This document shows positions 1-64,000 of a DNA stretch of 64,000 bases, one piece after another. The notes below the pieces were generated by a model, which saw only the letters and a program-made list of their open reading frames with translations, ran no database searches and was not told the DNA's origin. Position 1 is the stretch's first letter, and every line of letters begins with the position of its first letter. The stretch is from the NCBI GenBank assembly GCA_019636175.1, contig JAHBYC010000008.1, forward strand, positions 23,382 to 87,381, written 5' to 3'. Source of the stretch: Caulobacter sp. GTDB taxonomy: Bacteria; Pseudomonadota; Alphaproteobacteria; Caulobacterales; Caulobacteraceae. Position numbers and translations under genes: made by a program.

Positions 1-612
1 GCGGGAGTGGTGGGCTGGACCGACCTGGAAGCCCCGGGGGCCGTGGACGAGATCCGGCGGCTGGCCGGACGGCCGGACCTTCTGGGTCTGCGGCCAATGA
101 TCCAGGATATTCCCGAGGACGACTGGATGCTGCGCCCGTCGCTGGCCCCGGCGCTCGGCGCCATGATTGATGCCGGACTGGCCTTTGACGCCTTGGTGAC
201 TCCCCGCCACCTGGCCATTCTGCGGCGCTTTCTGGACAGCTATCCGGATCTCCGCGTCGTGGTGGATCATGGCGCAAAGCCCGACATCGCCGGCGGCGCC
301 TTCCGGCCATGGGCCGAGGCCATGGGCCGGATCGCGCGGGAAAGCGCCGCCGTGTGCAAGCTGTCAGGGCTCGTCACGGAGGCGGCGCCAGACTGGACCA
401 TGGAGCATCTCCGTCCCTACGTCGAACTGCTGCTCGAGACTTTCGGCCCGTCCCGCCTGATGTGGGGCAGCGACTGGCCGGTGCTTAACCTCAACGGTGA
501 CTACGCGGGCTGGCGCGCCGTGGCCGAGGACCTGGTTTCCGGCCTTCCCGAAGCAGATTGCGATCTGATCTTTGGGGGCGTGGCGCGGGCTTTCTATCAA
601 CTGGAGCGCTGA
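1..612 (+). CDS. Amidohydrolase-2 family protein, probable sugar-lactone hydrolase (5' end outside window)
   Basis: The frame is open from the first base, so only the C-terminal 203 residues are present; a GTG at 7 is not a convincing start. The sequence reads as a metal-dependent TIM-barrel amidohydrolase of the L-fucono-/L-rhamnono-lactonase type: a VVDHGAKPDI strand, a KLSGL strand and the family-typical WGSDWPVL near the C-terminus, whose Asp is the conserved metal/catalytic residue. It overlaps the next gene by one base (TGATG), so the two are translationally coupled. The neighbour is a sugar-acid-type enzyme, which favours hydrolysis of an aldonolactone to an aldonate. The exact sugar cannot be read from sequence. 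Confidence 0.8.
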   Translation, partial: AGVVGWTDLEAPGAVDEIRRLAGRPDLLGLRPMIQDIPEDDWMLRPSLAPALGAMIDAGLAFDALVTPRHLAILRRFLDSYPDLRVVVDHGAKPDIAGGAFRPWAEAMGRIARESAAVCKLSGLVTEAAPDWTMEHLRPYVELLLETFGPSRLMWGSDWPVLNLNGDYAGWRAVAEDLVSGLPEADCDLIFGGVARAFYQLER

Positions 613-1751
613 TGGCGAACATCGACGACATACTTCCCGACGATGGCTTCGCGGGCGTTCTGGTCGGCCGGATCTGGATCGACGGGGCCACGCCGGGCCC
701 ACGTCCGGTGGCGGTGCGGCGAGAGGGGCTTTTTGATCTGTCGGCCCTGGCGCCGACCCTCAGCGATCTCTTCGACCTTGCAAATCCCGCAGGCCAGGTG
801 GCTCGCCACGAAGGTCCATGCCTGGCTACGCTGCAGGAGGCGGCCGACCAGGGCCTGCTCCTTGCGCCCTGCGATCTTCAGGCGATCAAGGCCGCCGGCG
901 TCACTTTCGCGGACAGTCTGATCGAGAGAGTCATAGAGGAAAGGGCGCGGGGTGATGCGGCGGAGGCCGACGCCATCCGGCTTGACCTGGCCAAGGCTGT
1001 CGGATCGGAGCTGACCGGCGTGCGCCCCGGGTCCCCTGAGGCGGAAGCACTCAAGAGGGCGCTTATCGCTGCCGGGCTATGGTCGCAGTATCTGGAAGTC
1101 GGGATCGGTCCCGATGCAGAGGTTTTCACCAAGGCCCAGCCGATGTCGGCGGTAGGCTGGGGCGCGCGCATCGGTGTGCATCCAAAGTCGATGTGGAACA
1201 ATCCTGAGCCGGAGATCGTCCTGGCCTGCGCATCCGATGGGACGGTGGTCGGCGCCACCCTGGGAAATGATGTGAACCTCCGGGATTTCGAGGGCCGCAG
1301 TGCGCTGCTGCTGTCGAAGGCCAAGGACAACAATGCTTCCTGCGCCATTGGTCCTTTTGTCCGCCTTTTTGATGAAACCTTCAGCCTGGAGGACGTCCGG
1401 GCGGCCGAGCTCGGCCTGACCGTCAACGGCCGTGACGGCTTTTTGCTCTCTGGCGCGAGCTCGATGCACAGGATCAGCCGCGATCCGCTCGATCTCGTCG
1501 CCCAGACCCTGAATGCCGAACATCAGTATCCTGACGGATTCATGCTGTTCCTCGGCACATTATTTGCCCCGACCCAGGACCGCGGCGCGCCGGGCGCCGG
1601 TTTCACGCACGCTGTCGGCGACATGGTGTGCATCCGCTCGTCCCGGCTGGGTTCGCTGGTCAATGAAGTGACGACGTCCGACCTTGCGCCGCCCTGGCGC
1701 TTCGGGGCGCGGGCGCTGATGCGCAGTCTGGGGGCGCGAGGCCTCCTCTAG
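612..1751 (+). CDS. Fumarylacetoacetate hydrolase family protein (probable 2-keto-3-deoxy-aldonate dehydratase/hydrolase)
   Basis: This 379-residue protein belongs to the long FAH family that includes 2-keto-3-deoxy-pentonate dehydratases (XylX/AraD1 type). The C-terminal half holds the FAH-fold core: NPEPEIVL with metal-binding acidic residues, GNDVNLRDFEGRSALLL, and a terminal GDMVCIRSSRLGSLVNEV. I start it at ATG 612, which overlaps the lactonase stop, rather than at the upstream in-frame codon at 558 inside that gene. Lactonase followed by an FAH enzyme is the usual order in oxidative, non-phosphorylative sugar-acid pathways. Whether it dehydrates or hydrolyses its substrate is an inference. 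Confidence 0.82.
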   Translation: MANIDDILPDDGFAGVLVGRIWIDGATPGPRPVAVRREGLFDLSALAPTLSDLFDLANPAGQVARHEGPCLATLQEAADQGLLLAPCDLQAIKAAGVTFADSLIERVIEERARGDAAEADAIRLDLAKAVGSELTGVRPGSPEAEALKRALIAAGLWSQYLEVGIGPDAEVFTKAQPMSAVGWGARIGVHPKSMWNNPEPEIVLACASDGTVVGATLGNDVNLRDFEGRSALLLSKAKDNNASCAIGPFVRLFDETFSLEDVRAAELGLTVNGRDGFLLSGASSMHRISRDPLDLVAQTLNAEHQYPDGFMLFLGTLFAPTQDRGAPGAGFTHAVGDMVCIRSSRLGSLVNEVTTSDLAPPWRFGARALMRSLGARGLL

Positions 1752-1840
1752 GTGCGGGCTCTCAAGAGATGGTCCGTTCACCCCTGACCGGGGTGGCTGT
1801 GGTTGGGCGTCTGGACCCGATTGCCGGATCCCGCTCATCT

Positions 1841-2734
1841 CTAGCCGCCGGCGTCGGCGAAGGCCTCCTGTGCGATGCGCCAGAGCGCCTCCGCGTCGGT
1901 CCAGCGATCGGACTCTTCCCGGAGCGCTCCGTCTTCACCTCGAACCTGCCGGGCGTAGTTGATCGTGACCATCCGACCGCCAAACGTGGCATGGTGCGGC
2001 AATAGCTCGGCGGCGAAGGACAGGACTTCGCCGGGCCCGGCTTCGCTCAGGAAGCCCTGGAAGCAGCGGCGCCACATTTCCCTGAAGTGACCGATCGCCT
2101 CACGGTCCGGATCGACCGACATGCCGACCTGAATGCAACCGGAGTCGCCGATTCGGCCATGGACGGACCGGACGCGCTGGAACACCGGGGCCAGACGATC
2201 CAGCTTGCCGTTGAAATCCCCGAAGGTCATCTCGAGACCCGTGTACCAGTGCGACAGGTCGGCCGTGAAGCACAGGTCCGGGAACCGCGCCGCCAGATCG
2301 ATTGTGCGGCGCATATCCTGGGTCAGCGTGCCGCGATGGGTTTCAAGGTGTAGTGGATGGCCTCGACGTGCGCTGGCCTCAAGCATGTCCTCAACCAGGC
2401 GTTCGCCCTCGGGATGCGTCTCGAAACCATCCCCCAGGTGAACCGTGGTGAACTCGAGACCGAGGTCCGCGCCGCGCCGCGCGACGGCGTCAGCCTCGCC
2501 GAGCGACATGATCCGGGCCAGCCCCGTGGCGCGAAAGCCGGCCTTCAGGAACCGTTCGGGCGCCCAGGACTGGACCGCCTCCACGCCCGCCGCGCGCAAG
2601 GCGTCGATGATTTCGGCGAAATCGGGACCCGGGCCGGCGGACCAGGGGGGCAGGCCCAGGAAGATCGTCTCGTTGATGTCCTTGCGCAGGCGCGGAGCCT
2701 TGCAGGCGAGCCCCTGCGGGCGCCCGGTCGTCAA
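1841..2734 (-). CDS. Sugar phosphate isomerase/epimerase family TIM-barrel protein
   Basis: This 297-residue protein has the xylose-isomerase-like (AP_endonuc_2) pattern: a strand-1 segment LGLPPWSAG, metal-ligand-type Glu/His in HLETHRGTL, the ADLSHW strand, and SVHGRIGD near the C-terminal third. Such proteins isomerise, epimerise or eliminate on keto sugars; some act as lyases on 3-keto-glycosides. It starts at TTG 2734, overlapping the dioxygenase stop by 4 bp (TTGA), and no ATG or GTG lies nearby, so it is the second gene of a two-gene unit. Its stop faces the FAH gene 90 bp away. The substrate is unknown. Confidence 0.75.
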   Translation of the reverse strand: MTTGRPQGLACKAPRLRKDINETIFLGLPPWSAGPGPDFAEIIDALRAAGVEAVQSWAPERFLKAGFRATGLARIMSLGEADAVARRGADLGLEFTTVHLGDGFETHPEGERLVEDMLEASARRGHPLHLETHRGTLTQDMRRTIDLAARFPDLCFTADLSHWYTGLEMTFGDFNGKLDRLAPVFQRVRSVHGRIGDSGCIQVGMSVDPDREAIGHFREMWRRCFQGFLSEAGPGEVLSFAAELLPHHATFGGRMVTINYARQVRGEDGALREESDRWTDAEALWRIAQEAFADAGG

Positions 2735-3504
2735 AGGCTCTCGGCCGCCGGCGCACGCCCTTTCAGGTCCAGTCCCTGGTTGACGTGCACCTTCCAGGGA
2801 TAGTGGTCGCCTTCGCCTTCAACCCCGACCGCGTGAAGGTGGTTTGTCACCGCCTTGCGCCAGCCCCGAGAGGTATTCGCCGTTGTCATGTGCGGGGTCT
2901 TGGAATGGTGGAAGGTCACCGAACCACGGGCGATCGGGCAGACCACCATGCGGCTCTCGTCCACATCGCAGGTCAGAAGGTCGCTGGCCATGCCCTCGAC
3001 CCGCCGGTGTTGCAGAATGCCGTCGAGATGGCCGCGGTCGATGAAATGCATGCAGCCATTGTTGGCGTCGACGTCCTGCAGTGGAATCCAGCAGGTGATG
3101 CCCTTGTTATCGAGATTGCGGCCCCAATAGCCCTCGTCCTGATGCCATTCGGTTGGCACGCTCTTGCCCGGCGGCTTGGCCAGGAACTGGTCGTACCAGA
3201 AGGTCATGGGGGTCTGCATAAGCGCCGCGCCGAACTCGACGAGCCATTTGCGATAGGCCTGATCGGCGATGTCCTTCCAGACCAGCGACGGCCAGGACTG
3301 AACAATGCGGAAGGAGCGGTTTTCCCGATCCTCGCTCTCGTCCCAGGCCCAGTCAAAGGCCAGCCGCTCCTTGTCGGTGAGGAGGCTCTCGAGCTTGTTC
3401 TCGATGAGATCAAGGTCCGCCTTTGCAATGGCGTTTTCGACCACCAGCCATCCCCGCTCCGCGAAGGCGTCAATCTGTTCCTTTGTGGGTTTTGGGAAGG
3501 ACAT
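2731..3504 (-). CDS. Phytanoyl-CoA dioxygenase (PhyH) family Fe(II)/2-oxoglutarate oxygenase
   Basis: This 257-residue protein fits the PhyH family. The iron-binding facial triad is visible as HQDEGYWG (His and Asp) and the distal His in FHHSKTPHMT, with WIPLQDVDANNGCMHFI between them. Members hydroxylate lipids and small metabolites using 2-oxoglutarate and O2. An unusual neighbour in a sugar cluster, it may act on a modified sugar, aglycone or amine. It is first in the unit with the TIM-barrel gene. A promoter with the shared operator lies about 40 bp upstream, and a GAGG ribosome-binding site precedes ATG 3504. Confidence 0.8.
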   Translation of the reverse strand: MSFPKPTKEQIDAFAERGWLVVENAIAKADLDLIENKLESLLTDKERLAFDWAWDESEDRENRSFRIVQSWPSLVWKDIADQAYRKWLVEFGAALMQTPMTFWYDQFLAKPPGKSVPTEWHQDEGYWGRNLDNKGITCWIPLQDVDANNGCMHFIDRGHLDGILQHRRVEGMASDLLTCDVDESRMVVCPIARGSVTFHHSKTPHMTTANTSRGWRKAVTNHLHAVGVEGEGDHYPWKVHVNQGLDLKGRAPAAESL

Positions 3505-3541
3505 CGGGACCTCGGCGCTGGCTTATCTCGGCGATGAAAGA

Positions 3542-3570
3542 AAGTTAGTGGTCACAAGGTATTTGGTCAA
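3542..3570 (-). promoter_or_regulatory. Promoter with operator copy 1 for the PhyH/TIM unit
   Basis: Read on the minus strand, TTGACC (3570-3565) and TAACTT (3547-3542) are separated by exactly 17 bp, a good sigma-70-type pair. The inverted repeat TTAGTGGTCACAAG (plus strand 3545-3558) overlaps the -10. About 30 bp here are nearly identical to copy 2 at 6180-6208, including the -35. Confidence 0.7.
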
Positions 3571-3648
3571 GCCGGTCCGGGTCGTCGATCCGGGAGGGGC
3601 TCATGGAGCAAGAGGGTCGAAGCCGCTCGGGCCCAATGGCGACAAAGG

Positions 3649-3672
3649 GGCGCACGCCTCCGGCCGTGCGCC
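3649..3672 (-). terminator. Hairpin after the MFS gene
   Basis: Perfect 8-bp arms GGCGCACG and CGTGCGCC flank an 8-base loop, 36 bp beyond the stop of the MFS gene. There is only a weak U-run on the minus strand, so termination is plausible rather than certain. Confidence 0.4.
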
Positions 3673-3707
3673 AACGCGGCGGATGAAACGACGACCAAGG
3701 GTCTCGA

Positions 3708-5219
3708 TCACTCCTGCGACAGGGCGGCGCCGCGGCGCAGTTCCTCGAGGTTCGCTTCGTGCGTGGCCTGATCAATGCCAAACCGGGAGACGATGAACAT
3801 CGCGATGATGTTGCCGCCCACGATCAGGGGGACGGCGGTAAAGATCAGCCGGTTCATGATCGCCATATCGACCGTTCCGGGAATCGCCTTGGCGGGAAAC
3901 GCCACCCAGGTCAGAAGCAGCCCCGCGATGACGGCGCCCAGCGCCGCCCCCCATTTGTCCAGCAGGCCAAAGGCCGCGTAGAGCACCCCTTCAGATCGCA
4001 GCCCTGACTTGACCGCGATGTCGTCCGCGGCGTCGGCAAGAAGGGAATTGAACATGATGAGGAAGCCGATGGAGAAGGCCACCGCCAGGAAGCCCGACGC
4101 GACCAGCAAGGCCAGGAGTTCATTCGAGCCAACCGGGGGCGTCAGCCCCAGGGCGCGACCGACGAACGGAAGAACGAAGCTGATCGCCCAGCCGAGATAG
4201 CAGGCCATGAGAAACGGCTTCTTGCCGATCCGGGCGGAGATCCGGGGCGCGGCCCACAGCATGATGATCGCCGCAAACGGCGACACGAACAGCACATAGG
4301 CCACCTCCTGAGGCTTCAGAAGCCAGTAGTGCAGGAAGAAATAGGCCTGAAGCCCGAACTGAACACCACCGCCGAAACCGTTCAGAAGCGTCGTGCCCAT
4401 CAGGAACTGAAGGGGCCGGTGCGAGAGAATGAAGATCATCTCTTTCGCGGTCTGGCGAAGCGAGGTCTTCCGGGCGGCCGGTATGTGGAGGTGGCGAATT
4501 CGACCGTGCGTGGACAGCGAGGCTGTGATGATCACCACGAAAATGACCACGGCGGCGAAGAGGCCGAACTCTGCGTATCGTTCGCGGTTGAGAGCGCCCA
4601 AGGGGTTTGCGGCGTCCTCGCGCAGGAAGACCTGGAACAGAATGGCGTTCATCGCCGCGGCGCCGCCGTAGATAAAGAAATAGCGCCAGGCGATGAGGGC
4701 TGTTCGATCGTGGTAATCGGGCGCCAGTTCCGGAGCGAGCGCAAGCGACGGTATCTCGTAGAACGAGACGGCGACACGGACAAAGAGCAGCATCCCGACC
4801 ATGAAGACCAGAAGCCCGGCCGTCCCAAGGGTCTGAGGCGCATGCCACATCAACACGATGCCGATCGCCGAAGGCAGGGCCGAGGCGTACATCAGAAGGT
4901 GCCGGCGGCCCCAACGGCTGCGCAGATTGTCCGAGAACCGGCCGATCACCGGATCGATGACGCTGTCGACGATGATCGTCAGCGCGAGCGCCATGCCGAC
5001 CCAGGCCGCGTTCAGCCCGATGACCTGATTGAAGTAGAGTTGCAGCACCGAGCCTGAAAGCACGGTCGCCGAGACCCCGTAGGCGAGAGAGCCGAAACCG
5101 TAGCCAAGGCGGACGCCGAAACCGAGCGGCGGGGCCGCCCCGGGCTGTTCCTTGACGGGTTCGCCAAGAGATGCGGTCGGTTGCGGTTCGGATGGGGTGA
5201 CTTCGAGACCGGCGGTCAA
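3708..5219 (-). CDS. MFS transporter of the glycoside-pentoside-hexuronide (GPH) cation symporter type
   Basis: This 503-residue inner-membrane protein has about twelve hydrophobic segments. The N-terminal half carries the GPH/MelB-type signature VDSVIDPVIGRFSDNLRSRW after the second helix and GRRHLL in the following loop. Relatives import glycosides or sugars with H+ or Na+. It starts at TTG 5219 in a TTGA overlap with the PIG-L deacetylase gene, so the two are one unit. It is the only inner-membrane transporter in the locus, and pairs naturally with the TonB receptor at 12474-14726 to bring a substrate to the cytoplasm. Confidence 0.85.
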   Translation of the reverse strand: MTAGLEVTPSEPQPTASLGEPVKEQPGAAPPLGFGVRLGYGFGSLAYGVSATVLSGSVLQLYFNQVIGLNAAWVGMALALTIIVDSVIDPVIGRFSDNLRSRWGRRHLLMYASALPSAIGIVLMWHAPQTLGTAGLLVFMVGMLLFVRVAVSFYEIPSLALAPELAPDYHDRTALIAWRYFFIYGGAAAMNAILFQVFLREDAANPLGALNRERYAEFGLFAAVVIFVVIITASLSTHGRIRHLHIPAARKTSLRQTAKEMIFILSHRPLQFLMGTTLLNGFGGGVQFGLQAYFFLHYWLLKPQEVAYVLFVSPFAAIIMLWAAPRISARIGKKPFLMACYLGWAISFVLPFVGRALGLTPPVGSNELLALLVASGFLAVAFSIGFLIMFNSLLADAADDIAVKSGLRSEGVLYAAFGLLDKWGAALGAVIAGLLLTWVAFPAKAIPGTVDMAIMNRLIFTAVPLIVGGNIIAMFIVSRFGIDQATHEANLEELRRGAALSQE

Positions 5220-5989
5220 AGGGCGCTCCCGTGGGCTTTGGGCTTGAGCAGCGCCGAACCCAGCAGGCTCTGCAGAAGCGGCGTCACCGGATAGGGGGTG
5301 TGGCGGTACTGCCGGAAGCCCTCGGCGTGTTCGGCTCCGAAAACGTCGCCCTGCTGCCGCGCCCAGGCCTCAAGAGAGGCCTCGAAGTCATCGACGCCGT
5401 GCTGCTTGGCGACCCAGGCCTTCTGGCTGTGATGGCAGGCCAGCATCGCCTTCCTGATGTCCATGACCTCCGAAACCTCGGTCCCGAACTCCGGCTCCAC
5501 CCTGACGCCGACCCGGTCGCGTCCTCCCGCCGGGTCGCAGAAGTAGAGATGTGGAATGGCGTCCAGGGCCGGAGCATCGCCGGTGCGGTAATTGGGCACG
5601 GGCGCCGCGAAACAGGCGTCGCGGGCCAGCAGGCTGATCGTCTCGTGATCCGGGTGGTAGTCCACGGGGGACGCGGTGATGACAATATCGGCCCTGACCT
5701 CCCGGAGCAGTTCGGTGACCCTCCGCCGGGTCGGGTCGTCGTTGAACACGCCAAGGTCCGGCAGTCCGACGCATCGATAGTCGGCGCCGATGATCGCCGC
5801 GGCTGCGGCGGCCTCGGACTGGCGGATTCCGGCGGTTACGTCCGGTTCGTGTTCCGCGGAGCCGCAGTCACCGGCAGTCGCCGTGGCGATCGTCACCTGA
5901 TGTCCAAGCCGGGAGAGCAGCGCCAGACTGCCGGAAGCCAGCATCTCGATATCGTCGGGGTGCGCGTGCAGCGCCAGAATTCTCACCAT
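5216..5989 (-). CDS. PIG-L family N-acetyl-sugar deacetylase
   Basis: This 257-residue protein starts with the PIG-L/LmbE metal site HAHPDD (residues 8-13) and has the second site HPDH in VDYHPDHETIS. The family contains zinc-dependent deacetylases acting on GlcNAc-containing small molecules, including diacetylchitobiose and mycothiol/bacillithiol precursors. Length matches the family and no signal peptide is seen, so it is cytoplasmic. It is transcribed ahead of the MFS gene from the shared divergent promoter at 6180-6208, with a leader of roughly 180 bases. Context (NagB-like and NAGK-like genes) suggests removal of an N-acetyl group from an imported amino sugar. Confidence 0.85.
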   Translation of the reverse strand: MVRILALHAHPDDIEMLASGSLALLSRLGHQVTIATATAGDCGSAEHEPDVTAGIRQSEAAAAAAIIGADYRCVGLPDLGVFNDDPTRRRVTELLREVRADIVITASPVDYHPDHETISLLARDACFAAPVPNYRTGDAPALDAIPHLYFCDPAGGRDRVGVRVEPEFGTEVSEVMDIRKAMLACHHSQKAWVAKQHGVDDFEASLEAWARQQGDVFGAEHAEGFRQYRHTPYPVTPLLQSLLGSALLKPKAHGSAL

Positions 5990-6159
5990 GGTCTCAGGGC
6001 GCCTCGATCGGGGTCGCGGGGTCTGCGGCAGGCCGCCGGCTCAATCTGGAAGAGTTGAAAACGCCGAAGGCCATGGGCCCCGATCGGCGGATGCGGCAGC
6101 GGGTCAAGACAGGCCCCTCGGCGAAACTAGGGTCTTGGGCATGGTTCGAGGCTCGGCGC

Positions 6160-6208
6160 TTGACCAGGGGTGTTCAAGAAAGTTAGTGGTCACTAGGTAA
6201 TCGGTCAA
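6160..6208. promoter_or_regulatory. Divergent promoters sharing operator copy 2
   Basis: The operator TTAGTGGTCACTAG lies at 6183-6196. On the minus strand TTGACC (6208-6203), 17 bp and TAACTT (6185-6180) drive the deacetylase/MFS unit. On the plus strand TTGACC (6160-6165), 17 bp and TTAGTG (6183-6188) would drive the GH116 unit. One bound regulator would cover both -10 regions. Confidence 0.7.
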
Positions 6209-6219
6209 GGAGGTGTGAT

Positions 6220-8652
6220 GTGACCTCGGAAGGACGCTGTTTGAGCTATTCCGGCGCGACCGCCGAGCGCGTGGCGTTTCCGATGGGCGGTCTTGGCGCC
6301 GGCATGGTGTGCCTGTCCGGAACCGGTGCGCTCACAGCTGTTTCGGTGCGCAACGCGCCTGCCTTGCTCAATGAGCCGTTCATGTTCGGCGCGGTGCGTT
6401 GGTCCTCTTCCAGCGGCGACGGCGCCCGCGTGCTGGAAGGGCCGGTTCCAGCATGGAAGCTCACCTTTCCTTGGCCGGACTCTACCGGCACCGGTCGAGG
6501 TCAGCAGGGAAAGACATTTGGGCTGCCCCGCTTTCCCGGCAGCAGATTCGAACCCCGCTTCCCGTTCGCCCGCCTTGAGCTCGACCCTTGCGAGGGTCCG
6601 CTACGCTGTCGTCTCACGGGCTGGAGTCCGTTCGCGCCCGGGGATGCGGAGGCGTCGAGCCTTCCCGTCGCCGCCATCGAGTACGAATTCGAGAACCACG
6701 CCCGGGAACGGGTCGAGGTCATCTTTTCGTTTCATGCGCGCAACTTCATGCGGATCGCCGGCGCCGAAGGCGCGGCGGGCGTCGACGCGTCCGGAGGCAT
6801 GGTCCGCCTCTGGCAAGCGGGAAGTGGCGAGAGGCCCGAACAGGACGGCGCCTTCACCATTGCCTGCGACGCCGCCGAGACCATTGCCAGCGCCCGCTGG
6901 TTCCGCGGAGGCTGGTGGGATCCGGTCACCGATCTTTGGCGCGGCGTCGCAGAGGGGCGGACGCCACCGGCGGGGTCGCATGAGGCCGGCGAGCCCAGCG
7001 ACGGCGGCAGTCTCTACGTCCCCTTCAGCCTGGAGGCCGGCGAGACCCGGCGTGTTCGGCTACAGCTGTCCTGGTTCGTCCCCCGAACGTCGCTGCGTCG
7101 GGGCGCCGGTCCGTTCGATCCGAAGGGCCGTACGGACGGAACAGAGACCCATGTGCCCTGGTATGCCGCGAAGTTCACAGATGCGGAGGCGTTGGCCAGG
7201 TTCTGGGCCGATCAAATTGACAGGTTGCGGGAACGGTCCGAAACCTTCGCGGCCTGCCTCGCCGAACAGGCATTGCCCCCGGAAATCAAGGACGCCGTCT
7301 CCGCGAACCTGACCATTCTGAAGTCCCCGACGGTGGAGCGTCAGGCTGACGGTCGGCTGTTCATGTGGGAGGGTTGCGCGGACAACGAGGGAAGTTTCGA
7401 GGGCTCCTGCACCCACGTCTTCAATTACGCCCAGTCGATCGCCCACCTGTTCCCGGCTCTCGAGCGATCGCTCCGGGAGACAGAATTCTTTGATAACCAG
7501 GATGACACTGGTCACCAGAACTTCCGAGCCCAGCTTCCCATCCGACCCAATCCCCGGCGGGCGAGAGCCGCCGCCGACGGCCAGCTGGGTGGTATCGTCA
7601 AGGCCTACCGCGACTGGCGCATAGGCGGCGATGAGGCCTGGCTCCGCCGGCTGTGGCCACGCATCGTCGCCAGTCTGGACTATGCCATTCGGACCTGGGA
7701 CCCCGAAGAGGCCGGCTGGCTGACCGAGCCCCATCACAATACCTACGACATTGAGTTCTGGGGTCCCGACGGCATGGCCGGGACAATCTATCTCGCCGCG
7801 CTTCGGGCCGCCGCGGAGATGGCGCGGGCGCTCGGAGAGCCAGGCGACCGCTACGGCGCCCTCGCGGACAAGGCGGTGGCCCGCCTGGAGGGCGAGCTCT
7901 TCAACGGCGAATACTTCCACCAGAAGGTGCTCTGGGACGACCGCGCCCTTGAGGGCGAGATGTCGGCGGAGTCCAGGGAGAGCGTCCGGCGCGAGGGTCC
8001 CAAGTACCAATACGCCGGCGGCTGTCTTTCCGACGGCGTCGTGGGTGAATGGCTGGCACAGGCGTCTAGCCTCGAAACCGGCCTGGATTCCGGCAAGGTC
8101 GCCTCGCACCTGCGAGCCGTCCATCGCTACAACTTTCGGGCCTCACTGCGCGATCACGCCAATCCCCAGCGCCCCGCCTATGCGCTCGGCGATGAGGCCG
8201 CATTGCTTCTCTGCAGCTGGCCCCGGGGCGATGCGCCCCATTTCCCCTTTGTCTACAGCGACGAGGCCTGGACAGGCATCGAGTATCAGGTCGCCGCTCA
8301 CCTCATCCGCCATAAAGAGGTCGCCGCCGGACTGGAAATCGTGCGCGCCGCAAGGGCTCGATACGATGGTCGCGTCCGCAATCCCTTCAGCGAATTCGAA
8401 TGGGGCCATTGGTACGGACGGGCGATGTCGTCCTGGTCGCTGTTGCAGGCCATGACCGGCCAGGACTACGACGCGCGCACCCGCTGCCTCACGCTCGCAC
8501 CCGCCGTTCCGGGAGACGTTTCGGCCCTGCTGGCCACCGAGCGCGGCTATGGCCTGGTCGGCGTTCGCGATGGTGAGCCTTTCGTCGATGTCCGCGAGGG
8601 AACCATAGGCATCGACCGGCTGGAATTCCGTCCCTACCGGGACGCGCCGTGA
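6220..8652 (+). CDS. GH116-type glycoside hydrolase (GBA2/non-lysosomal glucosylceramidase-like)
   Basis: This 810-residue protein has the two-part GH116 layout. The N-terminal beta domain opens with FPMGGLGAGMVCLSGTGAL (from about residue 20), the family's GGxGxGxxxLxGxG signature. The alpha-barrel domain begins near residue 350, with WEGCADNEGSFEGSCTHVFN (383-402) and HNTYDIEFWGPDGMAG (506-521). By comparison with GBA2, E384 is my candidate nucleophile and D510 the candidate acid/base. The start is GTG 6220, 6 bases after a strong AAGGAGG; an out-of-frame ATG overlaps it. No signal peptide is seen, so cleavage is cytoplasmic. Known members hydrolyse beta-glucosides, beta-xylosides and beta-N-acetylglucosaminides. 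Confidence 0.85.
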   Translation: MTSEGRCLSYSGATAERVAFPMGGLGAGMVCLSGTGALTAVSVRNAPALLNEPFMFGAVRWSSSSGDGARVLEGPVPAWKLTFPWPDSTGTGRGQQGKTFGLPRFPGSRFEPRFPFARLELDPCEGPLRCRLTGWSPFAPGDAEASSLPVAAIEYEFENHARERVEVIFSFHARNFMRIAGAEGAAGVDASGGMVRLWQAGSGERPEQDGAFTIACDAAETIASARWFRGGWWDPVTDLWRGVAEGRTPPAGSHEAGEPSDGGSLYVPFSLEAGETRRVRLQLSWFVPRTSLRRGAGPFDPKGRTDGTETHVPWYAAKFTDAEALARFWADQIDRLRERSETFAACLAEQALPPEIKDAVSANLTILKSPTVERQADGRLFMWEGCADNEGSFEGSCTHVFNYAQSIAHLFPALERSLRETEFFDNQDDTGHQNFRAQLPIRPNPRRARAAADGQLGGIVKAYRDWRIGGDEAWLRRLWPRIVASLDYAIRTWDPEEAGWLTEPHHNTYDIEFWGPDGMAGTIYLAALRAAAEMARALGEPGDRYGALADKAVARLEGELFNGEYFHQKVLWDDRALEGEMSAESRESVRREGPKYQYAGGCLSDGVVGEWLAQASSLETGLDSGKVASHLRAVHRYNFRASLRDHANPQRPAYALGDEAALLLCSWPRGDAPHFPFVYSDEAWTGIEYQVAAHLIRHKEVAAGLEIVRAARARYDGRVRNPFSEFEWGHWYGRAMSSWSLLQAMTGQDYDARTRCLTLAPAVPGDVSALLATERGYGLVGVRDGEPFVDVREGTIGIDRLEFRPYRDAP

Positions 8653-9479
8653 TCCCGGTCGAGACCCTTGCGACGCCAGCGGCGATTGGCGAGCGGCTGG
8701 CCCGGGACATCCTGGCCGGCCTGGACCGCGCCGGGAAGGCGGGCGGTCGCTTTGTCCTGGGATGCCCGGCGGGCCGTACGCCCTTGCCTGTCTACCGGGC
8801 TTTGGCGGAAGCCGCGCGAACACGTGATCTGGCGCGGCTCCACCTGATCCTGATGGACGAGTTTGTGGAGGATGACGGGGGGACTTGGCGGCGCGTTCCC
8901 GCGAGCGCGCACCACAGCTGCGCCGGTTTCGCCGTCCGTCATCTCCTTGACCCCCTTCCGGGGATTCCGCGCGCCAACCTTCATGTTCCCGATCCGCGGG
9001 CGCCAGGGGACTACGAGGCGTTGATCGGAGACCTCGGCGGCATCGACCTCTTCCTTCTGGCGAGCGGGGCCACCGACGGTCACGTCGCGTTCAATCCTCC
9101 CGCCACATCGCTTCAAAGCAATACGCGCATCGTCGCCCTGGCCAAAGAGACCCGCGAGGACAACCTCTCCACCTTCCCGAGCTTCGCATCGCTGGGGGAC
9201 GTGCCGACCCACGGGGTGAGCATCGGGCTGGGGACCATCGTTCGTCATTCCCGCGCTGCCGTAATGATGCTGCACGGGTCGCACAAGGGATCGGCCCTGG
9301 CCCGCCTGCGTCAGGCGGAAGGCTTTTGCGAGGCCTGGCCAGCAAGCGTCATCTTCGCCTGTCGAAACCCCCGGATCATCGTGGATCAGGCCGCGGCGCT
9401 GGCCGCGGAGGTTGTCGCGGTCGTCGAGAGACCGGCCGGACGTTCCGGAATTCCACAAGCGCATTGTCAAGACACTTAG
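8649..9479 (+). CDS. NagB-like (glucosamine-6-phosphate deaminase/isomerase family) protein with altered active site
   Basis: This 276-residue protein spans the whole NagB/6-phosphogluconolactonase fold: phosphate loop GCPAGRTP, LILMDEFV (D70), GATDGHVAFN (D143, H145) and GSHKGSAL. These match E. coli NagB D72, D141, H143 and the lysine region. The ring-opening glutamate (E148 in E. coli, from the AFNEP motif) is proline here (P150), so normal deamination is doubtful. It begins at GTG 8649 in a GTGA overlap with GH116. Its stop codon TAG lies inside operator copy 3. It may act as an isomerase, a lactonase, or a deaminase for an odd amino sugar. Confidence 0.75.
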   Translation: MIPVETLATPAAIGERLARDILAGLDRAGKAGGRFVLGCPAGRTPLPVYRALAEAARTRDLARLHLILMDEFVEDDGGTWRRVPASAHHSCAGFAVRHLLDPLPGIPRANLHVPDPRAPGDYEALIGDLGGIDLFLLASGATDGHVAFNPPATSLQSNTRIVALAKETREDNLSTFPSFASLGDVPTHGVSIGLGTIVRHSRAAVMMLHGSHKGSALARLRQAEGFCEAWPASVIFACRNPRIIVDQAAALAAEVVAVVERPAGRSGIPQAHCQDT

Positions 9480-9492
9480 TGACCACTAAGTG
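9464..9492 (+). promoter_or_regulatory. Promoter with operator copy 3 for the Gfo/Idh-kinase unit
   Basis: TTGTCA (9464-9469) and TAAGTG (9487-9492) are spaced by 17 bp. The 16-bp inverted repeat CTTAGTGACCACTAAG (9475-9490, the best copy in the window) fills the end of the spacer and the start of the -10. This places an internal promoter between the NagB-like and Gfo/Idh genes. Confidence 0.7.
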
Positions 9493-9513
9493 ATCTATCA
9501 GCAGGAGACCTCC

Positions 9514-10686
9514 GTGCATCAGCGCAAAAAACACCGGATTGGCGTCATCGGCCTCGGAATGCGGCTCGGCATGCTGCTACGCGCCGCCAGGGCCGAGGGC
9601 TGGGATTTCGACCTTGCCGGCTATTCGGACCCCGATCCCGTCGGCCTCCCCCTCCTCGCCGAACAGGGGATCGACGCCGGCCGCCCCTATCCGGACATTC
9701 AGGCGCTGCTGGCCGACGGCGCCTACGATCTGGTGATGATAGGATCGCCCAATCACCTGCATCTTCAGCATCTCAAGGAGACCCTGGAGGGCCATTCCGG
9801 TCTCGTCTTCATCGAAAAGCCGATCGTCCGGACGGAAGAGGAATCCTTCGAGGCGGCCCGTCTGATACGGCAGCACGGAAAGGACCGGGTTCTGGTCGGC
9901 CTCGTGGCGCGCTCCGCCCCCATCGTGCGGACCGCGATGGAACGCCTCGACGCCAACGTAATCGGCGACATCATTTCCATCGACGCCACCGAACACCTGC
10001 CGCCGGCGCACGGCGCCTACCTGGCCAGGAACTGGCGGCGGCGCGCCGAATGGGGCGGGTCCTACATGCTCGACAAGGTCTGCCATGACTTCGACATCCT
10101 GGGCCGAATGGTGGGCGCCCGGCCGGTTCGCGTGGCCAGCTTCGGCGGCCGTCGAATCTTCAATGCGGAGGCGGTGGGGCAATCTCGCGATGAGGGGCCG
10201 GCGATCCTCCGTCGCCTGTCCGGCTGGAACGCGGCGCCCGACATCAGCGGTGCGGACATGGATGTGACGGACCACCAGGTCGCCATCGTCGAATATGCCA
10301 ACGGGGTGCGGCTGTCCTTCCATTCCAATACCAGCGCGGCCGCGCCGGAGCGTCGCTGGAACCTGGTCGGCCGGGCCGGCACGCTGACCATCGACCTTGT
10401 GCAGAACACCCTGGTGATCACCCCGCTGGAGGCTCGTGGAACGGTCGAACAGCTGCGCTGGCGCGGACCGCCCGGCGATTCCCACGGCGGCGCCGATCAG
10501 GCGATGGCGCGTGACCTGGTGGCCGCGCTGGACGGCGAGCGGGCGTTTCCGGTGTCAGTGACGGATTCACTTGTCGCGGGTCTCACCGTGATGGCGATTG
10601 ACCGGGCCCTTGACGAAGAGCGCATCGTCGATTGCGCCTCGCTCTGGACCCGGCTGGACGCCGCCGAAGCCGGGGAGGCCACGTGA
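9514..10686 (+). CDS. Gfo/Idh/MocA family NAD(P)-dependent oxidoreductase
   Basis: This 390-residue protein starts with a Rossmann strand, IGVIGLGMRLG, has the family EKP motif (FIEKPIV), and the catalytic-site segment DKVCHDFD, corresponding to the conserved Lys/His of the C-terminal domain. Members oxidise or reduce sugar hydroxyls, often at C3 of glycosides. The start is GTG 9514, 6 bases after AGGAG at 9503-9507; the longer frame from 9490 begins inside the operator and is not used. It overlaps the kinase gene by 4 bp. In this locus it could make a 3-keto sugar for elimination by the TIM-barrel protein. Confidence 0.85.
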   Translation: MHQRKKHRIGVIGLGMRLGMLLRAARAEGWDFDLAGYSDPDPVGLPLLAEQGIDAGRPYPDIQALLADGAYDLVMIGSPNHLHLQHLKETLEGHSGLVFIEKPIVRTEEESFEAARLIRQHGKDRVLVGLVARSAPIVRTAMERLDANVIGDIISIDATEHLPPAHGAYLARNWRRRAEWGGSYMLDKVCHDFDILGRMVGARPVRVASFGGRRIFNAEAVGQSRDEGPAILRRLSGWNAAPDISGADMDVTDHQVAIVEYANGVRLSFHSNTSAAAPERRWNLVGRAGTLTIDLVQNTLVITPLEARGTVEQLRWRGPPGDSHGGADQAMARDLVAALDGERAFPVSVTDSLVAGLTVMAIDRALDEERIVDCASLWTRLDAAEAGEAT

Positions 10687-11618
10687 GGTCGATGTCGTCA
10701 TGCGTGATCGGCATCGACGCCGGCGCCACCAAGACCGCCGCTGTCGCCGAGACTCTGGATGGCCGCCTTCTGGACCGGCTACGCACGGGTCCCAGCGCGA
10801 TCGTTGGCTTGCCGGATGCCCGCGCCTTGTCGGTGCTTCGCGACATCGTGGACCGGCTTGCGCCCCGGCGTGAAGCGCTCGCCCACATTACGATCGGCCT
10901 CAGCGGTGTCGATTTCGCCGAAGAGCAACCGGAACAGCACCGCCGGGTGGCCGAAGGGATTGGTGTGCCAGGAGACCGGCTCCTGCTGGTCAATGACAGC
11001 CTGGTGGCCCTGGCGGGGGCGGCGAAGAGCGATAGGACCACGCTTGTCCAGCACGGCACCGAGGTCACGATGGCCTGGCGGCCGCGCGTCGGCGATGAAA
11101 GCGTTTTTGACAGCGTCGGCATCGCCGACTGCTTTGACCTTCGGCTCAGGACGGTGCCGTTGGTCGCCCGCATGCTGGATGGAAGGGCGCGCGTCACGTC
11201 GTTGAAGGATCGTGTGCTCGCCCATTGCGGCGTCGACGCCAGGAGTTTTCCTCGGTGGGTGATCCGGGATCCTGGCGCGCGGGAGCGGATTCTGCAGTTG
11301 GCGCCGGTCGTGTTCGAGGCCTGGCAGTTCGGCGACGCCGCCGCCGCCCAGCTCGTGGAGTCCGCGGTCGAGGACTATGTCACCGCAACGGTGGCGATGG
11401 CGGACCGGCTTGGCCCGGGCGCCTTCGACGCCTGCTTTGGCGGAGGGACGATAGGCCAAGGCGGAAAGAAGCTGCTTTCCCTGATCGCTGAGCGACTGAG
11501 CCATCGCCGCCCTGACGCAAGCCTCGCCCTGCCTGCCCGGCCTCCCGAAGAGGGCGCGCTCATTCTGGCCCGCCGCGCCGCGGACGTGGCCGCGGTCGTT
11601 CAGGGGGCATTACGATGA
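10683..11618 (+). CDS. BadF/BadG/BcrA/BcrD-type ATPase, N-acetylglucosamine-kinase-like sugar kinase
   Basis: This protein of about 311 residues opens with the ASKHA phosphate-1 loop GIDAGATKTAA and has a phosphate-2/hinge segment in VNDSLVALAG. It matches the BadF ATPase family that contains mammalian-type GlcNAc kinase. I place the start at GTG 10683 in a GTGA overlap with the oxidoreductase; ATG 10692 is an equally possible start three codons on. It is the last gene of this unit, with a perfect 9-bp hairpin at its stop. It is the only kinase in the locus and probably traps the freed hexose or amino sugar as a phosphate. Confidence 0.78.
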   Translation: MRSMSSCVIGIDAGATKTAAVAETLDGRLLDRLRTGPSAIVGLPDARALSVLRDIVDRLAPRREALAHITIGLSGVDFAEEQPEQHRRVAEGIGVPGDRLLLVNDSLVALAGAAKSDRTTLVQHGTEVTMAWRPRVGDESVFDSVGIADCFDLRLRTVPLVARMLDGRARVTSLKDRVLAHCGVDARSFPRWVIRDPGARERILQLAPVVFEAWQFGDAAAAQLVESAVEDYVTATVAMADRLGPGAFDACFGGGTIGQGGKKLLSLIAERLSHRRPDASLALPARPPEEGALILARRAADVAAVVQGALR

Positions 11619-11634
11619 CCGCGAAGCGGTCATC
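11614..11634 (+). terminator. Hairpin at the end of the kinase gene
   Basis: GATGACCGC, a GAA loop and GCGGTCATC form perfect 9-bp arms overlapping the TGA stop at 11616. No U-run follows, so it may stabilise the transcript rather than terminate it. Confidence 0.35.
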
Positions 11635-11713
11635 GACGCAAGGGGCGTAAGCCGTATGAGGCATGGTGCGGGCGATGCGGTTTCATCATGTCGCGCTCCG
11701 ACCCGGCCGGCTC

Positions 11714-12343
11714 TCAGGCCAGAATTCGCGCCTGCATATGGCCGATGAAATAGCGCATTACCTCGGCCATCGAGATACGTCCGTCACTGAGCAGCCACTG
11801 CAGCCGCAGGCCGTCCAGCGTGGCGATCATCAAAGCCGCTTCCATGAGAGGATCGAAATCCTGACGGAAGACACCAGCTTGCCGGCCGGCCTCGAACGAA
11901 CGCACAAGCCGCTTGCGGAAGGTCTCGTAGCGCCCTTTGAAATATTCGTTGAATTCGGACCCGGCCTCCAGATGCTCGGCCGACATCAGCACGTCGAGGG
12001 CGGTAAGAACCGGATCGTCTTCCAGGACTTTTCCGAATTCCGCCCATGAGGCGATGTAGTTGGCGTCCGCGGTGTCCAGGTCGCCCGCCATGCGGGTTTC
12101 CTGTTCCCGGTCAGTTTCCTCGAGCACCGCCAGCAGAAGCGCGCTCTTGTTGGGAAAGTGATAGAGCAGGCCGGCGTCGGTGATGCCGATCTCTTCGGCA
12201 AGCATGGCCAGGCTGGTGCCCCTGAAGCCGCGCTGGGCAAACAGCTTTCGCGCACCCTTCAGGATTTCCGCGCGGCGCTTGCGGCCTCGCGGCTGGCGTG
12301 TTCCGGGTGCGGAAGGATGGCCTTCGCGTGAGCCTTCAATCAT
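11714..12343 (-). CDS. TetR family transcriptional regulator
   Basis: The 209-residue protein has a basic N-terminal tail, then a TetR helix-turn-helix at about residues 24-70 (RAEILKGARKLFAQRGFRGT, LAEEIGITDAGLLYHFPNK). The C-terminal ligand domain is not informative. It is the only regulator gene seen in the carbohydrate locus, between the kinase and the TonB receptor, so it is the leading candidate to bind the four operators. No operator copy was found in its own upstream region (12344-12473). A regulator outside the left edge of the window is the main alternative. Confidence 0.85.
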   Translation of the reverse strand: MIEGSREGHPSAPGTRQPRGRKRRAEILKGARKLFAQRGFRGTSLAMLAEEIGITDAGLLYHFPNKSALLLAVLEETDREQETRMAGDLDTADANYIASWAEFGKVLEDDPVLTALDVLMSAEHLEAGSEFNEYFKGRYETFRKRLVRSFEAGRQAGVFRQDFDPLMEAALMIATLDGLRLQWLLSDGRISMAEVMRYFIGHMQARILA

Positions 12344-12414
12344 CTACAAACCTTGCGCGAACTCTCGGACGGACGCCAGAGGCGACGCAAATTATACCTT
12401 TAGCGGCGGAGAAG

Positions 12415-12443
12415 GGCGATGAGGCCTGGCCGGCCTCATCGCC
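12415..12443 (-). terminator. Strong hairpin after the TonB-receptor gene
   Basis: Perfect 12-bp arms GGCGATGAGGCC and GGCCTCATCGCC with a 5-base loop lie 31 bp past the receptor's stop. There is no U-run, but position and stability suggest a 3'-end structure separating the receptor from the TetR gene. Confidence 0.45.
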
Positions 12444-12473
12444 AAGTTCGCCGGGGAGGTGGCCGGCGCCGCC

Positions 12474-14726
12474 CTAGAAGTCGATATCGAAGCTCACACC
12501 GATCGTGCGGACCGAGTTGTAGTTCCACGACTGCAGGATGGCCGTGGGGTCGGCGGTGATGTGGGACAGGAAGCTCGGTACGTACTCATCAGTGCAATTC
12601 TTGCAGAACAGTGAGGCCTTGTAGCGATCACCGAACCGATAGGTCAGGCTGGCGCCGAAAACGTCCACGCCGCCCAGGGCTGTGCCGGGGTCGCCGTTGG
12701 GCGAGAAATTGACGCTGGAGCGCCGGAACCAGTTGGCCTCAAGGCTCAGCAGATTGTCGCCGACCGGGATTTCATAGATGGCCTGGAGGGTGGAGGTGAA
12801 CTTCGGCGCCCCGGCCGGCGCCAGGCCCTTGGCCTGGAACTGACCGGCGACACAGCCCTGGGCCACCGTCTGCCCCGGATAGCAGGTGGTGATGAAATCG
12901 GTGAACTCGCTGTCGGTGAAGCTGGCGCCGAAATTGATCGTCAACTGCTCGGTCGGCCGGGCCGCGCCGTCGATTTCGATGCCCTTGGCGCGAACCCCGC
13001 CGGCGTTGGTCAGGCGGAAAAGCGCCGCCACCGGATCGTAGGTCTGGGTCTGGAAGTCGCTGAACTCCTCATAGAAGCCTGACACATTGAAGCGAAGCCG
13101 GCCGTCAAACAGCGTCGAGCGGAGCCCGGCCTCAAGGTCCTCGACGGTCTCGGGAGCGATGTAGGGGTCGAAGGCGGTGGAGCCGAGATTTTGCGGGTAG
13201 GCCGGTCCCTTGTAACCCGTCGCGTAGGTCAGATAGGCCATGACGTCGGGCGTGAACTGGTACTGAGCGCCAATCTTGTAGCTGAAGTTGGTGTTGGACT
13301 CGCTGAACTTGAAGTTTCCTTGCGGTCCATAGAGCCCGGGCCCATTCACATAGGTCCCGAAATCCTGGGCGATATCCACCTTGACCTTGTCGTAGGTCAG
13401 GCGACCTCCGGCCAGCAGCGTCAGGTCGTCGGTGACGTGGAAGTTCACCTGACCGAAGGCGGCCGTGCTGGCCGTAGTGTTACGGGTCGAGAAGTCGCCC
13501 CCGTAGAAGTTGGGGATGCCCGAGCCGAAGTTTGCGTAGAGTTGCGTATGGCCGTTGTTCACCGATCCGAAATAGTAGAGCCCGACCTGCCCATCGACCC
13601 GATCAAAGTCGAAGGCCAGACGCAGTTCCTCCGATAGCTGCCGGTTATTGGACCCGTTCGTATTGGTGTTGAACAGATCCAGGGTCGAGTAGTCGGTGTC
13701 CAGGTTCAGCTGAAGATCGTAGCGCCGCCAGGCGAGGATGTTCGAGATCGTCAGGTTCGGCGACAGCTTGTGAGAGACGTTCAGTGACACCCCATAGGTG
13801 TCCACGCTGCGGTAGTCGCCGGACGCCGAGTCGATCCCGTATTGCAGGTTCCGGGGGCCCGCCGTCGCGCCGATGCTGGCCAGGGAGCCCGAATAGACGC
13901 CGGCGCCGACGGTCCGCAGAGTCCTGTCCCAGATTCCACCGACGCCGCGTTCACGACTGTAGTCGGCCGTTGCATAGATGGAGGTGGCGTCCGTGGGCTC
14001 CCAAAGATATTTCACCCGGGCCGCGATGCGTTCCTGGGTCTGGTCGACCTGGGCGCCGGGCGGCGAGGTCACGGTCGCCTTCGCGATGGGGTCCTGGCTC
14101 GAGGCAAGCACGTTGACCCGCAGCGCGGAGGTCTCGGTCAACGGCATGTTCAGCGTGCCGCGCAGGACGATGCCGCGGTTCCCGCCGGCCGCCGTGTCCC
14201 TGTTGTCGTACTCGCCTCCGACCGTGCCGCTGGTTTCGCCCAGACGAGGCCGGTTGGTGACCACGTTCAGCAGCCCGGCCGACGCATTGCGGCCGAACAG
14301 AAGGCCCTGCGGACCGCGGAGGACCTCTACCCGGGCGACATCGTTGAAAACGCCGTTGCTCTGGAACAGCGGCACGCCGAGCGAGACATCGTCGACCATC
14401 ACACCAACGCTCGAGTCGACGGTTGGCAGGAAGATGTTGCTCCCGATGCCTCTCAGCGAAAAGGCGTTGTCCGTCGTGGTCTGAAAGCTTGGCGAAACCA
14501 GCTGGAGCTGGCTGAAGTCATTGAGCTTGCGGGCTTCCAGTTCCTCGCCGCCGATCGCCGTGACGGCGACCGGAACCTTCTGCAGGTTCTGTTCGACGCG
14601 CTGGGCGGTGACGATCACCTCTTCCACGGTCGGGCCGCCCTCGGTCGCCGGCGCGGCCCAGGATGCCGAGGCTCCCGCCACACCGACGAAGGCCACCCCG
14701 ATCAGCAATGCTTGCTTCGTAGTCAT
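12474..14726 (-). CDS. TonB-dependent outer-membrane receptor (sugar-locus type)
   Basis: The 750-residue protein has a Sec signal peptide (about residues 1-24, ending SWA) followed by a TonB-box-like VEEVIVTAQR. The plug (about 45-160) includes the LRGPQGLLFGRNASAGLLNV motif, and the beta-barrel ends in an aromatic residue (SFDIDF). It has the iron-receptor-like plug common in sphingomonads and caulobacters, which in these bacteria often imports plant-derived oligosaccharides. ATG 14726 follows an AGGGGAAG-type binding site. Two operator copies lie about 170-220 bp upstream, tying it to the same regulon as the GH116 and symporter genes. No TonB/ExbBD partner gene is nearby. Confidence 0.88.
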   Translation of the reverse strand: MTTKQALLIGVAFVGVAGASASWAAPATEGGPTVEEVIVTAQRVEQNLQKVPVAVTAIGGEELEARKLNDFSQLQLVSPSFQTTTDNAFSLRGIGSNIFLPTVDSSVGVMVDDVSLGVPLFQSNGVFNDVARVEVLRGPQGLLFGRNASAGLLNVVTNRPRLGETSGTVGGEYDNRDTAAGGNRGIVLRGTLNMPLTETSALRVNVLASSQDPIAKATVTSPPGAQVDQTQERIAARVKYLWEPTDATSIYATADYSRERGVGGIWDRTLRTVGAGVYSGSLASIGATAGPRNLQYGIDSASGDYRSVDTYGVSLNVSHKLSPNLTISNILAWRRYDLQLNLDTDYSTLDLFNTNTNGSNNRQLSEELRLAFDFDRVDGQVGLYYFGSVNNGHTQLYANFGSGIPNFYGGDFSTRNTTASTAAFGQVNFHVTDDLTLLAGGRLTYDKVKVDIAQDFGTYVNGPGLYGPQGNFKFSESNTNFSYKIGAQYQFTPDVMAYLTYATGYKGPAYPQNLGSTAFDPYIAPETVEDLEAGLRSTLFDGRLRFNVSGFYEEFSDFQTQTYDPVAALFRLTNAGGVRAKGIEIDGAARPTEQLTINFGASFTDSEFTDFITTCYPGQTVAQGCVAGQFQAKGLAPAGAPKFTSTLQAIYEIPVGDNLLSLEANWFRRSSVNFSPNGDPGTALGGVDVFGASLTYRFGDRYKASLFCKNCTDEYVPSFLSHITADPTAILQSWNYNSVRTIGVSFDIDF

Positions 14727-14897
14727 GTCTCTTCCCCTTTCTGCGGATCGGTCCGTTGTCTGGCACGATCCATTCTGGCCAGGGCTGCTCCCCCCTGGTT
14801 TCGGTCGTTTCTGACGGCGGGGCTCGGGCCTTCAGGAGCTTCTTGACGGCTCCGCATCTCCCAAAAATACGCTCCCACACTACGCCGCTTCGAATTT

Positions 14898-14948
14898 CTA
14901 GAGGTCACTAGGTAAATCGACTTGGAAAAAAAATCTAGTGACCACTAA
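14898..14948 (-). promoter_or_regulatory. Tandem operator copies 4a and 4b upstream of the TonB receptor
   Basis: Copy 4a is CTAGAGGTCACTAG (14898-14911) and copy 4b is CTAGTGACCACTAA (14935-14948), centres about 37 bp apart. The stretch around 4a also matches the 3' half of copy 2 (CACTAGGTAA). A minus-strand -10 such as TAGAAA next to 4a is possible, with a poor -35. The spacer includes a run of eight A. Confidence 0.62.
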
Positions 14949-15219
14949 AAATTAAACGCGCACCACCGTCGCGGCCTCTGGCGGGGAGCAAGAGCGGGAA
15001 GAAGCAGGGCCAGCGCCGGAACAGGTCACGGCGCGGCGCCCTGCGGACCACGGCCGTTCGCCGAAGGGCCGGGTCAAGAGCTTCCGGGCGGAGTCCCTGT
15101 CTGGGGCGCGATTCCGGACGCGTAAGGCCGTGCCCGACCCGTTGCAGAGGGCGGCAGCCGAAGTGAAACGGAAAGCGGGAAAGCAGGAGCTGAGGAATCA
15201 GCAGCTTGACGGATTTAGA
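14949..15219. other. Non-coding stretch between the sugar locus and tRNA-Ser
   Basis: No convincing gene is seen in these 271 bp; the short open frames are arginine-rich out-of-frame readings. No integrase fragment or direct repeat of the tRNA 3' end was found. Confidence 0.5.
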
Positions 15220-15309
<90 letters not shown>

Positions 15310-15457
15310 ATATCGGTGTCGGAGCCAGCCTTGCGGGAGGCCCCTAGAGCGAAGGCGCGGAACCTAGCGATGCGGCCCGCAAATCGCAAGCGCCTTTGCG
15401 CGGCGACGGAAAGGGCGGGAAAATCCGTGGAACCGGCAGGTGTTCAACGAGGACCGC

Positions 15458-16501
15458 ATGACCCGACAACCGTTCATCCGTCTCGCCCTGCTGCTGGGAC
15501 TGCTGGCCGTCGGGCCGGCGCCGGCCCTTGCCGCCAGCGGCGGCGACACCGCCGTCTGCCAGGCGGCGCAGGACTATTCGGCGGCCCGTCGGGGGGTCTC
15601 GGTCCTGGTGATGCGCAACGGCGCCACGGTCTGCGAGGGCTATGCCGGCCAGGGCGGTCCCGACAGGGGCTGGGAGCTGTGGTCGGGCACCAAGAGCTTC
15701 ACCGGGCTGATCGCCGCGGCCGCCGTCCAGGATCACCTGCTGACCCTGGACGAGAAGGTGGCCGACACCCTGCCGGAATGGCGCTCCGATCCCCTCAAGA
15801 GCCAGATCACCCTGCGCCAGCTGCTGTCGCTGTCCAGCGGGCTGGAGGGGACCGTCGGCCGCGCCCCGGACTATGACAGGGCCATCGTCGCCCCGGTGAC
15901 CGCCCCGCCGGGAACCCTGTTCCAGTACGGCGCCGAGCCCTTCCAGGTGTTCGGCGCGGTGATGAACCGGAAGCTGGCCGCGGCCCGCACGGGCGACGCC
16001 GATGTGCTGGCCTATCTCAAGCGGCGGATCCTCGACCCCATCGGCGTGCGCTGGAGCGGCTGGCGACGCACGGTCGGCGGCGATGTGATGATGCCGCAGG
16101 GCGCCAGCTTCACGGCAAGGGAATGGGCGAAATTCGGCGAGTTCGTGCGTGCCGGCGGGATTGTCGAGGGCCGGCCGATCGTCGATCCGGCGACCTTCAG
16201 GGCCCTGTTCGTCGGCACGGCGGCCAATCCCGCCTATGGCGTCAGCTGGTGGCTGCCCCGCGCAGGCGGCCGGGGGCCGCGCACCGCCAGCATCGACTTC
16301 GCCGACCACGCCGCAGAACTGCCCGCCGACATGGTCATCGCCGCCGGGGCGGGCGATCAGCGGCTGTATGTCGTACCCTCCTGCGGCCTGACGGTCGTGC
16401 GCCAGGCGGCGTTTGGCCTCGGCATTGGCAGGGGGCGCCGCGGTCCGGGCTGGAGCGACTATGAGTTCCTCCAGCCGATCCTGGAGACCTGGTGCCGATA
16501 G
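15458..16501 (+). CDS. Serine hydrolase of the beta-lactamase/penicillin-binding fold, exported
   Basis: From ATG 15458 the 347-residue protein has a clear signal peptide (RLALLLGLLAVGPAPALA, cleavage near residue 25). The SxxK motif follows as SGTK (S76, K79), then LRQLLSLSSGLEG, typical of class-C-like serine hydrolases. The second motif is atypical (QYGAEPF, where YxN is usual). It likely acts in the periplasm as an esterase, peptidase or amidase; true beta-lactamase activity is not implied. An upstream ATG at 15440 would spoil the signal sequence. A short hairpin follows the stop. Confidence 0.8.
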   Translation: MTRQPFIRLALLLGLLAVGPAPALAASGGDTAVCQAAQDYSAARRGVSVLVMRNGATVCEGYAGQGGPDRGWELWSGTKSFTGLIAAAAVQDHLLTLDEKVADTLPEWRSDPLKSQITLRQLLSLSSGLEGTVGRAPDYDRAIVAPVTAPPGTLFQYGAEPFQVFGAVMNRKLAAARTGDADVLAYLKRRILDPIGVRWSGWRRTVGGDVMMPQGASFTAREWAKFGEFVRAGGIVEGRPIVDPATFRALFVGTAANPAYGVSWWLPRAGGRGPRTASIDFADHAAELPADMVIAAGAGDQRLYVVPSCGLTVVRQAAFGLGIGRGRRGPGWSDYEFLQPILETWCR

Positions 16502-16505
16502 GGCG

Positions 16506-16525
16506 GGTTCCGATGAGCCGGAACC
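16506..16525 (+). terminator. Short hairpin after the serine hydrolase
   Basis: GGTTCCG and CGGAACC arms with a 6-base loop lie 5 bases after the stop, between two convergent genes. No U-run is present. Confidence 0.3.
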
Positions 16526-16568
16526 GGTCATCGTAACAACAGGCGCGACCAGAAGGGCTCCCCGCCAG

Positions 16569-17006
16569 TCAGGCCTTGGGCCACAGCACCATCTGGGTGC
16601 AGCGGAACAGGGCGATGGTCTTGCCGGTCTCAGCATGGCGCACCACCGCGTCCCAGACCTGGGTGGTTCGACCGCCATGCACCAGGATGGCCTCGGTGAC
16701 GACGGTCCCGTCGCGGGCGGTGCCGAGGAAGTTGGACTTCAGCTCGATGGTGGTGAATCCGCTCGCCCCCTCCGGCAGGCTCATCACACAGCCGTAGCCG
16801 GCGGCGCTGTCGGCCAGGGCGACCACGCTGGCGGCGTGCAGAAAGCCGTTGGGCGCCATGTGGTAGGTCTCGACCTCGAAGCGGCCCTTGACGAAGCCTG
16901 ATCGCACCTCGTCCCAGACGATGCCGAGATGGCCCGGCAGCCGGCCCTTCTGGCGTTCGGTGAAAAAGGCGACGCCGTCTTCGGCGGCGGGTCCGATAGC
17001 GCTCAT
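16569..17006 (-). CDS. PaaI-family hotdog thioesterase (distal copy)
   Basis: Starting at ATG 17006 this is a 145-residue single-domain hotdog protein. It has the PaaI/YigI-like pattern HMAPNGFLHAASVVALADSAAGYG around the active-site helix, followed by FTTIELKSNFLGTA, the typical long beta strand. The family hydrolyses acyl-CoA thioesters. It is 11 bp downstream of a second thioesterase gene and after an enoyl-CoA hydratase, in a three-gene operon. A longer frame reading up to 17534 runs through the neighbour out of frame and was not used. Confidence 0.85.
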   Translation of the reverse strand: MSAIGPAAEDGVAFFTERQKGRLPGHLGIVWDEVRSGFVKGRFEVETYHMAPNGFLHAASVVALADSAAGYGCVMSLPEGASGFTTIELKSNFLGTARDGTVVTEAILVHGGRTTQVWDAVVRHAETGKTIALFRCTQMVLWPKA

Positions 17007-17017
17007 GTCCTGTCTCC

Positions 17018-17473
17018 TCAGGCCTGTCCGCCGACCCGCTCGGCCGCGATTACGGCAATGGTCGCCAGGCCCACGGCGACCAGCTTTTCGCCGCCGTCCT
17101 CCTGGCGGTTGAACACCTTCGCCTCGACCGGAATCAGCATGCGGCCGGGCTTCACCACGCTGGCGCGGCAGACCAGGGTTCCGCCGCGGGCGGCGCTGAG
17201 GATGTTCAGCTTGTATTCGGCGGTCAGCACCGCCTCGCCGGGGCGCAGAACCGTGCCTGCGGCGGCGGTGGTGGTGTTGTCGACCAGAAAGCCGATGGCC
17301 CCGCCGTGGAAGAAGCCGTGCTGCTGGGCGACCTCGGGGCGAAAGGGCAGGGCCATGGTCAGGCCGCCGGCGACGATCTCCTCTATCCGCGCGCCCATGT
17401 GCTGGAACAGGCCCTGGCTGTGCAGGGCGGCGGTGATGCGGTCGGCGACCGCCGGGTCGAGGACAGCGGTCAT
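17018..17473 (-). CDS. PaaI-family hotdog thioesterase (proximal copy)
   Basis: This 151-residue hotdog-fold protein carries QQHGFFHGGAIGFLVDNTTTAAAGT, the PaaI-type active-site loop and helix, and LTAEYKLNILSAARGGTLVC in the central strand. It starts at ATG 17473, overlapping the enoyl-CoA hydratase stop by 4 bp, and is followed after 11 bp by another thioesterase gene. The two paralogues differ considerably, so they are probably complementary in substrate range rather than a recent duplication. A role in fatty- or aryl-acyl-CoA degradation is inferred from the operon. Confidence 0.86.
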   Translation of the reverse strand: MTAVLDPAVADRITAALHSQGLFQHMGARIEEIVAGGLTMALPFRPEVAQQHGFFHGGAIGFLVDNTTTAAAGTVLRPGEAVLTAEYKLNILSAARGGTLVCRASVVKPGRMLIPVEAKVFNRQEDGGEKLVAVGLATIAVIAAERVGGQA

Positions 17474-18237
17474 GTGAAGCTCCCGCCCCGGCCCTGGCCG
17501 CTGCTGAACCGGGCGGCCCCCGCCGCGCCTTCACCCGAGCGCAGGGTCTCGATGCCGAGCCCGATTTCCAGCGCCGTGGCGCCGTCCCAGTCCAGGCTCC
17601 ACTGATCGAGGGCCGAGCGCCTGTCGTTGCGCATGCAGCCCTGCGGGAAGGCGGCGATCTGCCGGGCGAGGGCGATGGCGGCTTCCCGCGCGGTCCCGTC
17701 GGCGACCACCCGGTTGGCCAGGCCCATCTCCAGGGCTTCCCCGGCCGCCACGGGCCGGCCGGTAAGGATCATGTCCAGGGCCCGCGACTGGCCGATCAGG
17801 CGGGGCAGCCGCACCGTGCCCAGATCGATCAGGGGCACCCCGAAGCGGCGACAGAAGACCCCGAACACCGCGCTCTCGGCCGCCACCCGCAGATCGCACC
17901 ACAGGGCCATTTCCAGGCCCCCTGCGACGGCATAGCCCTCGATGGCGGCGATGACCGGCTTGGACAGGTTCAGCCGCGTCGGGCCCATCGGCCCCAGGTC
18001 GCCCTCGCGATGCACCGGATTGCCCTTGCCGGCGGCAATCCCCTTCAGGTCCGCTCCGGCGCAGAACTGGCCGCCGGCGCCGGTGAACACCGCCACCCTG
18101 GCGGCGGGATCGGCGTCGAATTGCTTGAAGGCGTCGTAGAGGGCCTGGGCGGTCGGCCCGTCGACGGCGTTTCTGGCCTGGGGGCGATCCAGGGTGACGA
18201 CGGCGATGTCGCCGTCGAGCTCATAGGTTACGGACAT
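17470..18237 (-). CDS. Enoyl-CoA hydratase/isomerase family protein (crotonase)
   Basis: This 255-residue crotonase-fold protein contains the oxyanion-hole strand GGQFCAGADLKGIA, the second oxyanion segment EGYAVAGGLEMALWCDLRVA, and FGVFCRRFGVPLIDLGTVRL in the catalytic region. I start it at ATG 18237, preceded by GGAGG; a GTG 12 codons upstream is possible but lacks a good binding site. It is first in an operon with two PaaI thioesterases. The usual reaction is hydration of trans-2-enoyl-CoA; the family is too broad to name the substrate. Confidence 0.88.
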   Translation of the reverse strand: MSVTYELDGDIAVVTLDRPQARNAVDGPTAQALYDAFKQFDADPAARVAVFTGAGGQFCAGADLKGIAAGKGNPVHREGDLGPMGPTRLNLSKPVIAAIEGYAVAGGLEMALWCDLRVAAESAVFGVFCRRFGVPLIDLGTVRLPRLIGQSRALDMILTGRPVAAGEALEMGLANRVVADGTAREAAIALARQIAAFPQGCMRNDRRSALDQWSLDWDGATALEIGLGIETLRSGEGAAGAARFSSGQGRGGSFT

Positions 18238-18303
18238 GGCGCCTGCCTCCGGTGGATTGGCGTCATCCTGCACGGGATGACGCCCCGAAAGGCAAGCGGG
18301 TTT

Positions 18304-19626
18304 TTATTCTGGATTGACCTTTACGCCGCCGGCCACCGGTTCGTCCCCGGCGAACGGTTTCTCGATCAGCTCGTCATCGCTCGCGAGCGGCGCGTTGAGC
18401 TTCATCCCCTCCCAGCGGGTGACCACCGCCGAGGCGACCGAGTTGCCGACCACATTGGTCGCCGATCGGCCCATGTCCAGCAGATGGTCGACAGCCAGCA
18501 CCAGGGCGATCCAGCCCTCGTCCATGCCGAAGTAGGTCAGGGTGGCCATGATCACCACCAGACTGGCGCGGGGCACCCCGGCCATGCCCTTGCTGGTCAC
18601 CATCAACAGCAGCAGCATGCTGATCTGCTGGCCGACGGTCAGGTCGATGCCATGGGCCTTGGCGATGAACAGCACCGCGAAGGTGCAGTACATCATCGAG
18701 CCGTCGAGGTTGAAGCTGTAGCCCAGCGGCAGCACGAAGCTGACCACCCGGCGCGGCAGGCCGAAGCGTTCCAGCGCCTCCAGGGTGCGGGGATAGGCGG
18801 CTTCCGAGCTGGCGGTGGAGAAGGCCAGCAGGGCCGGGTTGCCGATGGCGCCGAACAGCCCGCCGGCGCGATTGCCCAGCATCAGGAAGGCCACGCCGAA
18901 CAACAGGACCCACAGGACGCCCAGCGACAGGTAGAAGCCGCCGACGAACTGGGCGTAGGTGCCGATGATGCCCAGCCCCTGCTTGGCGATGGCCGCGGCC
19001 AGGGCGGCGAAGATGGCCAGGGGGGCCAGGGTCATCACATATCCGGTGACCTTGAGCATGATGTTCATGCCCTGCTCGACCAGGGCCATGACCGCGGGGG
19101 CCCGGTCGTCCAGGGCGCTGACGGCGGTGCCGACGAACACGGCGAAGACCACGATCTGCAGAATCTGGTTGGTGGCCATGGCCTCGAAGATCGAGGTCGG
19201 GATCAGGTGGGTCAGGAAGTCCTTCAGGGTGAAGGTCGAGGCGTCGACGGTGGCCGGAGCGCCGGCGACCTCGCTGGTCAGGTTCAGGTTGGCCCCCAGC
19301 GACCACAGATGCGCCAGCAGGTGGAACATCAGGAGCCCGACCGTCAGGGAGACGATGGAGGCGGTGATGAACCAGGCGATGGCCTTGAAGCCCACGCCGC
19401 GAATGGCCGCGGCGTCCTCCATATGGGCGATGCCGACCACCAGGGTGGTGAACACCAGCGGCGCGATGATCATCTTGATCAGCCGCAGGAACAGGGTGGT
19501 GATCAGGGTGAAGCCATCGACGGCGAGGTTCAGCTGGTCACCGGTCAGGAACTGGTTGCAGGCCAGGCCCGCCAGCACGCCGAGAACCATGGACCCGACG
19601 ACGAAATAGGTGAAACCGCGTTTCAT
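18304..19626 (-). CDS. Dicarboxylate/amino acid:cation symporter (DAACS family, GltP/DctA-like)
   Basis: The 440-residue inner-membrane protein has about eight helices plus two re-entrant hairpins. The DAACS hallmarks are present: AFSTASSEAAYPRTL (serine-rich hairpin 1), SFNLDGSMMYCTFAVLFIA (the usual GYSxNLDG motif), SKGMAGVPRAS and DHLLDMGRSATNVVGNSVAS. It imports C4-dicarboxylates or acidic amino acids with Na+ or H+. The start is ATG 19626; the longer frame to 19698 adds an arginine-rich, non-membrane leader. It is probably monocistronic, divergent from the small gene at 19725. Confidence 0.92.
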   Translation of the reverse strand: MKRGFTYFVVGSMVLGVLAGLACNQFLTGDQLNLAVDGFTLITTLFLRLIKMIIAPLVFTTLVVGIAHMEDAAAIRGVGFKAIAWFITASIVSLTVGLLMFHLLAHLWSLGANLNLTSEVAGAPATVDASTFTLKDFLTHLIPTSIFEAMATNQILQIVVFAVFVGTAVSALDDRAPAVMALVEQGMNIMLKVTGYVMTLAPLAIFAALAAAIAKQGLGIIGTYAQFVGGFYLSLGVLWVLLFGVAFLMLGNRAGGLFGAIGNPALLAFSTASSEAAYPRTLEALERFGLPRRVVSFVLPLGYSFNLDGSMMYCTFAVLFIAKAHGIDLTVGQQISMLLLLMVTSKGMAGVPRASLVVIMATLTYFGMDEGWIALVLAVDHLLDMGRSATNVVGNSVASAVVTRWEGMKLNAPLASDDELIEKPFAGDEPVAGGVKVNPE

Positions 19627-19724
19627 ACTGCCCCCAGAGAAAGTCTGTCGGCCCCTGTTTCGCCGGTCAGGAGGCCCGCGTCCATGCCCTTCCGTCATTC
19701 GACCGATAGGGGCATGCTGCGCCG

Positions 19725-20114
19725 ATGAACGATTTCGCCGCCCTGACCGAGGAATTGTCGGCCCTGATGCTGCGGGCCGCGCCGGGCATGATCGTGGCGC
19801 GCCAGGGGCCGGACGGCCTGTCGCTGAACGCCCCGTTCCCCCATCCGCGCAAGCCGAAGGAGGCGATGTGGTTCGGCGGGGTGCGGACCGGCAAGGCCTA
19901 TGTCAGCGTCCATCTGATGCCGGTCTACAGCCACCGGGCCCTGGCGGCGGGGCTGTCCCCGGCGCTGAAGAAGCGGATGCAGGGCAAGAGCTGCTTCAAC
20001 TTCAAGGCTGCCGATCCCGTGCTGTTCGCCGAGCTGGAGACCCTGATCCGCGACGGGGCGGCCCTCTATGCGAAGGGCTGGTCGATGCAGGACATGGCCG
20101 GCGGCTGCGACTAG
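19725..20114 (+). CDS. Conserved hypothetical protein (DUF1801-like)
   Basis: The 129-residue soluble protein starts at ATG 19725. It has WFGGVRTGKAYVSVHLMPVY in the middle and SPALKKRMQGKSCFNFK before a helical C-terminus, resembling the DUF1801/YdhG fold (an iron-chaperone-like alpha/beta sheet). No signal peptide or membrane segment is seen. It stands between divergent and convergent neighbours, so it is probably transcribed alone. The family assignment comes from pattern memory only and the function is unknown. Confidence 0.65.
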   Translation: MNDFAALTEELSALMLRAAPGMIVARQGPDGLSLNAPFPHPRKPKEAMWFGGVRTGKAYVSVHLMPVYSHRALAAGLSPALKKRMQGKSCFNFKAADPVLFAELETLIRDGAALYAKGWSMQDMAGGCD

Positions 20115-20130
20115 GCCGACCAGATCAGCC

Positions 20131-21444
20131 TCAGATCAGGCCCGCCGCCTTCGCCTCCGCCGTCAGGCCGTCCCTGAACTTCGGATCCGCCAGGCTGATC
20201 ATCGCCCTGGCCCGCTCGAAGCTGTTCATGCCCTTCAGATTCCGCACCCCGTGCTCGGTGACCACATAGTGCACGTCGTTGCGCGGAGTGGTCACCGGCC
20301 CGTCCAGCCGGCTGACGATCCGTGAGAGCGCGCCGTCCTTGGCCGTGGAGTGACAGGCGATGATCGACTTGCCGCCCCGTGACGCATAGGCCCCGCGCAC
20401 GAAATCCAGCTGTCCCCCGGCGGCGCTGTACTGCCGGCCCGCCAGATGTTCGCTGTTGCAGGCGCCTGACAGATCGATCTGCAGGGTGGCGTTGACCGAC
20501 ACCACCCTGTCATTGCGGGCGATCACCGCCGGATCGTTGACATAGTCCACCGGCCGGCTTTCGACGGCGGCGTTGTCGTCAATGAAATCGTAGAGGGGGC
20601 GGTCTCCCAGGGCGAATGTGAAGATCGAGCGCCCGGTATTGGTCGCCTTGCGGGCGTTGGTCACCGCGCCGCTCTGCATCAGCTGCATCAGGCCGTTGGA
20701 AAACAGCTCGCTGTGGACCCCAAGGTCGCGGTGGCCAGACAGGGCGCTGCACACCGCCTCGGGCAGGGCGCCGATGCCGACCTGCAGGCAGGCGCCGTCC
20801 TCGACCAGTTCGGCGATCTGCCGCCCGATCACCGCATCCAGCGGAGAGGCCGGGCGCCGGGGGTCCTCGAACAACGGGGTGTCCTGTTCGACGATGGCGT
20901 CGATCTGGCTGACGTGGATCATCCCGCCGCGCACCCTGGGCGTATGGCGATTGACCTCGACGACCACCCGCCGGGCCGAACGGACCAGCTCCATGCCGTA
21001 ATCGTTGCTGGTTCCCAGGCTGAAGAAGCCGTGGGCGTCCATCGGCGAGACACAGGTGACGAAGGTGTCGATCGGCGCCGGTTCGTTCATCAGGCGGGGA
21101 GCCTGGCTGAAGGCGCCGGGCACGAAGTGGACGGTCCGCTTTCCCTCCAGCGCCCCCTGCGCCAGCAACGCCCGCTCCCAGGGACCCAGGAAGAAGCAGT
21201 GGGGCCGGATGCGATCCATCAGTTCGAAGCGCAGCACCGTGGAGGCCGCGTGGGGCGTGGAATGGAAGTAGTAGAGGCGAACCTCGTCGATCTCTTCGGC
21301 CTCGGCACGGGCGGCGATGGCGGCCAGCAGGGCCGGGGGCTCGGCCAGGGCCATGCCCATGGCCACGCGGTCGCCCGAGGCGATGTCGGCGACGGCCTCC
21401 GCCGGGGTGGTCAGTCTGGCGGCGTAGAGCTCGGCGGGCGTCAT
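20131..21444 (-). CDS. Acetyl-CoA hydrolase/transferase family protein (4-hydroxybutyrate CoA-transferase-like)
   Basis: This 437-residue protein fits the class I CoA-transferase family with N- and C-terminal halves. The C-terminal half carries GACLQVGIGALPEAVCSAL, the VHSELFSNG segment that holds the likely catalytic glutamate, and GQLDFVRGAYASRGGKSIIA with its CoA-binding loop. It ends in VVTEHGVRNLKGM, typical for these enzymes. It would move CoA between short-chain acids or hydrolyse acetyl-CoA. It overlaps an upstream small membrane-protein gene by 4 bp. Confidence 0.88.
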   Translation of the reverse strand: MTPAELYAARLTTPAEAVADIASGDRVAMGMALAEPPALLAAIAARAEAEEIDEVRLYYFHSTPHAASTVLRFELMDRIRPHCFFLGPWERALLAQGALEGKRTVHFVPGAFSQAPRLMNEPAPIDTFVTCVSPMDAHGFFSLGTSNDYGMELVRSARRVVVEVNRHTPRVRGGMIHVSQIDAIVEQDTPLFEDPRRPASPLDAVIGRQIAELVEDGACLQVGIGALPEAVCSALSGHRDLGVHSELFSNGLMQLMQSGAVTNARKATNTGRSIFTFALGDRPLYDFIDDNAAVESRPVDYVNDPAVIARNDRVVSVNATLQIDLSGACNSEHLAGRQYSAAGGQLDFVRGAYASRGGKSIIACHSTAKDGALSRIVSRLDGPVTTPRNDVHYVVTEHGVRNLKGMNSFERARAMISLADPKFRDGLTAEAKAAGLI

Positions 21445-21761
21445 TTCACGATCCTGCAGCCATAGCCGTCGTCATAGACCGCCTCGCCGGAGAACACCGC
21501 CATGGTCGCGGTGACCCGGGCGGTGCGCGGCAGGCCCGAACGGTCGATGCGGACATCGAAGCGATCGATGAAGCGGTCGAATTCCGGGCGACAGCTGGCT
21601 TCGCTGCGTCCGGCGACGAACAGGCAGGAACAGAGCTGCTTGGCCAGATAGGTCGCCCCGGTGCGGGGCCAGGGCGACAGGCGGGTCCAGGCGAGGGTCA
21701 GGAGGGCGATCATGGCGAGGGCGGTTATCGCCCAGAGGTATCGGTTCGCCTTGAGCTGCAT
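21441..21761 (-). CDS. Small single-pass membrane protein of unknown function
   Basis: From ATG 21761 this 106-residue protein has one N-terminal hydrophobic segment (YLWAITALAMIALLTLAW) followed by a cysteine-containing exported part (KQLCSCLFV and two further Cys). That fits a membrane-anchored periplasmic domain with disulfides. An alternative ATG at 21785 adds eight residues. It shares a 4-bp overlap with the CoA-transferase gene, but the two have no obvious functional link. No family was recognised. Confidence 0.65.
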   Translation of the reverse strand: MQLKANRYLWAITALAMIALLTLAWTRLSPWPRTGATYLAKQLCSCLFVAGRSEASCRPEFDRFIDRFDVRIDRSGLPRTARVTATMAVFSGEAVYDDGYGCRIVK

Positions 21762-21775
21762 CAATGTTCCTGCGT

Positions 21776-21881
21776 CCTTCGACACGCCCGCCTTGCGGGC
21801 TACTCAGGATGACGAAGATGGAGGGTTTGCACAAATGCTCGTCATGCTGAGTAGCGGGCCGAGAGGACCGCGTGTCGAAGC
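21776..21881. repeat. Intergenic inverted repeat (REP-like)
   Basis: CTTCGACACGC near 21777 and GCGTGTCGAAG near 21880 are outer arms. Inner arms GGCTACTCAGGATGACGA and TCGTCATGCTGAGTAGC also pair imperfectly. The element lies upstream of the small membrane-protein gene and just after the stop of the SDR gene. Confidence 0.6.
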
Positions 21882-21892
21882 ACGCAAGCTCC

Positions 21893-22621
21893 CTACAGCG
21901 TCAGCCCGCCATCGACGATCAGGGTCTGGCCGGTGATGTAGGCGGCCAGGGGCGAGGCGAGGAACAGCACAGCCCCGGCCATATCCTCCGGCGTGCCCAG
22001 ACGGCCCAGCGGAATGCCCCGCAGGGCGCCGGCCAGGCGCTCGGGATTTTCCGTCGTCACCTTGGTCAGCTTGGTGTCGACCAGACCGGGCGCCACGCCG
22101 TTGATCCGCACCCCCTCGCCGGCCCAGGCCTGACCCAGGGTGCGGGTCAGGGCCACCGCCCCGGCCTTTGAGGCGTTATAGGCCGGGTTGCCCCGGGTGG
22201 CGTGGAAGGCGGCGGTGGAGCTGATGGTGATGATGTTGCCGCCGCTGGCCTTGAGGGCGTCCAGGAACCGCATGGCGCAGGCCATCAGGCTGTCGAGGTT
22301 GACCCCGACCACCTTGCGAAAGCCGTCCATCTCGAATTCGCCCTTGCGGTAGAGGACAGTGCCCTGGGCCAGAACCAGCACGTCCAGCCCGTCAAACGGA
22401 TCGGCCGCGGCCGCCACCGCGGCGGAATCGGAGGCGTCGACCTGGGCGTATTCCAGGCCCGTCAAATCGCTGCCGTCCTCGGGCCGATAGTCCTCCCGGG
22501 GCCGGGTGCCCCAGACCGCGACGCGGGCGCCTCGCGTCCTGAAGCCATGGGCGATGCCGTTGCCAATGCCGCTGGAGCCGCCGACGACCAGCACCCGCTT
22601 GCCCGTGAAATCCAGATCCAT
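21893..22621 (-). CDS. SDR family NAD(P)-dependent oxidoreductase
   Basis: This 242-residue classical short-chain dehydrogenase has the cofactor loop VVGGSSGIGNGIA near residues 12-24, NVLV-like LDVLVLAQG, catalytic Ser in ITISSTAAFH and the YxxxK pair in AYNASKAG. It ends with the usual TGQTLIVDGGLTL. It resembles 3-oxoacyl-ACP reductase/glucose-dehydrogenase-like SDRs; the substrate is not predictable. A perfect 25-bp-arm hairpin repeat starts 30 bp upstream of its ATG, at 22651. Confidence 0.9.
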   Translation of the reverse strand: MDLDFTGKRVLVVGGSSGIGNGIAHGFRTRGARVAVWGTRPREDYRPEDGSDLTGLEYAQVDASDSAAVAAAADPFDGLDVLVLAQGTVLYRKGEFEMDGFRKVVGVNLDSLMACAMRFLDALKASGGNIITISSTAAFHATRGNPAYNASKAGAVALTRTLGQAWAGEGVRINGVAPGLVDTKLTKVTTENPERLAGALRGIPLGRLGTPEDMAGAVLFLASPLAAYITGQTLIVDGGLTL

Positions 22622-22650
22622 GGTCTTGCCCCTATGCGCTGGTCGTTGTG

Positions 22651-22735
22651 GCTAATTCGGTGACAGTCACTTTTTCGGCCCTGCGGGTCCCCAGGCTTCT
22701 GCGCTGTGGAAAAAAGTGACTGTCACCGAATTAGC
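22651..22735. repeat. Palindromic intergenic repeat, family TTCGGTGACAGTCAC, copy A
   Basis: Two perfect 25-bp arms (22651-22675 and 22711-22735), each containing TTCGGTGACAGTCACTTTTT or its complement, flank a 35-bp spacer. Copies B, C and a half copy D occur at 37209, 38423 and 41467. The long arms ending in T-runs could act as a bidirectional terminator. Confidence 0.85.
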
Positions 22736-22738
22736 ATC

Positions 22739-23914
22739 TCAAGAGGCCGTGACCCGCCTCGCGTCCACCGCCCAGCGCTCATGTGACCCGTCTTCCGCCA
22801 CGACAAGCAAGGCGTCATGCAGATTGATGGTCGGGTCGCAGTGGCCGGGCTGCAGCCAGACGATGTCGCCCAGCTTCGGCGCATCGGCCGGCCATGGCGC
22901 GCTGTCGTCGGCATCCAGCGTCTCGACGGCGGTGACGAAATCGCCGCCCTTCAGCATGGGGATCGCCGAGGGGTGAAGGATCATCCCGTGCTCGTCGCCC
23001 ATCGGCCGCCACAGCGAGCCCCTGCCGGCGCCGGAGGCCACCCTCGCGGGGGGACCGTCGCTGGACAGCGCCTTGAACCCGGCGTCGACGGTGACATGGC
23101 TCTTGTGGTTGGCCGAGACCACGCTGGCGGCCAGAAACAGCGCCTGGCGAAAGCCCCAGCCGCCGCCGCCGGGGGCGTCGCAGACCTCGTATTCGGCGTC
23201 CATCACCGCATAGCTGCCGGCCTGCAGCTCGGTGAAGACGCCGCTCTTCAGGTCATAGGCGTGGGTTCCGGTGCCGCCTCCGGTGATGACCGGCGGCGCC
23301 AGGCCGGCGGCGGTCAGGGCGTCGCGCACCCCGGCGGCCCGGGCGATGACCGCGTCGTAGGCGCTCTGGCGGTCGGCATTGGGGCCGATGTGCTGGATGT
23401 GGCCGGCGTAGGCCTGGATGCCGGCGAACCTCAGGCCCTCGGTCTCGGCCGCCTGCCGGGCCAGGGCGACGATCCTGTCCGGGTGGGCGCCGGTGCGATG
23501 GGTGCCCGGATCGACGTCGACGACCAGGTCGATCACGCCGCCCGCCGCCCGCGCGGCCGCGCCCAGCCAGGCGATCTGGTCGGCGTGGTCGGCGGTGGCG
23601 CCGATGCGGGCCTTGCCGGTCAGGGCGGCGATCCTTGAGGCCGCCCACTGCGCCGAGGGCGCGGTGACCAGGACGTCGCTGATTCCCGCCGCGACAAAGG
23701 CCTCTGCCTCGCCCACCGTCTGGGCGCACAGGCCGGAGGCTCCGGCCGCCATCTGCAGATGGCCCAGCAGCGAGCACTTGTGGGTCTTGCCATGGGCCCG
23801 CAGGCGCATGCCGGCTGCGGTGCAGAGGCCCTGCATGGCGGCGATATTGGCGTCCAGCGCGGCCCGGTCGATGACCAGGGCCGGGGTCTGGGGCGGCGTG
23901 AATGAATCGATCAT
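22739..23914 (-). CDS. D-threonine aldolase / D-serine dehydratase-like PLP enzyme (DSD1 family)
   Basis: This 391-residue fold-type III PLP enzyme has an alanine-racemase-like N-terminal barrel. The PLP lysine is probably in LRAHGKTHKC (residues ~38-47). Downstream are VDVDPGTHRTGA, VITGGGTGTHAYD and the C-terminal metal-ligand motif QPGHCDPTINLHD (His and Cys that bind the divalent cation in DSD1-type enzymes). It would cleave D-3-hydroxy-amino acids or deaminate D-serine. A threonine dehydratase gene 45 bp upstream supports amino-acid catabolism. The stop lies 4 bp from hairpin repeat A. Confidence 0.88.
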   Translation of the reverse strand: MIDSFTPPQTPALVIDRAALDANIAAMQGLCTAAGMRLRAHGKTHKCSLLGHLQMAAGASGLCAQTVGEAEAFVAAGISDVLVTAPSAQWAASRIAALTGKARIGATADHADQIAWLGAAARAAGGVIDLVVDVDPGTHRTGAHPDRIVALARQAAETEGLRFAGIQAYAGHIQHIGPNADRQSAYDAVIARAAGVRDALTAAGLAPPVITGGGTGTHAYDLKSGVFTELQAGSYAVMDAEYEVCDAPGGGGWGFRQALFLAASVVSANHKSHVTVDAGFKALSSDGPPARVASGAGRGSLWRPMGDEHGMILHPSAIPMLKGGDFVTAVETLDADDSAPWPADAPKLGDIVWLQPGHCDPTINLHDALLVVAEDGSHERWAVDARRVTAS

Positions 23915-23959
23915 GGCGGCATCTTCTCCCGTCCTCGCGGAGGGGGGAAGCGCGCGGCC

Positions 23960-24937
23960 TCATATCTCTCCGGCTAGCACCCGCGCGAACAGGCCCGGAT
24001 CGACGTTCCCGCCCGACAGCACCACCCCGGCGGTGCGGCCCTCAAGCGACAGTTTCCCCGCCAGCAGGGCCGCCAGGGACACGCAGCCGCCGGGTTCGAC
24101 CACCAGCTTCAGCCAGGTGAAGGCGAACCGCATGGCCTCGGCCACCTCGGCGTCCGTCACCGTCAGCACCGCGGCGACGTCGGCCTGGATGATCGGGAAG
24201 GTCAGCTTACCCGGCGAGGGGGTTTGCAGCGCGTCGCAGATGGTGCGCGCCGCCGGATCGACCCCCAGCCGCTCCCCGGCCGCCAGGGACCGGACAATGT
24301 CGTCATAGGTCGCCGGCTCGACGCCATAGACCTGCGTCGCCGGCGACAGCTGTTTCATGGCCGTGGCGATACCCGACAGCAGGCCGCCGCCGCCGGCCGG
24401 GCTGACCACCAGGTCCAGGGTCGCGCCCGCGCCCCGCGCCTGGGCCTCCAGCTCGAGACCCACCGTCCCCTGGCCGGCGATGATGTCATAGTCGTCATAG
24501 GGCCAGACGATGGTCATGCCGCGATCGGCGGCGATGCCGTGGGTGATGGCCTCGCGGTCCTCGCTGTAGCGGTCGTAGATCACCACCTCGGCCCCGTAGT
24601 TCCGGGTGTTGGCAACCTTCATGGCCGGGGCGTCCGCCGGCATGACGATCACCGCCGGGGCGCCCAGCATCCTCGCGGCCAGGGCCACGCCCTGGGCGTG
24701 GTTGCCGCTGGAGCAGGCCACCACCCCGCGCGCCCGTTCCTCTTCGCTCAGCCGCGACAGCTTGTTCATCGCCCCGCGAAACTTGAACGCCCCGCCCCTT
24801 TGCAGGATCTCCGGCTTGAGGATCACCCGGCCGCCCAGGCGATCGTTCAGGGCCGGGCTTTCAATGACCGGCGTGACCACGGCCAGGCCTTCCAGCCTTT
24901 GGGCGGCGGCTTCGATATCGGCGAAGGTGATGGTCAT
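23960..24937 (-). CDS. Threonine/serine dehydratase (PLP-dependent ammonia-lyase, catabolic type)
   Basis: This 325-residue fold-type II PLP enzyme has the lysine motif GGAFKFRGAMNK near residue 50, SSGNHAQGVALAA for the phosphate/carboxylate site, and the glycine loop VVSPAGGGGLLSG. It lacks the C-terminal regulatory ACT domain of biosynthetic IlvA, so it is of the short catabolic/serine-racemase-like type. It converts L-threonine or L-serine to a 2-oxo acid and ammonia. With the downstream D-amino-acid enzyme it forms a probable two-gene unit. Confidence 0.9.
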   Translation of the reverse strand: MTITFADIEAAAQRLEGLAVVTPVIESPALNDRLGGRVILKPEILQRGGAFKFRGAMNKLSRLSEEERARGVVACSSGNHAQGVALAARMLGAPAVIVMPADAPAMKVANTRNYGAEVVIYDRYSEDREAITHGIAADRGMTIVWPYDDYDIIAGQGTVGLELEAQARGAGATLDLVVSPAGGGGLLSGIATAMKQLSPATQVYGVEPATYDDIVRSLAAGERLGVDPAARTICDALQTPSPGKLTFPIIQADVAAVLTVTDAEVAEAMRFAFTWLKLVVEPGGCVSLAALLAGKLSLEGRTAGVVLSGGNVDPGLFARVLAGEI

Positions 24938-25043
24938 CGCGGCCTTCCCTGGCGCTGGGGTTCGTGGCCCTGACTAGCCCTTTGCGCGCCGCGCACAAAG
25001 CCCGTAAGACCGGACGGTTCATTCCTTTCCCGGGGGGCGTCTG

Positions 25044-25580
25044 ATGCGTCTGTGGATTCTGGGGGCGGCCGCCGCCCTGGCCTTCGGCGGCGCGGCCCAG
25101 GCCGGCGAGTTTGGCGTCGGGGTCGCCGCCCACGACGTCGATCTCTGGAAAGCCCAATGCTGCTTCGAGAGCGGGGCCGACATCGAAATTCACGGCCGCA
25201 CCGATCCCATCGACGGCATGAAGCGGTTCGGCTCGTTCCGGCTGTGGGCCAGCGGGTCGGTCAACACCGACGGCGGCACCGACTATGTCACCGCCGGCCT
25301 GATGCGCCGCTTCTGGGACAACGACGAAACGCCTTTCTACGCCCAGCTCAGCGTCGGCTTGGGGATCCATGACGGCCCCTCCGAGGACTATCAGAAGACC
25401 CCGGACCGCATCTATTTCGGCAGCCGGGTCCTGATCGCCTCGGAAGCGGCGATCGGCTGGCGGATGAACGACGACTGGTCCAGCGAGGCCGCCTATTTCC
25501 ACCTCAGCCACGGCGGCCTGGCCGGCGACCAGAACCCCGGCCTGGACGTGATCTCGGTGCGGCTGATCAAGAAGTTCTGA
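25044..25580 (+). CDS. PagL-like lipid A deacylase / acyloxyacyl hydrolase family outer-membrane protein
   Basis: This 178-residue protein has a signal peptide (about residues 1-20) and eight-stranded-barrel-like alternation. The C-terminal motif FHLSHGGLAGDQNPGLDVIS resembles the PagL active site HxSNAG...NPG. The His and Ser correspond to H153 and S155; the usual Asn-Ala is His-Gly here. It ends with an aromatic residue, as outer-membrane proteins do. The likely role is removing an acyl chain from lipid A in the outer leaflet. Paired CCCTTCCCC hairpins follow the gene. Confidence 0.75.
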   Translation: MRLWILGAAAALAFGGAAQAGEFGVGVAAHDVDLWKAQCCFESGADIEIHGRTDPIDGMKRFGSFRLWASGSVNTDGGTDYVTAGLMRRFWDNDETPFYAQLSVGLGIHDGPSEDYQKTPDRIYFGSRVLIASEAAIGWRMNDDWSSEAAYFHLSHGGLAGDQNPGLDVISVRLIKKF

Positions 25581-25587
25581 AAGATCT

Positions 25588-25757
25588 CCCTTCCCCCTGG
25601 AGGGGGGAAGGGTCGGGGATGGGGGTGGCGGCGGTCGGTGCAGGCTGGCTGTTGCTGATCGTCTCCCAACGACCCACGGGCGCTGATCCTGCAGGCTCCG
25701 CGTGGTCGCCAGGACCTCCACCCCCAACCCAACCCTTCCCCCCTCCATGGGGAAGGG
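25588..25757. repeat. Pair of CCCTTCCCC/GGGGAAGGG hairpins
   Basis: Hairpin 1 (25588-25612) has CCCTTCCCCC and GGGGGAAGGG arms. Hairpin 2 (25734-25757) has CCCTTCCCC and GGGGAAGGG arms. They fill the gap between the PagL-like gene and the M20 peptidase gene and look like ends of a REP-type element; the first may also terminate the PagL-like transcript. Confidence 0.55.
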
Positions 25758-25795
25758 CTTTAATGCGATTGATTGCATCAATCAGAGAGCCCCCC

Positions 25796-27016
25796 ATGAA
25801 CGCCCTGACCATCGACGCCAAAGCCTGGACCGAAGCCGGCGACGCGGGGCTGCATGACGCGATCGAGCTTCGCCGGGCCATTCATCGTGAGCCGGAGCTT
25901 GGGCTGGACCTGCCCAAGACGACGGCCAAGGTGCTGAAGGCGCTCGAAGGCCTGCCGCTGGAAATCCGCCAGGGTCCTTCGACCACCGGCGTGCTGGCCA
26001 TCCTGCGTGGCAGCGCCAACGGCCGCACCGTCCTGCTGCGCGGCGACATGGACGCCCTGCCGCTGACCGAGGACACCGGTCTCGACTTCTCCAGCGGCGT
26101 TCCCGGGGCGATGCACGCCTGCGGCCATGACACCCATGTGGCGATGCTGGCCGGCGCCGCCCGGGCGCTGTGCGAGCGCCGCGACAAGCTGCCCGGGACG
26201 GTGATGTTCATGTTCCAGCCGGGCGAGGAGGGGCACCACGGCGCCCGCTTCATGCTCGACGACGGCCTGATCGATCCGCTGCCCGACGCCGCCTTCGCCC
26301 TGCACATCTCGCCCAACATGCCGACCGGAACCTTCGCCAGCCGGGCCGGCCCGCTGCTGGCCTCCTCGGACAGCATCCGCATCAAGGTGCTGGGCGCCGG
26401 CGGCCACGCCTCGATGCCGCAGGACGCCGTCGATCCCATCCCTGTCGCCTGCGAGATCGTCACCGCGCTGCAGGCCTTCATCACCCGGCGGGTGTCGGTA
26501 TTCGATCCGGCGGTGCTGACCATCGCCCACATCGACGCCGGCACCACCTACAACATCATCCCCGAATACGCCCTGATGCGCGGCACCTTCCGCACCCTGT
26601 CGGAGCGCTCGCGGGAGCTGGTGCGGGCCGGGGTGCGCCAGGTGGCCGAGAATGTCGCCGCCGCCCACGGCTGCCGCGCCGAGGTCGAGATCGAGCTGGG
26701 CTTTCCGGTCACCGTCAACACCGCCGCCGCCGTGCGCCTGGCCGAACGGACCGCAACGGCCCTCTATGGCGACAGCGCCTGGCACACCATGGAAAATCCG
26801 ATGATGGGGGCGGAAGACTTCTCCTACGTCCTGCAGAAGGCCCCGGGCGCCATGGCCTTCCTGGGCGCGGCGCCGGTCGGGGTCGGCGGCGACTACCGCG
26901 CCTGCTGCGCCCTCCACTCCAACCGCATGACCCTCGACGAGCAGGTCATGGCCCGCGGCATCGCCATGCACTGCGGCTTCGCCGAGGCGGTGCTGACCGG
27001 CGGACTGGAGGCCTAG
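25796..27016 (+). CDS. M20 family metallopeptidase / amidohydrolase (hippurate hydrolase-like)
   Basis: From ATG 25796 this is a 406-residue M20D-type enzyme. Metal ligands and catalytic residues are visible in MHACGHDTHVAMLAGAA (His, Asp, His), FQPGEEGHHGARFML (catalytic and metal Glu) and ENPMMGAEDFSYVL. The dimerisation insert starts with GAGGHASMPQDAVDP. Relatives hydrolyse N-acyl amino acids or aromatic amides. The longer frame from 25619 translates the upstream REP-like repeats as a proline-rich tail and was rejected. Confidence 0.9.
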   Translation: MNALTIDAKAWTEAGDAGLHDAIELRRAIHREPELGLDLPKTTAKVLKALEGLPLEIRQGPSTTGVLAILRGSANGRTVLLRGDMDALPLTEDTGLDFSSGVPGAMHACGHDTHVAMLAGAARALCERRDKLPGTVMFMFQPGEEGHHGARFMLDDGLIDPLPDAAFALHISPNMPTGTFASRAGPLLASSDSIRIKVLGAGGHASMPQDAVDPIPVACEIVTALQAFITRRVSVFDPAVLTIAHIDAGTTYNIIPEYALMRGTFRTLSERSRELVRAGVRQVAENVAAAHGCRAEVEIELGFPVTVNTAAAVRLAERTATALYGDSAWHTMENPMMGAEDFSYVLQKAPGAMAFLGAAPVGVGGDYRACCALHSNRMTLDEQVMARGIAMHCGFAEAVLTGGLEA

Positions 27017-27097
27017 AGGGCGCGCTATGTCGGGTGGCTGCTGGCGCGCGCCGCCCGGGGTGGCTATTGGCTTGCCAATGATCCGTCCGGCGCCTGA

Positions 27098-28582
27098 ATG
27101 ACCATCACCGACCGCCTCTTCAACCGCCTGGTGCTCGGCGCTGTCGTCATCGGCTTCCTGTCGCTGCTGGCGGCCGGGGGGCTGATCGCCTGGAGCATCC
27201 AGCGGAACCAGGACTACAATCTGGCGGTGGACCACACCTATCAGGTCCGCACCGCGGTCTATCAGTACCGGGTCCTGGCCGAACGGGCCGAGGCGGCCCG
27301 GCGCGGCTATCTGCTCAAGCCGGACGATCGCTACCGCCAGGTCTTTGCGGAAACCGCCGACGCCCTGCCCAGGGCCTTTGACCAGCTGGTCGACCTGACC
27401 CGGGACAACCCCCGCCAGCAGGAGCGGCTGGACGATCTCAGGCCGCTGGCGGCGATGCAGTCGGCGCTGATGCGGCAGTCCGCGGGTCTGGTCCAGCGTG
27501 GCCGGCAGATCGCCGCTGTCGGGGTGTTCCGCAATGACAACAATCTCGAGACCATGCAGTCGATGCGGACCATCCTCTCGCAGATCAGCGCCGAGGAAGA
27601 TCAGCTGTTGAAGGATCGGACGGCGCGGCAGGAACGCGGCGTCGCCTTCCTCAAATGGTCGCTGGGGCTGACGATGCTGCTGCTGCTGGCGGTGGCCGGC
27701 GGTTCGGTCTTCGTGATCTTCCAGTATACCCGCGACCTCAACCGCTCGCGGCGCGACCTGTTCAAACTCAACGCCAGTCTCGAGAGCGCGGTCGAGGACC
27801 GCACCGTCGATCTGCGCCGCGCCAACGACGAGATCCAGCGCTTCGCCTACATCGTCTCGCACGACCTGCGCTCGCCGCTGGTCAACATCATGGGCTTCAC
27901 CTCCGAACTGGAAGCGGCGACGAAGCCGCTGGAAGAGCTGGTCACCCGGATCGAGGCCGAGACGCCCGACCTGCTGACCGACGAGGCCCGCGACGCGGTG
28001 CGCACCGACCTGCCGGAGGCCGCCGGCTTCATCCGCGCCTCGACCCAGAAGATGGACCGGCTGATCAACGCCATTCTGCGCCTGTCGCGCGACGGGCGCC
28101 GCGTGCTGGCGCCGGAACCTCTGAACATGCACGGGCTGGTCGCGGGCATCGCCGCCAGCCTCAGGCACCGCACCGACGAGATCGGCGCGACCCTCACCAT
28201 CGAGCCGCTGCCCGATCTGGTCAGCGACCGGGTGGCGATGGAGCAGATCCTGTCCAACCTGATCGAGAACGCCACCAAGTATCTCAAGCCCGGGCGGCCC
28301 GGAGAGATCACGGTCCGTGGCCGCATGGACGGCATTCGCGCCCTGTACGAGGTGCAGGACAACGGCCGCGGCATCGACCCCAAGGACCACGACCGGATCT
28401 TCGACCTGTTCCGGCGCTCCGGCGTTCAGGACCAGCCGGGCGAGGGCATCGGCCTGGCCCACGTCCGCGCCCTGGCCTACCGCCTGGGCGGGGTGATCTC
28501 CTGCGAATCCGAACTTGACCAGGGGGCCACGTTTCGGCTTTCCCTTCCTGCTGTGCTTCTTCCCGAAAGAGCTGCCGAATGA
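27098..28582 (+). CDS. Membrane sensor histidine kinase with CHASE3 domain
   Basis: The 494-residue protein has TM1 (about 11-33), a periplasmic CHASE3 helical bundle (about 35-180), TM2 (about 186-208), a linker coiled coil, and HisKA with phospho-acceptor H255 in YIVSHDLRSPL. A HATPase domain follows (NLIENATKY, DNGRGIDPKDHDRIF, GEGIGLAHVRAL). A large insert (~285-315) separates the acceptor helix from the second DHp helix. It is the first of three coupled genes and overlaps the next by 4 bp (ATGA). It probably phosphorylates the adjacent Rcp1-like regulator; the signal is unknown. Confidence 0.9.
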   Translation: MTITDRLFNRLVLGAVVIGFLSLLAAGGLIAWSIQRNQDYNLAVDHTYQVRTAVYQYRVLAERAEAARRGYLLKPDDRYRQVFAETADALPRAFDQLVDLTRDNPRQQERLDDLRPLAAMQSALMRQSAGLVQRGRQIAAVGVFRNDNNLETMQSMRTILSQISAEEDQLLKDRTARQERGVAFLKWSLGLTMLLLLAVAGGSVFVIFQYTRDLNRSRRDLFKLNASLESAVEDRTVDLRRANDEIQRFAYIVSHDLRSPLVNIMGFTSELEAATKPLEELVTRIEAETPDLLTDEARDAVRTDLPEAAGFIRASTQKMDRLINAILRLSRDGRRVLAPEPLNMHGLVAGIAASLRHRTDEIGATLTIEPLPDLVSDRVAMEQILSNLIENATKYLKPGRPGEITVRGRMDGIRALYEVQDNGRGIDPKDHDRIFDLFRRSGVQDQPGEGIGLAHVRALAYRLGGVISCESELDQGATFRLSLPAVLLPERAAE

Positions 28583-29022
28583 CCCACCCCGTAACCATAG
28601 TGATGATCGAGGACGACGAGGGCCACGCCCGTCTCATCGAGAAAAACATCCGGCGGGCCGGCATCAACAACGAGATCCGCCACTTCCTCGACGGCACCAG
28701 CGCGCTGGAGTTTCTCGAGTCGGCTCATGACGGGCCGTCTCTGAACGGACCGGCGCTGATCCTGCTTGATCTCAACCTGCCCGACATGAGCGGCACCGAC
28801 ATCCTGTCGCGCATCAAGGGCAAGGAAGGCCCGCTGAAGCGCACGCCGGTGGTGGTGCTGACCACCACCGACGACAAGGTGGAAATCCAGCGCTGCTACG
28901 ACCTCGGCTGCAACGTCTACATCACCAAGCCGGTCAACTACGAAGCCTTCGCCCAGGCGATCCGCCAGCTGGGCCTTTTCCTGTCGGTCATCCAGGTGCC
29001 CGACATCGACGGCGCCGCGTGA
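28579..29022 (+). CDS. Single-domain response regulator (phytochrome Rcp1-like)
   Basis: This 147-residue protein is one receiver domain: acidic pocket IEDDEG (residues 10-15), phospho-acceptor D64 in LILLDLNLPDMSG, Thr in VLTTTDD and Lys in YITKPVN. The layout is that of Rcp1-type regulators that dock on CHASE3 or phytochrome kinases. No output domain is present, so it either hands phosphate to the next protein or acts by protein contact. It overlaps both neighbours by 4 bp, giving strong translational coupling. Confidence 0.92.
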   Translation: MTHPVTIVMIEDDEGHARLIEKNIRRAGINNEIRHFLDGTSALEFLESAHDGPSLNGPALILLDLNLPDMSGTDILSRIKGKEGPLKRTPVVVLTTTDDKVEIQRCYDLGCNVYITKPVNYEAFAQAIRQLGLFLSVIQVPDIDGAA

Positions 29023-30053
29023 CAGCCGAGGGACCGAGGGTCCTCTATATCGACGACGACGAGGGGCTGCGGCGCCTCGCCGGTCGGGCGCTGGAGCGGC
29101 GCGGCTACCGGGTGACCACCGCCGCCGGGGGCGAGGAGGGCGTTGCGCTCGCCGCCGCGACCCCGTTCGACCTGATCGCCGTCGACCACTACATGCCCGT
29201 CCATGACGGCCTGGCGACCCTGGCCTTGCTGACCGCCGCCGGCAATCGCGCGCCGGTCATCTATGTCACCGGCTCGGAGGAAAGCCGGGTCGCGGTGGCC
29301 GCCCTGAAGGCGGGGGCCGACGACTATGTGGTCAAGACCGTCGGCGACGACTTCTTCGACCTCCTGGACCGCTCGTTCCGCCACGCCCTGGAGCAGGTCG
29401 CCCTGCGCCGGGCCCGCGACGAGGCCGAGGCGGCGGTTCAGTCCAGCAACGAGCGGCTCGCCACCTTGCTGCGGGAGGTCAACCACCGGGTCGCCAACAG
29501 CCTGCAGCTGGTCTCGGCCTTTGTTCACATGCAGGCCGCCGGCCTCAGCGACGCGGGCGCCAAGGCCGCGCTTGACGACACCCAGCGCCGCATCGCCGCC
29601 ATCGCCCAGGTTCACCGGCGGCTCTACAGCGCCGACGACGTCGAGGCGGTGGACATGGCCAGCTACCTGGAGACCCTGGTCGAGGAGCTGCAGGAAACCT
29701 GGTCTACCCCGGCCGCGCCCCGCGTTCTGCGCCTGAGCGTGTCGCCGGTGCGGATGCTGACCGACCAGGCCGTGTCCCTGGGCGTGATCCTCAACGAACT
29801 GGTCTCCAACGCCTGCAAATACGCCTACCCCAGGGACGCCTCCGGAGAAGTGCGGATCGCGCTGTTCCCCGAGGACGGCCACGTCATCCTGCAGGTCGAG
29901 GACGACGGCCAGGGCATCGACCCCGACGCCGCCCCTTCGGGCACCGGCCTTGGCGGCCGCATCATGACCGCCATGGCCAACAGCCTGAAGACCCGGCTGG
30001 AATACGATCCGGACCATGCCGGCGTCCGGGCGGTGCTGCGGATACCGACCTAG
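29019..30053 (+). CDS. Response regulator-histidine kinase fusion (REC + HisKA_2/HWE-type kinase)
   Basis: The 344-residue soluble protein has an N-terminal receiver (IDDDEG, phospho-acceptor D56 in AVDHYMP, K106 region) and a short coiled linker. A HisKA_2-type kinase follows, with H156 in REVNHRVANSLQLVSAF and an ATPase domain (LGVILNELVSNACKYAY, DDGQGIDP, GTGLGGRIM). Such kinases usually phosphorylate single-domain regulators, including those of the general stress response. It starts at GTG 29019 (GTGA overlap). Its stop overlaps the convergent DUF805 gene by 4 bp. Confidence 0.9.
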   Translation: MTAEGPRVLYIDDDEGLRRLAGRALERRGYRVTTAAGGEEGVALAAATPFDLIAVDHYMPVHDGLATLALLTAAGNRAPVIYVTGSEESRVAVAALKAGADDYVVKTVGDDFFDLLDRSFRHALEQVALRRARDEAEAAVQSSNERLATLLREVNHRVANSLQLVSAFVHMQAAGLSDAGAKAALDDTQRRIAAIAQVHRRLYSADDVEAVDMASYLETLVEELQETWSTPAAPRVLRLSVSPVRMLTDQAVSLGVILNELVSNACKYAYPRDASGEVRIALFPEDGHVILQVEDDGQGIDPDAAPSGTGLGGRIMTAMANSLKTRLEYDPDHAGVRAVLRIPT

Positions 30054-30520
30054 GCCGGTCTGGACGGTACGAGGGACAGCCAGCCGATGCCGCCGATGAG
30101 GAGGACGGTCGCCCAGATGAGGGCAAGGTGGCTGCCCGGAAAGGCCCAGAACATTTGCGAGCGCAGCGCCTCGTCGCCGCGGATCCAGCCGAGCAAGAGG
30201 CCGTTCACGCCGTCGGTCATCTGAACAAACGTCACGGCCGCCGCCAGGACGGCGACGGGCGCCAGCGCCCACCAGCCGCTGGCCCCCATGTCGCGCAGGC
30301 GGTTCAACTGCAGGCAGGCAAGCGGCCACAGCAACGGGACAGCGCCAATCAGGCCGGGCCGGGGACTCCAGAGCGGTTCGCGCCCGCCGACCGGCACGAC
30401 GTTCAGCCATCCCAGCGTCGGGACGAAAAGAGTCAGGCCCAACAGCAACAGAACAATGAGCATGCCGAGAGCGTAGGGGCCCCGGCCGATACGGCCCTGC
30501 GGCGAAAAGAAATTCAGCAT
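30050..30520 (-). CDS. DUF805 family inner-membrane protein
   Basis: This 156-residue protein has four hydrophobic segments and the DUF805 landmarks: an N-terminal FFSPQGRIGRGPYALG and NRLRDMGASGWWAL before the third helix. The family is widespread, small and uncharacterised. The gene converges with the REC-kinase gene, sharing 4 bases at their stops. Confidence 0.88.
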   Translation of the reverse strand: MLNFFSPQGRIGRGPYALGMLIVLLLLGLTLFVPTLGWLNVVPVGGREPLWSPRPGLIGAVPLLWPLACLQLNRLRDMGASGWWALAPVAVLAAAVTFVQMTDGVNGLLLGWIRGDEALRSQMFWAFPGSHLALIWATVLLIGGIGWLSLVPSRPA

Positions 30521-30587
30521 CCTGGCCCCCGGCTTGGCGCCAGCCTATCGACCGGGGCATGCTTGGCGCAACAACAGAGGAACACCC

Positions 30588-31157
30588 ATGCGCCTGACCA
30601 AGCCCCGTATCGCCCCCGTTCTCGACGGCGCCCTCAATGACGCCCAGCGGCAGATCCTGGCGCCGATGGTCTCCTCCGGCCGACCCGTGCTGAACATCTT
30701 CCGCACCCTGGCGACGGCGCCGGCGGCGCTGAAGGGCTTCCTCGGCTGGGGCCAGTATGTGCTGTCCAAGGCCAACGATCTGCCCGCCCGGGAGCGCGAG
30801 ATCGTCATCCTGCGCATCGGCTATCTGTGCAAGGCCGGCTACGAATGGACCCAGCATGTGCCGATCGGCCGCCGGGCCGGCCTCAGCGACGACGAGATCG
30901 CCCGCATCAAACAGGGCCGGGACGCGGGCTGGAGCGCCGCCGACGCCGCCCTGATCGCCGCCAGCGACGAGCTTCACGCCGACCAGTTCATCACCGAGGC
31001 CACCTGGTCGGCCCTGAAGGCCCATTTCAGCGACAAGCAGTGCATGGACGTGGTTTTCACCGCCGGCCAGTACACCCAGGTCTGCATGATGCTGAACAGC
31101 TTCGGGGTGCAGCTGGACGAGGGGCAGAGCCTCGACCCGGACCTCAAGGGCTACTGA
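30588..31157 (+). CDS. Carboxymuconolactone decarboxylase (CMD/AhpD-like) family protein
   Basis: From ATG 30588 the protein has 189 residues. It has the CMD helical pattern LPAREREIVILRIGYLCKAGYEWTQH, where the family's Glu...Cys...His sits (the second Cys of AhpD-type CxxC is not present), and a C-terminal QYTQVCMMLNSFGVQLDEG. It resembles the 4-carboxymuconolactone-decarboxylase-like oxidoreductases of unknown substrate common in caulobacters. The frame from 30534 adds an unlikely leader; a GAGGAA site precedes the chosen start. Confidence 0.85.
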   Translation: MRLTKPRIAPVLDGALNDAQRQILAPMVSSGRPVLNIFRTLATAPAALKGFLGWGQYVLSKANDLPAREREIVILRIGYLCKAGYEWTQHVPIGRRAGLSDDEIARIKQGRDAGWSAADAALIAASDELHADQFITEATWSALKAHFSDKQCMDVVFTAGQYTQVCMMLNSFGVQLDEGQSLDPDLKGY

Positions 31158-31258
31158 TACCCTGACAGGCGAAATGCCCGCTGGGAGGCGAGCGGCTCTT
31201 GGCGCCATGGCCGCGCAATGCTTCACTCCCTGTTAACCATCGGGGACCTGGGGGCATT

Positions 31259-32356
31259 ATGAAGGGTCGCAAGTATCAGTCGTTCCATCAGGCGCGCCGG
31301 GCGCCGCGCCGACGGCTGCCCGCCTTCGCCTTTCCGCCCGAGGCCGATTTCGTCTTCGACGCCGGATCCGAGGCCAGCCTCGAGGCGCGGACCAGCCTGC
31401 CGGCCATGCCCGCCGCCGAGACCGACCTGCTGGACGCCTATTCCAACGCCGTGGTCCGGGCGGTGGAGCATGTCGGCCCGGCCGTGGTGCGCGTCCAGCC
31501 CCTGACCTCCGACCGCAGCTTCGCCGGCGAGGGCTCGGGCTTCATCGTCTCCGCCGAAGGCCTGATCCTGACCAACAGCCATGTGGTCCAGGGCTTCGCC
31601 CGCTTCGCCATCATCACCGCCGAGGGACGGGCCCTGACCGCCCGCTGCGTCGGCGACGATCCCGACACCGACATCGCCCTGCTCAAGGTCGAACAGAGCG
31701 TGCGCCTGCCCCACGCCAGGCTGGGCGATTCCAAGACCCTGCGCCGGGGCCAGCTGGTCATCGCCATCGGCGCCCCGCTGGGCTTCGAGGCCACGGTGAC
31801 GACCGGTGTGGTCTCCGCGCTCGGCCGCTCGCTGCGCGGCGAGCGCGGCCGGCTGATCGAGGACCTGATCCAGACCGACGCGGCCCTCAACTACGGCAAC
31901 AGCGGCGGCCCGCTGGTCAACAGCGCCGGGGAGGTGGTCGGCATCGCCACCGCCGTGATCTCCGGCGCCCAGGGCCTGTGCTTCGCCGTCGCCGCCAACA
32001 CCGCCAGCTTCGTGATGACCGAACTGCTGGCCCACGGCCACGTCCGTCGCGGCTCGATCGGCGTGGTCGCCCAGCAGACCCCGGTGCCCCCCGCCATGGC
32101 CCGGGCCGCCGGCGTCACCCAGGCCTACGCCGTCTGGGTCGCCGCCGTGGAGCCGCACGGCCCCGCCGCCAAGGCCGGTCTGGCCGAGGGCGACCTGATC
32201 ATCGCCGCCGACGGCAAGCCGCTGACCGGCCTCGACGACCTGTTGCGCGTCCTCGGCCCCGGCAGCATCGACCGCCTGATCAGCTTCGAACTGATCCGCG
32301 CCGGCAAGCGGATGACCGTCAAGGTGACCCCCAAGGCCCGCAAGAAGCACGGCTAG
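31259..32356 (+). CDS. HtrA/DegP-like S1C trypsin-like serine protease with PDZ domain
   Basis: From ATG 31259 the 365-residue protein has a basic N-terminus (RKYQSFHQARRAPRRRL), then a trypsin-fold domain with the full triad: His in TNSHVVQG, Asp in DTDIALL and Ser in GNSGGPLVN. One PDZ domain follows (AVEPHGPAAKAGLAEGDLIIAADGKPL). I see no signal peptide or membrane helix, unlike typical periplasmic DegP/DegQ, so it may be cytoplasmic or use an unrecognised anchor. The VOC gene starts 3 bp after its stop, suggesting a two-gene unit. Confidence 0.88.
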   Translation: MKGRKYQSFHQARRAPRRRLPAFAFPPEADFVFDAGSEASLEARTSLPAMPAAETDLLDAYSNAVVRAVEHVGPAVVRVQPLTSDRSFAGEGSGFIVSAEGLILTNSHVVQGFARFAIITAEGRALTARCVGDDPDTDIALLKVEQSVRLPHARLGDSKTLRRGQLVIAIGAPLGFEATVTTGVVSALGRSLRGERGRLIEDLIQTDAALNYGNSGGPLVNSAGEVVGIATAVISGAQGLCFAVAANTASFVMTELLAHGHVRRGSIGVVAQQTPVPPAMARAAGVTQAYAVWVAAVEPHGPAAKAGLAEGDLIIAADGKPLTGLDDLLRVLGPGSIDRLISFELIRAGKRMTVKVTPKARKKHG

Positions 32357-32359
32357 CCC

Positions 32360-32887
32360 ATGAGCCGCATCTTCGGCGCCGTCTGCCAGAACGGCTATGT
32401 CGTTCGCGACATCCATGCCGCCATGGACCACTGGGTCCGGGTGCTGGGCGTCGGTCCCTGGTACTTCATCGAGGAGGTGAAGACCGACTGGTTCCGCTAT
32501 CGCGGCCAGGCCTCCGACGTCAAGATGAGCATCGCCCTGGCCAACAGCGGGGACCTGCAGATCGAACTGATCCAGCAGACCAACGACGCCCCCTCGATGT
32601 ACCGCGACTTCCTCGAGGCCGGCCGCGAGGGGCTGCAGCACATGAGCTACTGGACCCGCGACTACCAGGGCCTCTACGACAAGGCCCTGTCGCTGGGATA
32701 CCGGGTCGGCCATGAGGGCCAGATCGGCGGGCCGCAGGGCCGGTTCGCCTATTTCGACACCGAAGCTCATCCCGGCACGGTGATCGAGATTTCCGACATC
32801 AGCGGCGGCAAGGGCGCCTTCTTCGAACACATCCGCAACAAGGCGCGGGGCTGGGACGGGTCCAACCCGGTGCGGCCGGTCAGCTAG
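32360..32887 (+). CDS. VOC superfamily (glyoxalase/bleomycin-resistance fold) protein
   Basis: The 175-residue protein has the paired beta-alpha-beta modules of the VOC fold. The first contains FGAVCQNGYVVRDIHAAMDH and the last ISDISGG near a probable metal Glu (TVIEISD); HMSYWTRD supplies another possible ligand. The family includes epimerases, dioxygenases and lyases; no specific function is visible. Its TAG stop is formed by the first bases of the 118-bp double-hairpin repeat. Confidence 0.85.
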   Translation: MSRIFGAVCQNGYVVRDIHAAMDHWVRVLGVGPWYFIEEVKTDWFRYRGQASDVKMSIALANSGDLQIELIQQTNDAPSMYRDFLEAGREGLQHMSYWTRDYQGLYDKALSLGYRVGHEGQIGGPQGRFAYFDTEAHPGTVIEISDISGGKGAFFEHIRNKARGWDGSNPVRPVS

Positions 32888-33001
32888 ACCCTTTCAGGTT
32901 TTGATGTACGCATCAAAACCTGATCAAAAGGGTCTAGAATCAAACATTTAGAGCATGTCCGGGCGGGCGAACCGCGTACACTTCGCCCTGACATGCTCTA
33001 G
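32884..33001. repeat. Double-hairpin repeat, copy 1
   Basis: Hairpin I (32884-32937) has outer arms CTAGACCCTTT/AAAGGGTCTAG and inner perfect arms CAGGTTTTGATG/CATCAAAACCTG. Hairpin II (32949-33000) has arms TAGAGCATGTC/GACATGCTCTA. A near-identical inverted copy lies at 57291-57407. Both sit between convergent genes, so a bidirectional terminator role is likely. Confidence 0.85.
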
Positions 33002-33662
33002 GCCCGCCCGCCTCGCCCGCCTGAGAGGCTTCAAACACCGCCAGCTGGTCGGCGAAGGCCCGGCGGTAGGCCGGCCGCGCCTCGGCCCGGCTGACATAGG
33101 CCTCCAGGTTGGGACAGGTCTCCAGCAGGCCCGACCCGCCCAGCCGCTGCAGGACCGTGACCATCATCAGATCCCCGGCGCTGAAGTCGCCGTCCAGCCA
33201 GTCGGCCTCGCCCAGGCGGCGGGAGAGCTGGTCGAGGCGGATGCGGACCCGCTCGTCGAGGCCGGGCAGGCGGGCCTCGAACCAGGGCTGGTCGCGCTCA
33301 AGCATCAGGGCCATCGACCGCTCGACGATCGGCGGCTCGACCGTGCCGAGGGCGGCGAACATCCAGGCGACGGCCCGGGCCCTGGCGTCGGCGTCATCGG
33401 GCAGCAGGCCGGCATGGCGCCGGGCGATATGCAGCACGATGGCCCCGGACTCGAACAGGGCCAGGTCGCCCTCCTGCCAGGTCGGGATCTGGCCGAAGGG
33501 GTGCAGGGCCAGGTGCGCGGGCTGCTTCATGGCCTCGAAGGACAGCAGCCGCACCTCATAGGGCTGGCCCACCTCTTCCAGGGCCCAGCGGACCCGCATG
33601 TCCCGCGCCAGGCCCCGGCCGCGATCGGGAGAGCGTTCAAAGGCGGTGAGGGTGGGGGTCAT
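32940..33662 (-). CDS. Glutathione S-transferase family protein
   Basis: This 240-residue GST has a thioredoxin-like N-terminal domain with [23 protein letters not shown] (the cis-Pro and the glutathione-binding ES) and an all-helical C-terminal domain containing [17 protein letters not shown] (N-capping box). The last roughly 20 residues, from about [10 protein letters not shown], are encoded by hairpin II of the repeat, so the C-terminus has been extended by the repeat. A paralogue is at 51787-52422. Confidence 0.87.
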
Positions 33663-33820
33663 CGGCGGGTCTCCGGATGGGGCGGGGCGGCGGGCGTCGG
33701 CGGGGGTCGTGTCTCAAAGACGAAGGACAGGGCTGCGTTCCGACAGGGCGATGGGGCGACAGGGCGAAGGGGAAAACAGGACTGGACCACCGCCGCCATC
33801 CCGACGCAGGATCGCGGACC

Positions 33821-34168
33821 ATGACCCAGCACCGCATCTACGCCACCAGCGTGGCCAGTGTTTACGTCCACTATGTCAACAAGGCCGAACGCAAGGGCCG
33901 CACCAAGGCCGAGGTTGACGAGATCATCCGCTGGCTGACCGGCTTCAGCCAGGAGGCGCTCGAGGCCCATCTGGCGGAGAAGACCGACTTCGAACATTTC
34001 TTCGCCGCGGCGCCGATGAACCCGGCGAGGTCCCTGATCACCGGCAAGGTCTGTGGTGTTCGGGTGGAAGAGGTGGCCGAGCCGCTGATGCGCGAGATCC
34101 GCTATCTCGACAAGCTGATCGACGAACTGGCGCGGGGCAAGGCGATGGAGAAGATCCTGCGGGCGTGA
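33821..34168 (+). CDS. DUF2200 family protein
   Basis: From ATG 33821 the protein has 115 residues: [22 protein letters not shown] at the start, [10 protein letters not shown] and [20 protein letters not shown] in the middle, a match to the small cytoplasmic DUF2200 family. Function is unknown. Upstream in-frame codons back to 33677 lie in the divergent region shared with the GST gene and were rejected. Confidence 0.88.
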
Positions 34169-34481
34169 AGGGGCCGCCAGCGCCTGTCGAAGCGCCCCGC
34201 CATTATACCCCGGCCCACAAAATAGCCGGTGATCGCTTTTGTAGCGCGACCGGACGGCGCAAAGCCCCACGGGCGTGGGCCAGGCCGTGGGCCGGGGCGA
34301 CGGGCGCGTGGGCATCGGCGTGGGTCGGCGGGTGGCCGGGGCGCGGGGTTTGTAGGGCGGCGGCCCCGGACATCCGGACGCAGCGGGAAAAGTGGAGGCG
34401 CTGGCGGGGTCGCGACATGGGATAATGGCCGGCCGCTTCGATAGCGCGGGGCGCCTCCTCGCCCCGCCAGGAGGACCGCCC
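34169..34481. other. Intergenic region with a long-spaced inverted repeat
   Basis: No gene is supported. A 25-26-bp imperfect inverted repeat is visible: TCGAAGCG...GCCATTAT at 34187-34207 and its complement (ATAATGGC...CGCTTCGA) at 34422-34442, about 210 bp apart. The right arm ends about 40 bp before the terminase start. Confidence 0.5.
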
Positions 34482-35039
34482 TTGACCGCCCCATCCCCGG
34501 ACTCCCCCCGCCCCCTGACCGCGATGCAGCAGCGGTTCGTGCAGGAATACCGCCTCGACGGCCGGGCCAGCGCTGCCGCCCGCCGCGCCGGCTACGCCCC
34601 CGCCTCGGCCCGCTGGAGCGGCTACAGGCTGTTGCGCGATCCCAGGGTCCGGGCCCTGCTGGCCGCCGACCCGGTGCGGCGGGGAAGCGGCTACAGCGAA
34701 TACGCCGCCGTCGAGGAGCTGGGGCGGCTGGCCTTCGCCAACGTCCTCGACTTCGCCGTCGTCCGCCCGGACGGGGCGCTGGAGGTGGATCTGGCGCGGC
34801 TGGAACGGGAGCGGGCCAGCGCCATCCGCGAGGTCACCGTCGTCGAACGCACCGCCCCCTCCGGCGCCACGACCCGCATCACCCGCCTGAAATTGGCCGA
34901 CAAGTCCCTGGCCCTGACCCGGTTCCTGCGAGTCTGCGGCCTCGAGCATCAGGCCCGGGAGAAGGGCTGGGAAGAGGGCGTGCGGGACCTGCTGGCCCAG
35001 CCGGAGGCGGAGGTGTTGCGGCGGATGCGGGAGGGGTGA
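34482..35039 (+). CDS. Phage-type terminase small subunit homologue (orphan)
   Basis: This protein of about 185 residues starts with a helix-turn-helix region typical of small terminases: LTAMQQRFVQEYRLDGRASA followed by AARRAGYAPASARWSGYRLL. The later part (LADKSLALTRFLRVCGLE) is the oligomerisation half. I choose TTG 34482 because AGGAGG stands 7 bases before it; ATG 34425 is an alternative. There are no phage structural genes nearby. The last ~245 bp are duplicated at 36941-37187 at roughly 95% identity, around an AT-richer insert. Confidence 0.78.
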   Translation: MTAPSPDSPRPLTAMQQRFVQEYRLDGRASAAARRAGYAPASARWSGYRLLRDPRVRALLAADPVRRGSGYSEYAAVEELGRLAFANVLDFAVVRPDGALEVDLARLERERASAIREVTVVERTAPSGATTRITRLKLADKSLALTRFLRVCGLEHQAREKGWEEGVRDLLAQPEAEVLRRMREG

Positions 35040-35105
35040 GGGGGGCGCCGTCCGCAAACCGGCTTTCGAACCAAATCCGCACGAACCCGCCCGCCCGACG
35101 GCTCA

Positions 35106-36323
35106 TCAACGCGTTTTTGGCGGGGAAACGGATGAATTCGCGTCGCCCAGACCCGTCGCGGCTTCGGGCTCTGAACGGTCAACCAGGTCCTTCAAGCTCT
35201 GATGGACCATGTCTCGAACTGATGCGCCCGTCCTCTGCATCCGTTCAACCAAGCGCTCGACCAAAGCATCGAACTCGTCAAGTTCGGACTCATCATGAGC
35301 GACATCGATACCCCTACGGTTTAGATATCCGTGCAGTGTTGTTGACGTCGTATTGGCAATGAAATTCCAGACATTATAATCTCCAGCATCCAAATCGCTG
35401 GATTGGATGGCGTCTAACGTCTGATCGCCGATTATTTCTTCCAGATCATTGTAATCGTATTTGCTTAGAAACATTTTATCAAGTTCGACTATGGCATTCG
35501 CAGACTCCCAATCCCTTCTTGAAAGGTTTGTTGAAAATCTCGAGTCTCTCATCAAGTCTCCGTACTCTCCTGGGGGAGGGTCGAGATCGTGACTGCCCAC
35601 GGGAATGGCGACAAACCGCGCGGCGATAGGGCCAAGCTTGTCTCTGGAAATGACGACGCCCTGCAATATTTTTGTGCCACGCCAAATCTCCAGACAGAGC
35701 ATGCGGTAGCCGCGGTGAATTGAAGGGTTCTTTTGATCCGTAGCCATGCCGATCAGGTAGAGCGACGGCCCTTGAGCCAACCCGCCGCCCGAGCAGATCC
35801 AGCGAACCCCATCCCGATCATAAATGTTGCGAAACGTCAGCTCGTTGGTCCCCGACAGACTGATGCTTAGTGAAAAGCGGACGATCTCCCCCTTTCTTGA
35901 GCTGACTCGATAACCAAGGTAGTCGCCGAGAAAAGGGCGGGCATCTTCAGGCTGCAAGACACGTGTGCCGAGAAAGTGCAAAGGTGACTGCTCACGTTGC
36001 TTGGCGTCATATTCGGCAAGTGTTTCGTCGATCAGACTGGCGTGATTTGTGCTGGTTTCGTCGTTACGACTTCTAAGGCGCGCTCGATACTCAGTCGATA
36101 TGAAATCAAAGACGGCGACCCGGTCACGGAGGTCAAGGCCCCCACCATCTTTCCAGAGGCGGGTCCATTTGTATGAACTTATTGGCCTGAGGTTCTTGGC
36201 CCGGATAAACTGCGCGACTTCAGCGACAAATTGCCTTCTCGAGCCGTCCTTGTCGCTAAGGTCCTTTCCAATGTCGTTAATGAGAGACAGCTGTTTTTCG
36301 CTCGGCAACAGGTCGCTCAGCAT
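35106..36323 (-). CDS. Hypothetical protein of atypical base composition (unknown family)
   Basis: The 405-residue soluble protein has no motif I can assign. The N-terminus (about 1-120) is helical and charged. The middle (about 135-260) is beta-rich with RVSSRKGEIVRFSLSISLSG, VRWICSGGGLAQGPSLYLIGM and ILQGVVISRDKLGPIAARFV. The C-terminus is acidic and helical with LVERLVERMQRTGAS. Its codons are visibly richer in A/T than any neighbour, indicating transfer. It sits between the intact and truncated terminase copies. The layout (helical front, sensing-like beta core) would suit an accessory or defence gene, but that is a guess. Confidence 0.72.
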   Translation of the reverse strand: MLSDLLPSEKQLSLINDIGKDLSDKDGSRRQFVAEVAQFIRAKNLRPISSYKWTRLWKDGGGLDLRDRVAVFDFISTEYRARLRSRNDETSTNHASLIDETLAEYDAKQREQSPLHFLGTRVLQPEDARPFLGDYLGYRVSSRKGEIVRFSLSISLSGTNELTFRNIYDRDGVRWICSGGGLAQGPSLYLIGMATDQKNPSIHRGYRMLCLEIWRGTKILQGVVISRDKLGPIAARFVAIPVGSHDLDPPPGEYGDLMRDSRFSTNLSRRDWESANAIVELDKMFLSKYDYNDLEEIIGDQTLDAIQSSDLDAGDYNVWNFIANTTSTTLHGYLNRRGIDVAHDESELDEFDALVERLVERMQRTGASVRDMVHQSLKDLVDRSEPEAATGLGDANSSVSPPKTR

Positions 36324-36469
36324 CTATTGTTACTTTCCCCTACGGAAGCAATTGTTGCCTTCCTCGACGTATGATTGCAAATTGCAAACTTGGTGACAAC
36401 GGTGCCATAGCTTGCCGCGCCCATCGTAGGCACGATCCCTGCCAATACTGTTGAGCAGGAGAGTCATCG

Positions 36470-36832
36470 GTGAACGACGTCCCACCCCCCTTTCGGTCGC
36501 GGTTCAACAACGACGATTACGTGAACTCCTTCGTTTCCGAAGGGTCAGCGGCGCAGGACCGGCGCCCAGGTCAGCCTGGCGCAATGCCTGCCAGGGGCGG
36601 AGCGGCGACAGTGCTGGCTGCGGTTCATCTTCCAACATCGCTGTGGGTTGTTGGCGAAACCCTGAACCCTGCGGCCGGCCTTTCCCATAGCGCGGTATCG
36701 CACATCGAAGTGGCCGGGTTGGCAATTCTGGCAGTATCCGCGGCCGTTGCCGCCGCGGAACTCTGTCGACAGGGCCTGATTACCTATGTCCAACTGGTCG
36801 ACGCTGTCGGCAAGGTTGCGCGCAGAAAATGA
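36470..36832 (+). CDS. Small hypothetical protein with one hydrophobic helix
   Basis: The predicted 120-residue protein starts at GTG 36470, seven bases after AGGAGAG. A polar N-terminus is followed by a low-complexity middle and one hydrophobic segment (VAGLAILAVSAAVAAAELC) near residues 81-99, ending in a basic tail. No family was recognised. It lies within the insert between the two terminase copies and diverges from the 405-residue gene. The ribosome-binding site supports it, but a non-coding reading is possible. Confidence 0.42.
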   Translation: MNDVPPPFRSRFNNDDYVNSFVSEGSAAQDRRPGQPGAMPARGGAATVLAAVHLPTSLWVVGETLNPAAGLSHSAVSHIEVAGLAILAVSAAVAAAELCRQGLITYVQLVDAVGKVARRK

Positions 36833-36940
36833 ACCACATGGGCGACGCCGAACTGGGTGACGAGGACCTTGCAGTCAGACTTTGGGAATGGTCGCGGCTT
36901 GACCTTTCCCATCCTGCCTTGGGGCAAACCAACTCATAGG

Positions 36941-37187
36941 GGCCCGGCTGGAACGGGAGCGGGCCAGCGCCATCCGCGAGGTCACCGTCGTCGAACGCAC
37001 CGCCCCCTCCGGCGCCGCCACCCGCATCACCCGCCTGAAACTGGCCGACAAGTCCCTGGCCCTGACCCGGTTCCTGAGGGTCTGCGGCCTGGAGCACCAG
37101 GCCCGGGAGAAGGGCTGGGAAGAGGGCGTGCGGGACCTGCTGGCCCAGCCGGAGGCGGAGGTGTTGCGGCGAATGCGGGAGGCGTGA
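36941..37187 (+). pseudogene. Truncated second copy of terminase small subunit (3' fragment)
   Basis: This ~247-bp stretch repeats the 3' end of the gene at 34482-35039 (from LERERASAIREVTVVERT through the stop) with about ten base differences, mostly at third positions. The first ~310 bp of the gene are missing and no start is available. The match begins abruptly at 36941 and ends a few bases past the stop, so the two copies form direct repeats around the 35040-36940 insert. Confidence 0.85.
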
Positions 37188-37208
37188 GGGGGCGGCCCGG
37201 TCGCGGGG

Positions 37209-37294
37209 GCCAATTCGGTGACAGTCACTTTTTTCCACGGCGCGGCGGCGGCGACATCGGTGGAGTTGAAAAAAGTGACTGTCACCGAAATGGC
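37209..37294. repeat. Palindromic repeat TTCGGTGACAGTCAC, copy B
   Basis: 26-bp arms (37209-37234 and 37269-37294) with one mismatch flank a GC-rich spacer that begins CCACGGCG, shared with copy C. It lies between the truncated terminase and the esterase gene. Confidence 0.85.
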
Positions 37295-37420
37295 AGGCTG
37301 GCGGGGTCACGGGTGGGTTGGGGTGGCCGGGGGGCAGTCCGAATTCGCGTGGACGTGACCGCAGCGCTGTTCGCGGACGCCCTATAGTTCCCGCGGCCCT
37401 CGCCCTCTGGAGATCGAACC

Positions 37421-38410
37421 GTGTCGCCGTTCAAGCTCGCCCTGCCCCTGCTGCTGCTCGTCCTTGGGGTCGCCGGGGCGGCGGATGGGCAGGCGGGGCG
37501 GGTCGAGGTTCCGAAGGTGGAGCGGGAAGGGGTCTGGCAGGCGCCGGGGGAGGGGGTGCAGACGCCGCTCTGGCCGGCGGAGGTGGTCCTGGCCAGGCCG
37601 GACAGCGGGGATCATCCGGAGGCCACGGGGAACGGCTCGCCGCTGGTCGGGGGGCGCAAGTGGCATTGGGCCAGCTACGTCACCCGGCCGACCATGACCG
37701 TCTATCGACCCAAGGGGCGCAACAGCGGCGCGGCCCTGCTGGTGCTGCCGGGCGGCGGCTTCCATGCCGTGGCGATGGATCTTGAGGGGACCGAGATCTG
37801 CGACTGGGCGGTGCGGCAGGGGATGACCTGCGCGGTGCTGAAATACCGCACGCCGCAGGTCTGGCCCAAGGTGGACGGGCACAGCCGGCGACCGGAGGTG
37901 CTGCTGGGGCTGGAAGACGCCCAGCGGGCGATGAGCCTGCTGCGGTCGCGGGCCGGAGACTACGAGATCGATCCGCACCGGATCGGGGTGATCGGATTTT
38001 CCGCCGGGGCCTATCTGGTCGCCGACCTGAGCAATGCCGAGGCGCGGACCTATCCTGCGGGCGACGCGATCGACCAGGTCTCGCCGCGGCCGGACTTCGC
38101 GATCCTGGCCTATACGGCGCGGATGCTGGCGCCGGGCAAGGGGCGCAACACGCTGGAGCTGGCGCCGTGGGTGAAGATCAGCAAGACGGCCCCGCCGACC
38201 CTGATCATCCACGCCATGGACGATCCGGTCGATGATGTGCGCCACCCGATGGCCTACGCCCTGGCCCTGAGCGAGGCGGGCGTGCCGGTGGACCTGCGGC
38301 TCCATGCCCGGGGCGGCCACGCCTTCGGCATGCGGCCGACCGCCGAGCCGGTGACCACGCAATGGCCGGGGGAGGTGATGCAGTGGCTGCGCGGGTTGGG
38401 GATGTTGTGA
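37421..38410 (+). CDS. Exported alpha/beta hydrolase (esterase/lipase family)
   Basis: The 329-residue protein has a signal peptide (FKLALPLLLLVLGVAGAADG). The oxyanion-hole motif is LPGGGFHAVAM, the nucleophile elbow GFSAGAYL, and the catalytic Asp and His are probably in HAMDDPVDD and GGHAFGM. It resembles BD-FAE/acetyl-xylan-esterase-like hydrolases that deacylate sugars or small esters in the periplasm. The start is GTG 37421, after GGAG. It converges with the TonB receptor across hairpin repeat C. Confidence 0.85.
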   Translation: MSPFKLALPLLLLVLGVAGAADGQAGRVEVPKVEREGVWQAPGEGVQTPLWPAEVVLARPDSGDHPEATGNGSPLVGGRKWHWASYVTRPTMTVYRPKGRNSGAALLVLPGGGFHAVAMDLEGTEICDWAVRQGMTCAVLKYRTPQVWPKVDGHSRRPEVLLGLEDAQRAMSLLRSRAGDYEIDPHRIGVIGFSAGAYLVADLSNAEARTYPAGDAIDQVSPRPDFAILAYTARMLAPGKGRNTLELAPWVKISKTAPPTLIIHAMDDPVDDVRHPMAYALALSEAGVPVDLRLHARGGHAFGMRPTAEPVTTQWPGEVMQWLRGLGML

Positions 38411-38422
38411 GGGGGTTTGCCG

Positions 38423-38507
38423 GCCAATTCGGTGACAGTCACTTTTTTCCACGGCGAGGCGGCGGCGAGACCCGGGGGCTGAAAAAAGTGACTGTCACCG
38501 AAATGGC
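38423..38507. repeat. Palindromic repeat TTCGGTGACAGTCAC, copy C
   Basis: 26-bp arms (38423-38448 and 38482-38507, one mismatch) share most of their spacer start with copy B. The element fills the gap between two convergent genes, a terminator-like position. Confidence 0.85.
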
Positions 38508-38523
38508 GTGACGGGGAGAGGCC

Positions 38524-40767
38524 TCAGCCGCCCGTCGGCGGGCCCGAGAAGTCGAACTGGGGTTCGCGTTCGCGCTTGGGCTTGGCGCCGAAGGTCCAGG
38601 TCAGGCCGATGAACACCGCGCGGCCGACAAAGGTGCGCTCGTTGCGGTCGGTGAAGGTGGCGGTGCGGGTGGTGGTGGTGTCGCCGAAGTTGTCGAGCAG
38701 GTCGCGGGCGGTGACCTGCAGGGCCAGCTTGTCGGTCAGCTTGCGACGGTAGCCGAGGTTCAGCATGCCGCCGGCCTCGCGCTTGCCCTGGGCGGTCAGG
38801 GAATCGCCCTGGTAGAAGCCGGACAGCTGAACGAAGTCCTCCGGGGTCGGCTGCCAGTTGAGGCTGGCGCGGCCGCTGAACACCGTGCCCGAGCGGTCGG
38901 CCCCGCCGGTCAGGGCGACGGCGTCGATCTCCTGGCGGTAGAGGTTGACGCTGGCGTTGTACTTGAGGGTCTTGGTCAGCGGGCCGCTGGCGACCAGCTC
39001 CAGACCGAGGTCGCGGCGCGAGCCGAGGTTCTCGGGCCGGGTCAGCAGGACCCCGCCGCCGATGTCGGTCGCCACCTCGGTGAAGGCCTTGTCGGTGTCG
39101 CGGAAATAGACGGTGGCCTGGTAGAAGGTCTGGCCCGAGCGCAGCTGCCACATCAGCTCATAGGCGTCGGTCTCCTGGGGCTTCAGGTCCGGGTTGCCCG
39201 AACGCAGGTTCAGGGGGTCCTGGTAGCTGACGAAGGGATTGAGCAGGAAGGGCTGCGGCCGCTGGATTCGGCGGCTGTAGCTGGCCTTGATCTGCTGCTT
39301 GTCGGTGATGTCGTAGGCGAAATGCAGCGTCGGGTAGAGGCGCAGATAGTCCTGCTCGCGCGTGATGCCGGAGGTGACCTGGTTGAGCTTGAACTCGGCG
39401 TATTCCACCCGCAGGCCGGCCTGGGCCGACAGTTTGCCGAAGGGCCGCTCATAGGTGGTGTAGAGGGCGTGGACGGTCTGGTTGAAGTCCAGGCGGTTGG
39501 TGACGAAGGGGTCGGGGACCAGGGCGCCGGGGGCGGGGCCCCGGCTGGTGCCGGCGCTGAAGCCGACGTCGCGGTAATCCAGCTCATAGCCGGCGCGCAG
39601 CTTGGCGTCGTTCTCCATCGGCCGCACATAGCTGCTGGTGAAACCGAGGCCATTGAACAGGAAGCGGTTGTTGGTCTGTTCGTAGAGGTCCGGCGCGGGG
39701 GGCAGGTCGTATTCGGCCCGCGAGACCAGCGAGACGTGACCCTTGTTGCGGTCATACCGCAGCTCGTTGGTCCAATCGTGGCCGGCGCCGTCGAAGGACC
39801 GGACAGTGCGCAGGGTGGCGCCGAGGTTGTCGCCGGAGAAGTTGAAGGCGCCGTCGCGGGTGTAGCGGCTGGTGGTCACGCCGCCGGCGTCGGTGGTCTC
39901 GTAGGTCTGCAGGCCCGAGCCGCCGGCGTCGATGAGGTTGCCGCGCAGCTCGCCGGTCAGGGTCAGCTTGTCGTTCAGCCGGTAGTCGGCGGAGAAGCGG
40001 CCGATCAGGACATCGGCCGGGCCCGTCGCCTGCTGGGTCTGGCGGGTGGTGGACAGCACGTCGCCGGTCAGCGGATCGAGGCTCTGGCGGACGCGGTCGA
40101 TCGACTGCAGGCCCTGGTCATGGCGGGTGCTGAGGTCGCCGGAGAGGGACAGCTTGTCCTTCTGGTAGCCGGCGCTGACGCCGAGGTTCCAGCGGCCGTC
40201 ATCGCCGACGTTGGCGCGCACCGAGCCGGTGACGGTCTCGCCGGGCTTGGCGGCGGTCGGCTTGGTGATCAGGTTGATGACCCCGCCCGAACCCTCGGGG
40301 CTGTAGGCGGCGCTGGGGTTGGTCATCACCTCGATGCGGCTGTACTGGCCGGCCGGCAGCGACAGGATGGCCTGGCCGCGGCCATCACCCTGCAGCATGC
40401 CGGACGGGCGACCGTCGACCAGGATGGTGACGTTGGAGTCGCCGCGCAGGGAGACATTGCCGTCGGGATCGACATCGACCGACGGAATGCCGCGCAGGGC
40501 GTCGGCCAGGGTGCCGGTGCTGGCCTGCAGGTCGTTGGTCAGGCTGTAGCTGGTGGAGTCGATCGAGGTGCGGACCTCGGCCGGGGCGACCTTGACCTCG
40601 ACCGCGTCGACGGTGGTGTCGTCCTTCTCCGCCGGTTTCGCCGGTGACTGGGCGGGTGACTGGGCCGGAGACTGGGCGGGAGGAGCCGCGGGCGTCTGGG
40701 CGAAGGCGGATCCCGCCATGGCCATGAAAGCGGCCCCGACAAACAGGCCAGACCGGAACGACGTCAT
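38524..40767 (-). CDS. TonB-dependent receptor, outer-membrane beta-barrel type
   Basis: From ATG 40767 this 747-residue protein has a signal peptide (to about AFAQ, residue 24). A low-complexity linker of repeated AQSP units follows, then a plug with SLRGDSNVTILVDGRPSGML and SPEGSGGVINLITK and a long barrel in the OMP_b-brl_3 style. It is of the TonB-receptor branch that binds siderophores, peptides or sugars; the ligand is unknown. The 16-codon extension upstream of ATG 40767 lacks a signal-like character. No regulon operator is present, unlike the receptor at 12474. Confidence 0.87.
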   Translation of the reverse strand: MTSFRSGLFVGAAFMAMAGSAFAQTPAAPPAQSPAQSPAQSPAKPAEKDDTTVDAVEVKVAPAEVRTSIDSTSYSLTNDLQASTGTLADALRGIPSVDVDPDGNVSLRGDSNVTILVDGRPSGMLQGDGRGQAILSLPAGQYSRIEVMTNPSAAYSPEGSGGVINLITKPTAAKPGETVTGSVRANVGDDGRWNLGVSAGYQKDKLSLSGDLSTRHDQGLQSIDRVRQSLDPLTGDVLSTTRQTQQATGPADVLIGRFSADYRLNDKLTLTGELRGNLIDAGGSGLQTYETTDAGGVTTSRYTRDGAFNFSGDNLGATLRTVRSFDGAGHDWTNELRYDRNKGHVSLVSRAEYDLPPAPDLYEQTNNRFLFNGLGFTSSYVRPMENDAKLRAGYELDYRDVGFSAGTSRGPAPGALVPDPFVTNRLDFNQTVHALYTTYERPFGKLSAQAGLRVEYAEFKLNQVTSGITREQDYLRLYPTLHFAYDITDKQQIKASYSRRIQRPQPFLLNPFVSYQDPLNLRSGNPDLKPQETDAYELMWQLRSGQTFYQATVYFRDTDKAFTEVATDIGGGVLLTRPENLGSRRDLGLELVASGPLTKTLKYNASVNLYRQEIDAVALTGGADRSGTVFSGRASLNWQPTPEDFVQLSGFYQGDSLTAQGKREAGGMLNLGYRRKLTDKLALQVTARDLLDNFGDTTTTRTATFTDRNERTFVGRAVFIGLTWTFGAKPKREREPQFDFSGPPTGG

Positions 40768-41036
40768 TGCAAAAACTCCCCCAGGGCTCAGGGCGCGGCC
40801 CTCGAAACTGGGCAATTGGCTATAGAGGGCGGGGCGTCGGCGGTAGTTACTTCTTGGTCATGAAGCGATTGGGCGCCGGTTCTGTGCGTCTTCTGCATCA
40901 TTGCTTGAAATTAATCTTGCGGCGGGCCTCGCCGCCAAGACTTGCCGCCGGCCGCGCCCAATCGGCGTCAGCGCCCTTGCCGACCTGCGACTTCGCTCCA
41001 GATTACCGCTTACGGCGTAAATTTGTGAGGATCGAC

Positions 41037-41423
41037 ATGCTCGATACGCTTCTGCGCATGGCCTATGGCCTGAATATCCTGATCCTGGTTCCGGTGGTCG
41101 GTTCGATGTTCGTCGGGGCCAACGGCCCGACCGTTCAGGCCTTCGAGGGCAAGGTCGCCGACTCCCCGGGCCTGAGATCCCTGGCGGGGAGCCTGTGGGC
41201 GGCGATCCTGCTGTGCTCCCTTCTGGGGCTGGCCCAGCCGCGACTGTTCGTCGGCATCCTGCTGCTGCAGGTCATCTACAAGAGCCTCTATCTCGCCCTG
41301 TTCATCGGCCCGCTGGTCCGCGCCCGGGGCTGGCGCGCCGCGCCCTATGGCGTGACCCTGAGCTTCATCGTCATCGTCGCCCTCTGGCCCGGCCTGATCT
41401 GGCTGGCCTGGGCCGCGCCCTGA
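41037..41423 (+). CDS. Small multi-pass membrane protein of unknown function
   Basis: From ATG 41037, after GTGAGG, the 128-residue protein has four hydrophobic segments (LNILILVPVVGSMFV, SLWAAILLCSLLGLA, LFVGILLLQVIYKSLYLALFI, VTLSFIVIVALWPGLIWLAW). No family was recognised. The longer frame from 40767 reads through a basic, non-membrane region and was rejected. Confidence 0.75.
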   Translation: MLDTLLRMAYGLNILILVPVVGSMFVGANGPTVQAFEGKVADSPGLRSLAGSLWAAILLCSLLGLAQPRLFVGILLLQVIYKSLYLALFIGPLVRARGWRAAPYGVTLSFIVIVALWPGLIWLAWAAP

Positions 41424-41466
41424 TCCTTCGAAAAGGCAGGCCGCCGCGGCGCCGACCGATGCGGCT

Positions 41467-41493
41467 GAAAAAAGTGACTGTCACCGAATTGGC
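41467..41493. repeat. Half copy (D) of the TTCGGTGACAGTCAC repeat
   Basis: Only the right arm (AAAAAAGTGACTGTCACCGA...) is present, preceded by a GC-rich remnant of the spacer. It lies between two convergent genes and looks like a decayed element. Confidence 0.75.
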
Positions 41494-41517
41494 TGCGCGA
41501 GCCAGGGTCCATCGCGC

Positions 41518-42789
41518 CTACCGCGCGCCGGCCCGGCGCAGGATCGACTGCTGCAGGAAGTCCACCGGCGGGGCGGTCTCGGCCAGGACGGCGTCGCGGA
41601 TGGCGCGGGGTTCGCCGAACAGGTGGCCCTGGCCGAAGGCCATGTCGAGGTCGAGGATGTCGACGATCTGGCGCTCGCTCTCGACCTTCTCGACGATGGT
41701 CTCCACCCCGTAGCGGCGGGTCAGGCGGGCGAAGTCGGCGGCGTGGAGGTCGGGCAGGGAGCGGATGATCAGCCGGCCTTCGGTCTCTTCCAGCTGGTCG
41801 AGCAGCATCTGGGCGCCGACCTTGATGAACTTCACATCGGCCCGGGCCAGGTCCTGGAAGTCGAGGTCGAGGTCGATGACCTTGTCGAGGCTGAAGCGGA
41901 AGCCGAGGTCGGCCAGGCGGGCCATGTGCCGCGCCTCGGTCGGGCCGCGCTGTTCGAAGGCGGCCTGGCCAAGTTCGAAGATCAGCGCCCCGGCCAGATC
42001 CTTGTTGGCCGACAGGAAGTCGAGAAACTGCGGGAAGAAGGTCTGGTCCGACAGGGAGGCCAGGCTGATGTTGCAGAAGATGCCGACCTTGCGGTCCTGC
42101 CGCGCCAGGCGGCGGACGATCTGCACGCAGCGGAACAGCAGCAGGTTGTCGATGGCCGCGACCAGCCCCTCGGGCTCCGCCACCGACAGGTATTCGGCCG
42201 GCATCATCACCCGGCCGGTCTCGTCGCGCAGGCGGCTGAAGCTTTCGTAGAAGACGGTGCGGCGTTGCGGCAGGGAGACGATCGGCTGCAGGTAGAGGTC
42301 GACGCGATTGTCGGCCAGGGCGTCGCGGACGGTGTCGAGCAGGGCGTGGCTCTGGGGCGAACGGCCGCGGCCCTGGGGGCCGCCGCGGGCGGCGGTGACC
42401 TGATTGGACAGCTGGGCCTCCAGCCGGTCGCTCATCTGCTGGACCGCGTCCTCCAGCATGTGAACCTCGCTGGTCAGTTCCTCCGAGCGCTGGCGGGCGT
42501 CGCGGGTGACCGTCTCGACGACCTCATTGACCCGGCTGTCGACCTTTTCCAGCTGGTCGGCGAGGATCAGGTTGGCCTCGCGCACCGCGCCGATTTCCAG
42601 GGTCAGGCGGGCGTTGTCCAGGGCCATGGCGATCAGGGCGTGGAAGGCGAAGCACAGGCCCAGCGCGCCGACGAAGGCCGCCAGCCCGATGGCCACGCCG
42701 TTGGCCTGGTCCTGGCCGATCGCGATCGCCGCCACGAGCGAGGCGGTGAGGTAGGCACAGGTCAAGAGGATGAGTCTGAGTTTGCGCAT
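41518..42789 (-). CDS. tipF: TipF-like polar flagellar assembly protein with degenerate EAL domain
   Basis: The 423-residue protein has two N-terminal membrane helices (about 5-25 and 32-56), a coiled coil (about 60-130), a loop and a C-terminal EAL domain (about 150-410). This is the layout of Caulobacter TipF, which positions flagellum assembly at the new pole in response to c-di-GMP. The signature EAL is ESF here (E182-S183-F184 in FYESFSRL) and several catalytic acids are absent or changed, so binding rather than hydrolysis of c-di-GMP is expected. It reads toward hairpin remnant D and appears monocistronic. Confidence 0.85.
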   Translation of the reverse strand: MRKLRLILLTCAYLTASLVAAIAIGQDQANGVAIGLAAFVGALGLCFAFHALIAMALDNARLTLEIGAVREANLILADQLEKVDSRVNEVVETVTRDARQRSEELTSEVHMLEDAVQQMSDRLEAQLSNQVTAARGGPQGRGRSPQSHALLDTVRDALADNRVDLYLQPIVSLPQRRTVFYESFSRLRDETGRVMMPAEYLSVAEPEGLVAAIDNLLLFRCVQIVRRLARQDRKVGIFCNISLASLSDQTFFPQFLDFLSANKDLAGALIFELGQAAFEQRGPTEARHMARLADLGFRFSLDKVIDLDLDFQDLARADVKFIKVGAQMLLDQLEETEGRLIIRSLPDLHAADFARLTRRYGVETIVEKVESERQIVDILDLDMAFGQGHLFGEPRAIRDAVLAETAPPVDFLQQSILRRAGAR

Positions 42790-42965
42790 TATCCCGCCGG
42801 CGCGAATCGCTTGGTCTGATTATCGACCGCGAGACAGTATGGTGTCGAATGTCTTAACGACGCATTCGCAAGCGCCGCCGAGCTCGCCTCGCCGCCGCGA
42901 TCTGGCCATGCTTGCGTTGTCTTGGCCTTGCCTGTGCGGACATGGCGCATCGACACCGCCATTTT

Positions 42966-42986
42966 TAACTGATAATCGTTCGCAAG
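42966..42986 (+). promoter_or_regulatory. Putative Fur box upstream of feoA
   Basis: TAACTGATAATCGTTCGCAA lies 17-37 bp before the feoA start. GATAATCGTTCGCA resembles half sites of alphaproteobacterial Fur boxes, and feoAB operons are usual Fur targets. Confidence 0.5.
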
Positions 42987-43002
42987 TTTCATCGGTGCAG
43001 GC

Positions 43003-43356
43003 ATGTCAGAGGCTCTTCTTTCCATCGAACCGTCGGTCGAGACGGCGTCATCGGGCGCGGTCCCCGGGGCCATCCCCGAGACGGGAGTCGGTCCGCTCAG
43101 CCAGGCTGTGCTTGGCCAGGCGGGAGTGATCGTGCGGGTAGCCGGGGCGCTGGCCGGGCCCGGGGTGCTGGAGGCGGAGGAGCTGGAGCGCCGCCTGCTG
43201 GAGCTGGGGTTCGTCGAGGGCGCGCGGGTCGAGATCCTGCATGAGGGGCTGTTCGGCCGCGACCCCATCGCCGTGCGCCTGGACGACATGCGCGTGGCCC
43301 TGCGCCGCCGCGAGGCCCGGGCCGTGGAAGTGCGTTTCGAGGATTCCGCCGTTTGA
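43003..43356 (+). CDS. feoA: FeoA-domain ferrous iron transport protein
   Basis: The 117-residue protein has a ~45-residue variable leader and then a FeoA (SH3-like) domain: EELERRLLELGFVEGARVEILHEGLFGRDPIAVRLDDMRVALRR. FeoA associates with FeoB and is needed for Fe(II) uptake. The gene overlaps feoB by 4 bp (TTGA). A Fur-box-like sequence stands just upstream of ATG 43003. Confidence 0.9.
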   Translation: MSEALLSIEPSVETASSGAVPGAIPETGVGPLSQAVLGQAGVIVRVAGALAGPGVLEAEELERRLLELGFVEGARVEILHEGLFGRDPIAVRLDDMRVALRRREARAVEVRFEDSAV

Positions 43357-45227
43357 CCGCCACCGTTCCGCAGCCGGCCCGCATCGCCCTGGTCGGCAAT
43401 CCCAACTCCGGCAAGACCGCCCTGTTCAACGCCCTGACCGGCAGCCGCCAGAAGGTGGCCAACTACGCCGGCGTCACGGTGGAGCGGAAGGAGGGGCAGG
43501 TCACCACCGCCCAGGGACGGGTGCTGCATGTGCTCGATCTGCCGGGCACCTATTCGCTTCGGGCCCGCAGCCCCGACGAGGCGGTGACGCGGGACGCGGT
43601 GCTGGGCCGGCTGGCCGGCGAGCATGAGCCCGATGTGCTGATCGCCGTCGCCGACGCCACCAACCTGCGGCTGGTGCTGCGACTGGTGCTGGAGCTGAAG
43701 CAGGTGGGCCGGCCCTTCGTCCTGGCCCTCAACATGTACGACATCGCCCAGCGTCAGGGCCTTCGCATCGACCTGGAAGGGTTGTCGAAGGAGCTGGGCG
43801 CGCCGGTGGTGACCACGGTCGCCACCCGCAAGCGCGGCATCGAGGATCTGGTCGCCGCCGCCGAGGCGCTCTTCGTCGCCCACACCCAGGAAGCCAATAT
43901 CTGGCGCGAGCCGACGGCGGCCGAGATCCGCGCCGCCCACGGCCAGGCCCAGCAGATCATGCGCACCTATGTGCGGCCAGCCGAGCGGCCCGACACCCTG
44001 ACCGGCAAGCTGGACGGGGTGCTGCTGCATCCGGTGGCGGGTCTGGCGATCCTGCTGACCCTGCTGTTCGTGATGTTCCAGGCGGTGTTCACCTGGGCGA
44101 CGCCGGTGGCGGACCTGATCAATGACGGCTTCGGCGCCCTTGGCGGGCTGATCGGCCAGGTGGTGCCGGAAGGACTGCTGCGCAGTTTCCTCACCGACGG
44201 CCTGATCGCCGGCGTCGGCGGGGTGCTGGTCTTCCTGCCGCAGATCCTGATCCTGTTCTTCTTCATCATCCTGCTGGAAGACACCGGCTACATGGCCCGG
44301 GCGGCCTTCCTGATGGACAAACTGATGGGCAAGGCGGGGCTGCACGGCCGGGCCTTCCTGCCGCTGCTGTCCAGCTTCGCCTGCGCCATCCCCGGCATCA
44401 TGGCGACAAGGGTGATCGACCAGAAGCGCGACCGGCTGACCACCATCCTGGTCGCGCCGCTGATGACCTGTTCGGCGCGGATCCCGGTCTACACCCTGAT
44501 CATCGGGGCGCTGATCCCACAAAGGACGATCTGGGGGGTGATCAATCTGCAGGGGCTGGTGATGTTCGGCCTCTACGCCATCGGCATCCTGTCGACCCTG
44601 ATCGTCTCGGCGGTGATCCAGCGGCTGTTCTGGCGCACCGGCAGCGAGCCCTTCATGATGGAGCTGCCGGCCTACAAGGTTCCCGACGCCGCCCTGGTGG
44701 CCCGCCAGCTGTGGCAGCGGGCGATGATCTTCATGAACCGCGCCGGGCGCATCATCCTGCCGCTGATGGTCCTGGTCTGGGCGCTGTCGGTGTTTCCGGG
44801 ACCGCCTCCGGGCGCGACCGGTCCGGCCATCGACTACAGCTTCGCCGGCATGATCGGCCACGCCATCCAGCCGATCCTGGCCCCCATCGGCTTCAACTGG
44901 CAGATGTCGGTGGCGCTGATCCCGGGCATGGCGGCCCGCGAGGTGGCGGTGGCCACGCTGGGCACCGTCTATGCCGTGGGCGACGTCGAGGGCGCCGGCC
45001 TGTCGGCCCTGCAGGGGCTGCTGCACGCCCAGTGGTCGCTGGCCACCGGCCTGTCCTTCCTGGCCTGGTACATCTTCGCGCCCCAGTGCGTCGCCACCCT
45101 GGGGGTGGTCAAGCGCGAGACCAACAGCTGGCTGTGGCCGGCGGTGATGTTCGGCTACATGATCACTCTGGCGTATCTGGCCTCGTTCGTTACCTTCCAG
45201 GTCGCGCGGGCGCTCGGCTGGGGCTGA
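43353..45227 (+). CDS. feoB: FeoB ferrous iron transporter
   Basis: This 624-residue inner-membrane protein has an N-terminal G domain: G1 GNPNSGKTALFN, G2-like YAGVTVERKEG, G3 DLPGTYSL and a G4-like LALNMYD. It is followed by two gate-type membrane halves with about ten helices (SFACAIPGIMATRVI, LVAPLMTCSARIPVY). These are the conserved FeoB gate cysteine motifs. It imports Fe(II) from the periplasm. The start is TTG 43353 in the overlap with feoA. Length is shorter than E. coli FeoB (773) but usual for alphaproteobacteria. Confidence 0.95.
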   Translation: MTATVPQPARIALVGNPNSGKTALFNALTGSRQKVANYAGVTVERKEGQVTTAQGRVLHVLDLPGTYSLRARSPDEAVTRDAVLGRLAGEHEPDVLIAVADATNLRLVLRLVLELKQVGRPFVLALNMYDIAQRQGLRIDLEGLSKELGAPVVTTVATRKRGIEDLVAAAEALFVAHTQEANIWREPTAAEIRAAHGQAQQIMRTYVRPAERPDTLTGKLDGVLLHPVAGLAILLTLLFVMFQAVFTWATPVADLINDGFGALGGLIGQVVPEGLLRSFLTDGLIAGVGGVLVFLPQILILFFFIILLEDTGYMARAAFLMDKLMGKAGLHGRAFLPLLSSFACAIPGIMATRVIDQKRDRLTTILVAPLMTCSARIPVYTLIIGALIPQRTIWGVINLQGLVMFGLYAIGILSTLIVSAVIQRLFWRTGSEPFMMELPAYKVPDAALVARQLWQRAMIFMNRAGRIILPLMVLVWALSVFPGPPPGATGPAIDYSFAGMIGHAIQPILAPIGFNWQMSVALIPGMAAREVAVATLGTVYAVGDVEGAGLSALQGLLHAQWSLATGLSFLAWYIFAPQCVATLGVVKRETNSWLWPAVMFGYMITLAYLASFVTFQVARALGWG

Positions 45228-45251
45228 GGCGGCGCGACGGAGTTTCCTGGC

Positions 45252-46250
45252 GTGGCGTTGATGTTCTCCCGGCCCCTGATGGCGGCTCTGGCCGCCCTGG
45301 TTCTCCTCGCACCGGCGGGGATGACGGCCCCGGCCCTGGCCCAGCCGGTTCCCGCTCCCGAACCGCCGTCGTCGCCGCGCATCCCGGTCTTCACCGACGG
45401 CGTCAGCCTTGGCGAGGCCAAGGCGCCGGTGACCCTGCAGGTCTATCTGTCCTACGGCTGCCCCCATTGCCGCGCCTGGTTCCACGAGGTCTTTCCGGTT
45501 CTGAAGTCGCGCTATGTCGATACCGGCAAGGTGCGGCTGGTGGTGGTGGAGTTCATCGCCGGTCATGAGGCCATGGCCCGGGCCGGCGCCATCGCCGCCC
45601 GCTGCGCGCCGCCGAAGAAATACTTCCAGGTCGCCGCCGCCCTGTACGACCATCCGGCCAAGGCCCTGGGCGGGATGGACGAGAACGACCAGCCCCGCGC
45701 CGACACCGACAGCTGGGTCGCCGAGGCCTACAAGGCCGCCGGGATCGACCCCAGGATTCTCGAACGCTGCGACCGGCAGGCCCAGGGCGCGGCCCTCGAC
45801 GCGCGGATGGAGCGGGCGATGGCCGAATACCCCGGCTATCGCGGCGGCACCCCGGCCTTTGTCGCCAATGGCGAAGAGGTGGAGGCCGGAACCCTGGACT
45901 GGGCCGAATACGCCATCGCCGTGACCTCCAGGGAGGCCGGCCATCCGCTGACCACCCCGACGGCCTATGACCTGTTCTGCGTCGGGGCGCTGAAGGCGGG
46001 GTTCGGCGTCGAGCCGGAATTCTTCGAGACGCGCTGGAGCTTTGACGGCGACCTCTGGCGGCTGGCCGCGGCCCCCGCCGACGTGAAGGGCAAGCCCATC
46101 GAGCACAGGCCGGGCGGCATGGCCCTCAACGACGGAAAGCGGGACTTCCTGCTGGGCGACGACGGGATTCCCAGGCTGGCCAGCCCCGCGCCGGGGGAGC
46201 AGTTCGACGGCCGTTGCGGCGTCGCGCCGCTGACGCCGTTTCCGAAGTAG
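45252..46250 (+). CDS. DsbA-family thioredoxin-fold protein, exported
   Basis: The 332-residue protein has a signal peptide (about 1-30) and a DsbA-like domain with active site CPHC in LSYGCPHCRAW, then a helical insert, a cis-Pro loop GGTPAFVANG and a further ~110-residue C-terminal region without a known domain. It probably oxidises or reduces disulfides in periplasmic proteins. It starts 25 bp after feoB, possibly co-transcribed. GTG 45252 or ATG 45261 could be the start. Confidence 0.82.
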   Translation: MALMFSRPLMAALAALVLLAPAGMTAPALAQPVPAPEPPSSPRIPVFTDGVSLGEAKAPVTLQVYLSYGCPHCRAWFHEVFPVLKSRYVDTGKVRLVVVEFIAGHEAMARAGAIAARCAPPKKYFQVAAALYDHPAKALGGMDENDQPRADTDSWVAEAYKAAGIDPRILERCDRQAQGAALDARMERAMAEYPGYRGGTPAFVANGEEVEAGTLDWAEYAIAVTSREAGHPLTTPTAYDLFCVGALKAGFGVEPEFFETRWSFDGDLWRLAAAPADVKGKPIEHRPGGMALNDGKRDFLLGDDGIPRLASPAPGEQFDGRCGVAPLTPFPK

Positions 46251-46297
46251 CCGTTCGGCCAGTTAATCCAACCGATAATCCGTGCCATTTTGCAGAC

Positions 46298-46552
46298 ATG
46301 TCCGTCCAGATGAACATCGTCACGGCGAAGGCAAGGCTCTCGGAGCTGGTCGCCCGCGCGGAGGCCGGGGAAGAGGTCATCCTGTCGCGCAATGGCAAGG
46401 CCGTAGCGAGGATTGTCCCGATCCCGCGACGGCCCGAGGGACCCCGTGCCTTGGGCCTGTGGAGCCACTTGGGGCCGATGACCGACCCCGACATGTTCTT
46501 GCGTTCTTGCGCCGAACTGGCAGCAGGCGAGGAGATCCTGCCGAGGAAATGA
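46298..46552 (+). CDS. Phd/YefM family antitoxin without an intact partner toxin
   Basis: This 84-residue protein has the Phd/YefM N-terminal DNA-binding fold MNIVTAKARLSELVARAEAG followed by EEVILSRNGKAVARIVPI, and a C-terminal tail that would neutralise a VapC/Doc-type toxin. ATG 46298 is chosen. The toxin position is occupied by an 8-codon frame only (46549-46575), so the toxin has been lost. Confidence 0.83.
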   Translation: MSVQMNIVTAKARLSELVARAEAGEEVILSRNGKAVARIVPIPRRPEGPRALGLWSHLGPMTDPDMFLRSCAELAAGEEILPRK

Positions 46553-46575
46553 GGCTGTCGCTCGAAGCCCGATGA
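46549..46575 (+). pseudogene. Possible remnant of a VapC-type toxin start
   Basis: ATG 46549 overlaps the antitoxin stop by 4 bp (ATGA), as in intact phd-vapC pairs. It encodes MRLSLEAR before a stop, similar to the usual MRLLLDTH toxin start. The match is too short for certainty. Confidence 0.3.
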
Positions 46576-46591
46576 CCGGAACAGCCGGGCC

Positions 46592-47053
46592 CTAGAGCAG
46601 CTTGCGATAGACCAGAAAGCCCGACTTCTCGGCGACCTTGTCATAGAGGGCCATGGCGTCGGTGTTGGTCTCGTGGGTCTGCCAGTAGACGCGGGGCGAG
46701 CCGGCCTGGCGGGCGGCGACATAGACCGCCTCGATCAAGGCTCTTCCCACGCCCGCGCCACGCGCCCCGGCGCTGGTGAACAGGTCCTGCAGATAGCAGC
46801 TGAGGCCGATGGCGGTGGTGCTGCGGTGAAACAGATAGTGGGTCAAGCCGATCAGTCGGCCATCCCGCTCGGCGACCAGGGCGTGGACCGGCTCCTGCGG
46901 ATCGAAAAACCGGGCCCAGGTCGCGGCGGTGACCGCCTCGTCCAGGGCGGTGGCGTCGGCCCGACCGTAGAAGGCGTTGTAGTCGTCCCACAGCGGCCGC
47001 CACTGTGGGTAATCGCCCTCGGCGACAGGGCGGATCAGAACTTCGCCCTGCAT
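46592..47053 (-). CDS. GNAT family N-acetyltransferase
   Basis: The 153-residue protein has the GNAT pattern: beta-strand VHALVAERDGRLIGLTHYLF, the acetyl-CoA loop SAGARGAGVGRALIEAV (Q/RxxGxG/A) and YDKVAEKSGFLVYRKLL at the C-terminus. The substrate is unknown. It starts 11 bp after the 3-hydroxyacyl-CoA dehydrogenase stop and is probably co-transcribed with it. Confidence 0.9.
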   Translation of the reverse strand: MQGEVLIRPVAEGDYPQWRPLWDDYNAFYGRADATALDEAVTAATWARFFDPQEPVHALVAERDGRLIGLTHYLFHRSTTAIGLSCYLQDLFTSAGARGAGVGRALIEAVYVAARQAGSPRVYWQTHETNTDAMALYDKVAEKSGFLVYRKLL

Positions 47054-47064
47054 CGCGCGACCCC

Positions 47065-47943
47065 CTAGCGGGTCGGAACCGGCGTCTCGCCGCGATAGTC
47101 GTAGAAGCCGCGCCCGGCCTTGCGGCCCAGCCAGCCGGCCTCGACATACTTCACCAGCAGCGGACAGGGGCGATACTTGCTGTCGGCCAGGCCCTCATAG
47201 AGCACGTTCATGATGCTCAGCACGGTGTCGAGACCAATGAAGTCGCCCAGCTCCAGCGGCCCCATCGGGTGGTTGGCGCCCAGCTTCATGGCGGTGTCGA
47301 TCGACTCCACCGTGCCGACGCCCTCGTAGAGGGTGTAGATCGCCTCGTTGATCATCGGCACCAGCACGCGGTTGACGATGAAGGCCGGGAAGTCCTCGGC
47401 GTTGGTGGTGGTCTTGCCGAGGCTGCGGGCGAAGGTCACCGCGGTCTCGTAGGTGTCGACGTCGGTGGCGATGCCCCGGATCACCTCGACCAGCTTCATC
47501 AGCGGCACGGGGTTCATGAAGTGCAGGCCGATGAATCGCTCCGGCCGGTCCGTCGTCGAGGCCAGGCGGGTGATGGAGATCGAGGAGGTGTTGGAGGCCA
47601 GCAGGGTGTTTTCACCCAGATGCGGCGCCATGCTGCGGAAGATGGCCTTCTTGACGTCCTCGTTCTCGGTCGCCGCCTCGATGGCGAGGTCGGACTTGGC
47701 GACGGTCTCGATGCTGTCGGTCGGCTTGATGCGGGCCAGGGCCGGGGCCACGTCCTCGACCTTGATGATGTTGCGGGCGGCCTGGCGGCTGAGGTTGACC
47801 TCGATCTGTTCCAGGGCGGCGTCGATGGTCGCCCGGTCCAGGTCGTGCAGCAGGACGTCATAGCCCGCGAGGGCGCAGACATGGGCGATGCCGGAACCCA
47901 TCTGCCCGGCGCCGATCACGCCGACCGACCTGATTTGCGTCAT
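47065..47943 (-). CDS. 3-hydroxyacyl-CoA dehydrogenase (3-hydroxybutyryl-CoA dehydrogenase type)
   Basis: The 292-residue enzyme has the Rossmann loop VGVIGAGQMGSGIAHVCALAG, the catalytic dyad in RFIGLHFMNPVPLMKLVEVI (His) and ENEDVKKAIF (Glu), and the C-terminal NHPMGPLELGDFIGLD with RKAGRGFYDY. It interconverts 3-hydroxyacyl-CoA and 3-oxoacyl-CoA with NAD, most likely in butanoate/PHB or beta-oxidation metabolism. ATG 47943 is chosen; the frame to 47985 has no ribosome-binding site. Confidence 0.92.
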   Translation of the reverse strand: MTQIRSVGVIGAGQMGSGIAHVCALAGYDVLLHDLDRATIDAALEQIEVNLSRQAARNIIKVEDVAPALARIKPTDSIETVAKSDLAIEAATENEDVKKAIFRSMAPHLGENTLLASNTSSISITRLASTTDRPERFIGLHFMNPVPLMKLVEVIRGIATDVDTYETAVTFARSLGKTTTNAEDFPAFIVNRVLVPMINEAIYTLYEGVGTVESIDTAMKLGANHPMGPLELGDFIGLDTVLSIMNVLYEGLADSKYRPCPLLVKYVEAGWLGRKAGRGFYDYRGETPVPTR

Positions 47944-48207
47944 GGATGCGAAGCCTTCCACAGCGGCCGTCGCGCGGCCGTCCAACTAGGGTCGGTTCTT
48001 CTAGCACAGGGGCGGGGCGGTAAGCCAAGGGGTTATGCTGCAATGCAGCGAAATCCTTGATCTTCCAGAGACTTGGGTCGTCGCGGGTTAAGAAGATTTC
48101 ATCTGACTGTCCGCATCCGTTCGCAGGATCGGCGGCCTCTACTCCCGTGCAGGCGATGCACAAGCATCGCCCTTCCTCCCCGGAAGAAACGAAAAAGGAA
48201 ACACGCC

Positions 48208-48573
48208 ATGAACCGCCTCCTCAGCCTTGCCGGCGCCCTGCTGATCGCCACCGCCGGCGTCACCGTCGCCCAGGCCAGCCCCGGCTCCGACGCCTGGGTC
48301 GCCAACTCCGGCGCCGCCCTGCAGGCCACCGTCGCCGAAGCGGGTCTCGCCCACGAGGGCAAGACCGTGAAGATCCGCGTCAAGCTGGGCGCCAGCGGCC
48401 CGAGCGCCGTGCGGATCGTCGAAAGCAGCGGCTCGACCGACTTCGACAGCGCGGTGAAGGATGCGGCCCGCAAGGCCGACCTGGCCCGCCCGCCGTCCGA
48501 TCTGGTCGGCCGCACCGTGACCTTCACCCTCGGCGACCAGGCCTCCGGCCCCTCCGCCGCTGGCGCGCAGTAG
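48208..48573 (+). CDS. Small periplasmic protein with TonB C-terminal-like domain
   Basis: From ATG 48208 (AAGGAA 9 bases before) the 121-residue protein has a signal peptide (about 1-23) and then VKIRVKLGASGPSAVRIVES and FDSAVKDAARKADLARPPSD, the alpha/beta pattern of the TonB C-terminal domain. It lacks the membrane anchor and Pro-rich spacer of TonB, so it is not an energy transducer. A rho-independent terminator follows. Confidence 0.75.
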   Translation: MNRLLSLAGALLIATAGVTVAQASPGSDAWVANSGAALQATVAEAGLAHEGKTVKIRVKLGASGPSAVRIVESSGSTDFDSAVKDAARKADLARPPSDLVGRTVTFTLGDQASGPSAAGAQ

Positions 48574-48632
48574 GTGAAGACGCCGGCGGCGGGGGATTCG
48601 GGCCCTCCGCCGCCGGCCAACTGTTGCTGACA

Positions 48633-48662
48633 GGGAGGCGGCCGCCGGTCGCCTCCCTTTTT
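48633..48662 (+). terminator. Rho-independent terminator
   Basis: GGGAGGCG (48633-48640), a 9-base loop and CGCCTCCC (48650-48657) are followed by TTTTT, 60 bp after the small periplasmic gene's stop. It is the clearest intrinsic terminator in the window. Confidence 0.85.
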
Positions 48663-48688
48663 CTTTGCCATCCGAATGGATTTCAGTT

Positions 48689-48708
48689 ATTTCTGTCATG
48701 ACAGAAAT
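48689..48708 (+). promoter_or_regulatory. Perfect 20-bp palindrome at the start of the MarR/GbsR gene
   Basis: ATTTCTGTCATGACAGAAAT is a perfect inverted repeat ending on the possible TTG start codon. It is the natural autoregulatory operator for a dimeric winged-helix protein. No Shine-Dalgarno is seen between it and the coding sequence. Confidence 0.7.
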
Positions 48709-49244
48709 TGGTGAAAGCCGTGACCCTGACCCCCGCCATGCGCCGCTACGTCCTGCACTGGGGCGAAATGGGCCAGCGCTGGGGCGTCAATCGCAGCGTC
48801 GCCCAGATCCACGCGCTGCTGTACCTGGCCAGCGGGCCGCAGAACGCCGAACAGATCACCGAGGCGCTGGGCGTCGCGCGGTCCAATGTCTCCAACAGCC
48901 TGAAGGAGCTGCTTAGCTGGGGCCTGATCCGGCTGGTGCACATCGAGGGCGACCGGCGCGATCACTTCGAGGCCAGGCTGGACCCCTGGGACATGCTGGA
49001 ACTGATCGCCGACGGCCGCAAACGCCGCGAGATCGATCCGACCCTGGAGATGCTGGCCGCCTGCGTCGCCGAGGCCGAGGCCGACGCGGCCACCCCGGCC
49101 CATGTGCGAGAGCGATTGAAGACCATGCAGGGCTTCGTGGCCCGGCTGGACCGCTGGTACGAACAGATGCGGCAGGTTCCCCGACCCATCCTGATCCGCC
49201 TGATCGGCATGGGCGGGCGCATCGCGGGGCTGATCGGCAGATAG
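48708..49244 (+). CDS. MarR/GbsR-type winged-helix transcriptional regulator
   Basis: The 178-residue protein has a winged helix at about 30-95 (LLYLASGPQNAEQITEALGV, SNVSNSLKELLSWGLIRLVH, wing EGDRRDHFEA) and a helical C-terminal dimerisation region, as in GbsR-like MarR members. Start codons TTG 48708, GTG 48711 and GTG 48720 are all possible. The perfect palindrome over the start suggests autorepression. The DUF4166 gene follows after 9 bp and is probably controlled with it. Confidence 0.88.
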   Translation: MVKAVTLTPAMRRYVLHWGEMGQRWGVNRSVAQIHALLYLASGPQNAEQITEALGVARSNVSNSLKELLSWGLIRLVHIEGDRRDHFEARLDPWDMLELIADGRKRREIDPTLEMLAACVAEAEADAATPAHVRERLKTMQGFVARLDRWYEQMRQVPRPILIRLIGMGGRIAGLIGR

Positions 49245-49253
49245 GGGGCGAGG

Positions 49254-49904
49254 ATGGCGACGGACATCACGGCGACCGCACTGAAAGGGAGGCGGCGCGC
49301 CGCGTCCGTCCCCCGCCAGGTCGATTTTCACAGGCTGCTGGGCGCGGCCGCCTGGAGCCGTCTGCCGGCGGCGGTCCAGGCCCGGTTCGCGGTGCATCAC
49401 GCCGCACAGACCGTCTGCTACCGGGGCCGGATGGAGGTGCGGGCCAGCCTTGCCGGGCGTTTGATCGCCCAGCTGTGCCGACTGATCGGAACCCCGCTGG
49501 CGCCCTGGACGGGCGAGGCCGTGCCGGTCGAGGTGTCGGTCTATCTCGACCGCGGAGCCCTGGTCTGGGACCGTCGCTACCGCTTCGCCGGCCGCCGGCC
49601 GGTGCTGGTCAGCTCCCGCAAGATGGTCGACGCCGACGGCGGGCTGCTGGAGGTGGTGCGCGGGGGCCTGGGCATGGCCCTGACCCTCAGCGAGGAAAGC
49701 GGCGCCCTGCACTTCCGCAGCCGGTTCTATTTCCTGACCGTTGGCGCGGTTCGGCTGCCGATCCCGGGGCTTCTGACCCTGGGGGCGGCCCATGTCGTGC
49801 ATCAGGACCTGGGGGGCGGCCAGTTCCGGTTTTCCCTGGCCTTCCATCACCCCTGGCTGGGCGAGACGATGTTCCAGCAGGGGGTATTCGCCGATCCCGG
49901 GTGA
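49254..49904 (+). CDS. DUF4166 family protein
   Basis: The 216-residue protein is beta-rich with alternating hydrophobic strands (VEVSVYLDRGALVWDRRYRF, LHFRSRFYFLTVGAVRLPI, FRFSLAFHHPWLGETMFQQ) in the DUF4166 pattern, sometimes found fused to DoxX-like or SDR domains. No signal peptide is seen. It probably forms an operon with the regulator 9 bp upstream. Function is unknown. Confidence 0.82.
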   Translation: MATDITATALKGRRRAASVPRQVDFHRLLGAAAWSRLPAAVQARFAVHHAAQTVCYRGRMEVRASLAGRLIAQLCRLIGTPLAPWTGEAVPVEVSVYLDRGALVWDRRYRFAGRRPVLVSSRKMVDADGGLLEVVRGGLGMALTLSEESGALHFRSRFYFLTVGAVRLPIPGLLTLGAAHVVHQDLGGGQFRFSLAFHHPWLGETMFQQGVFADPG

Positions 49905-49923
49905 GGGTTGGCCCTCTCCTGCT

Positions 49924-50051
49924 CCGTCATCCCGGCCGTAGCGCGTCGCGCGGAGCGCCGGGACGCAGGGCACGGGATTGGACGCTGCGTTCGATCGCCA
50001 GATTCTTCACCCCTGGGTCCCGGATCGGCCTGCGGCCGTCCGGGATGACGG
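49924..50051. repeat. REP-like inverted repeat R1
   Basis: Outer arms CCGTCATCCCGG and CCGGGATGACGG enclose about 104 bp, with inner CCGGGAC and GTCCCGG arms. The left 45 bp (CCGTCATCCCGGCCGTAGCG...CCGGGAC) recur at 53753. It lies between convergent genes. Confidence 0.75.
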
Positions 50052-50055
50052 GGTG

Positions 50056-51501
50056 CTATTTCAGCGACAGCAGGGTCTCGATCACCCGGCGCAGGCTGCG
50101 CAGGACCGAGGTCTGGCGGGAGGCCTTGTCGAGGTCGGTCATGCGGCGCGGATCGAGCCAGACGCCGCGGCTGATCACCCAGGTCGGATGCTCGACCAGG
50201 CTGACGTTGGTCAGGGGATCGCCGGGCACCAGGATCAGGTTGGCGCGGAAGCCCGGCGCGATCTGGCCGACGTCGGCGAGGCCGATGGCCGGACCGGCGG
50301 TGGCGGTGGCGGCGGTGAGGGCCTGGTGCGGGGTCAGGCCCGCCTTGACCAGCAACTCCAGTTCCCGGGTCATGGACGAGCCCGGGAGGTTGGTGAAGAT
50401 GCCGGCGTCGGTGCCGGAGATGATGGGAACCCCGGCGTCGAACATCATGCGGGTGGCGGTCAGGTAGAAGGCCGAGCGCGGTCCCTCGCGCTCGGCGGGG
50501 TTCTGGCGGCTCCAGAAGGCGTGGGCGTCCTTCTCGAAATACTGGGTGACGGGATTGAGGGTCTCGGTTCCCGGCCGCCGCAGATAGGCGCCCTTCGAGG
50601 CCGCCACCCGGACCAGATTGTCATGGGCGATCAGGGTCGCATCGACGATGACGCCGGCGTCGGCGATGCGGCCGGCCAGGGCGGCCATGGCCTTCTCGTC
50701 AAGCTGGTCGCGCAGGCCGTGCCAGGCAATGGATTCGGTGTGCTCGATGGTGGCCAGGCCATCGTCGAGGATGTCGTCGAAGGCGATATCGAAGGGCAGG
50801 GTCTGCGGCATGCCGCGCTTGCGAACCCCTTCGACCGGATGGCCGACGACAGTCATGTCCAGCCGCCGCGCCTCGTCCAGCACCCCGGCGTAGGCCTCGC
50901 GGGTCAGGTTGGAATAGACCTTGATGATGCGATAGCCGGCCTTGTGCTGACGGCGGACCTGCTCGCGGGCCTCGGCCTCGGTCACCACCATCTGATGATT
51001 GATCTGGGCGTTGGGGCCGGGGCTGTTGAGGATCGGACCGGTGGTCACCAGGTCGGGACCGAGAATCCGCCCCGCCGCGATCCGCCGCGCCAGGGGCAGG
51101 TGGAAGGGCATGCCGGACATGTTGCGGATCGAGGTAACGCCATGGACCAGATAGCCGGCCATCTCGGCCTCGTCCCACAGGTGCACATGGGCGTCGATCA
51201 GGCCGGGCAGCAGGGTCTGGCCGCCGCCGTCTATGACCTGCAGTCCCTTTTGCGCGGGCAGGCCGGCGGCCGGACCGACCGCCTTGATCACGCCATCGAC
51301 GATCAGCACCGACTGACCGGTCTGGACCTGCGGCGCGCCGGCCACCATCGAGACGAGGCGGACATTGTCGATGCGGATTGCCGAGGCCGGCCGGTGCGGC
51401 GGGTTCAACGCCTCGGGATGACCGATGCTGGCCAGGGCCAGGCCCACGACCAGGAAACCAAAAACGCCGGCGACAACAGCAAGTATGCGACGGATGCGCA
51501 T
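50056..51501 (-). CDS. Membrane-anchored or exported amidohydrolase (imidazolonepropionase-like)
   Basis: The 481-residue protein has an N-terminal hydrophobic segment (RILAVVAGVFGFLVVGLALA) and then a cyclic amidohydrolase. Metal ligands lie in LPGLIDAHVHLWD (HxH), IIKVYSN (the Lys position), VVGHPVEG and IEHTES (His), and ISGTDAGI (Asp). Relatives (Xaa-Pro dipeptidase/ochratoxinase-like) hydrolyse dipeptides and lactams in the periplasm. It converges with the DUF4166 gene across repeat R1. Confidence 0.88.
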   Translation of the reverse strand: MRIRRILAVVAGVFGFLVVGLALASIGHPEALNPPHRPASAIRIDNVRLVSMVAGAPQVQTGQSVLIVDGVIKAVGPAAGLPAQKGLQVIDGGGQTLLPGLIDAHVHLWDEAEMAGYLVHGVTSIRNMSGMPFHLPLARRIAAGRILGPDLVTTGPILNSPGPNAQINHQMVVTEAEAREQVRRQHKAGYRIIKVYSNLTREAYAGVLDEARRLDMTVVGHPVEGVRKRGMPQTLPFDIAFDDILDDGLATIEHTESIAWHGLRDQLDEKAMAALAGRIADAGVIVDATLIAHDNLVRVAASKGAYLRRPGTETLNPVTQYFEKDAHAFWSRQNPAEREGPRSAFYLTATRMMFDAGVPIISGTDAGIFTNLPGSSMTRELELLVKAGLTPHQALTAATATAGPAIGLADVGQIAPGFRANLILVPGDPLTNVSLVEHPTWVISRGVWLDPRRMTDLDKASRQTSVLRSLRRVIETLLSLK

Positions 51502-51786
51502 GGAAAGCCCCCCCTGGGTTTTGAGTCCGCCGGCGGGGGTTGAGGACGCCGCGCTATGGGGGGTCCGCGGCCCCGCGGCGGGTGCGCTCCGCCGACTGTC
51601 GAACAGCCGGACCCGCGCAAGGAATCGATGGGGCAGGTTACCCCCGGGTCAGAGGGTGTCAAATTTCGCCGAACGCGGTGCGCCGGATGATGGCCGCTTC
51701 AACGGCGGTCAAAGCGGCGCCAGGATGGCCCGCGCCCGCGCCGCCGGACCTGGCGGCGGGCTTTCGAAGCGCTGGAGGACCGCGCC

Positions 51787-52422
51787 ATGAGCGAGCTGAC
51801 CATCTGGACCTATGACTGGGTTCCCCCGGGCCCGCGCGGTCTTGTGCGGGACCTGCGGCTGCGGTGGGCCTGCGAGGAGGCGGACCTGGCCTATCAAATG
51901 CGGACAGTTCCCTTCGACGGGCGGGAGACCAACCACCTGGCCGACCAGCCGTTCGGCCAGGTTCCGTTCCTCAAGGACGGCGCGGTGGAGATTTTCGAGA
52001 GCGGCGCGGGCCTGCTGCACCTGGCCCGCCGGAGCGATACGTTGATGCCGCGCGACCCCGCCGGGGCGGCCCAGACCGAGCAGTGGGTGATCGCGGCGCT
52101 CAATTCGATCGAGATGGTCACCGTGCCCTGGTGGTTCCTGAAGATGACCGGCCAGGCGGACAATGGCCTGACCGGCTGGATGACAGGGCGGCTGACCCAC
52201 ATGGAGCGGGTGCTGGGCGAGCGGGACTGGCTGGTCGGCGGGCGGTTCACCGTCGCCGATCTGTTGATGGCCGATGTGCTGCGGGTTCCTGATGTCCGCG
52301 CCTTTGGCGACCGGCCGGCGACCGAGGCCTATGTCGCCCGGGTGACTGGGCGGGCGGCCTTCATCAAGGCGAGGGCCGAGCAGGTCGCGGCGTTCGAGGC
52401 GGCCGATCAGGCGCGGGGATAG
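51787..52422 (+). CDS. Glutathione S-transferase family protein (second copy)
   Basis: The 211-residue GST has QPFGQVPFLKDGAVEIFESGAGLL (cis-Pro and ES of the glutathione site) and WLVGGRFTVADLLMADVL in the helical domain. It is a paralogue of the GST at 32940-33662, with the same N-terminal layout (LVRDLRLRWACEEADLAYQM). It converges with the phosphotransferase gene 6 bp away. Function beyond glutathione binding is not predictable. Confidence 0.9.
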   Translation: MSELTIWTYDWVPPGPRGLVRDLRLRWACEEADLAYQMRTVPFDGRETNHLADQPFGQVPFLKDGAVEIFESGAGLLHLARRSDTLMPRDPAGAAQTEQWVIAALNSIEMVTVPWWFLKMTGQADNGLTGWMTGRLTHMERVLGERDWLVGGRFTVADLLMADVLRVPDVRAFGDRPATEAYVARVTGRAAFIKARAEQVAAFEAADQARG

Positions 52423-52428
52423 GGACGC

Positions 52429-53511
52429 CTAGCAGCCTACCACCCCGTGGTCGCGCATGTGGTCGCTGGCGCTGGACAGCATCTGCAGGAACATGCGGTC
52501 GCCGCGCTCGGTCTGGCTGACCACCATGGCCGCGAAGAAGGCGGTGCCGAAGAGCAGATAGGCGCCCCGGCCATAGTGGCGCTCGAGGTCGGCGCGGTCA
52601 TAGCCGCTGACCCCGTTGGCCGTCAGGGTGCCGTGGTAGAGGTCCAGCAACTGGGCCTCGTGGGCGCGGCGAACCTCACGCGGCAGGGCGCCGGCGAGGA
52701 AGTAGGCCAGGTCGGTCGGGCCGGCGCCGTAGGCGAAGGACTGCCAGTCCAGCACCGTGACCGGATGGCCCCCGGCCGCCGTGCCGAACATCATGTTGTC
52801 GGGCCGGAAGTCGTTGTGGGTCAGGCAGCGGGGGCCGTCGTGATCGGCGCCGAAGCTGTTGAAATGGGAGGCCAGCCATTCGCCGGTGTCGATCCATTCG
52901 GGGTCCAGCCGGTCGGCGTAGCGGGCCTTGAAGCCCTGCCACATCATGGCCACCAGCTCGTCGGTGACGCTGCTGGCCGGGGCCGCCTTCGACCCGGAGA
53001 CCCAGGGCAGGGCGTCGAGGCCGTCGTCGCCCCAGTGGGAGGCGTGCAGCCGGGCGGCCTGGACGGTGACGAGGCGGGCCTGCTCCAGGCTGACCCCGGC
53101 CAGCTGGTCGCCCTGCTCGGCGGGGGCCAGGTCCTCCATCATCAGCACGAACTCGCTGGTCGCCTCGTCGACATCGGTGAACCAGCAGCGGGGGGTGTGG
53201 ACCAGGGCGGTCGGGGCCAGCTGCTGATAGAAGCGGACCTCGCGGATGTAGTTGCCGAGCGCCACGCCGGTGTTGCGGCTCTCGTCCCCGGCGGCGGGAA
53301 ACTTGCCCACAAGCGAGGCGGGGGCGTCGTCCGGCGCGCGCTCGTAGTCGAGGGTGAAGCGCACGCTGTCGCCGATCTGGCCGGTGCCGACCCCTTTGGC
53401 CGTGAAGCCGCGCACGACGGCGTCGACGCCGCCCGCCTGCAGCACGGCGGTCAGCCAGGGGGCGTCGATGGCCTCGGGGCGGCGGATGTCGGGGCGTTTC
53501 ATCTGGCTCAC
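52429..53511 (-). CDS. Aminoglycoside/ecdysteroid-kinase-like phosphotransferase
   Basis: This 360-residue kinase-fold protein has the N-lobe strand SLVGKFPAAG, a LMMEDLAP hinge, the catalytic loop CLTHNDFRPDNMMF (catalytic Asp) and VLDWQSFAYGAG (metal Asp, DFG-like position). The pattern matches the EcKinase/APH superfamily. Its natural substrate in bacteria is unknown; steroid or acyl-CoA-pathway links are common for this subgroup. Confidence 0.85.
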   Translation of the reverse strand: MSQMKRPDIRRPEAIDAPWLTAVLQAGGVDAVVRGFTAKGVGTGQIGDSVRFTLDYERAPDDAPASLVGKFPAAGDESRNTGVALGNYIREVRFYQQLAPTALVHTPRCWFTDVDEATSEFVLMMEDLAPAEQGDQLAGVSLEQARLVTVQAARLHASHWGDDGLDALPWVSGSKAAPASSVTDELVAMMWQGFKARYADRLDPEWIDTGEWLASHFNSFGADHDGPRCLTHNDFRPDNMMFGTAAGGHPVTVLDWQSFAYGAGPTDLAYFLAGALPREVRRAHEAQLLDLYHGTLTANGVSGYDRADLERHYGRGAYLLFGTAFFAAMVVSQTERGDRMFLQMLSSASDHMRDHGVVGC

Positions 53512-53666
53512 GGGAATTTTTCCTCTGTGGTCCGATCTGGTTACGGGGGCCGCCCGGGCGTGGCAAGATTCACCCGGGGGAAGCGGGGCGGGTCGTTGCT
53601 CGCAGGTCTGGGGGGCGCCCTGTCCCTGTGAGCGCGGGAGTTGCGGTGGATGGAGATGCGCCTTGT

Positions 53667-53801
53667 CCCCGGCTGGGTTGCGGGTCGCCCCGTGGGCGCC
53701 CGGGATGACGGAGTTTTAGTTTGGACGCCAAACGCAGCTCTACCCCCTCCCACCGTCATCCCGGCCGTAGCGCATCGCGCGGAGCGCCGGGACCCAGGGG
53801 C
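53667..53801. repeat. REP-like inverted repeat R2
   Basis: CCCGGGATGACGG (53699-53711) and CCGTCATCCCGG (53753-53764) are inverted arms. The right half is nearly identical to the left 45 bp of R1, so R2 has the two halves in the opposite order. Confidence 0.7.
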
Positions 53802-53908
53802 GGCGCGCTCCATTCCGTCAGCGCTACCGCCGGATCTATCCCGGCGGTCGATACGCGCGGGATTTGGGCGTTGGGGCGAAGTGTCTGCGGGCGCGGCTTA
53901 ACCGAAGT

Positions 53909-53925
53909 CTGTATTTTTGATACAG
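53909..53925 (+). promoter_or_regulatory. Palindromic operator-like site before the terminase large-subunit gene
   Basis: CTGTATTTTTGATACAG has perfect 6-bp arms and a 5-base centre and lies 7 bp before ATG 53932. Its AT-richness contrasts with the flanks. It could be the binding site of a repressor, possibly of phage origin. Confidence 0.5.
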
Positions 53926-53931
53926 TTGACC

Positions 53932-55767
53932 ATGGCCGCTTCGATAGAGGATCCGCTGGATCCGCCCGCTCGCCCGCACCGTCGGATTCTGACCGACGTC
54001 ACCGATCGTGACGCCCTGGCGGCGGCGCTGGGGCGTCGGCGGGGGACGGTGGATGGCTGGATCAGCGACGGGCTGATCCCGGAGCGGCACTGGGCGCGGC
54101 TCGAGGCGTTGGGCCATGCCCGGCCTGGCGAGCTGCGGGCGGGCCGGCCGGAGACCGGGCGCGGGCGGGCCCCGGCCAGGGCGGCTCCGGTCGCCGCCGT
54201 CGCGGGGGTCGGCGAAGCCAGGTCCAGCGAGGCCAGGTCCAGCGAGGAGGGCGTTCGGGCGGCGCGGGACGATCTGACCGCCTTTGTCCAGCTGATCGAT
54301 GTGCCCGGCGTGGGACGGGGCAGGCACGCCGGCGAGGGGCCGCTGAAGCTGGCGGCGCATCACCGCCTGTGGCTGGGCGTTTTGCAACGGGTCGAGCGCG
54401 GCGAGCTGCTCCGGGTGATGTGCTTCATGCCGCCGGGGTCGGCCAAGTCGACCTATGCGGTCGACGTCTTCACCCCGTGGTTCCTGGGCAGGGCGAATGA
54501 TCGCAGCGTGCTGGTGGTCACCTACGCCAGCGACCTGGCGACGCGCCGGGGGCGAAGGGCGCGGAGCGTGGCGCGCCAGCCGGTGTTCCGCATGGTGTTC
54601 GGCGTCGGGCCCCTGGCCAGTCATGCCGGCGCCGGGTCCTGGTCGCTGGACAACGGCTCGGACTGGATGGGGGCCGGGATCCTGGCCGGACTGACCGGCA
54701 ACAGGGCCGACCTGATCGTTATCGACGACCCGGTGAAGGGCCGGGCCGAGGCCGACAGCGCCCTGATCCGGCGGCGCACCCGCGAGGAATTCGACGACAC
54801 CGTCCGCACCCGGCTGAAGTCGGGCGGGCGGATCGTGCTGATCCAGACCCGCTGGCATGAGGACGATCTGGCCGGCCAGCTGTTGCCCCTCGACTATGAC
54901 GGCCGCTCGGGGCCGGTCGCCTGCCGCGACGGGGAGGTCTGGGAGGTGGTCAATCTGCCGGCCCAGGCGGAGCGGGCGGATGATCCGCTGGGACGGGCGC
55001 CGGGGGCCTATCTGTGGCCGGAATACTGGGGGCCGGAGCACTGGAGCCAGTTCAAGGTCAATCCCCGCACCTGGAACGCCCTGTTCCAGCAGCGGCCCAG
55101 ACCCGATGAGGGCAGCTATTTCGAACGCTCGAGGTTCCGCCGCTTCGCCGACCACGACCTGCCTGCGGACCTGCGATACTACGGCTCGAGCGACTATGCG
55201 GTCAGCGAGGGCCGGGGCGATTTCACCCGGCTGACGGTCTGGGGTCTGGATGGGCGGGGCGATCTCTGGCGGGTGGCCTCCTGGGGCGGCCAGACCAGCG
55301 CCGATGTCTGGATCGAGGCCCAGGTCGAGCTGGTCGCCCGGTTCCGGCCGCTGGGCGGAATCCGCCGCTGGTTCGGCGAGGCGGGGGTGATCCAGCGGGC
55401 CATCGCCCCGATGCTGCTGGCGCGGATGCGCGAGCGGCGGGTGCATTGCGATCTCAAATGGCTGGCCTCGGCGCAGGACAAGCCGACCCGGGCGCGGGCG
55501 GCGCAGAGCCTGGTCATGGCCGGGCGGGTGCATGTGCGCGACGACGCCGACGGCGACTGCTTCATCGAGGAATGCGTGGCCTTTCCCAGCGGACGCCACG
55601 ACGACGAGGTCGACTGCCTGTCGCTGATGGGCCGGGCGCTGGACCAGCTGGCGCCGCCGGCGACCGGACCGGTGGACGACTTCGCCCGGGCGGGGCGGGT
55701 GTTCGAGTCCCCGGCCCGCGGCCATGGGGCCGACTTCGCCGAGACCGGGCCGGTGTTCGGGGACTAA
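53932..55767 (+). CDS. Terminase large subunit with N-terminal helix-turn-helix (orphan)
   Basis: The 611-residue protein has an unusual N-terminal ~65 residues, DRDALAAALGRRRGTVDGWI, resembling a small HTH DNA-binding domain. A linker with a duplicated ARSSE and then the packaging ATPase follow: Walker A-like MPPGSAKSTYAVDV, Walker B LIVIDDPVKG and coupling motif QTRWHEDDLAG. The C-terminal RNase H-like nuclease has acidic residues in YGSSDYAVSEG and HDDEVDCLSL. No portal or capsid genes flank it. ATG 53932 is chosen over TTG 53917. The serine hydrolase gene starts 48 bp later. Confidence 0.87.
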   Translation: MAASIEDPLDPPARPHRRILTDVTDRDALAAALGRRRGTVDGWISDGLIPERHWARLEALGHARPGELRAGRPETGRGRAPARAAPVAAVAGVGEARSSEARSSEEGVRAARDDLTAFVQLIDVPGVGRGRHAGEGPLKLAAHHRLWLGVLQRVERGELLRVMCFMPPGSAKSTYAVDVFTPWFLGRANDRSVLVVTYASDLATRRGRRARSVARQPVFRMVFGVGPLASHAGAGSWSLDNGSDWMGAGILAGLTGNRADLIVIDDPVKGRAEADSALIRRRTREEFDDTVRTRLKSGGRIVLIQTRWHEDDLAGQLLPLDYDGRSGPVACRDGEVWEVVNLPAQAERADDPLGRAPGAYLWPEYWGPEHWSQFKVNPRTWNALFQQRPRPDEGSYFERSRFRRFADHDLPADLRYYGSSDYAVSEGRGDFTRLTVWGLDGRGDLWRVASWGGQTSADVWIEAQVELVARFRPLGGIRRWFGEAGVIQRAIAPMLLARMRERRVHCDLKWLASAQDKPTRARAAQSLVMAGRVHVRDDADGDCFIEECVAFPSGRHDDEVDCLSLMGRALDQLAPPATGPVDDFARAGRVFESPARGHGADFAETGPVFGD

Positions 55768-55815
55768 GACGGGCGGCGGGGTGGTCTGACGCGATAACGA
55801 TGTTAGGCTTGGCCC

Positions 55816-57294
55816 ATGTGGGGATCAGGATTGTCGTGGATCGCGGCGGCGGGGCTCGCCGTGGTCATGGTTGCGTGCGGACCGGCCAGGGCGGCTCAGC
55901 CCGACTGTGTGGAACAGGGCCCGCCGGGCGTGGATGTCGCGGCCCTCACCGGGCCGGTCAGGGCGGTAATCGCGCGTGAGATGCCGGCGTCGGGAGCGCC
56001 GGGCCTGGCCTTCGCCATTGTCCGGGACGGAACGGTGGTGACCGGCGCCTGCGGCCTCGCCAGGCTGGGAACGGATCGCCGGGTGACGCCGGACACGCCG
56101 TTTCTGCTGGGGTCGATCTCCAAGAGTTTCACCGCCATGGCGGTGCTGCAGCTGGTCGAGGCCGGCAAGGTCGATCTCGACGCCGAGGTCTCGCGCTATC
56201 TGCCGGTATTTCGCGGCCGGCCGGGCCAGGCCATCACCATCCGCCAGCTGCTCAGCCACACCAGCGGCTGGTCCACCCTGCAGGGCAACCAGCCGCGCAA
56301 GGGAAAGGGCGGGGACGAGGACGAGCTGGCGCGGCGGGTCGCGGAGATGGCGCAATGGACGCCGGCCAAGGCCCCCGGCGAGCGCTGGGCCTATTCCAAC
56401 GCCAACTACCTGATCCTCGGCGCGGTGATCGAGGCGGTCAGCGGCCAGAGCTATCAGGCCTATGTCGAAAGCCGGATTCTCAAGCCCTTGGGGATGGACC
56501 ACAGCTTTGTCGTCGACGGCCGCGCCCATGACGATATGGCGACCGGCCACCTGCCCTGGTTCGGCGGCAAGCGCCCCCTGGATGACAGCAGGCCGGTTCG
56601 CAGCGCGGCACCGGCGGGCGGGGTGGTGGCCAGCGCGGGCGACCTCGCCCGATATCTGGCGGTGATGATGAACGGTCGGGACGATGTGATCAGCGCCGGG
56701 CACAAGGCGCTGATGATGCGGCCGGCGGGCAAGGCCTCGCCCTTCTATGGCCTGGGCTGGTTCATTGATGCGAAGCGGGGGCGGGTGTCGCACAGCGGGA
56801 CCAGCCCGGGGGTCGAGACCCTGGCGACCCTGGTTCCGGGTGAGAAGACCGGCGTGGTCGTGCTGGTCAACGCCGGCGGCGGCGTCGGGTTCGGCGAAAC
56901 CACCCGGCTGCGCGAGGGGCTGACGGCCCGGGCCCTGGGCGGGAGCTGGGCCGGCGATGGCGGGCGCTGGGGCCAGAAGGCGCTGTTCGCCAGCCTGGTG
57001 CTGCTGCCGGTCATCTTCCTGCTGTGCATGGTCTGGGCCTGGTTCCACCGCCGGGCTCTGCGCGCCAAGTCGGGGCTGTTTGGCCTGTTCAGCCTGTGGT
57101 TCCCGCTGTTGACGACGACGGCGATCGCGGTGGCGGTGCTGTTTGTCATTCCCGATCTGCTCGGCGTTTCGGCCGCGACCTTGAGGATGTTCCAGCCGGA
57201 CCTGGCCCTGACCCTGACCGCCATCGCGGTGACCGGTGTGGGCTGGGCGGTGTTCCGGCTGCTGCTGGCCTACAGCGGCCGCGGCAAAGCCTAG
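55816..57294 (+). CDS. Class-C-like serine hydrolase with C-terminal membrane helices
   Basis: The 492-residue protein has an N-terminal signal (about 1-27, with VVMVAC near a lipobox) and the serine hydrolase motifs SxxK (S100-I-S-K103) and YSN (AYSNANYL). Three membrane helices follow in the last ~110 residues (LFASLVLLPVIFLLCMVWAW and two more). Such proteins act as D-aminopeptidases or esterases on the cell envelope. Its TAG stop is made by the first bases of double-hairpin repeat copy 2. Confidence 0.88.
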   Translation: MWGSGLSWIAAAGLAVVMVACGPARAAQPDCVEQGPPGVDVAALTGPVRAVIAREMPASGAPGLAFAIVRDGTVVTGACGLARLGTDRRVTPDTPFLLGSISKSFTAMAVLQLVEAGKVDLDAEVSRYLPVFRGRPGQAITIRQLLSHTSGWSTLQGNQPRKGKGGDEDELARRVAEMAQWTPAKAPGERWAYSNANYLILGAVIEAVSGQSYQAYVESRILKPLGMDHSFVVDGRAHDDMATGHLPWFGGKRPLDDSRPVRSAAPAGGVVASAGDLARYLAVMMNGRDDVISAGHKALMMRPAGKASPFYGLGWFIDAKRGRVSHSGTSPGVETLATLVPGEKTGVVVLVNAGGGVGFGETTRLREGLTARALGGSWAGDGGRWGQKALFASLVLLPVIFLLCMVWAWFHRRALRAKSGLFGLFSLWFPLLTTTAIAVAVLFVIPDLLGVSAATLRMFQPDLALTLTAIAVTGVGWAVFRLLLAYSGRGKA

Positions 57295-57407
57295 AGCATG
57301 TCAGGGCGAAGTGTACGCGGTTCGCCCGCCCGGACATGCGCTAAATGTTTGATTTTAGACCATTTTATCAGGTTTTGATGCGTGCATCAAAACCTGAAAG
57401 GGTCTAG
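57291..57407. repeat. Double-hairpin repeat, copy 2 (inverted relative to copy 1)
   Basis: It is nearly identical to 32884-33001 in reverse orientation. It contains both hairpins (CAGGTTTTGATG/CATCAAAACCTG and the AGCATGTC pair) and provides the stop codons of both convergent flanking genes (57292-57294 and 57404-57406). Confidence 0.87.
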
Positions 57408-60400
57408 ACGGCCTCCGCCAGCCGGCCCGCCCACAGGCTGCGCAGATGCTCGAGGGGCAGGGGCTTGGCGAACAGATAGCCCTGGAAGGCGTGGACCCCG
57501 GCGACGGCGAGGAACTTGCGCTGGACCTCGGTCTCGACCCCCTCGGCCACCACCTTCATTCCCAGGGCCCGGCCGACGCTGATCACCGCATGCACCAGGG
57601 CGGCGCTGGCGGCGTCCTCCGGACAGCCGATGATGAAGCTGCGGTCGATCTTCAGCTTGTTGAAGGGATAGACCCTCAGCTGGTTGAGGCTGGTGTAGCC
57701 CATGCCGAAGTCGTCCAGGGCGATGCTGACGCCCAGGGCCTGAAGTCGCTCGATGGCCCGCCTGGCCTCGGCCTCGTCGTGCAGGACGGCGGTCTCGGTG
57801 ATCTCGACCTCCAGACGCTGGGCGGGAAAGCCCTCCTGGGCCAGAATGGCGGCGATATCATCGACGAAGGCGGGGTCGGCGACGTCCAGAGCCGAGGCGT
57901 TGATGCTGACCGGCAGGCCGTCGAGATCGAGGGTGTCGCGCATCGCCCGCCGGGCCACCCAGCGGGTGATCGGCGCCATCAGCCCGGCCTTCTCGGCCAG
58001 GGGAATGAAGCGGTCGGGCCCGATCGGGCCGCGGGTCGGGTGAGTCCAGCGCAGCAGCGCCTCGCAGCCGGTGACGCTCTGGCCGTCGCGGCTGAACTGC
58101 GGCTGATAGGCGAGGGTGAACTCGTCCCGCTCCACCGCCTTCGACAGGGCCAGGGTGAGGGCGGCGTCGTCGGTGCTGAGCGCCGGCGGCGCCTTCGGCG
58201 TCGGGGCGCGGGACTCCAGCGCCGCCAGGGTGGCGACCAGCAGGGTCTGCAGGGCCTGGCCGCCGACGAGGTCGGCGACCCCGGCGTCGCGGGCCCGTTC
58301 TTCCAGCAGGGCGGCCTGCTCGGCCACGGCCCGGGCCCCGATGTTGAGGCTCATGGATTTCAGGGCGTGGGCGGCCCGGGCGGCGTTGTCGGGATTATTC
58401 GCTTCCGCCGCCTCCAGATAGGCCTCGACGGCGCCGGGGGCGTTCTCGCGATAGAGGCGGCGCACCCGCTCGACGAAGTCGGCCTTTCCGGCCTGGGCCA
58501 TGCGGGTCAGTTCGCCGACGACGTCGGGGTCCAGCAGGTCGCTGACCTCGGGCGCCGCGTCCGCCGACGGGGCCGGGGCGGACACGACGGTCGGGGCCGT
58601 TTCAGCGGGTGACGGGCCCTCCGAGGGGGTCACGAACCGGGCCATGACCGCCGCCAGCCCGGTCAGGGTGAAGGGCTTGTGCAGCACCCCATCCATGTCG
58701 GCCTCGCGCCAGGCCTCGGCGGCGGAGCCGACGACATGGGCGGTCAGGGCGACGACCGGGGTGCGGGCGCCGGTCTGGCGGCGGCGGATCTCGCGGGTCG
58801 CCTCATAGCCGTCCATCTCCGGCATCGAGCCGTCCATCAGCACCAGGTCGAAGTCGCCGGCCAGGGTCGCCTCGACGCCCTCGCGACCGTCCTCGGCGGT
58901 CTCGCAGGACGCGCCCAGGCGCGACAGGGCCTCCATCGCCACCTCGCGGTTGACGGCGCTGTCATCGACGACCAGCACCTTGCGGCCGGCGAAGTGGGGC
59001 AGGACGTCGGAGGTCGCGGCGGCCGCCTCGGCCGGGTCGCTGAGCGGCTCGCCCGCGGCGACCTGGGTCAGGGCGCGCAGCAGGTCGCCGCGTCGCAGCG
59101 GCTGGATCAGCACCGCATGGGCCCGCCCGGCGCGCACCAGGGCCGCGGGGCGGGTGTCGCCGTATTCGCCCAGCACCAGGGTCGGAACCGTCGCCTGCGG
59201 CGCGCCCTCCAGGGCGGCGGGATCGGCCAGGCGGAGGGCGGCCCCCTCGGTCTCGGGCCCCGACGGGCTGAGGCCGGCGGCGACGAGATAGCGATGGGCC
59301 ACCGCGCGGCTGCAGGGACCGGCCAGGGCCAGGGCCGCGTCTCCGGCGACCCGGGGCCAGGGGGCGGCCGGCTCCACGGCCTCGCAGGGCAGCAGGAAAC
59401 CGAACACCGAGCCTCGGCCGACCTGGCTCTGCACCTCGACCTCGCCGCCCATGGCCTCGACCAGCCGCTTGCAGATGGCCAGGCCCAGGCCCGTGCCGCC
59501 GAAGCGGCGGGTGATCGACTGATCGGCCTGGGTGAAGGCCCCGAACAGGCCGCCGATCTTGTCGGGGGCGATGCCGATGCCGCTGTCGCGGACCAGGAAG
59601 CGAAGGCCGCCGCCCTCGGGAACGACGGTAATCATCACCCCGCCGGTCTCGGTGAACTTGATGGCGTTGTTGACCAGGTTGCCGATCACCTGGCGCAGGC
59701 GGGTGGGATCGCCCATCACTCTGGCCGGAACCGCCGGATCGACGAAGGCGGCGATATCCAGCCCCTTGGTGCGCGCCCGCTCCCAGAACAGGCTGGCGAC
59801 GTCCTCGACCACCTCGGCCGGATCGAGGGGGGCGGACTCGAGGTCCATCTTGCCGGCCTCGATCTTGGAGAAGTCGAGGATGTCGTTGATGATCGCCAGC
59901 AGGCTGGAGCCGCTCTTGGCGATGACCTCGGCGAAGCGGCGCTGGCGGGCCGGCAGCTCTCCCGCCGCCAGCATCTCGGCCATGACCATGATGCCGTTCA
60001 TCGGGGTGCGGATTTCGTGGCTCATCGTCGCCAGGAAGTCGCTCTTGGCGGCGTTGGCGTTCTCGGCGGCGTCCTTGGCCAGGCTGAGGTCGGCGGTGCG
60101 TTCGGCGACGGTGGCCTCCAGGCCGCTGACGTGGCCGGCGATTTCCGCGTCGCGGCTGCTGATCTCGGCCAGCATGGCGTTGAAGCCGTCCACCAGGGCG
60201 ACGATCTCGCTGTCGGCCCCAGGCGGTGTGGTGGTCGGCCGGGAATAGTCGTGGGTGGCGCGCACCGCCGACATGCTGTCTTTCAGAGCCAGGATCGGGT
60301 CGGTGATGCCCCGCTGCATCCGCCAGGCCACCAGCACCCCGAACAGGGCGGCGGCGAGGCCGGCAAGGAGGCTGGTGGTCAGGGCGCCGATCAGGCGGGC

Positions 60401-60883
60401 GCCTGCGTCACTGGTCTGGCCGAGCAGCACGACCTGGCCGACGGGCCGCCGGCCATAGATGACCGGGGCCCGAACCTGCACCGTCGAGGACTTGAGCAGG
60501 GACAGGGTCGAGGCGCTGGCGCCGGCCTTGCCGCCGACCCGGGCGTCGCGCGAGAGCCGCGCGCCGGAGCCTGTCTCTGCCAGGGTGGCGCCGTCAGGGG
60601 TCTCGATGCGGGCGTAGACGACCCCGGGCAGAAGGTTGATCGCGCGCAGGGAGGCGTAGGCGCGCGAGGCGCTCTTGCCATGGGTCGCCTCGGCGCTTGA
60701 AGAGGCCAGAACGGCGGCGGCGGCGCGGAACTGATCCATCTCCAGGGCGGCCTCGCGGCGACCGGCGCGCACGGCGCTGACCGCCGTGACCACGGCCACG
60801 GCGACACTGACCGAAACGATCACCAGTTGCGCCAGGCGGGTCCGGATCGACCGCCTGCGCTGGCGCCCTCGCTGTGAAGCCAA
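57404..60883 (-). CDS. Hybrid sensor histidine kinase with REC, Hpt and EAL domains
   Basis: This 1159-residue membrane protein has TM1 (about 18-38), a periplasmic sensor (40-165), TM2 (about 167-187) and HAMP (190-245). HisKA follows with H289 in [15 protein letters not shown], then HATPase ([18 protein letters not shown]), a degenerate REC-like stretch (about 510-610), REC with D684 ([12 protein letters not shown]), Hpt with H839 (AHALKSMSL) and an EAL domain (905-1155; EAL at 941-943, CEALLRW). There is no GGDEF. The EAL carries intact-looking acidic motifs (NASALD, EITETAV, DDFGMGY), so it likely hydrolyses c-di-GMP under phosphorelay control. Confidence 0.93.
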
Positions 60884-61002
60884 AAACGTCCATCCCGCCA
60901 GAGACTTGCGAACAGAGGGACGTTACCCCGCATTAATGACCCTGTGCTTAATGTGAGCATGTAGCGTTCGGTCGGGCCAGCGATAGACAAAGAGACATAG
61001 GC

Positions 61003-61623
61003 ATGGACGCCCGCGTCCAGTTTCGGCAGCTCTTCAGTTTTTCGGCGACGGCCGACCTGCGCCTGCTGTTCGTGGACGACGATCCGATTCTGCGCGAGTT
61101 CGCGACGGTGCATCTGGCCAGCGAAACCATGAGCATCGAGACCGCGGGCGACGGGGCCGAGGGCTTGCAGCGGATCGCCGAGCTGAAGCCGGACCTGGTG
61201 CTGCTGGACCTGGAGATGCCCCGTATCGACGGCTTCGAGGTGCTGCGGCGGCTGCGGGACGATCCGGCCACCGCCCGCCTGCCGGTGATCGTCGTCACCG
61301 GCCGCGAGGACACCGGCGCCATTGACCGCGCCTTCGACGCGGGGGCCACCTCCTTCATCGCCAAGCCGATCAACTGGCGTCTGCTGGGCTACCAGATCCG
61401 CTATGTGCACCGCACCTGCGCCAACGAGGCCGAACTGCTGGAAGAGCGCATCCGCATCAGCCGCGCCCGGGCTCACGCCGAGGCCGGGCTGCGGGCCGTC
61501 GCCCGCGAGGGCTCTCGCTTCCTGAAGACGGCCTGCCGCACCAGCCCCGACCTGCGCGAGGCGGCGGAGGATTTCGCCCTGGCTTTGGAAACCGCCGTCG
61601 CCGGCCCGGAGACGCCCGGATGA
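61003..61623 (+). CDS. Response regulator with receiver domain and short helical C-terminus
   Basis: The 206-residue protein has a receiver (LLFVDDDPIL, phospho-acceptor D69 in LVLLDLEMPRIDG, Thr in VVTGRED, Lys in FIAKPIN) and a C-terminal helical tail (about 140-206) of no known family, which may be a stator or dimer helix. It is divergent from the hybrid kinase gene, a probable partner, and shares an ATGA overlap with the TadG-like gene. Confidence 0.88.
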   Translation: MDARVQFRQLFSFSATADLRLLFVDDDPILREFATVHLASETMSIETAGDGAEGLQRIAELKPDLVLLDLEMPRIDGFEVLRRLRDDPATARLPVIVVTGREDTGAIDRAFDAGATSFIAKPINWRLLGYQIRYVHRTCANEAELLEERIRISRARAHAEAGLRAVAREGSRFLKTACRTSPDLREAAEDFALALETAVAGPETPG

Positions 61624-62870
61624 CGGAACGCGCCTCGCCCGCCCAGAGGCTGCGTGGACTGGTCCTGCGGCTGGCCGGCGATCGGCGGGGAAGCGTTGTT
61701 ACAACCTTTGCTTTATCTGTACCGGTCATTGCAATCTTGACCTTGGGGGCCATCGACCTGGCCTCGGTCAGCGGCGACAAGGGCACGGTTCAGGATGTGG
61801 CCGACGCCGCCGCCCTGGTCGCCGCCAAGCAACTGGGCATGGCCGACAACAACGGCCTGGCCGAACGCACCAAGGCGATGATCGCCGAGCGGCTGTCGGC
61901 GATGAGCAATCGCCTGACCTATCAGACGACGGTGACGCCGGACACCGCCGCGGGCACGGTGTCGATCAGCATCGCCGTCAATCGCAACAGCTTCTTCGTC
62001 AACATGCTGCCGCCCGGCGGCTGGAACTTCACCATCGTCGCCAACGCCCAACAGATGGGCACGACGCCGCTGTGCGTGCTCAGCTTCGGCGAGGGCAAGA
62101 AGGACACGATCGACCTCAAGGGCGATTCCCACGTCCTTGCGCCGGGATGCCTTGTGCAGGCCAACTCCGACATCTCGGTCGAAGGGACATCCGCCATCAG
62201 CGCGGGAACCGTCCAGGCGTCGGGCCTGGCCACCGGCGCCATTTCGCCGACGCCGCAAACCGACGCGCCGGTCATTGCCGACCCCTTCTCCGGAATGACC
62301 ATCGCGCCGATGGGCGCCTCCTGCACCGTGCTCAATACCCTGGTCGACGCCATTCCGTTGGTGCTGGCGCCGGGGATCCATTGCGGCAACATCACCGTCA
62401 GCAAGACCGGCATCCTGACCCTGCTGCCGGGGGACCACATCTTCCAGAAAGGCCAGCTGCAGCTGAAGGACGGCTCGTCCCTGCTCGGGGACAATGTCGC
62501 CCTGGTGTTCGGTCCCGACGCCGCCTTCCAGTTCGTCGACACCTCGATCATCCGACTGCGCGGTCGCAGGCAGGGGATCTACGCCGGCTTCGTCATCCTG
62601 ACGACGCGGGACAACAAGCAGCGCTTCGAGATCTCGTCGAGCGCGGCGCGCGAGCTGGTCGGCACGGTCTATATTCCCAACGCCGAACTGTCGGTCACCG
62701 GCAGCGCCAAGGTCGCCGACGAGTCCGCCTGGACGGTCGTCGTGGCCAAGTCCATGGCGATGAGCAAGAGCCCCAGCCTGGTGATCAACAAGAACTATTC
62801 CGGCTCCAACGTGCCGGTGCCCGACGGCGTCGGGCCGGTGAGCGCGGCGAACGTGCGGCTGGTGAACTGA
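61620..62870 (+). CDS. TadG/TadE-like pilus-assembly-type protein
   Basis: The 416-residue protein has a single N-terminal helix in GDRRGSVVTTFALSVPVIAILTLGAIDLASV, the TadE/G prepilin-like segment with its following Asp and small residues, and then a long extracytoplasmic part. This part is rich in beta-helix-like repeats (GDSHVLAPGCLVQANSDISV, IHCGNITVSKTGILTLLPG). It resembles caulobacter Flp-pilus minor components. It starts at ATG 61620, overlapping the response-regulator gene, so it may be output of that signalling pathway. Confidence 0.82.
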   Translation: MTERASPAQRLRGLVLRLAGDRRGSVVTTFALSVPVIAILTLGAIDLASVSGDKGTVQDVADAAALVAAKQLGMADNNGLAERTKAMIAERLSAMSNRLTYQTTVTPDTAAGTVSISIAVNRNSFFVNMLPPGGWNFTIVANAQQMGTTPLCVLSFGEGKKDTIDLKGDSHVLAPGCLVQANSDISVEGTSAISAGTVQASGLATGAISPTPQTDAPVIADPFSGMTIAPMGASCTVLNTLVDAIPLVLAPGIHCGNITVSKTGILTLLPGDHIFQKGQLQLKDGSSLLGDNVALVFGPDAAFQFVDTSIIRLRGRRQGIYAGFVILTTRDNKQRFEISSSAARELVGTVYIPNAELSVTGSAKVADESAWTVVVAKSMAMSKSPSLVINKNYSGSNVPVPDGVGPVSAANVRLVN

Positions 62871-63305
62871 CCGGCCGATGACCACGCCAGGGTCCTGCTC
62901 AGAGTCCCGTTTCTCTCTATTTCAAGTTGTCAATTTTTTTCAACTTTGCCGCAGGTCTGCGACGCAACGTGGACAGGTCAGCGGCATTTGAAATTCCCTT
63001 GTTCTCTCAAGGGTCTAAGCCAAGGTCGGACAATCAAGCGCGGCAAATCCTGAGTTACCCCTTTACCCAGATTGCGTCAAATCAAGAAGTATATTTAGTA
63101 GAGATTGTAGTGCGTTTAATTGTGATGACGTGAGTAATATTCTTGTTGCGAAAGATCAATTTGGTAAATTCTCAAAAGGGAATTTTTCCTCCGGATTTCA
63201 ACGTGACATCGTTCGCGGAATGCTGTCCTCTCCCGCATTGGGTACATTGAAACCTGACCGGTGCGGCAGGGCCGCGCCTGGGGGAACCATTCCGGGAGCA
63301 TTCAG
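62871..63305. other. AT-richer non-coding region upstream of the RTX gene
   Basis: No gene is supported; the open frames are short and without ribosome-binding sites. Composition is clearly lower in GC than the flanks, with runs such as CAATTTTTTTCAAC near 62930 and TATATTTAGTAGAGATTG near 63090. It probably carries promoter and regulatory DNA for the RTX gene, but I see no palindromic operator. Confidence 0.55.
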
Positions 63306-64000
63306 ATGGCCGACTTCACGGGCACGGCGGGCGATGACGTCCTGATCGGGACGAGCGGCGACGACACCATCAACGGCGAGGCGGGCAACGACGCCCTGTA
63401 TGGCCAGGACGGCGACGACGTCCTTGTCGGCGGCGATGGCAATGACACCCTGGACGGCGACAACGGCTCCGACACCGCCGACTACACAGCCTCCACCAGC
63501 GCCGTCTATGTGAACCTGGGCGCAGGATACGAGGCCGACGACAGCGGCGAGGACACCCTGATCTCCATCGAGCGGGTCGTCGGGTCCAGCTTCAGCGACC
63601 AGCTGATCGGCGGCGCCGGAGACGACATCCTTGAGGGCGGCGGCGACGGCGACCTGCTGCGGGGCCGGGACGGCAACGACATCGTCCGCGGCGGCGATGG
63701 CAATGACTACCTGCAGGGCGGCGAAGGTGACGACATCATCGACGGCGGCGCCGGCAACGACCGGGCGGCCTTCTATCTCAGCCTGCCGACCGACGCCCAG
63801 GTGGGCGCCACGGTCGACCTGAACCTGCAGGGCGTGGCCCAGGATACCGGCCACGGCATGGACACCCTGATCGACATCGAGAATGTCTCGGGCACCACCT
63901 TCGCCGACACCCTGACCGGGGACGGCGCCGCCAACTGGCTGTGGGGCCAGGGCGGGGCGGACGTCATCGACGGCCAGGGCGGCGACGACCTGATCGAACT
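63306..64000 (+). CDS. RTX calcium-binding repeat protein (3' end outside window)
   Basis: The frame opens at ATG 63306 (GGGAGC 7 bases before) and stays open to the end of the window (231 codons). From residue 3 on it consists of glycine/aspartate nonapeptides of the GGxGxDxLx type, for example GEAGNDALYGQDGDDVLVGG and RGGDGNDYLQGGEGDDIIDG, separated by haemolysin-like spacers. RTX proteins are usually secreted by a type I system and fold in extracellular Ca2+. No transporter genes are inside the window. A terminal secretion signal would lie beyond it. Confidence 0.88.
   Translation, partial: MADFTGTAGDDVLIGTSGDDTINGEAGNDALYGQDGDDVLVGGDGNDTLDGDNGSDTADYTASTSAVYVNLGAGYEADDSGEDTLISIERVVGSSFSDQLIGGAGDDILEGGGDGDLLRGRDGNDIVRGGDGNDYLQGGEGDDIIDGGAGNDRAAFYLSLPTDAQVGATVDLNLQGVAQDTGHGMDTLIDIENVSGTTFADTLTGDGAANWLWGQGGADVIDGQGGDDLIE

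Follow-up and report, generated by a model that had tools for sequence, protein, structure and literature searches.

A palindromic operator and its proposed TetR-family binder in a saccharide locus of Caulobacter

In the gus operon of Escherichia coli, GusR (UidR) is a TetR-type repressor with operators before its target gene and is released by a glycoside, according to the part of the published account used here (PMC9881133). NagC, NagQ and NagR control amino-sugar catabolic genes in Proteobacteria, with a kinase and TonB receptors included in some genomes, and the TetR regulons named in the same portion of that source (FabR, FadP, LiuQ, PsrA and RutR) are not carbohydrate regulons (PMC5343134). 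The locus described below lies in a window, the whole 64,000-nucleotide stretch of Caulobacter DNA analysed, and has a likeness to both, as far as those portions go: as with GusR, a TetR-type repressor is proposed over genes for saccharide uptake and cleavage, and as in the Nag regulons of some genomes, amino-sugar catabolic genes are joined by kinase and TonB receptor genes. NagC, NagQ and NagR belong to families other than TetR, and the TetR type of the window regulator sets it apart from them. Among the literature matches listed, no title or abstract opening described this regulator; those listed for one motif search contained the term ACCTAGTGA alone, in work unrelated by its titles, and the part of PMC13046382 used here had nothing of relevance.

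Genes of the locus and the palindromes between them

On the minus strand, the gene of a PhyH-type dioxygenase (2731..3504) lies next to that of a 297-aa protein (1841..2734), for which no Pfam, NCBIfam or PDB sequence match was found and which is conserved in all four clade-1 loci. The same strand carries the genes of an MFS_2 (GPH-type) sugar transporter (3708..5219), a PIG-L deacetylase (5216..5989), a TetR-family regulator (11714..12343) and a TonB-dependent receptor (12474..14726). On the plus strand lie those of a GH116 glycoside hydrolase (6220..8652), a glucosamine-6-phosphate deaminase-like (NagB-like) protein (8649..9479), a Gfo/Idh/MocA protein (9514..10686, its start placed by inspection at 9514, after an operator) and a BadF-type (N-acetylglucosamine-kinase-like) kinase (10692..11618, start also by inspection). 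An amidohydrolase gene and an FAA-hydrolase-type gene (7-1751, plus strand) adjoin the regulon without an operator, and amidohydrolase relatives (65%) are found beside the regulon in a related genome, G626, also.

The relatives of the PIG-L, NagB-like and kinase proteins point to an amino sugar as substrate. The best PDB relative of the GH116 protein is 8ic6 (E=6.3e-105), with glucosylceramidases and beta-glucosidases at 6.3e-8 or weaker; in the portion of its source used here, 8ic6 is the exo-beta-D-arabinofuranosidase ExoMA2 (PMC10509167), and if activity goes with sequence similarity, this would speak for a D-arabinofuranoside as substrate. The substrate may be an amino sugar, a D-arabinofuranoside or another glycoside. 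The Gfo/Idh/MocA protein is closest to 8qc3 (3.5e-16) and 8qc2 (1.4e-15), which figure in the relevant part of their source as NAD-dependent sulfoquinovosidases (PMC10755693). Because of these relatives, the step termed oxidation in the preliminary description may be redox-assisted cleavage, and its pathway words are secured in part, since the enzyme concerned may instead be an NAD-dependent glycosidase.

A window search found five palindromes where that description had placed them, the third (9476..9489) falling within its interval 9475-9490, and the observation of the palindromes is real. None is assigned a strand. Operator 1, TTAGTGGTCACAAG (3545..3558), stands before the PhyH gene with its centre 47.5 bp from the PhyH start; operator 2, TTAGTGGTCACTAG (6183..6196), lies between the divergent PIG-L and GH116 genes; and operator 3, TTAGTGACCACTAA (9476..9489), precedes the Gfo and BadF genes and overlaps the 3' end of the NagB-like gene. 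Before the TonB gene are the weaker operator 4, CTAGAGGTCACTAG (14898..14911), whose letters are identical in the relative SLTY, and, 37 bp from it, operator 5, CTAGTGACCACTAA (14935..14948), with centres 178.5 and 215.5 bp from the TonB start. Relative to TTAGTGNNCACTAA, the site at 9476 has no mismatch, those at 6183 and 14935 have one each, that at 3545 has two and that at 14898 three. The window count with three mismatches allowed is a weak test alone, because 15 of 100 window shuffles reach at least five matches; chance was thus not settled by it, and genome-wide and cross-genome tests were needed. A search of the 3,172,269-base assembly for TAGTGNNCACTA, one mismatch being allowed, gave exactly five places, none of them outside the locus (reversed control, 25 per strand), which upholds the claim that no copy lies elsewhere; a further copy may be located in absent sequence, since the assembly is 86.9% complete. 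The looser YTAGYGNNCRCTAR, also with at most one mismatch, gave the same five and one place elsewhere in the assembly (control, 130). A weight matrix trained on ten sites, those of the window and SLTY, gave the five sites scores of 29.9-34.9, and nothing else in the window scored above 2.6.

Three of the operators overlap promoter-like hexamer pairs spaced by 17 bp: TTGACC-N17-TAACTT toward PhyH (3542..3570, minus), the same pair toward PIG-L/MFS_2 (6180..6208, minus), TTGACC-N17-TTAGTG toward GH116 (6160..6188, plus) and TTGTCA-N17-TAAGTG toward Gfo/BadF (9464..9492, plus). The operator at 3545 thus overlaps a pair on the minus strand, that at 6183 a pair on each strand and that at 9476 a pair on the plus strand, in each case at the spacer and the -10 hexamer. 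The pairs recur in SLTY and in the genome G654, that of the Gfo promoter in G626 too. The spacing pattern yielded 12 matches in 13 scanned stretches, every one at an operator and every one in clade 1; having been derived from known sites, it describes geometry and is no independent test. A strict sigma-70 scan of 1700-15100 found no promoter (shuffles averaged 1.6), and the -10 hexamers are poor matches to TATAAT; because that scan gave none, the promoter claims draw on spacing and on recurrence in relatives. No hexamer pair was found at the TonB operators at 14898 and 14935. The reported coincidence of three copies with -35/-10 pairs therefore holds as spacing at 3545, 6183 and 9476 and fails in the strict scan, and the broader statement that copies always lie at or beside promoters holds with pairs at those three and lacks one at the tandem sites. 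The four transcription units proposed earlier are corrected here to five transcription starts that the sites would serve, because the site at 6183 sits between divergent genes.

Co-occurrence of the regulator and the operator

The protein encoded at 11714 matches the helix-turn-helix family PF00440 (E=1.4e-15, 57.2 bits, cut-off 24) and was the only regulator domain among the ten locus genes in a family scan; this assignment and co-occurrence make it our proposed operator binder. Its best NCBIfam match, NF041196 (ScbR-type autoregulator-binding factors), reached 62.8 bits and lies below the cut-off of 150. As is typical of the TetR family, palindromic operators lie at promoters of its own cluster, in the sequence and by comparison. 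TetR matches at E<=0.001 were found in all 61 genomes searched, and a profile search at E<=1e-20 returned 13 matches in 12 of 299 family genomes, the thirteenth being a second TetR of the genome G002. All 12 carrier genomes have operator-like sites near the TetR gene, with a best score of at least 19.4 bits in each: 34.9 in the window, 36.4 in SLTY (G460), 32.7 in G626, 34.3 in G654, 26.0 in G448, 25.7 in G566, 24.9 in G636, 28.3 in G611, 19.4 in G586, 27.5 in G688, 23.7 in G558 and 28.6 in G002. Ten of these lay outside matrix training, the window and SLTY being the training genomes, and G460 and the SLTY genome G482 have the same site coordinates. Over 44 further loci that were fetched, partly overlapping and 226 kb in all, the matrix reached 7.6 at most. 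The recognition-helix motif TDAGLL[YH]HF is common to the 12 TetRs (TDAGLLYHF, in G002 TDAGLLHHF). In a wider set of 34 TetR loci the helix was read in 8, so the helix comparison covers a minority of the unrelated TetR loci. The second TetR of G002, which scored 112 bits in the profile search and has the helix TNGGLLHYF, lacks an operator in 20 kb, where the best score was 5.1 bits. A search for the BadF-type kinase found it in 10 of the 299 family genomes, all among the 12 TetR carriers.

The most distant of the 12 regulators is that of G002, which belongs to the same genus and at 36% identity is the best relative in the 61 genomes. The sequence immediately ahead of its start codon is AACCTTACCTAGCGATCACTAGGTAAGGTT, a near-perfect copy of the operator; a GH1 gene lies downstream. 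The matrix gave 28.6 bits at this site versus at most 5.5 in 31 other TetR-homologue loci (L008-L035, L037, L038 and L041). The 20-mer TACCTAGTGATCACTAGGTA with up to three mismatches was found in one of 75 genus genomes, directly before the G002 TetR gene (control, one genome), and in none of 385 class genomes (control, nine genomes); the sites in the window diverge too far from this 20-mer to be matched by it. The extended pattern YTAGTGNYCACTARGTRA with at most one mismatch was found in three of the 75 genus genomes (the source, G460 and G002), all TetR carriers (reversed control, 13). Both genus patterns missed the fourth genus carrier, G448, and because of this and of the window sites being unlike the 20-mer, the operator differs between clades. 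For the TetR ranking next in the class (G245, 31%), no operator was found in a 3.5-kb locus (L041) or a 20-kb locus (L044, one of the 44 loci above). GH116 was tried as a guide to relatives and rejected: at E<=1e-60 it led to one other of the 385 class genomes, G116, where the operator was absent (best score 7.6) and no TetR was found among 10 ORFs scanned of the 30 listed in its 20-kb locus.

The preliminary description had named the TetR protein at 11714 as the candidate regulator, and the co-occurrence in 12 of 12 genomes, the helix motif and the operator before the G002 regulator's own gene support that choice. Very probably the palindromes are landing sites of the TetR protein from the same locus, and a locus-specific regulon under this protein is favoured and supported by the comparison. 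That the upstream region of tetR has no copy was also noted earlier and was confirmed in the window. In all four clade-1 loci, the four closest, tetR follows the TonB receptor gene on the same strand, which may explain the missing copy: transcription from the operator-bearing TonB promoter may extend into tetR, or tetR perhaps has a separate promoter. In the TonB-tetR gap, inspection by eye found a hairpin of 12 perfectly paired bp (12415-12443) that lacks a T-run and, after it, TATAAT (12391-12396, minus strand), perhaps such a promoter; the strict sigma-70 scan lists neither.

Related loci in two clades

Of the three loci returned by a contig search for relatives, that of Caulobacter sp. SLTY is the one close relative, its TetR being 94% identical to that of the window. 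This locus is collinear from the 1841 gene to the TonB gene at 80.7-84.1% DNA identity, and the intergenic comparison suggested earlier finds all five sites in place there. The SLTY sites at 3545 and 6183 are closer to the consensus than those of the window, and those at 9476 and 14935 have a self-complementary centre. Across the whole SLTY genome, all four perfect YTAGYGNNCRCTAR matches fall in the locus, as does one of the seven matches with one mismatch. The spacing of the TonB operator pair is 37 bp in SLTY, as in the window, and 36 bp in G626, and G654 has a single operator there. The gene order of G654 is changed, with operators before the TonB, MFS_2 and Gfo genes and between those of GH116 and PhyH. 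Another TonB-like gene and another PhyH relative (67%) lie beside its regulon (L075 7425-13247).

The clade-2 TetRs (G448, G566, G636, G611, G586, G688 and G558) are 53-59% identical to that of the window. In six of the seven loci, a BadF-type kinase related to the window's is accompanied by GH4 and YdjC genes, with an operator at or near the BadF 5' end. Since the operator lies inside the longest BadF ORF in G566 and G611 and overlaps the aligned BadF start in G688, downstream start codons must be assumed in these three. In G636, G611, G586, G688 and G558, tetR comes after YdjC and is read in the same direction, which may put it under the operator as well. G448 and G566 carry TonB, MFS_2 and sulfatase genes, with an operator at the TonB-tetR divergence (24.5 and 18.5 bits). 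Tandem operator-like sites 21-22 bp apart were observed at clade-2 kinase promoters (L076 1160-1203, L078 7935-7977 and L080 13436-13478), the weaker partner scoring 9.0-15.0 bits; the clade-1 TonB spacing is 36-37 bp instead. In G636 (L078 7980-8511), BadF and GH4 match over short stretches of 72 and 87 aa only, and tandem operators, YdjC and TetR remain; judged from these remnants, it is apparently a decayed pathway with its control retained.

An uncharacterised TetR protein thereby gains, by comparison alone, a defined operator and a target list that groups the genes of one saccharide pathway. Across the two clades, one regulator and operator stay with the kinase while most other enzymes differ, and it is this retention of the control over another set of enzymes that is most interesting. 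A tentative and rather doubtful reading is that the TetR protein and its operator form the constant control module of an undescribed Caulobacteraceae saccharide pathway, in which the BadF-type kinase and a deacetylase step recur, the other enzymes are exchanged and the TetR protein senses a shared amino-sugar-like intermediate. The exchanged sets, no more firmly held, would be GH116, PIG-L and Gfo/Idh/MocA (perhaps an NAD-dependent glycosidase) in clade 1 and GH4 and YdjC in clade 2. If this were true, the regulon would point to a new route of catabolism.

The proposed circuit and its described counterparts

We consider it likely, with good confidence, that the TetR protein is a local repressor which binds the palindromes and switches the units of the locus jointly. 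It would bind TTAGTGRYCACTAA (in fuller form near ACYTAGTGATCACTARGT), probably as a dimer, at five copies in or beside promoters for uptake by the TonB receptor and MFS_2 transporter, deacetylation by PIG-L, glycoside cleavage by GH116 and perhaps also by Gfo/Idh/MocA, phosphorylation by the BadF-type kinase, and further conversion. While bound, TetR would stand in the way of RNA polymerase; its release by a saccharide or an intermediate of the pathway would turn all units on together, tetR itself probably included via the TonB promoter. The sites, their confinement to the locus in this assembly, their conservation, their position on the hexamer pairs and the joint occurrence of TetR and operator are what was observed, and direct binding, repression as opposed to activation, the inducer and the TonB-to-tetR read-through are what we infer; operators over hexamer pairs spaced 17 bp are as expected for a repressor.

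The palindromes might instead be bound by a regulator encoded elsewhere, with tetR a mere passenger of the cluster, as the lack of a copy directly before the window tetR could be taken to indicate; this is improbable, given that TetR and operator occur together in 12 of 12 genomes across 36-100% protein identity and changed gene orders, and that 72 of the 75 genus genomes, most TetR-less ones included, are without the extended pattern. It is unlikely, if a little less so, that binding of the TetR protein activates the units or has a dual effect. The tandem TonB operators, at their distance from the start and without a hexamer pair, would suit such a role, as would the poor -10 hexamers elsewhere, but the operators at 3545, 6183 and 9476 overlap the -10 hexamer and the spacer, where repressors usually bind. 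That the palindromes are chance repeats, or play no part in regulation, might be suspected from the shuffled windows that reach five matches, and yet this is hardly credible in view of the exclusive genome-wide clustering in the locus and the conservation of the sites in relatives, where they are present at other gene orders.

The repressor circuit can be set beside described systems. The window TetR matches 6ayi (UidR) at E=4.3e-6 and 30.0 bits, behind many unrelated TetR chains; GusR appears to be a distant relative, and many of the 58 TetR structure matches are equal or better. The locus also differs from gus in having different enzymes, several promoters and a TonB receptor, and no glucuronidase was found among its families. 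ChbF and ChbG are chb-type chitobiose genes, and clade 2 resembles this type in placing GH4 and YdjC genes beside a BadF-type kinase under the same operator. The clade-2 loci depart from it in their TonB and MFS_2 uptake genes and TetR regulator, and the window locus in carrying PIG-L and GH116 instead. Comparison of genomes makes a convincing case for a local regulon in which TetR acts through a defined operator, which would be new as an instance and familiar as a conventional type of circuit.
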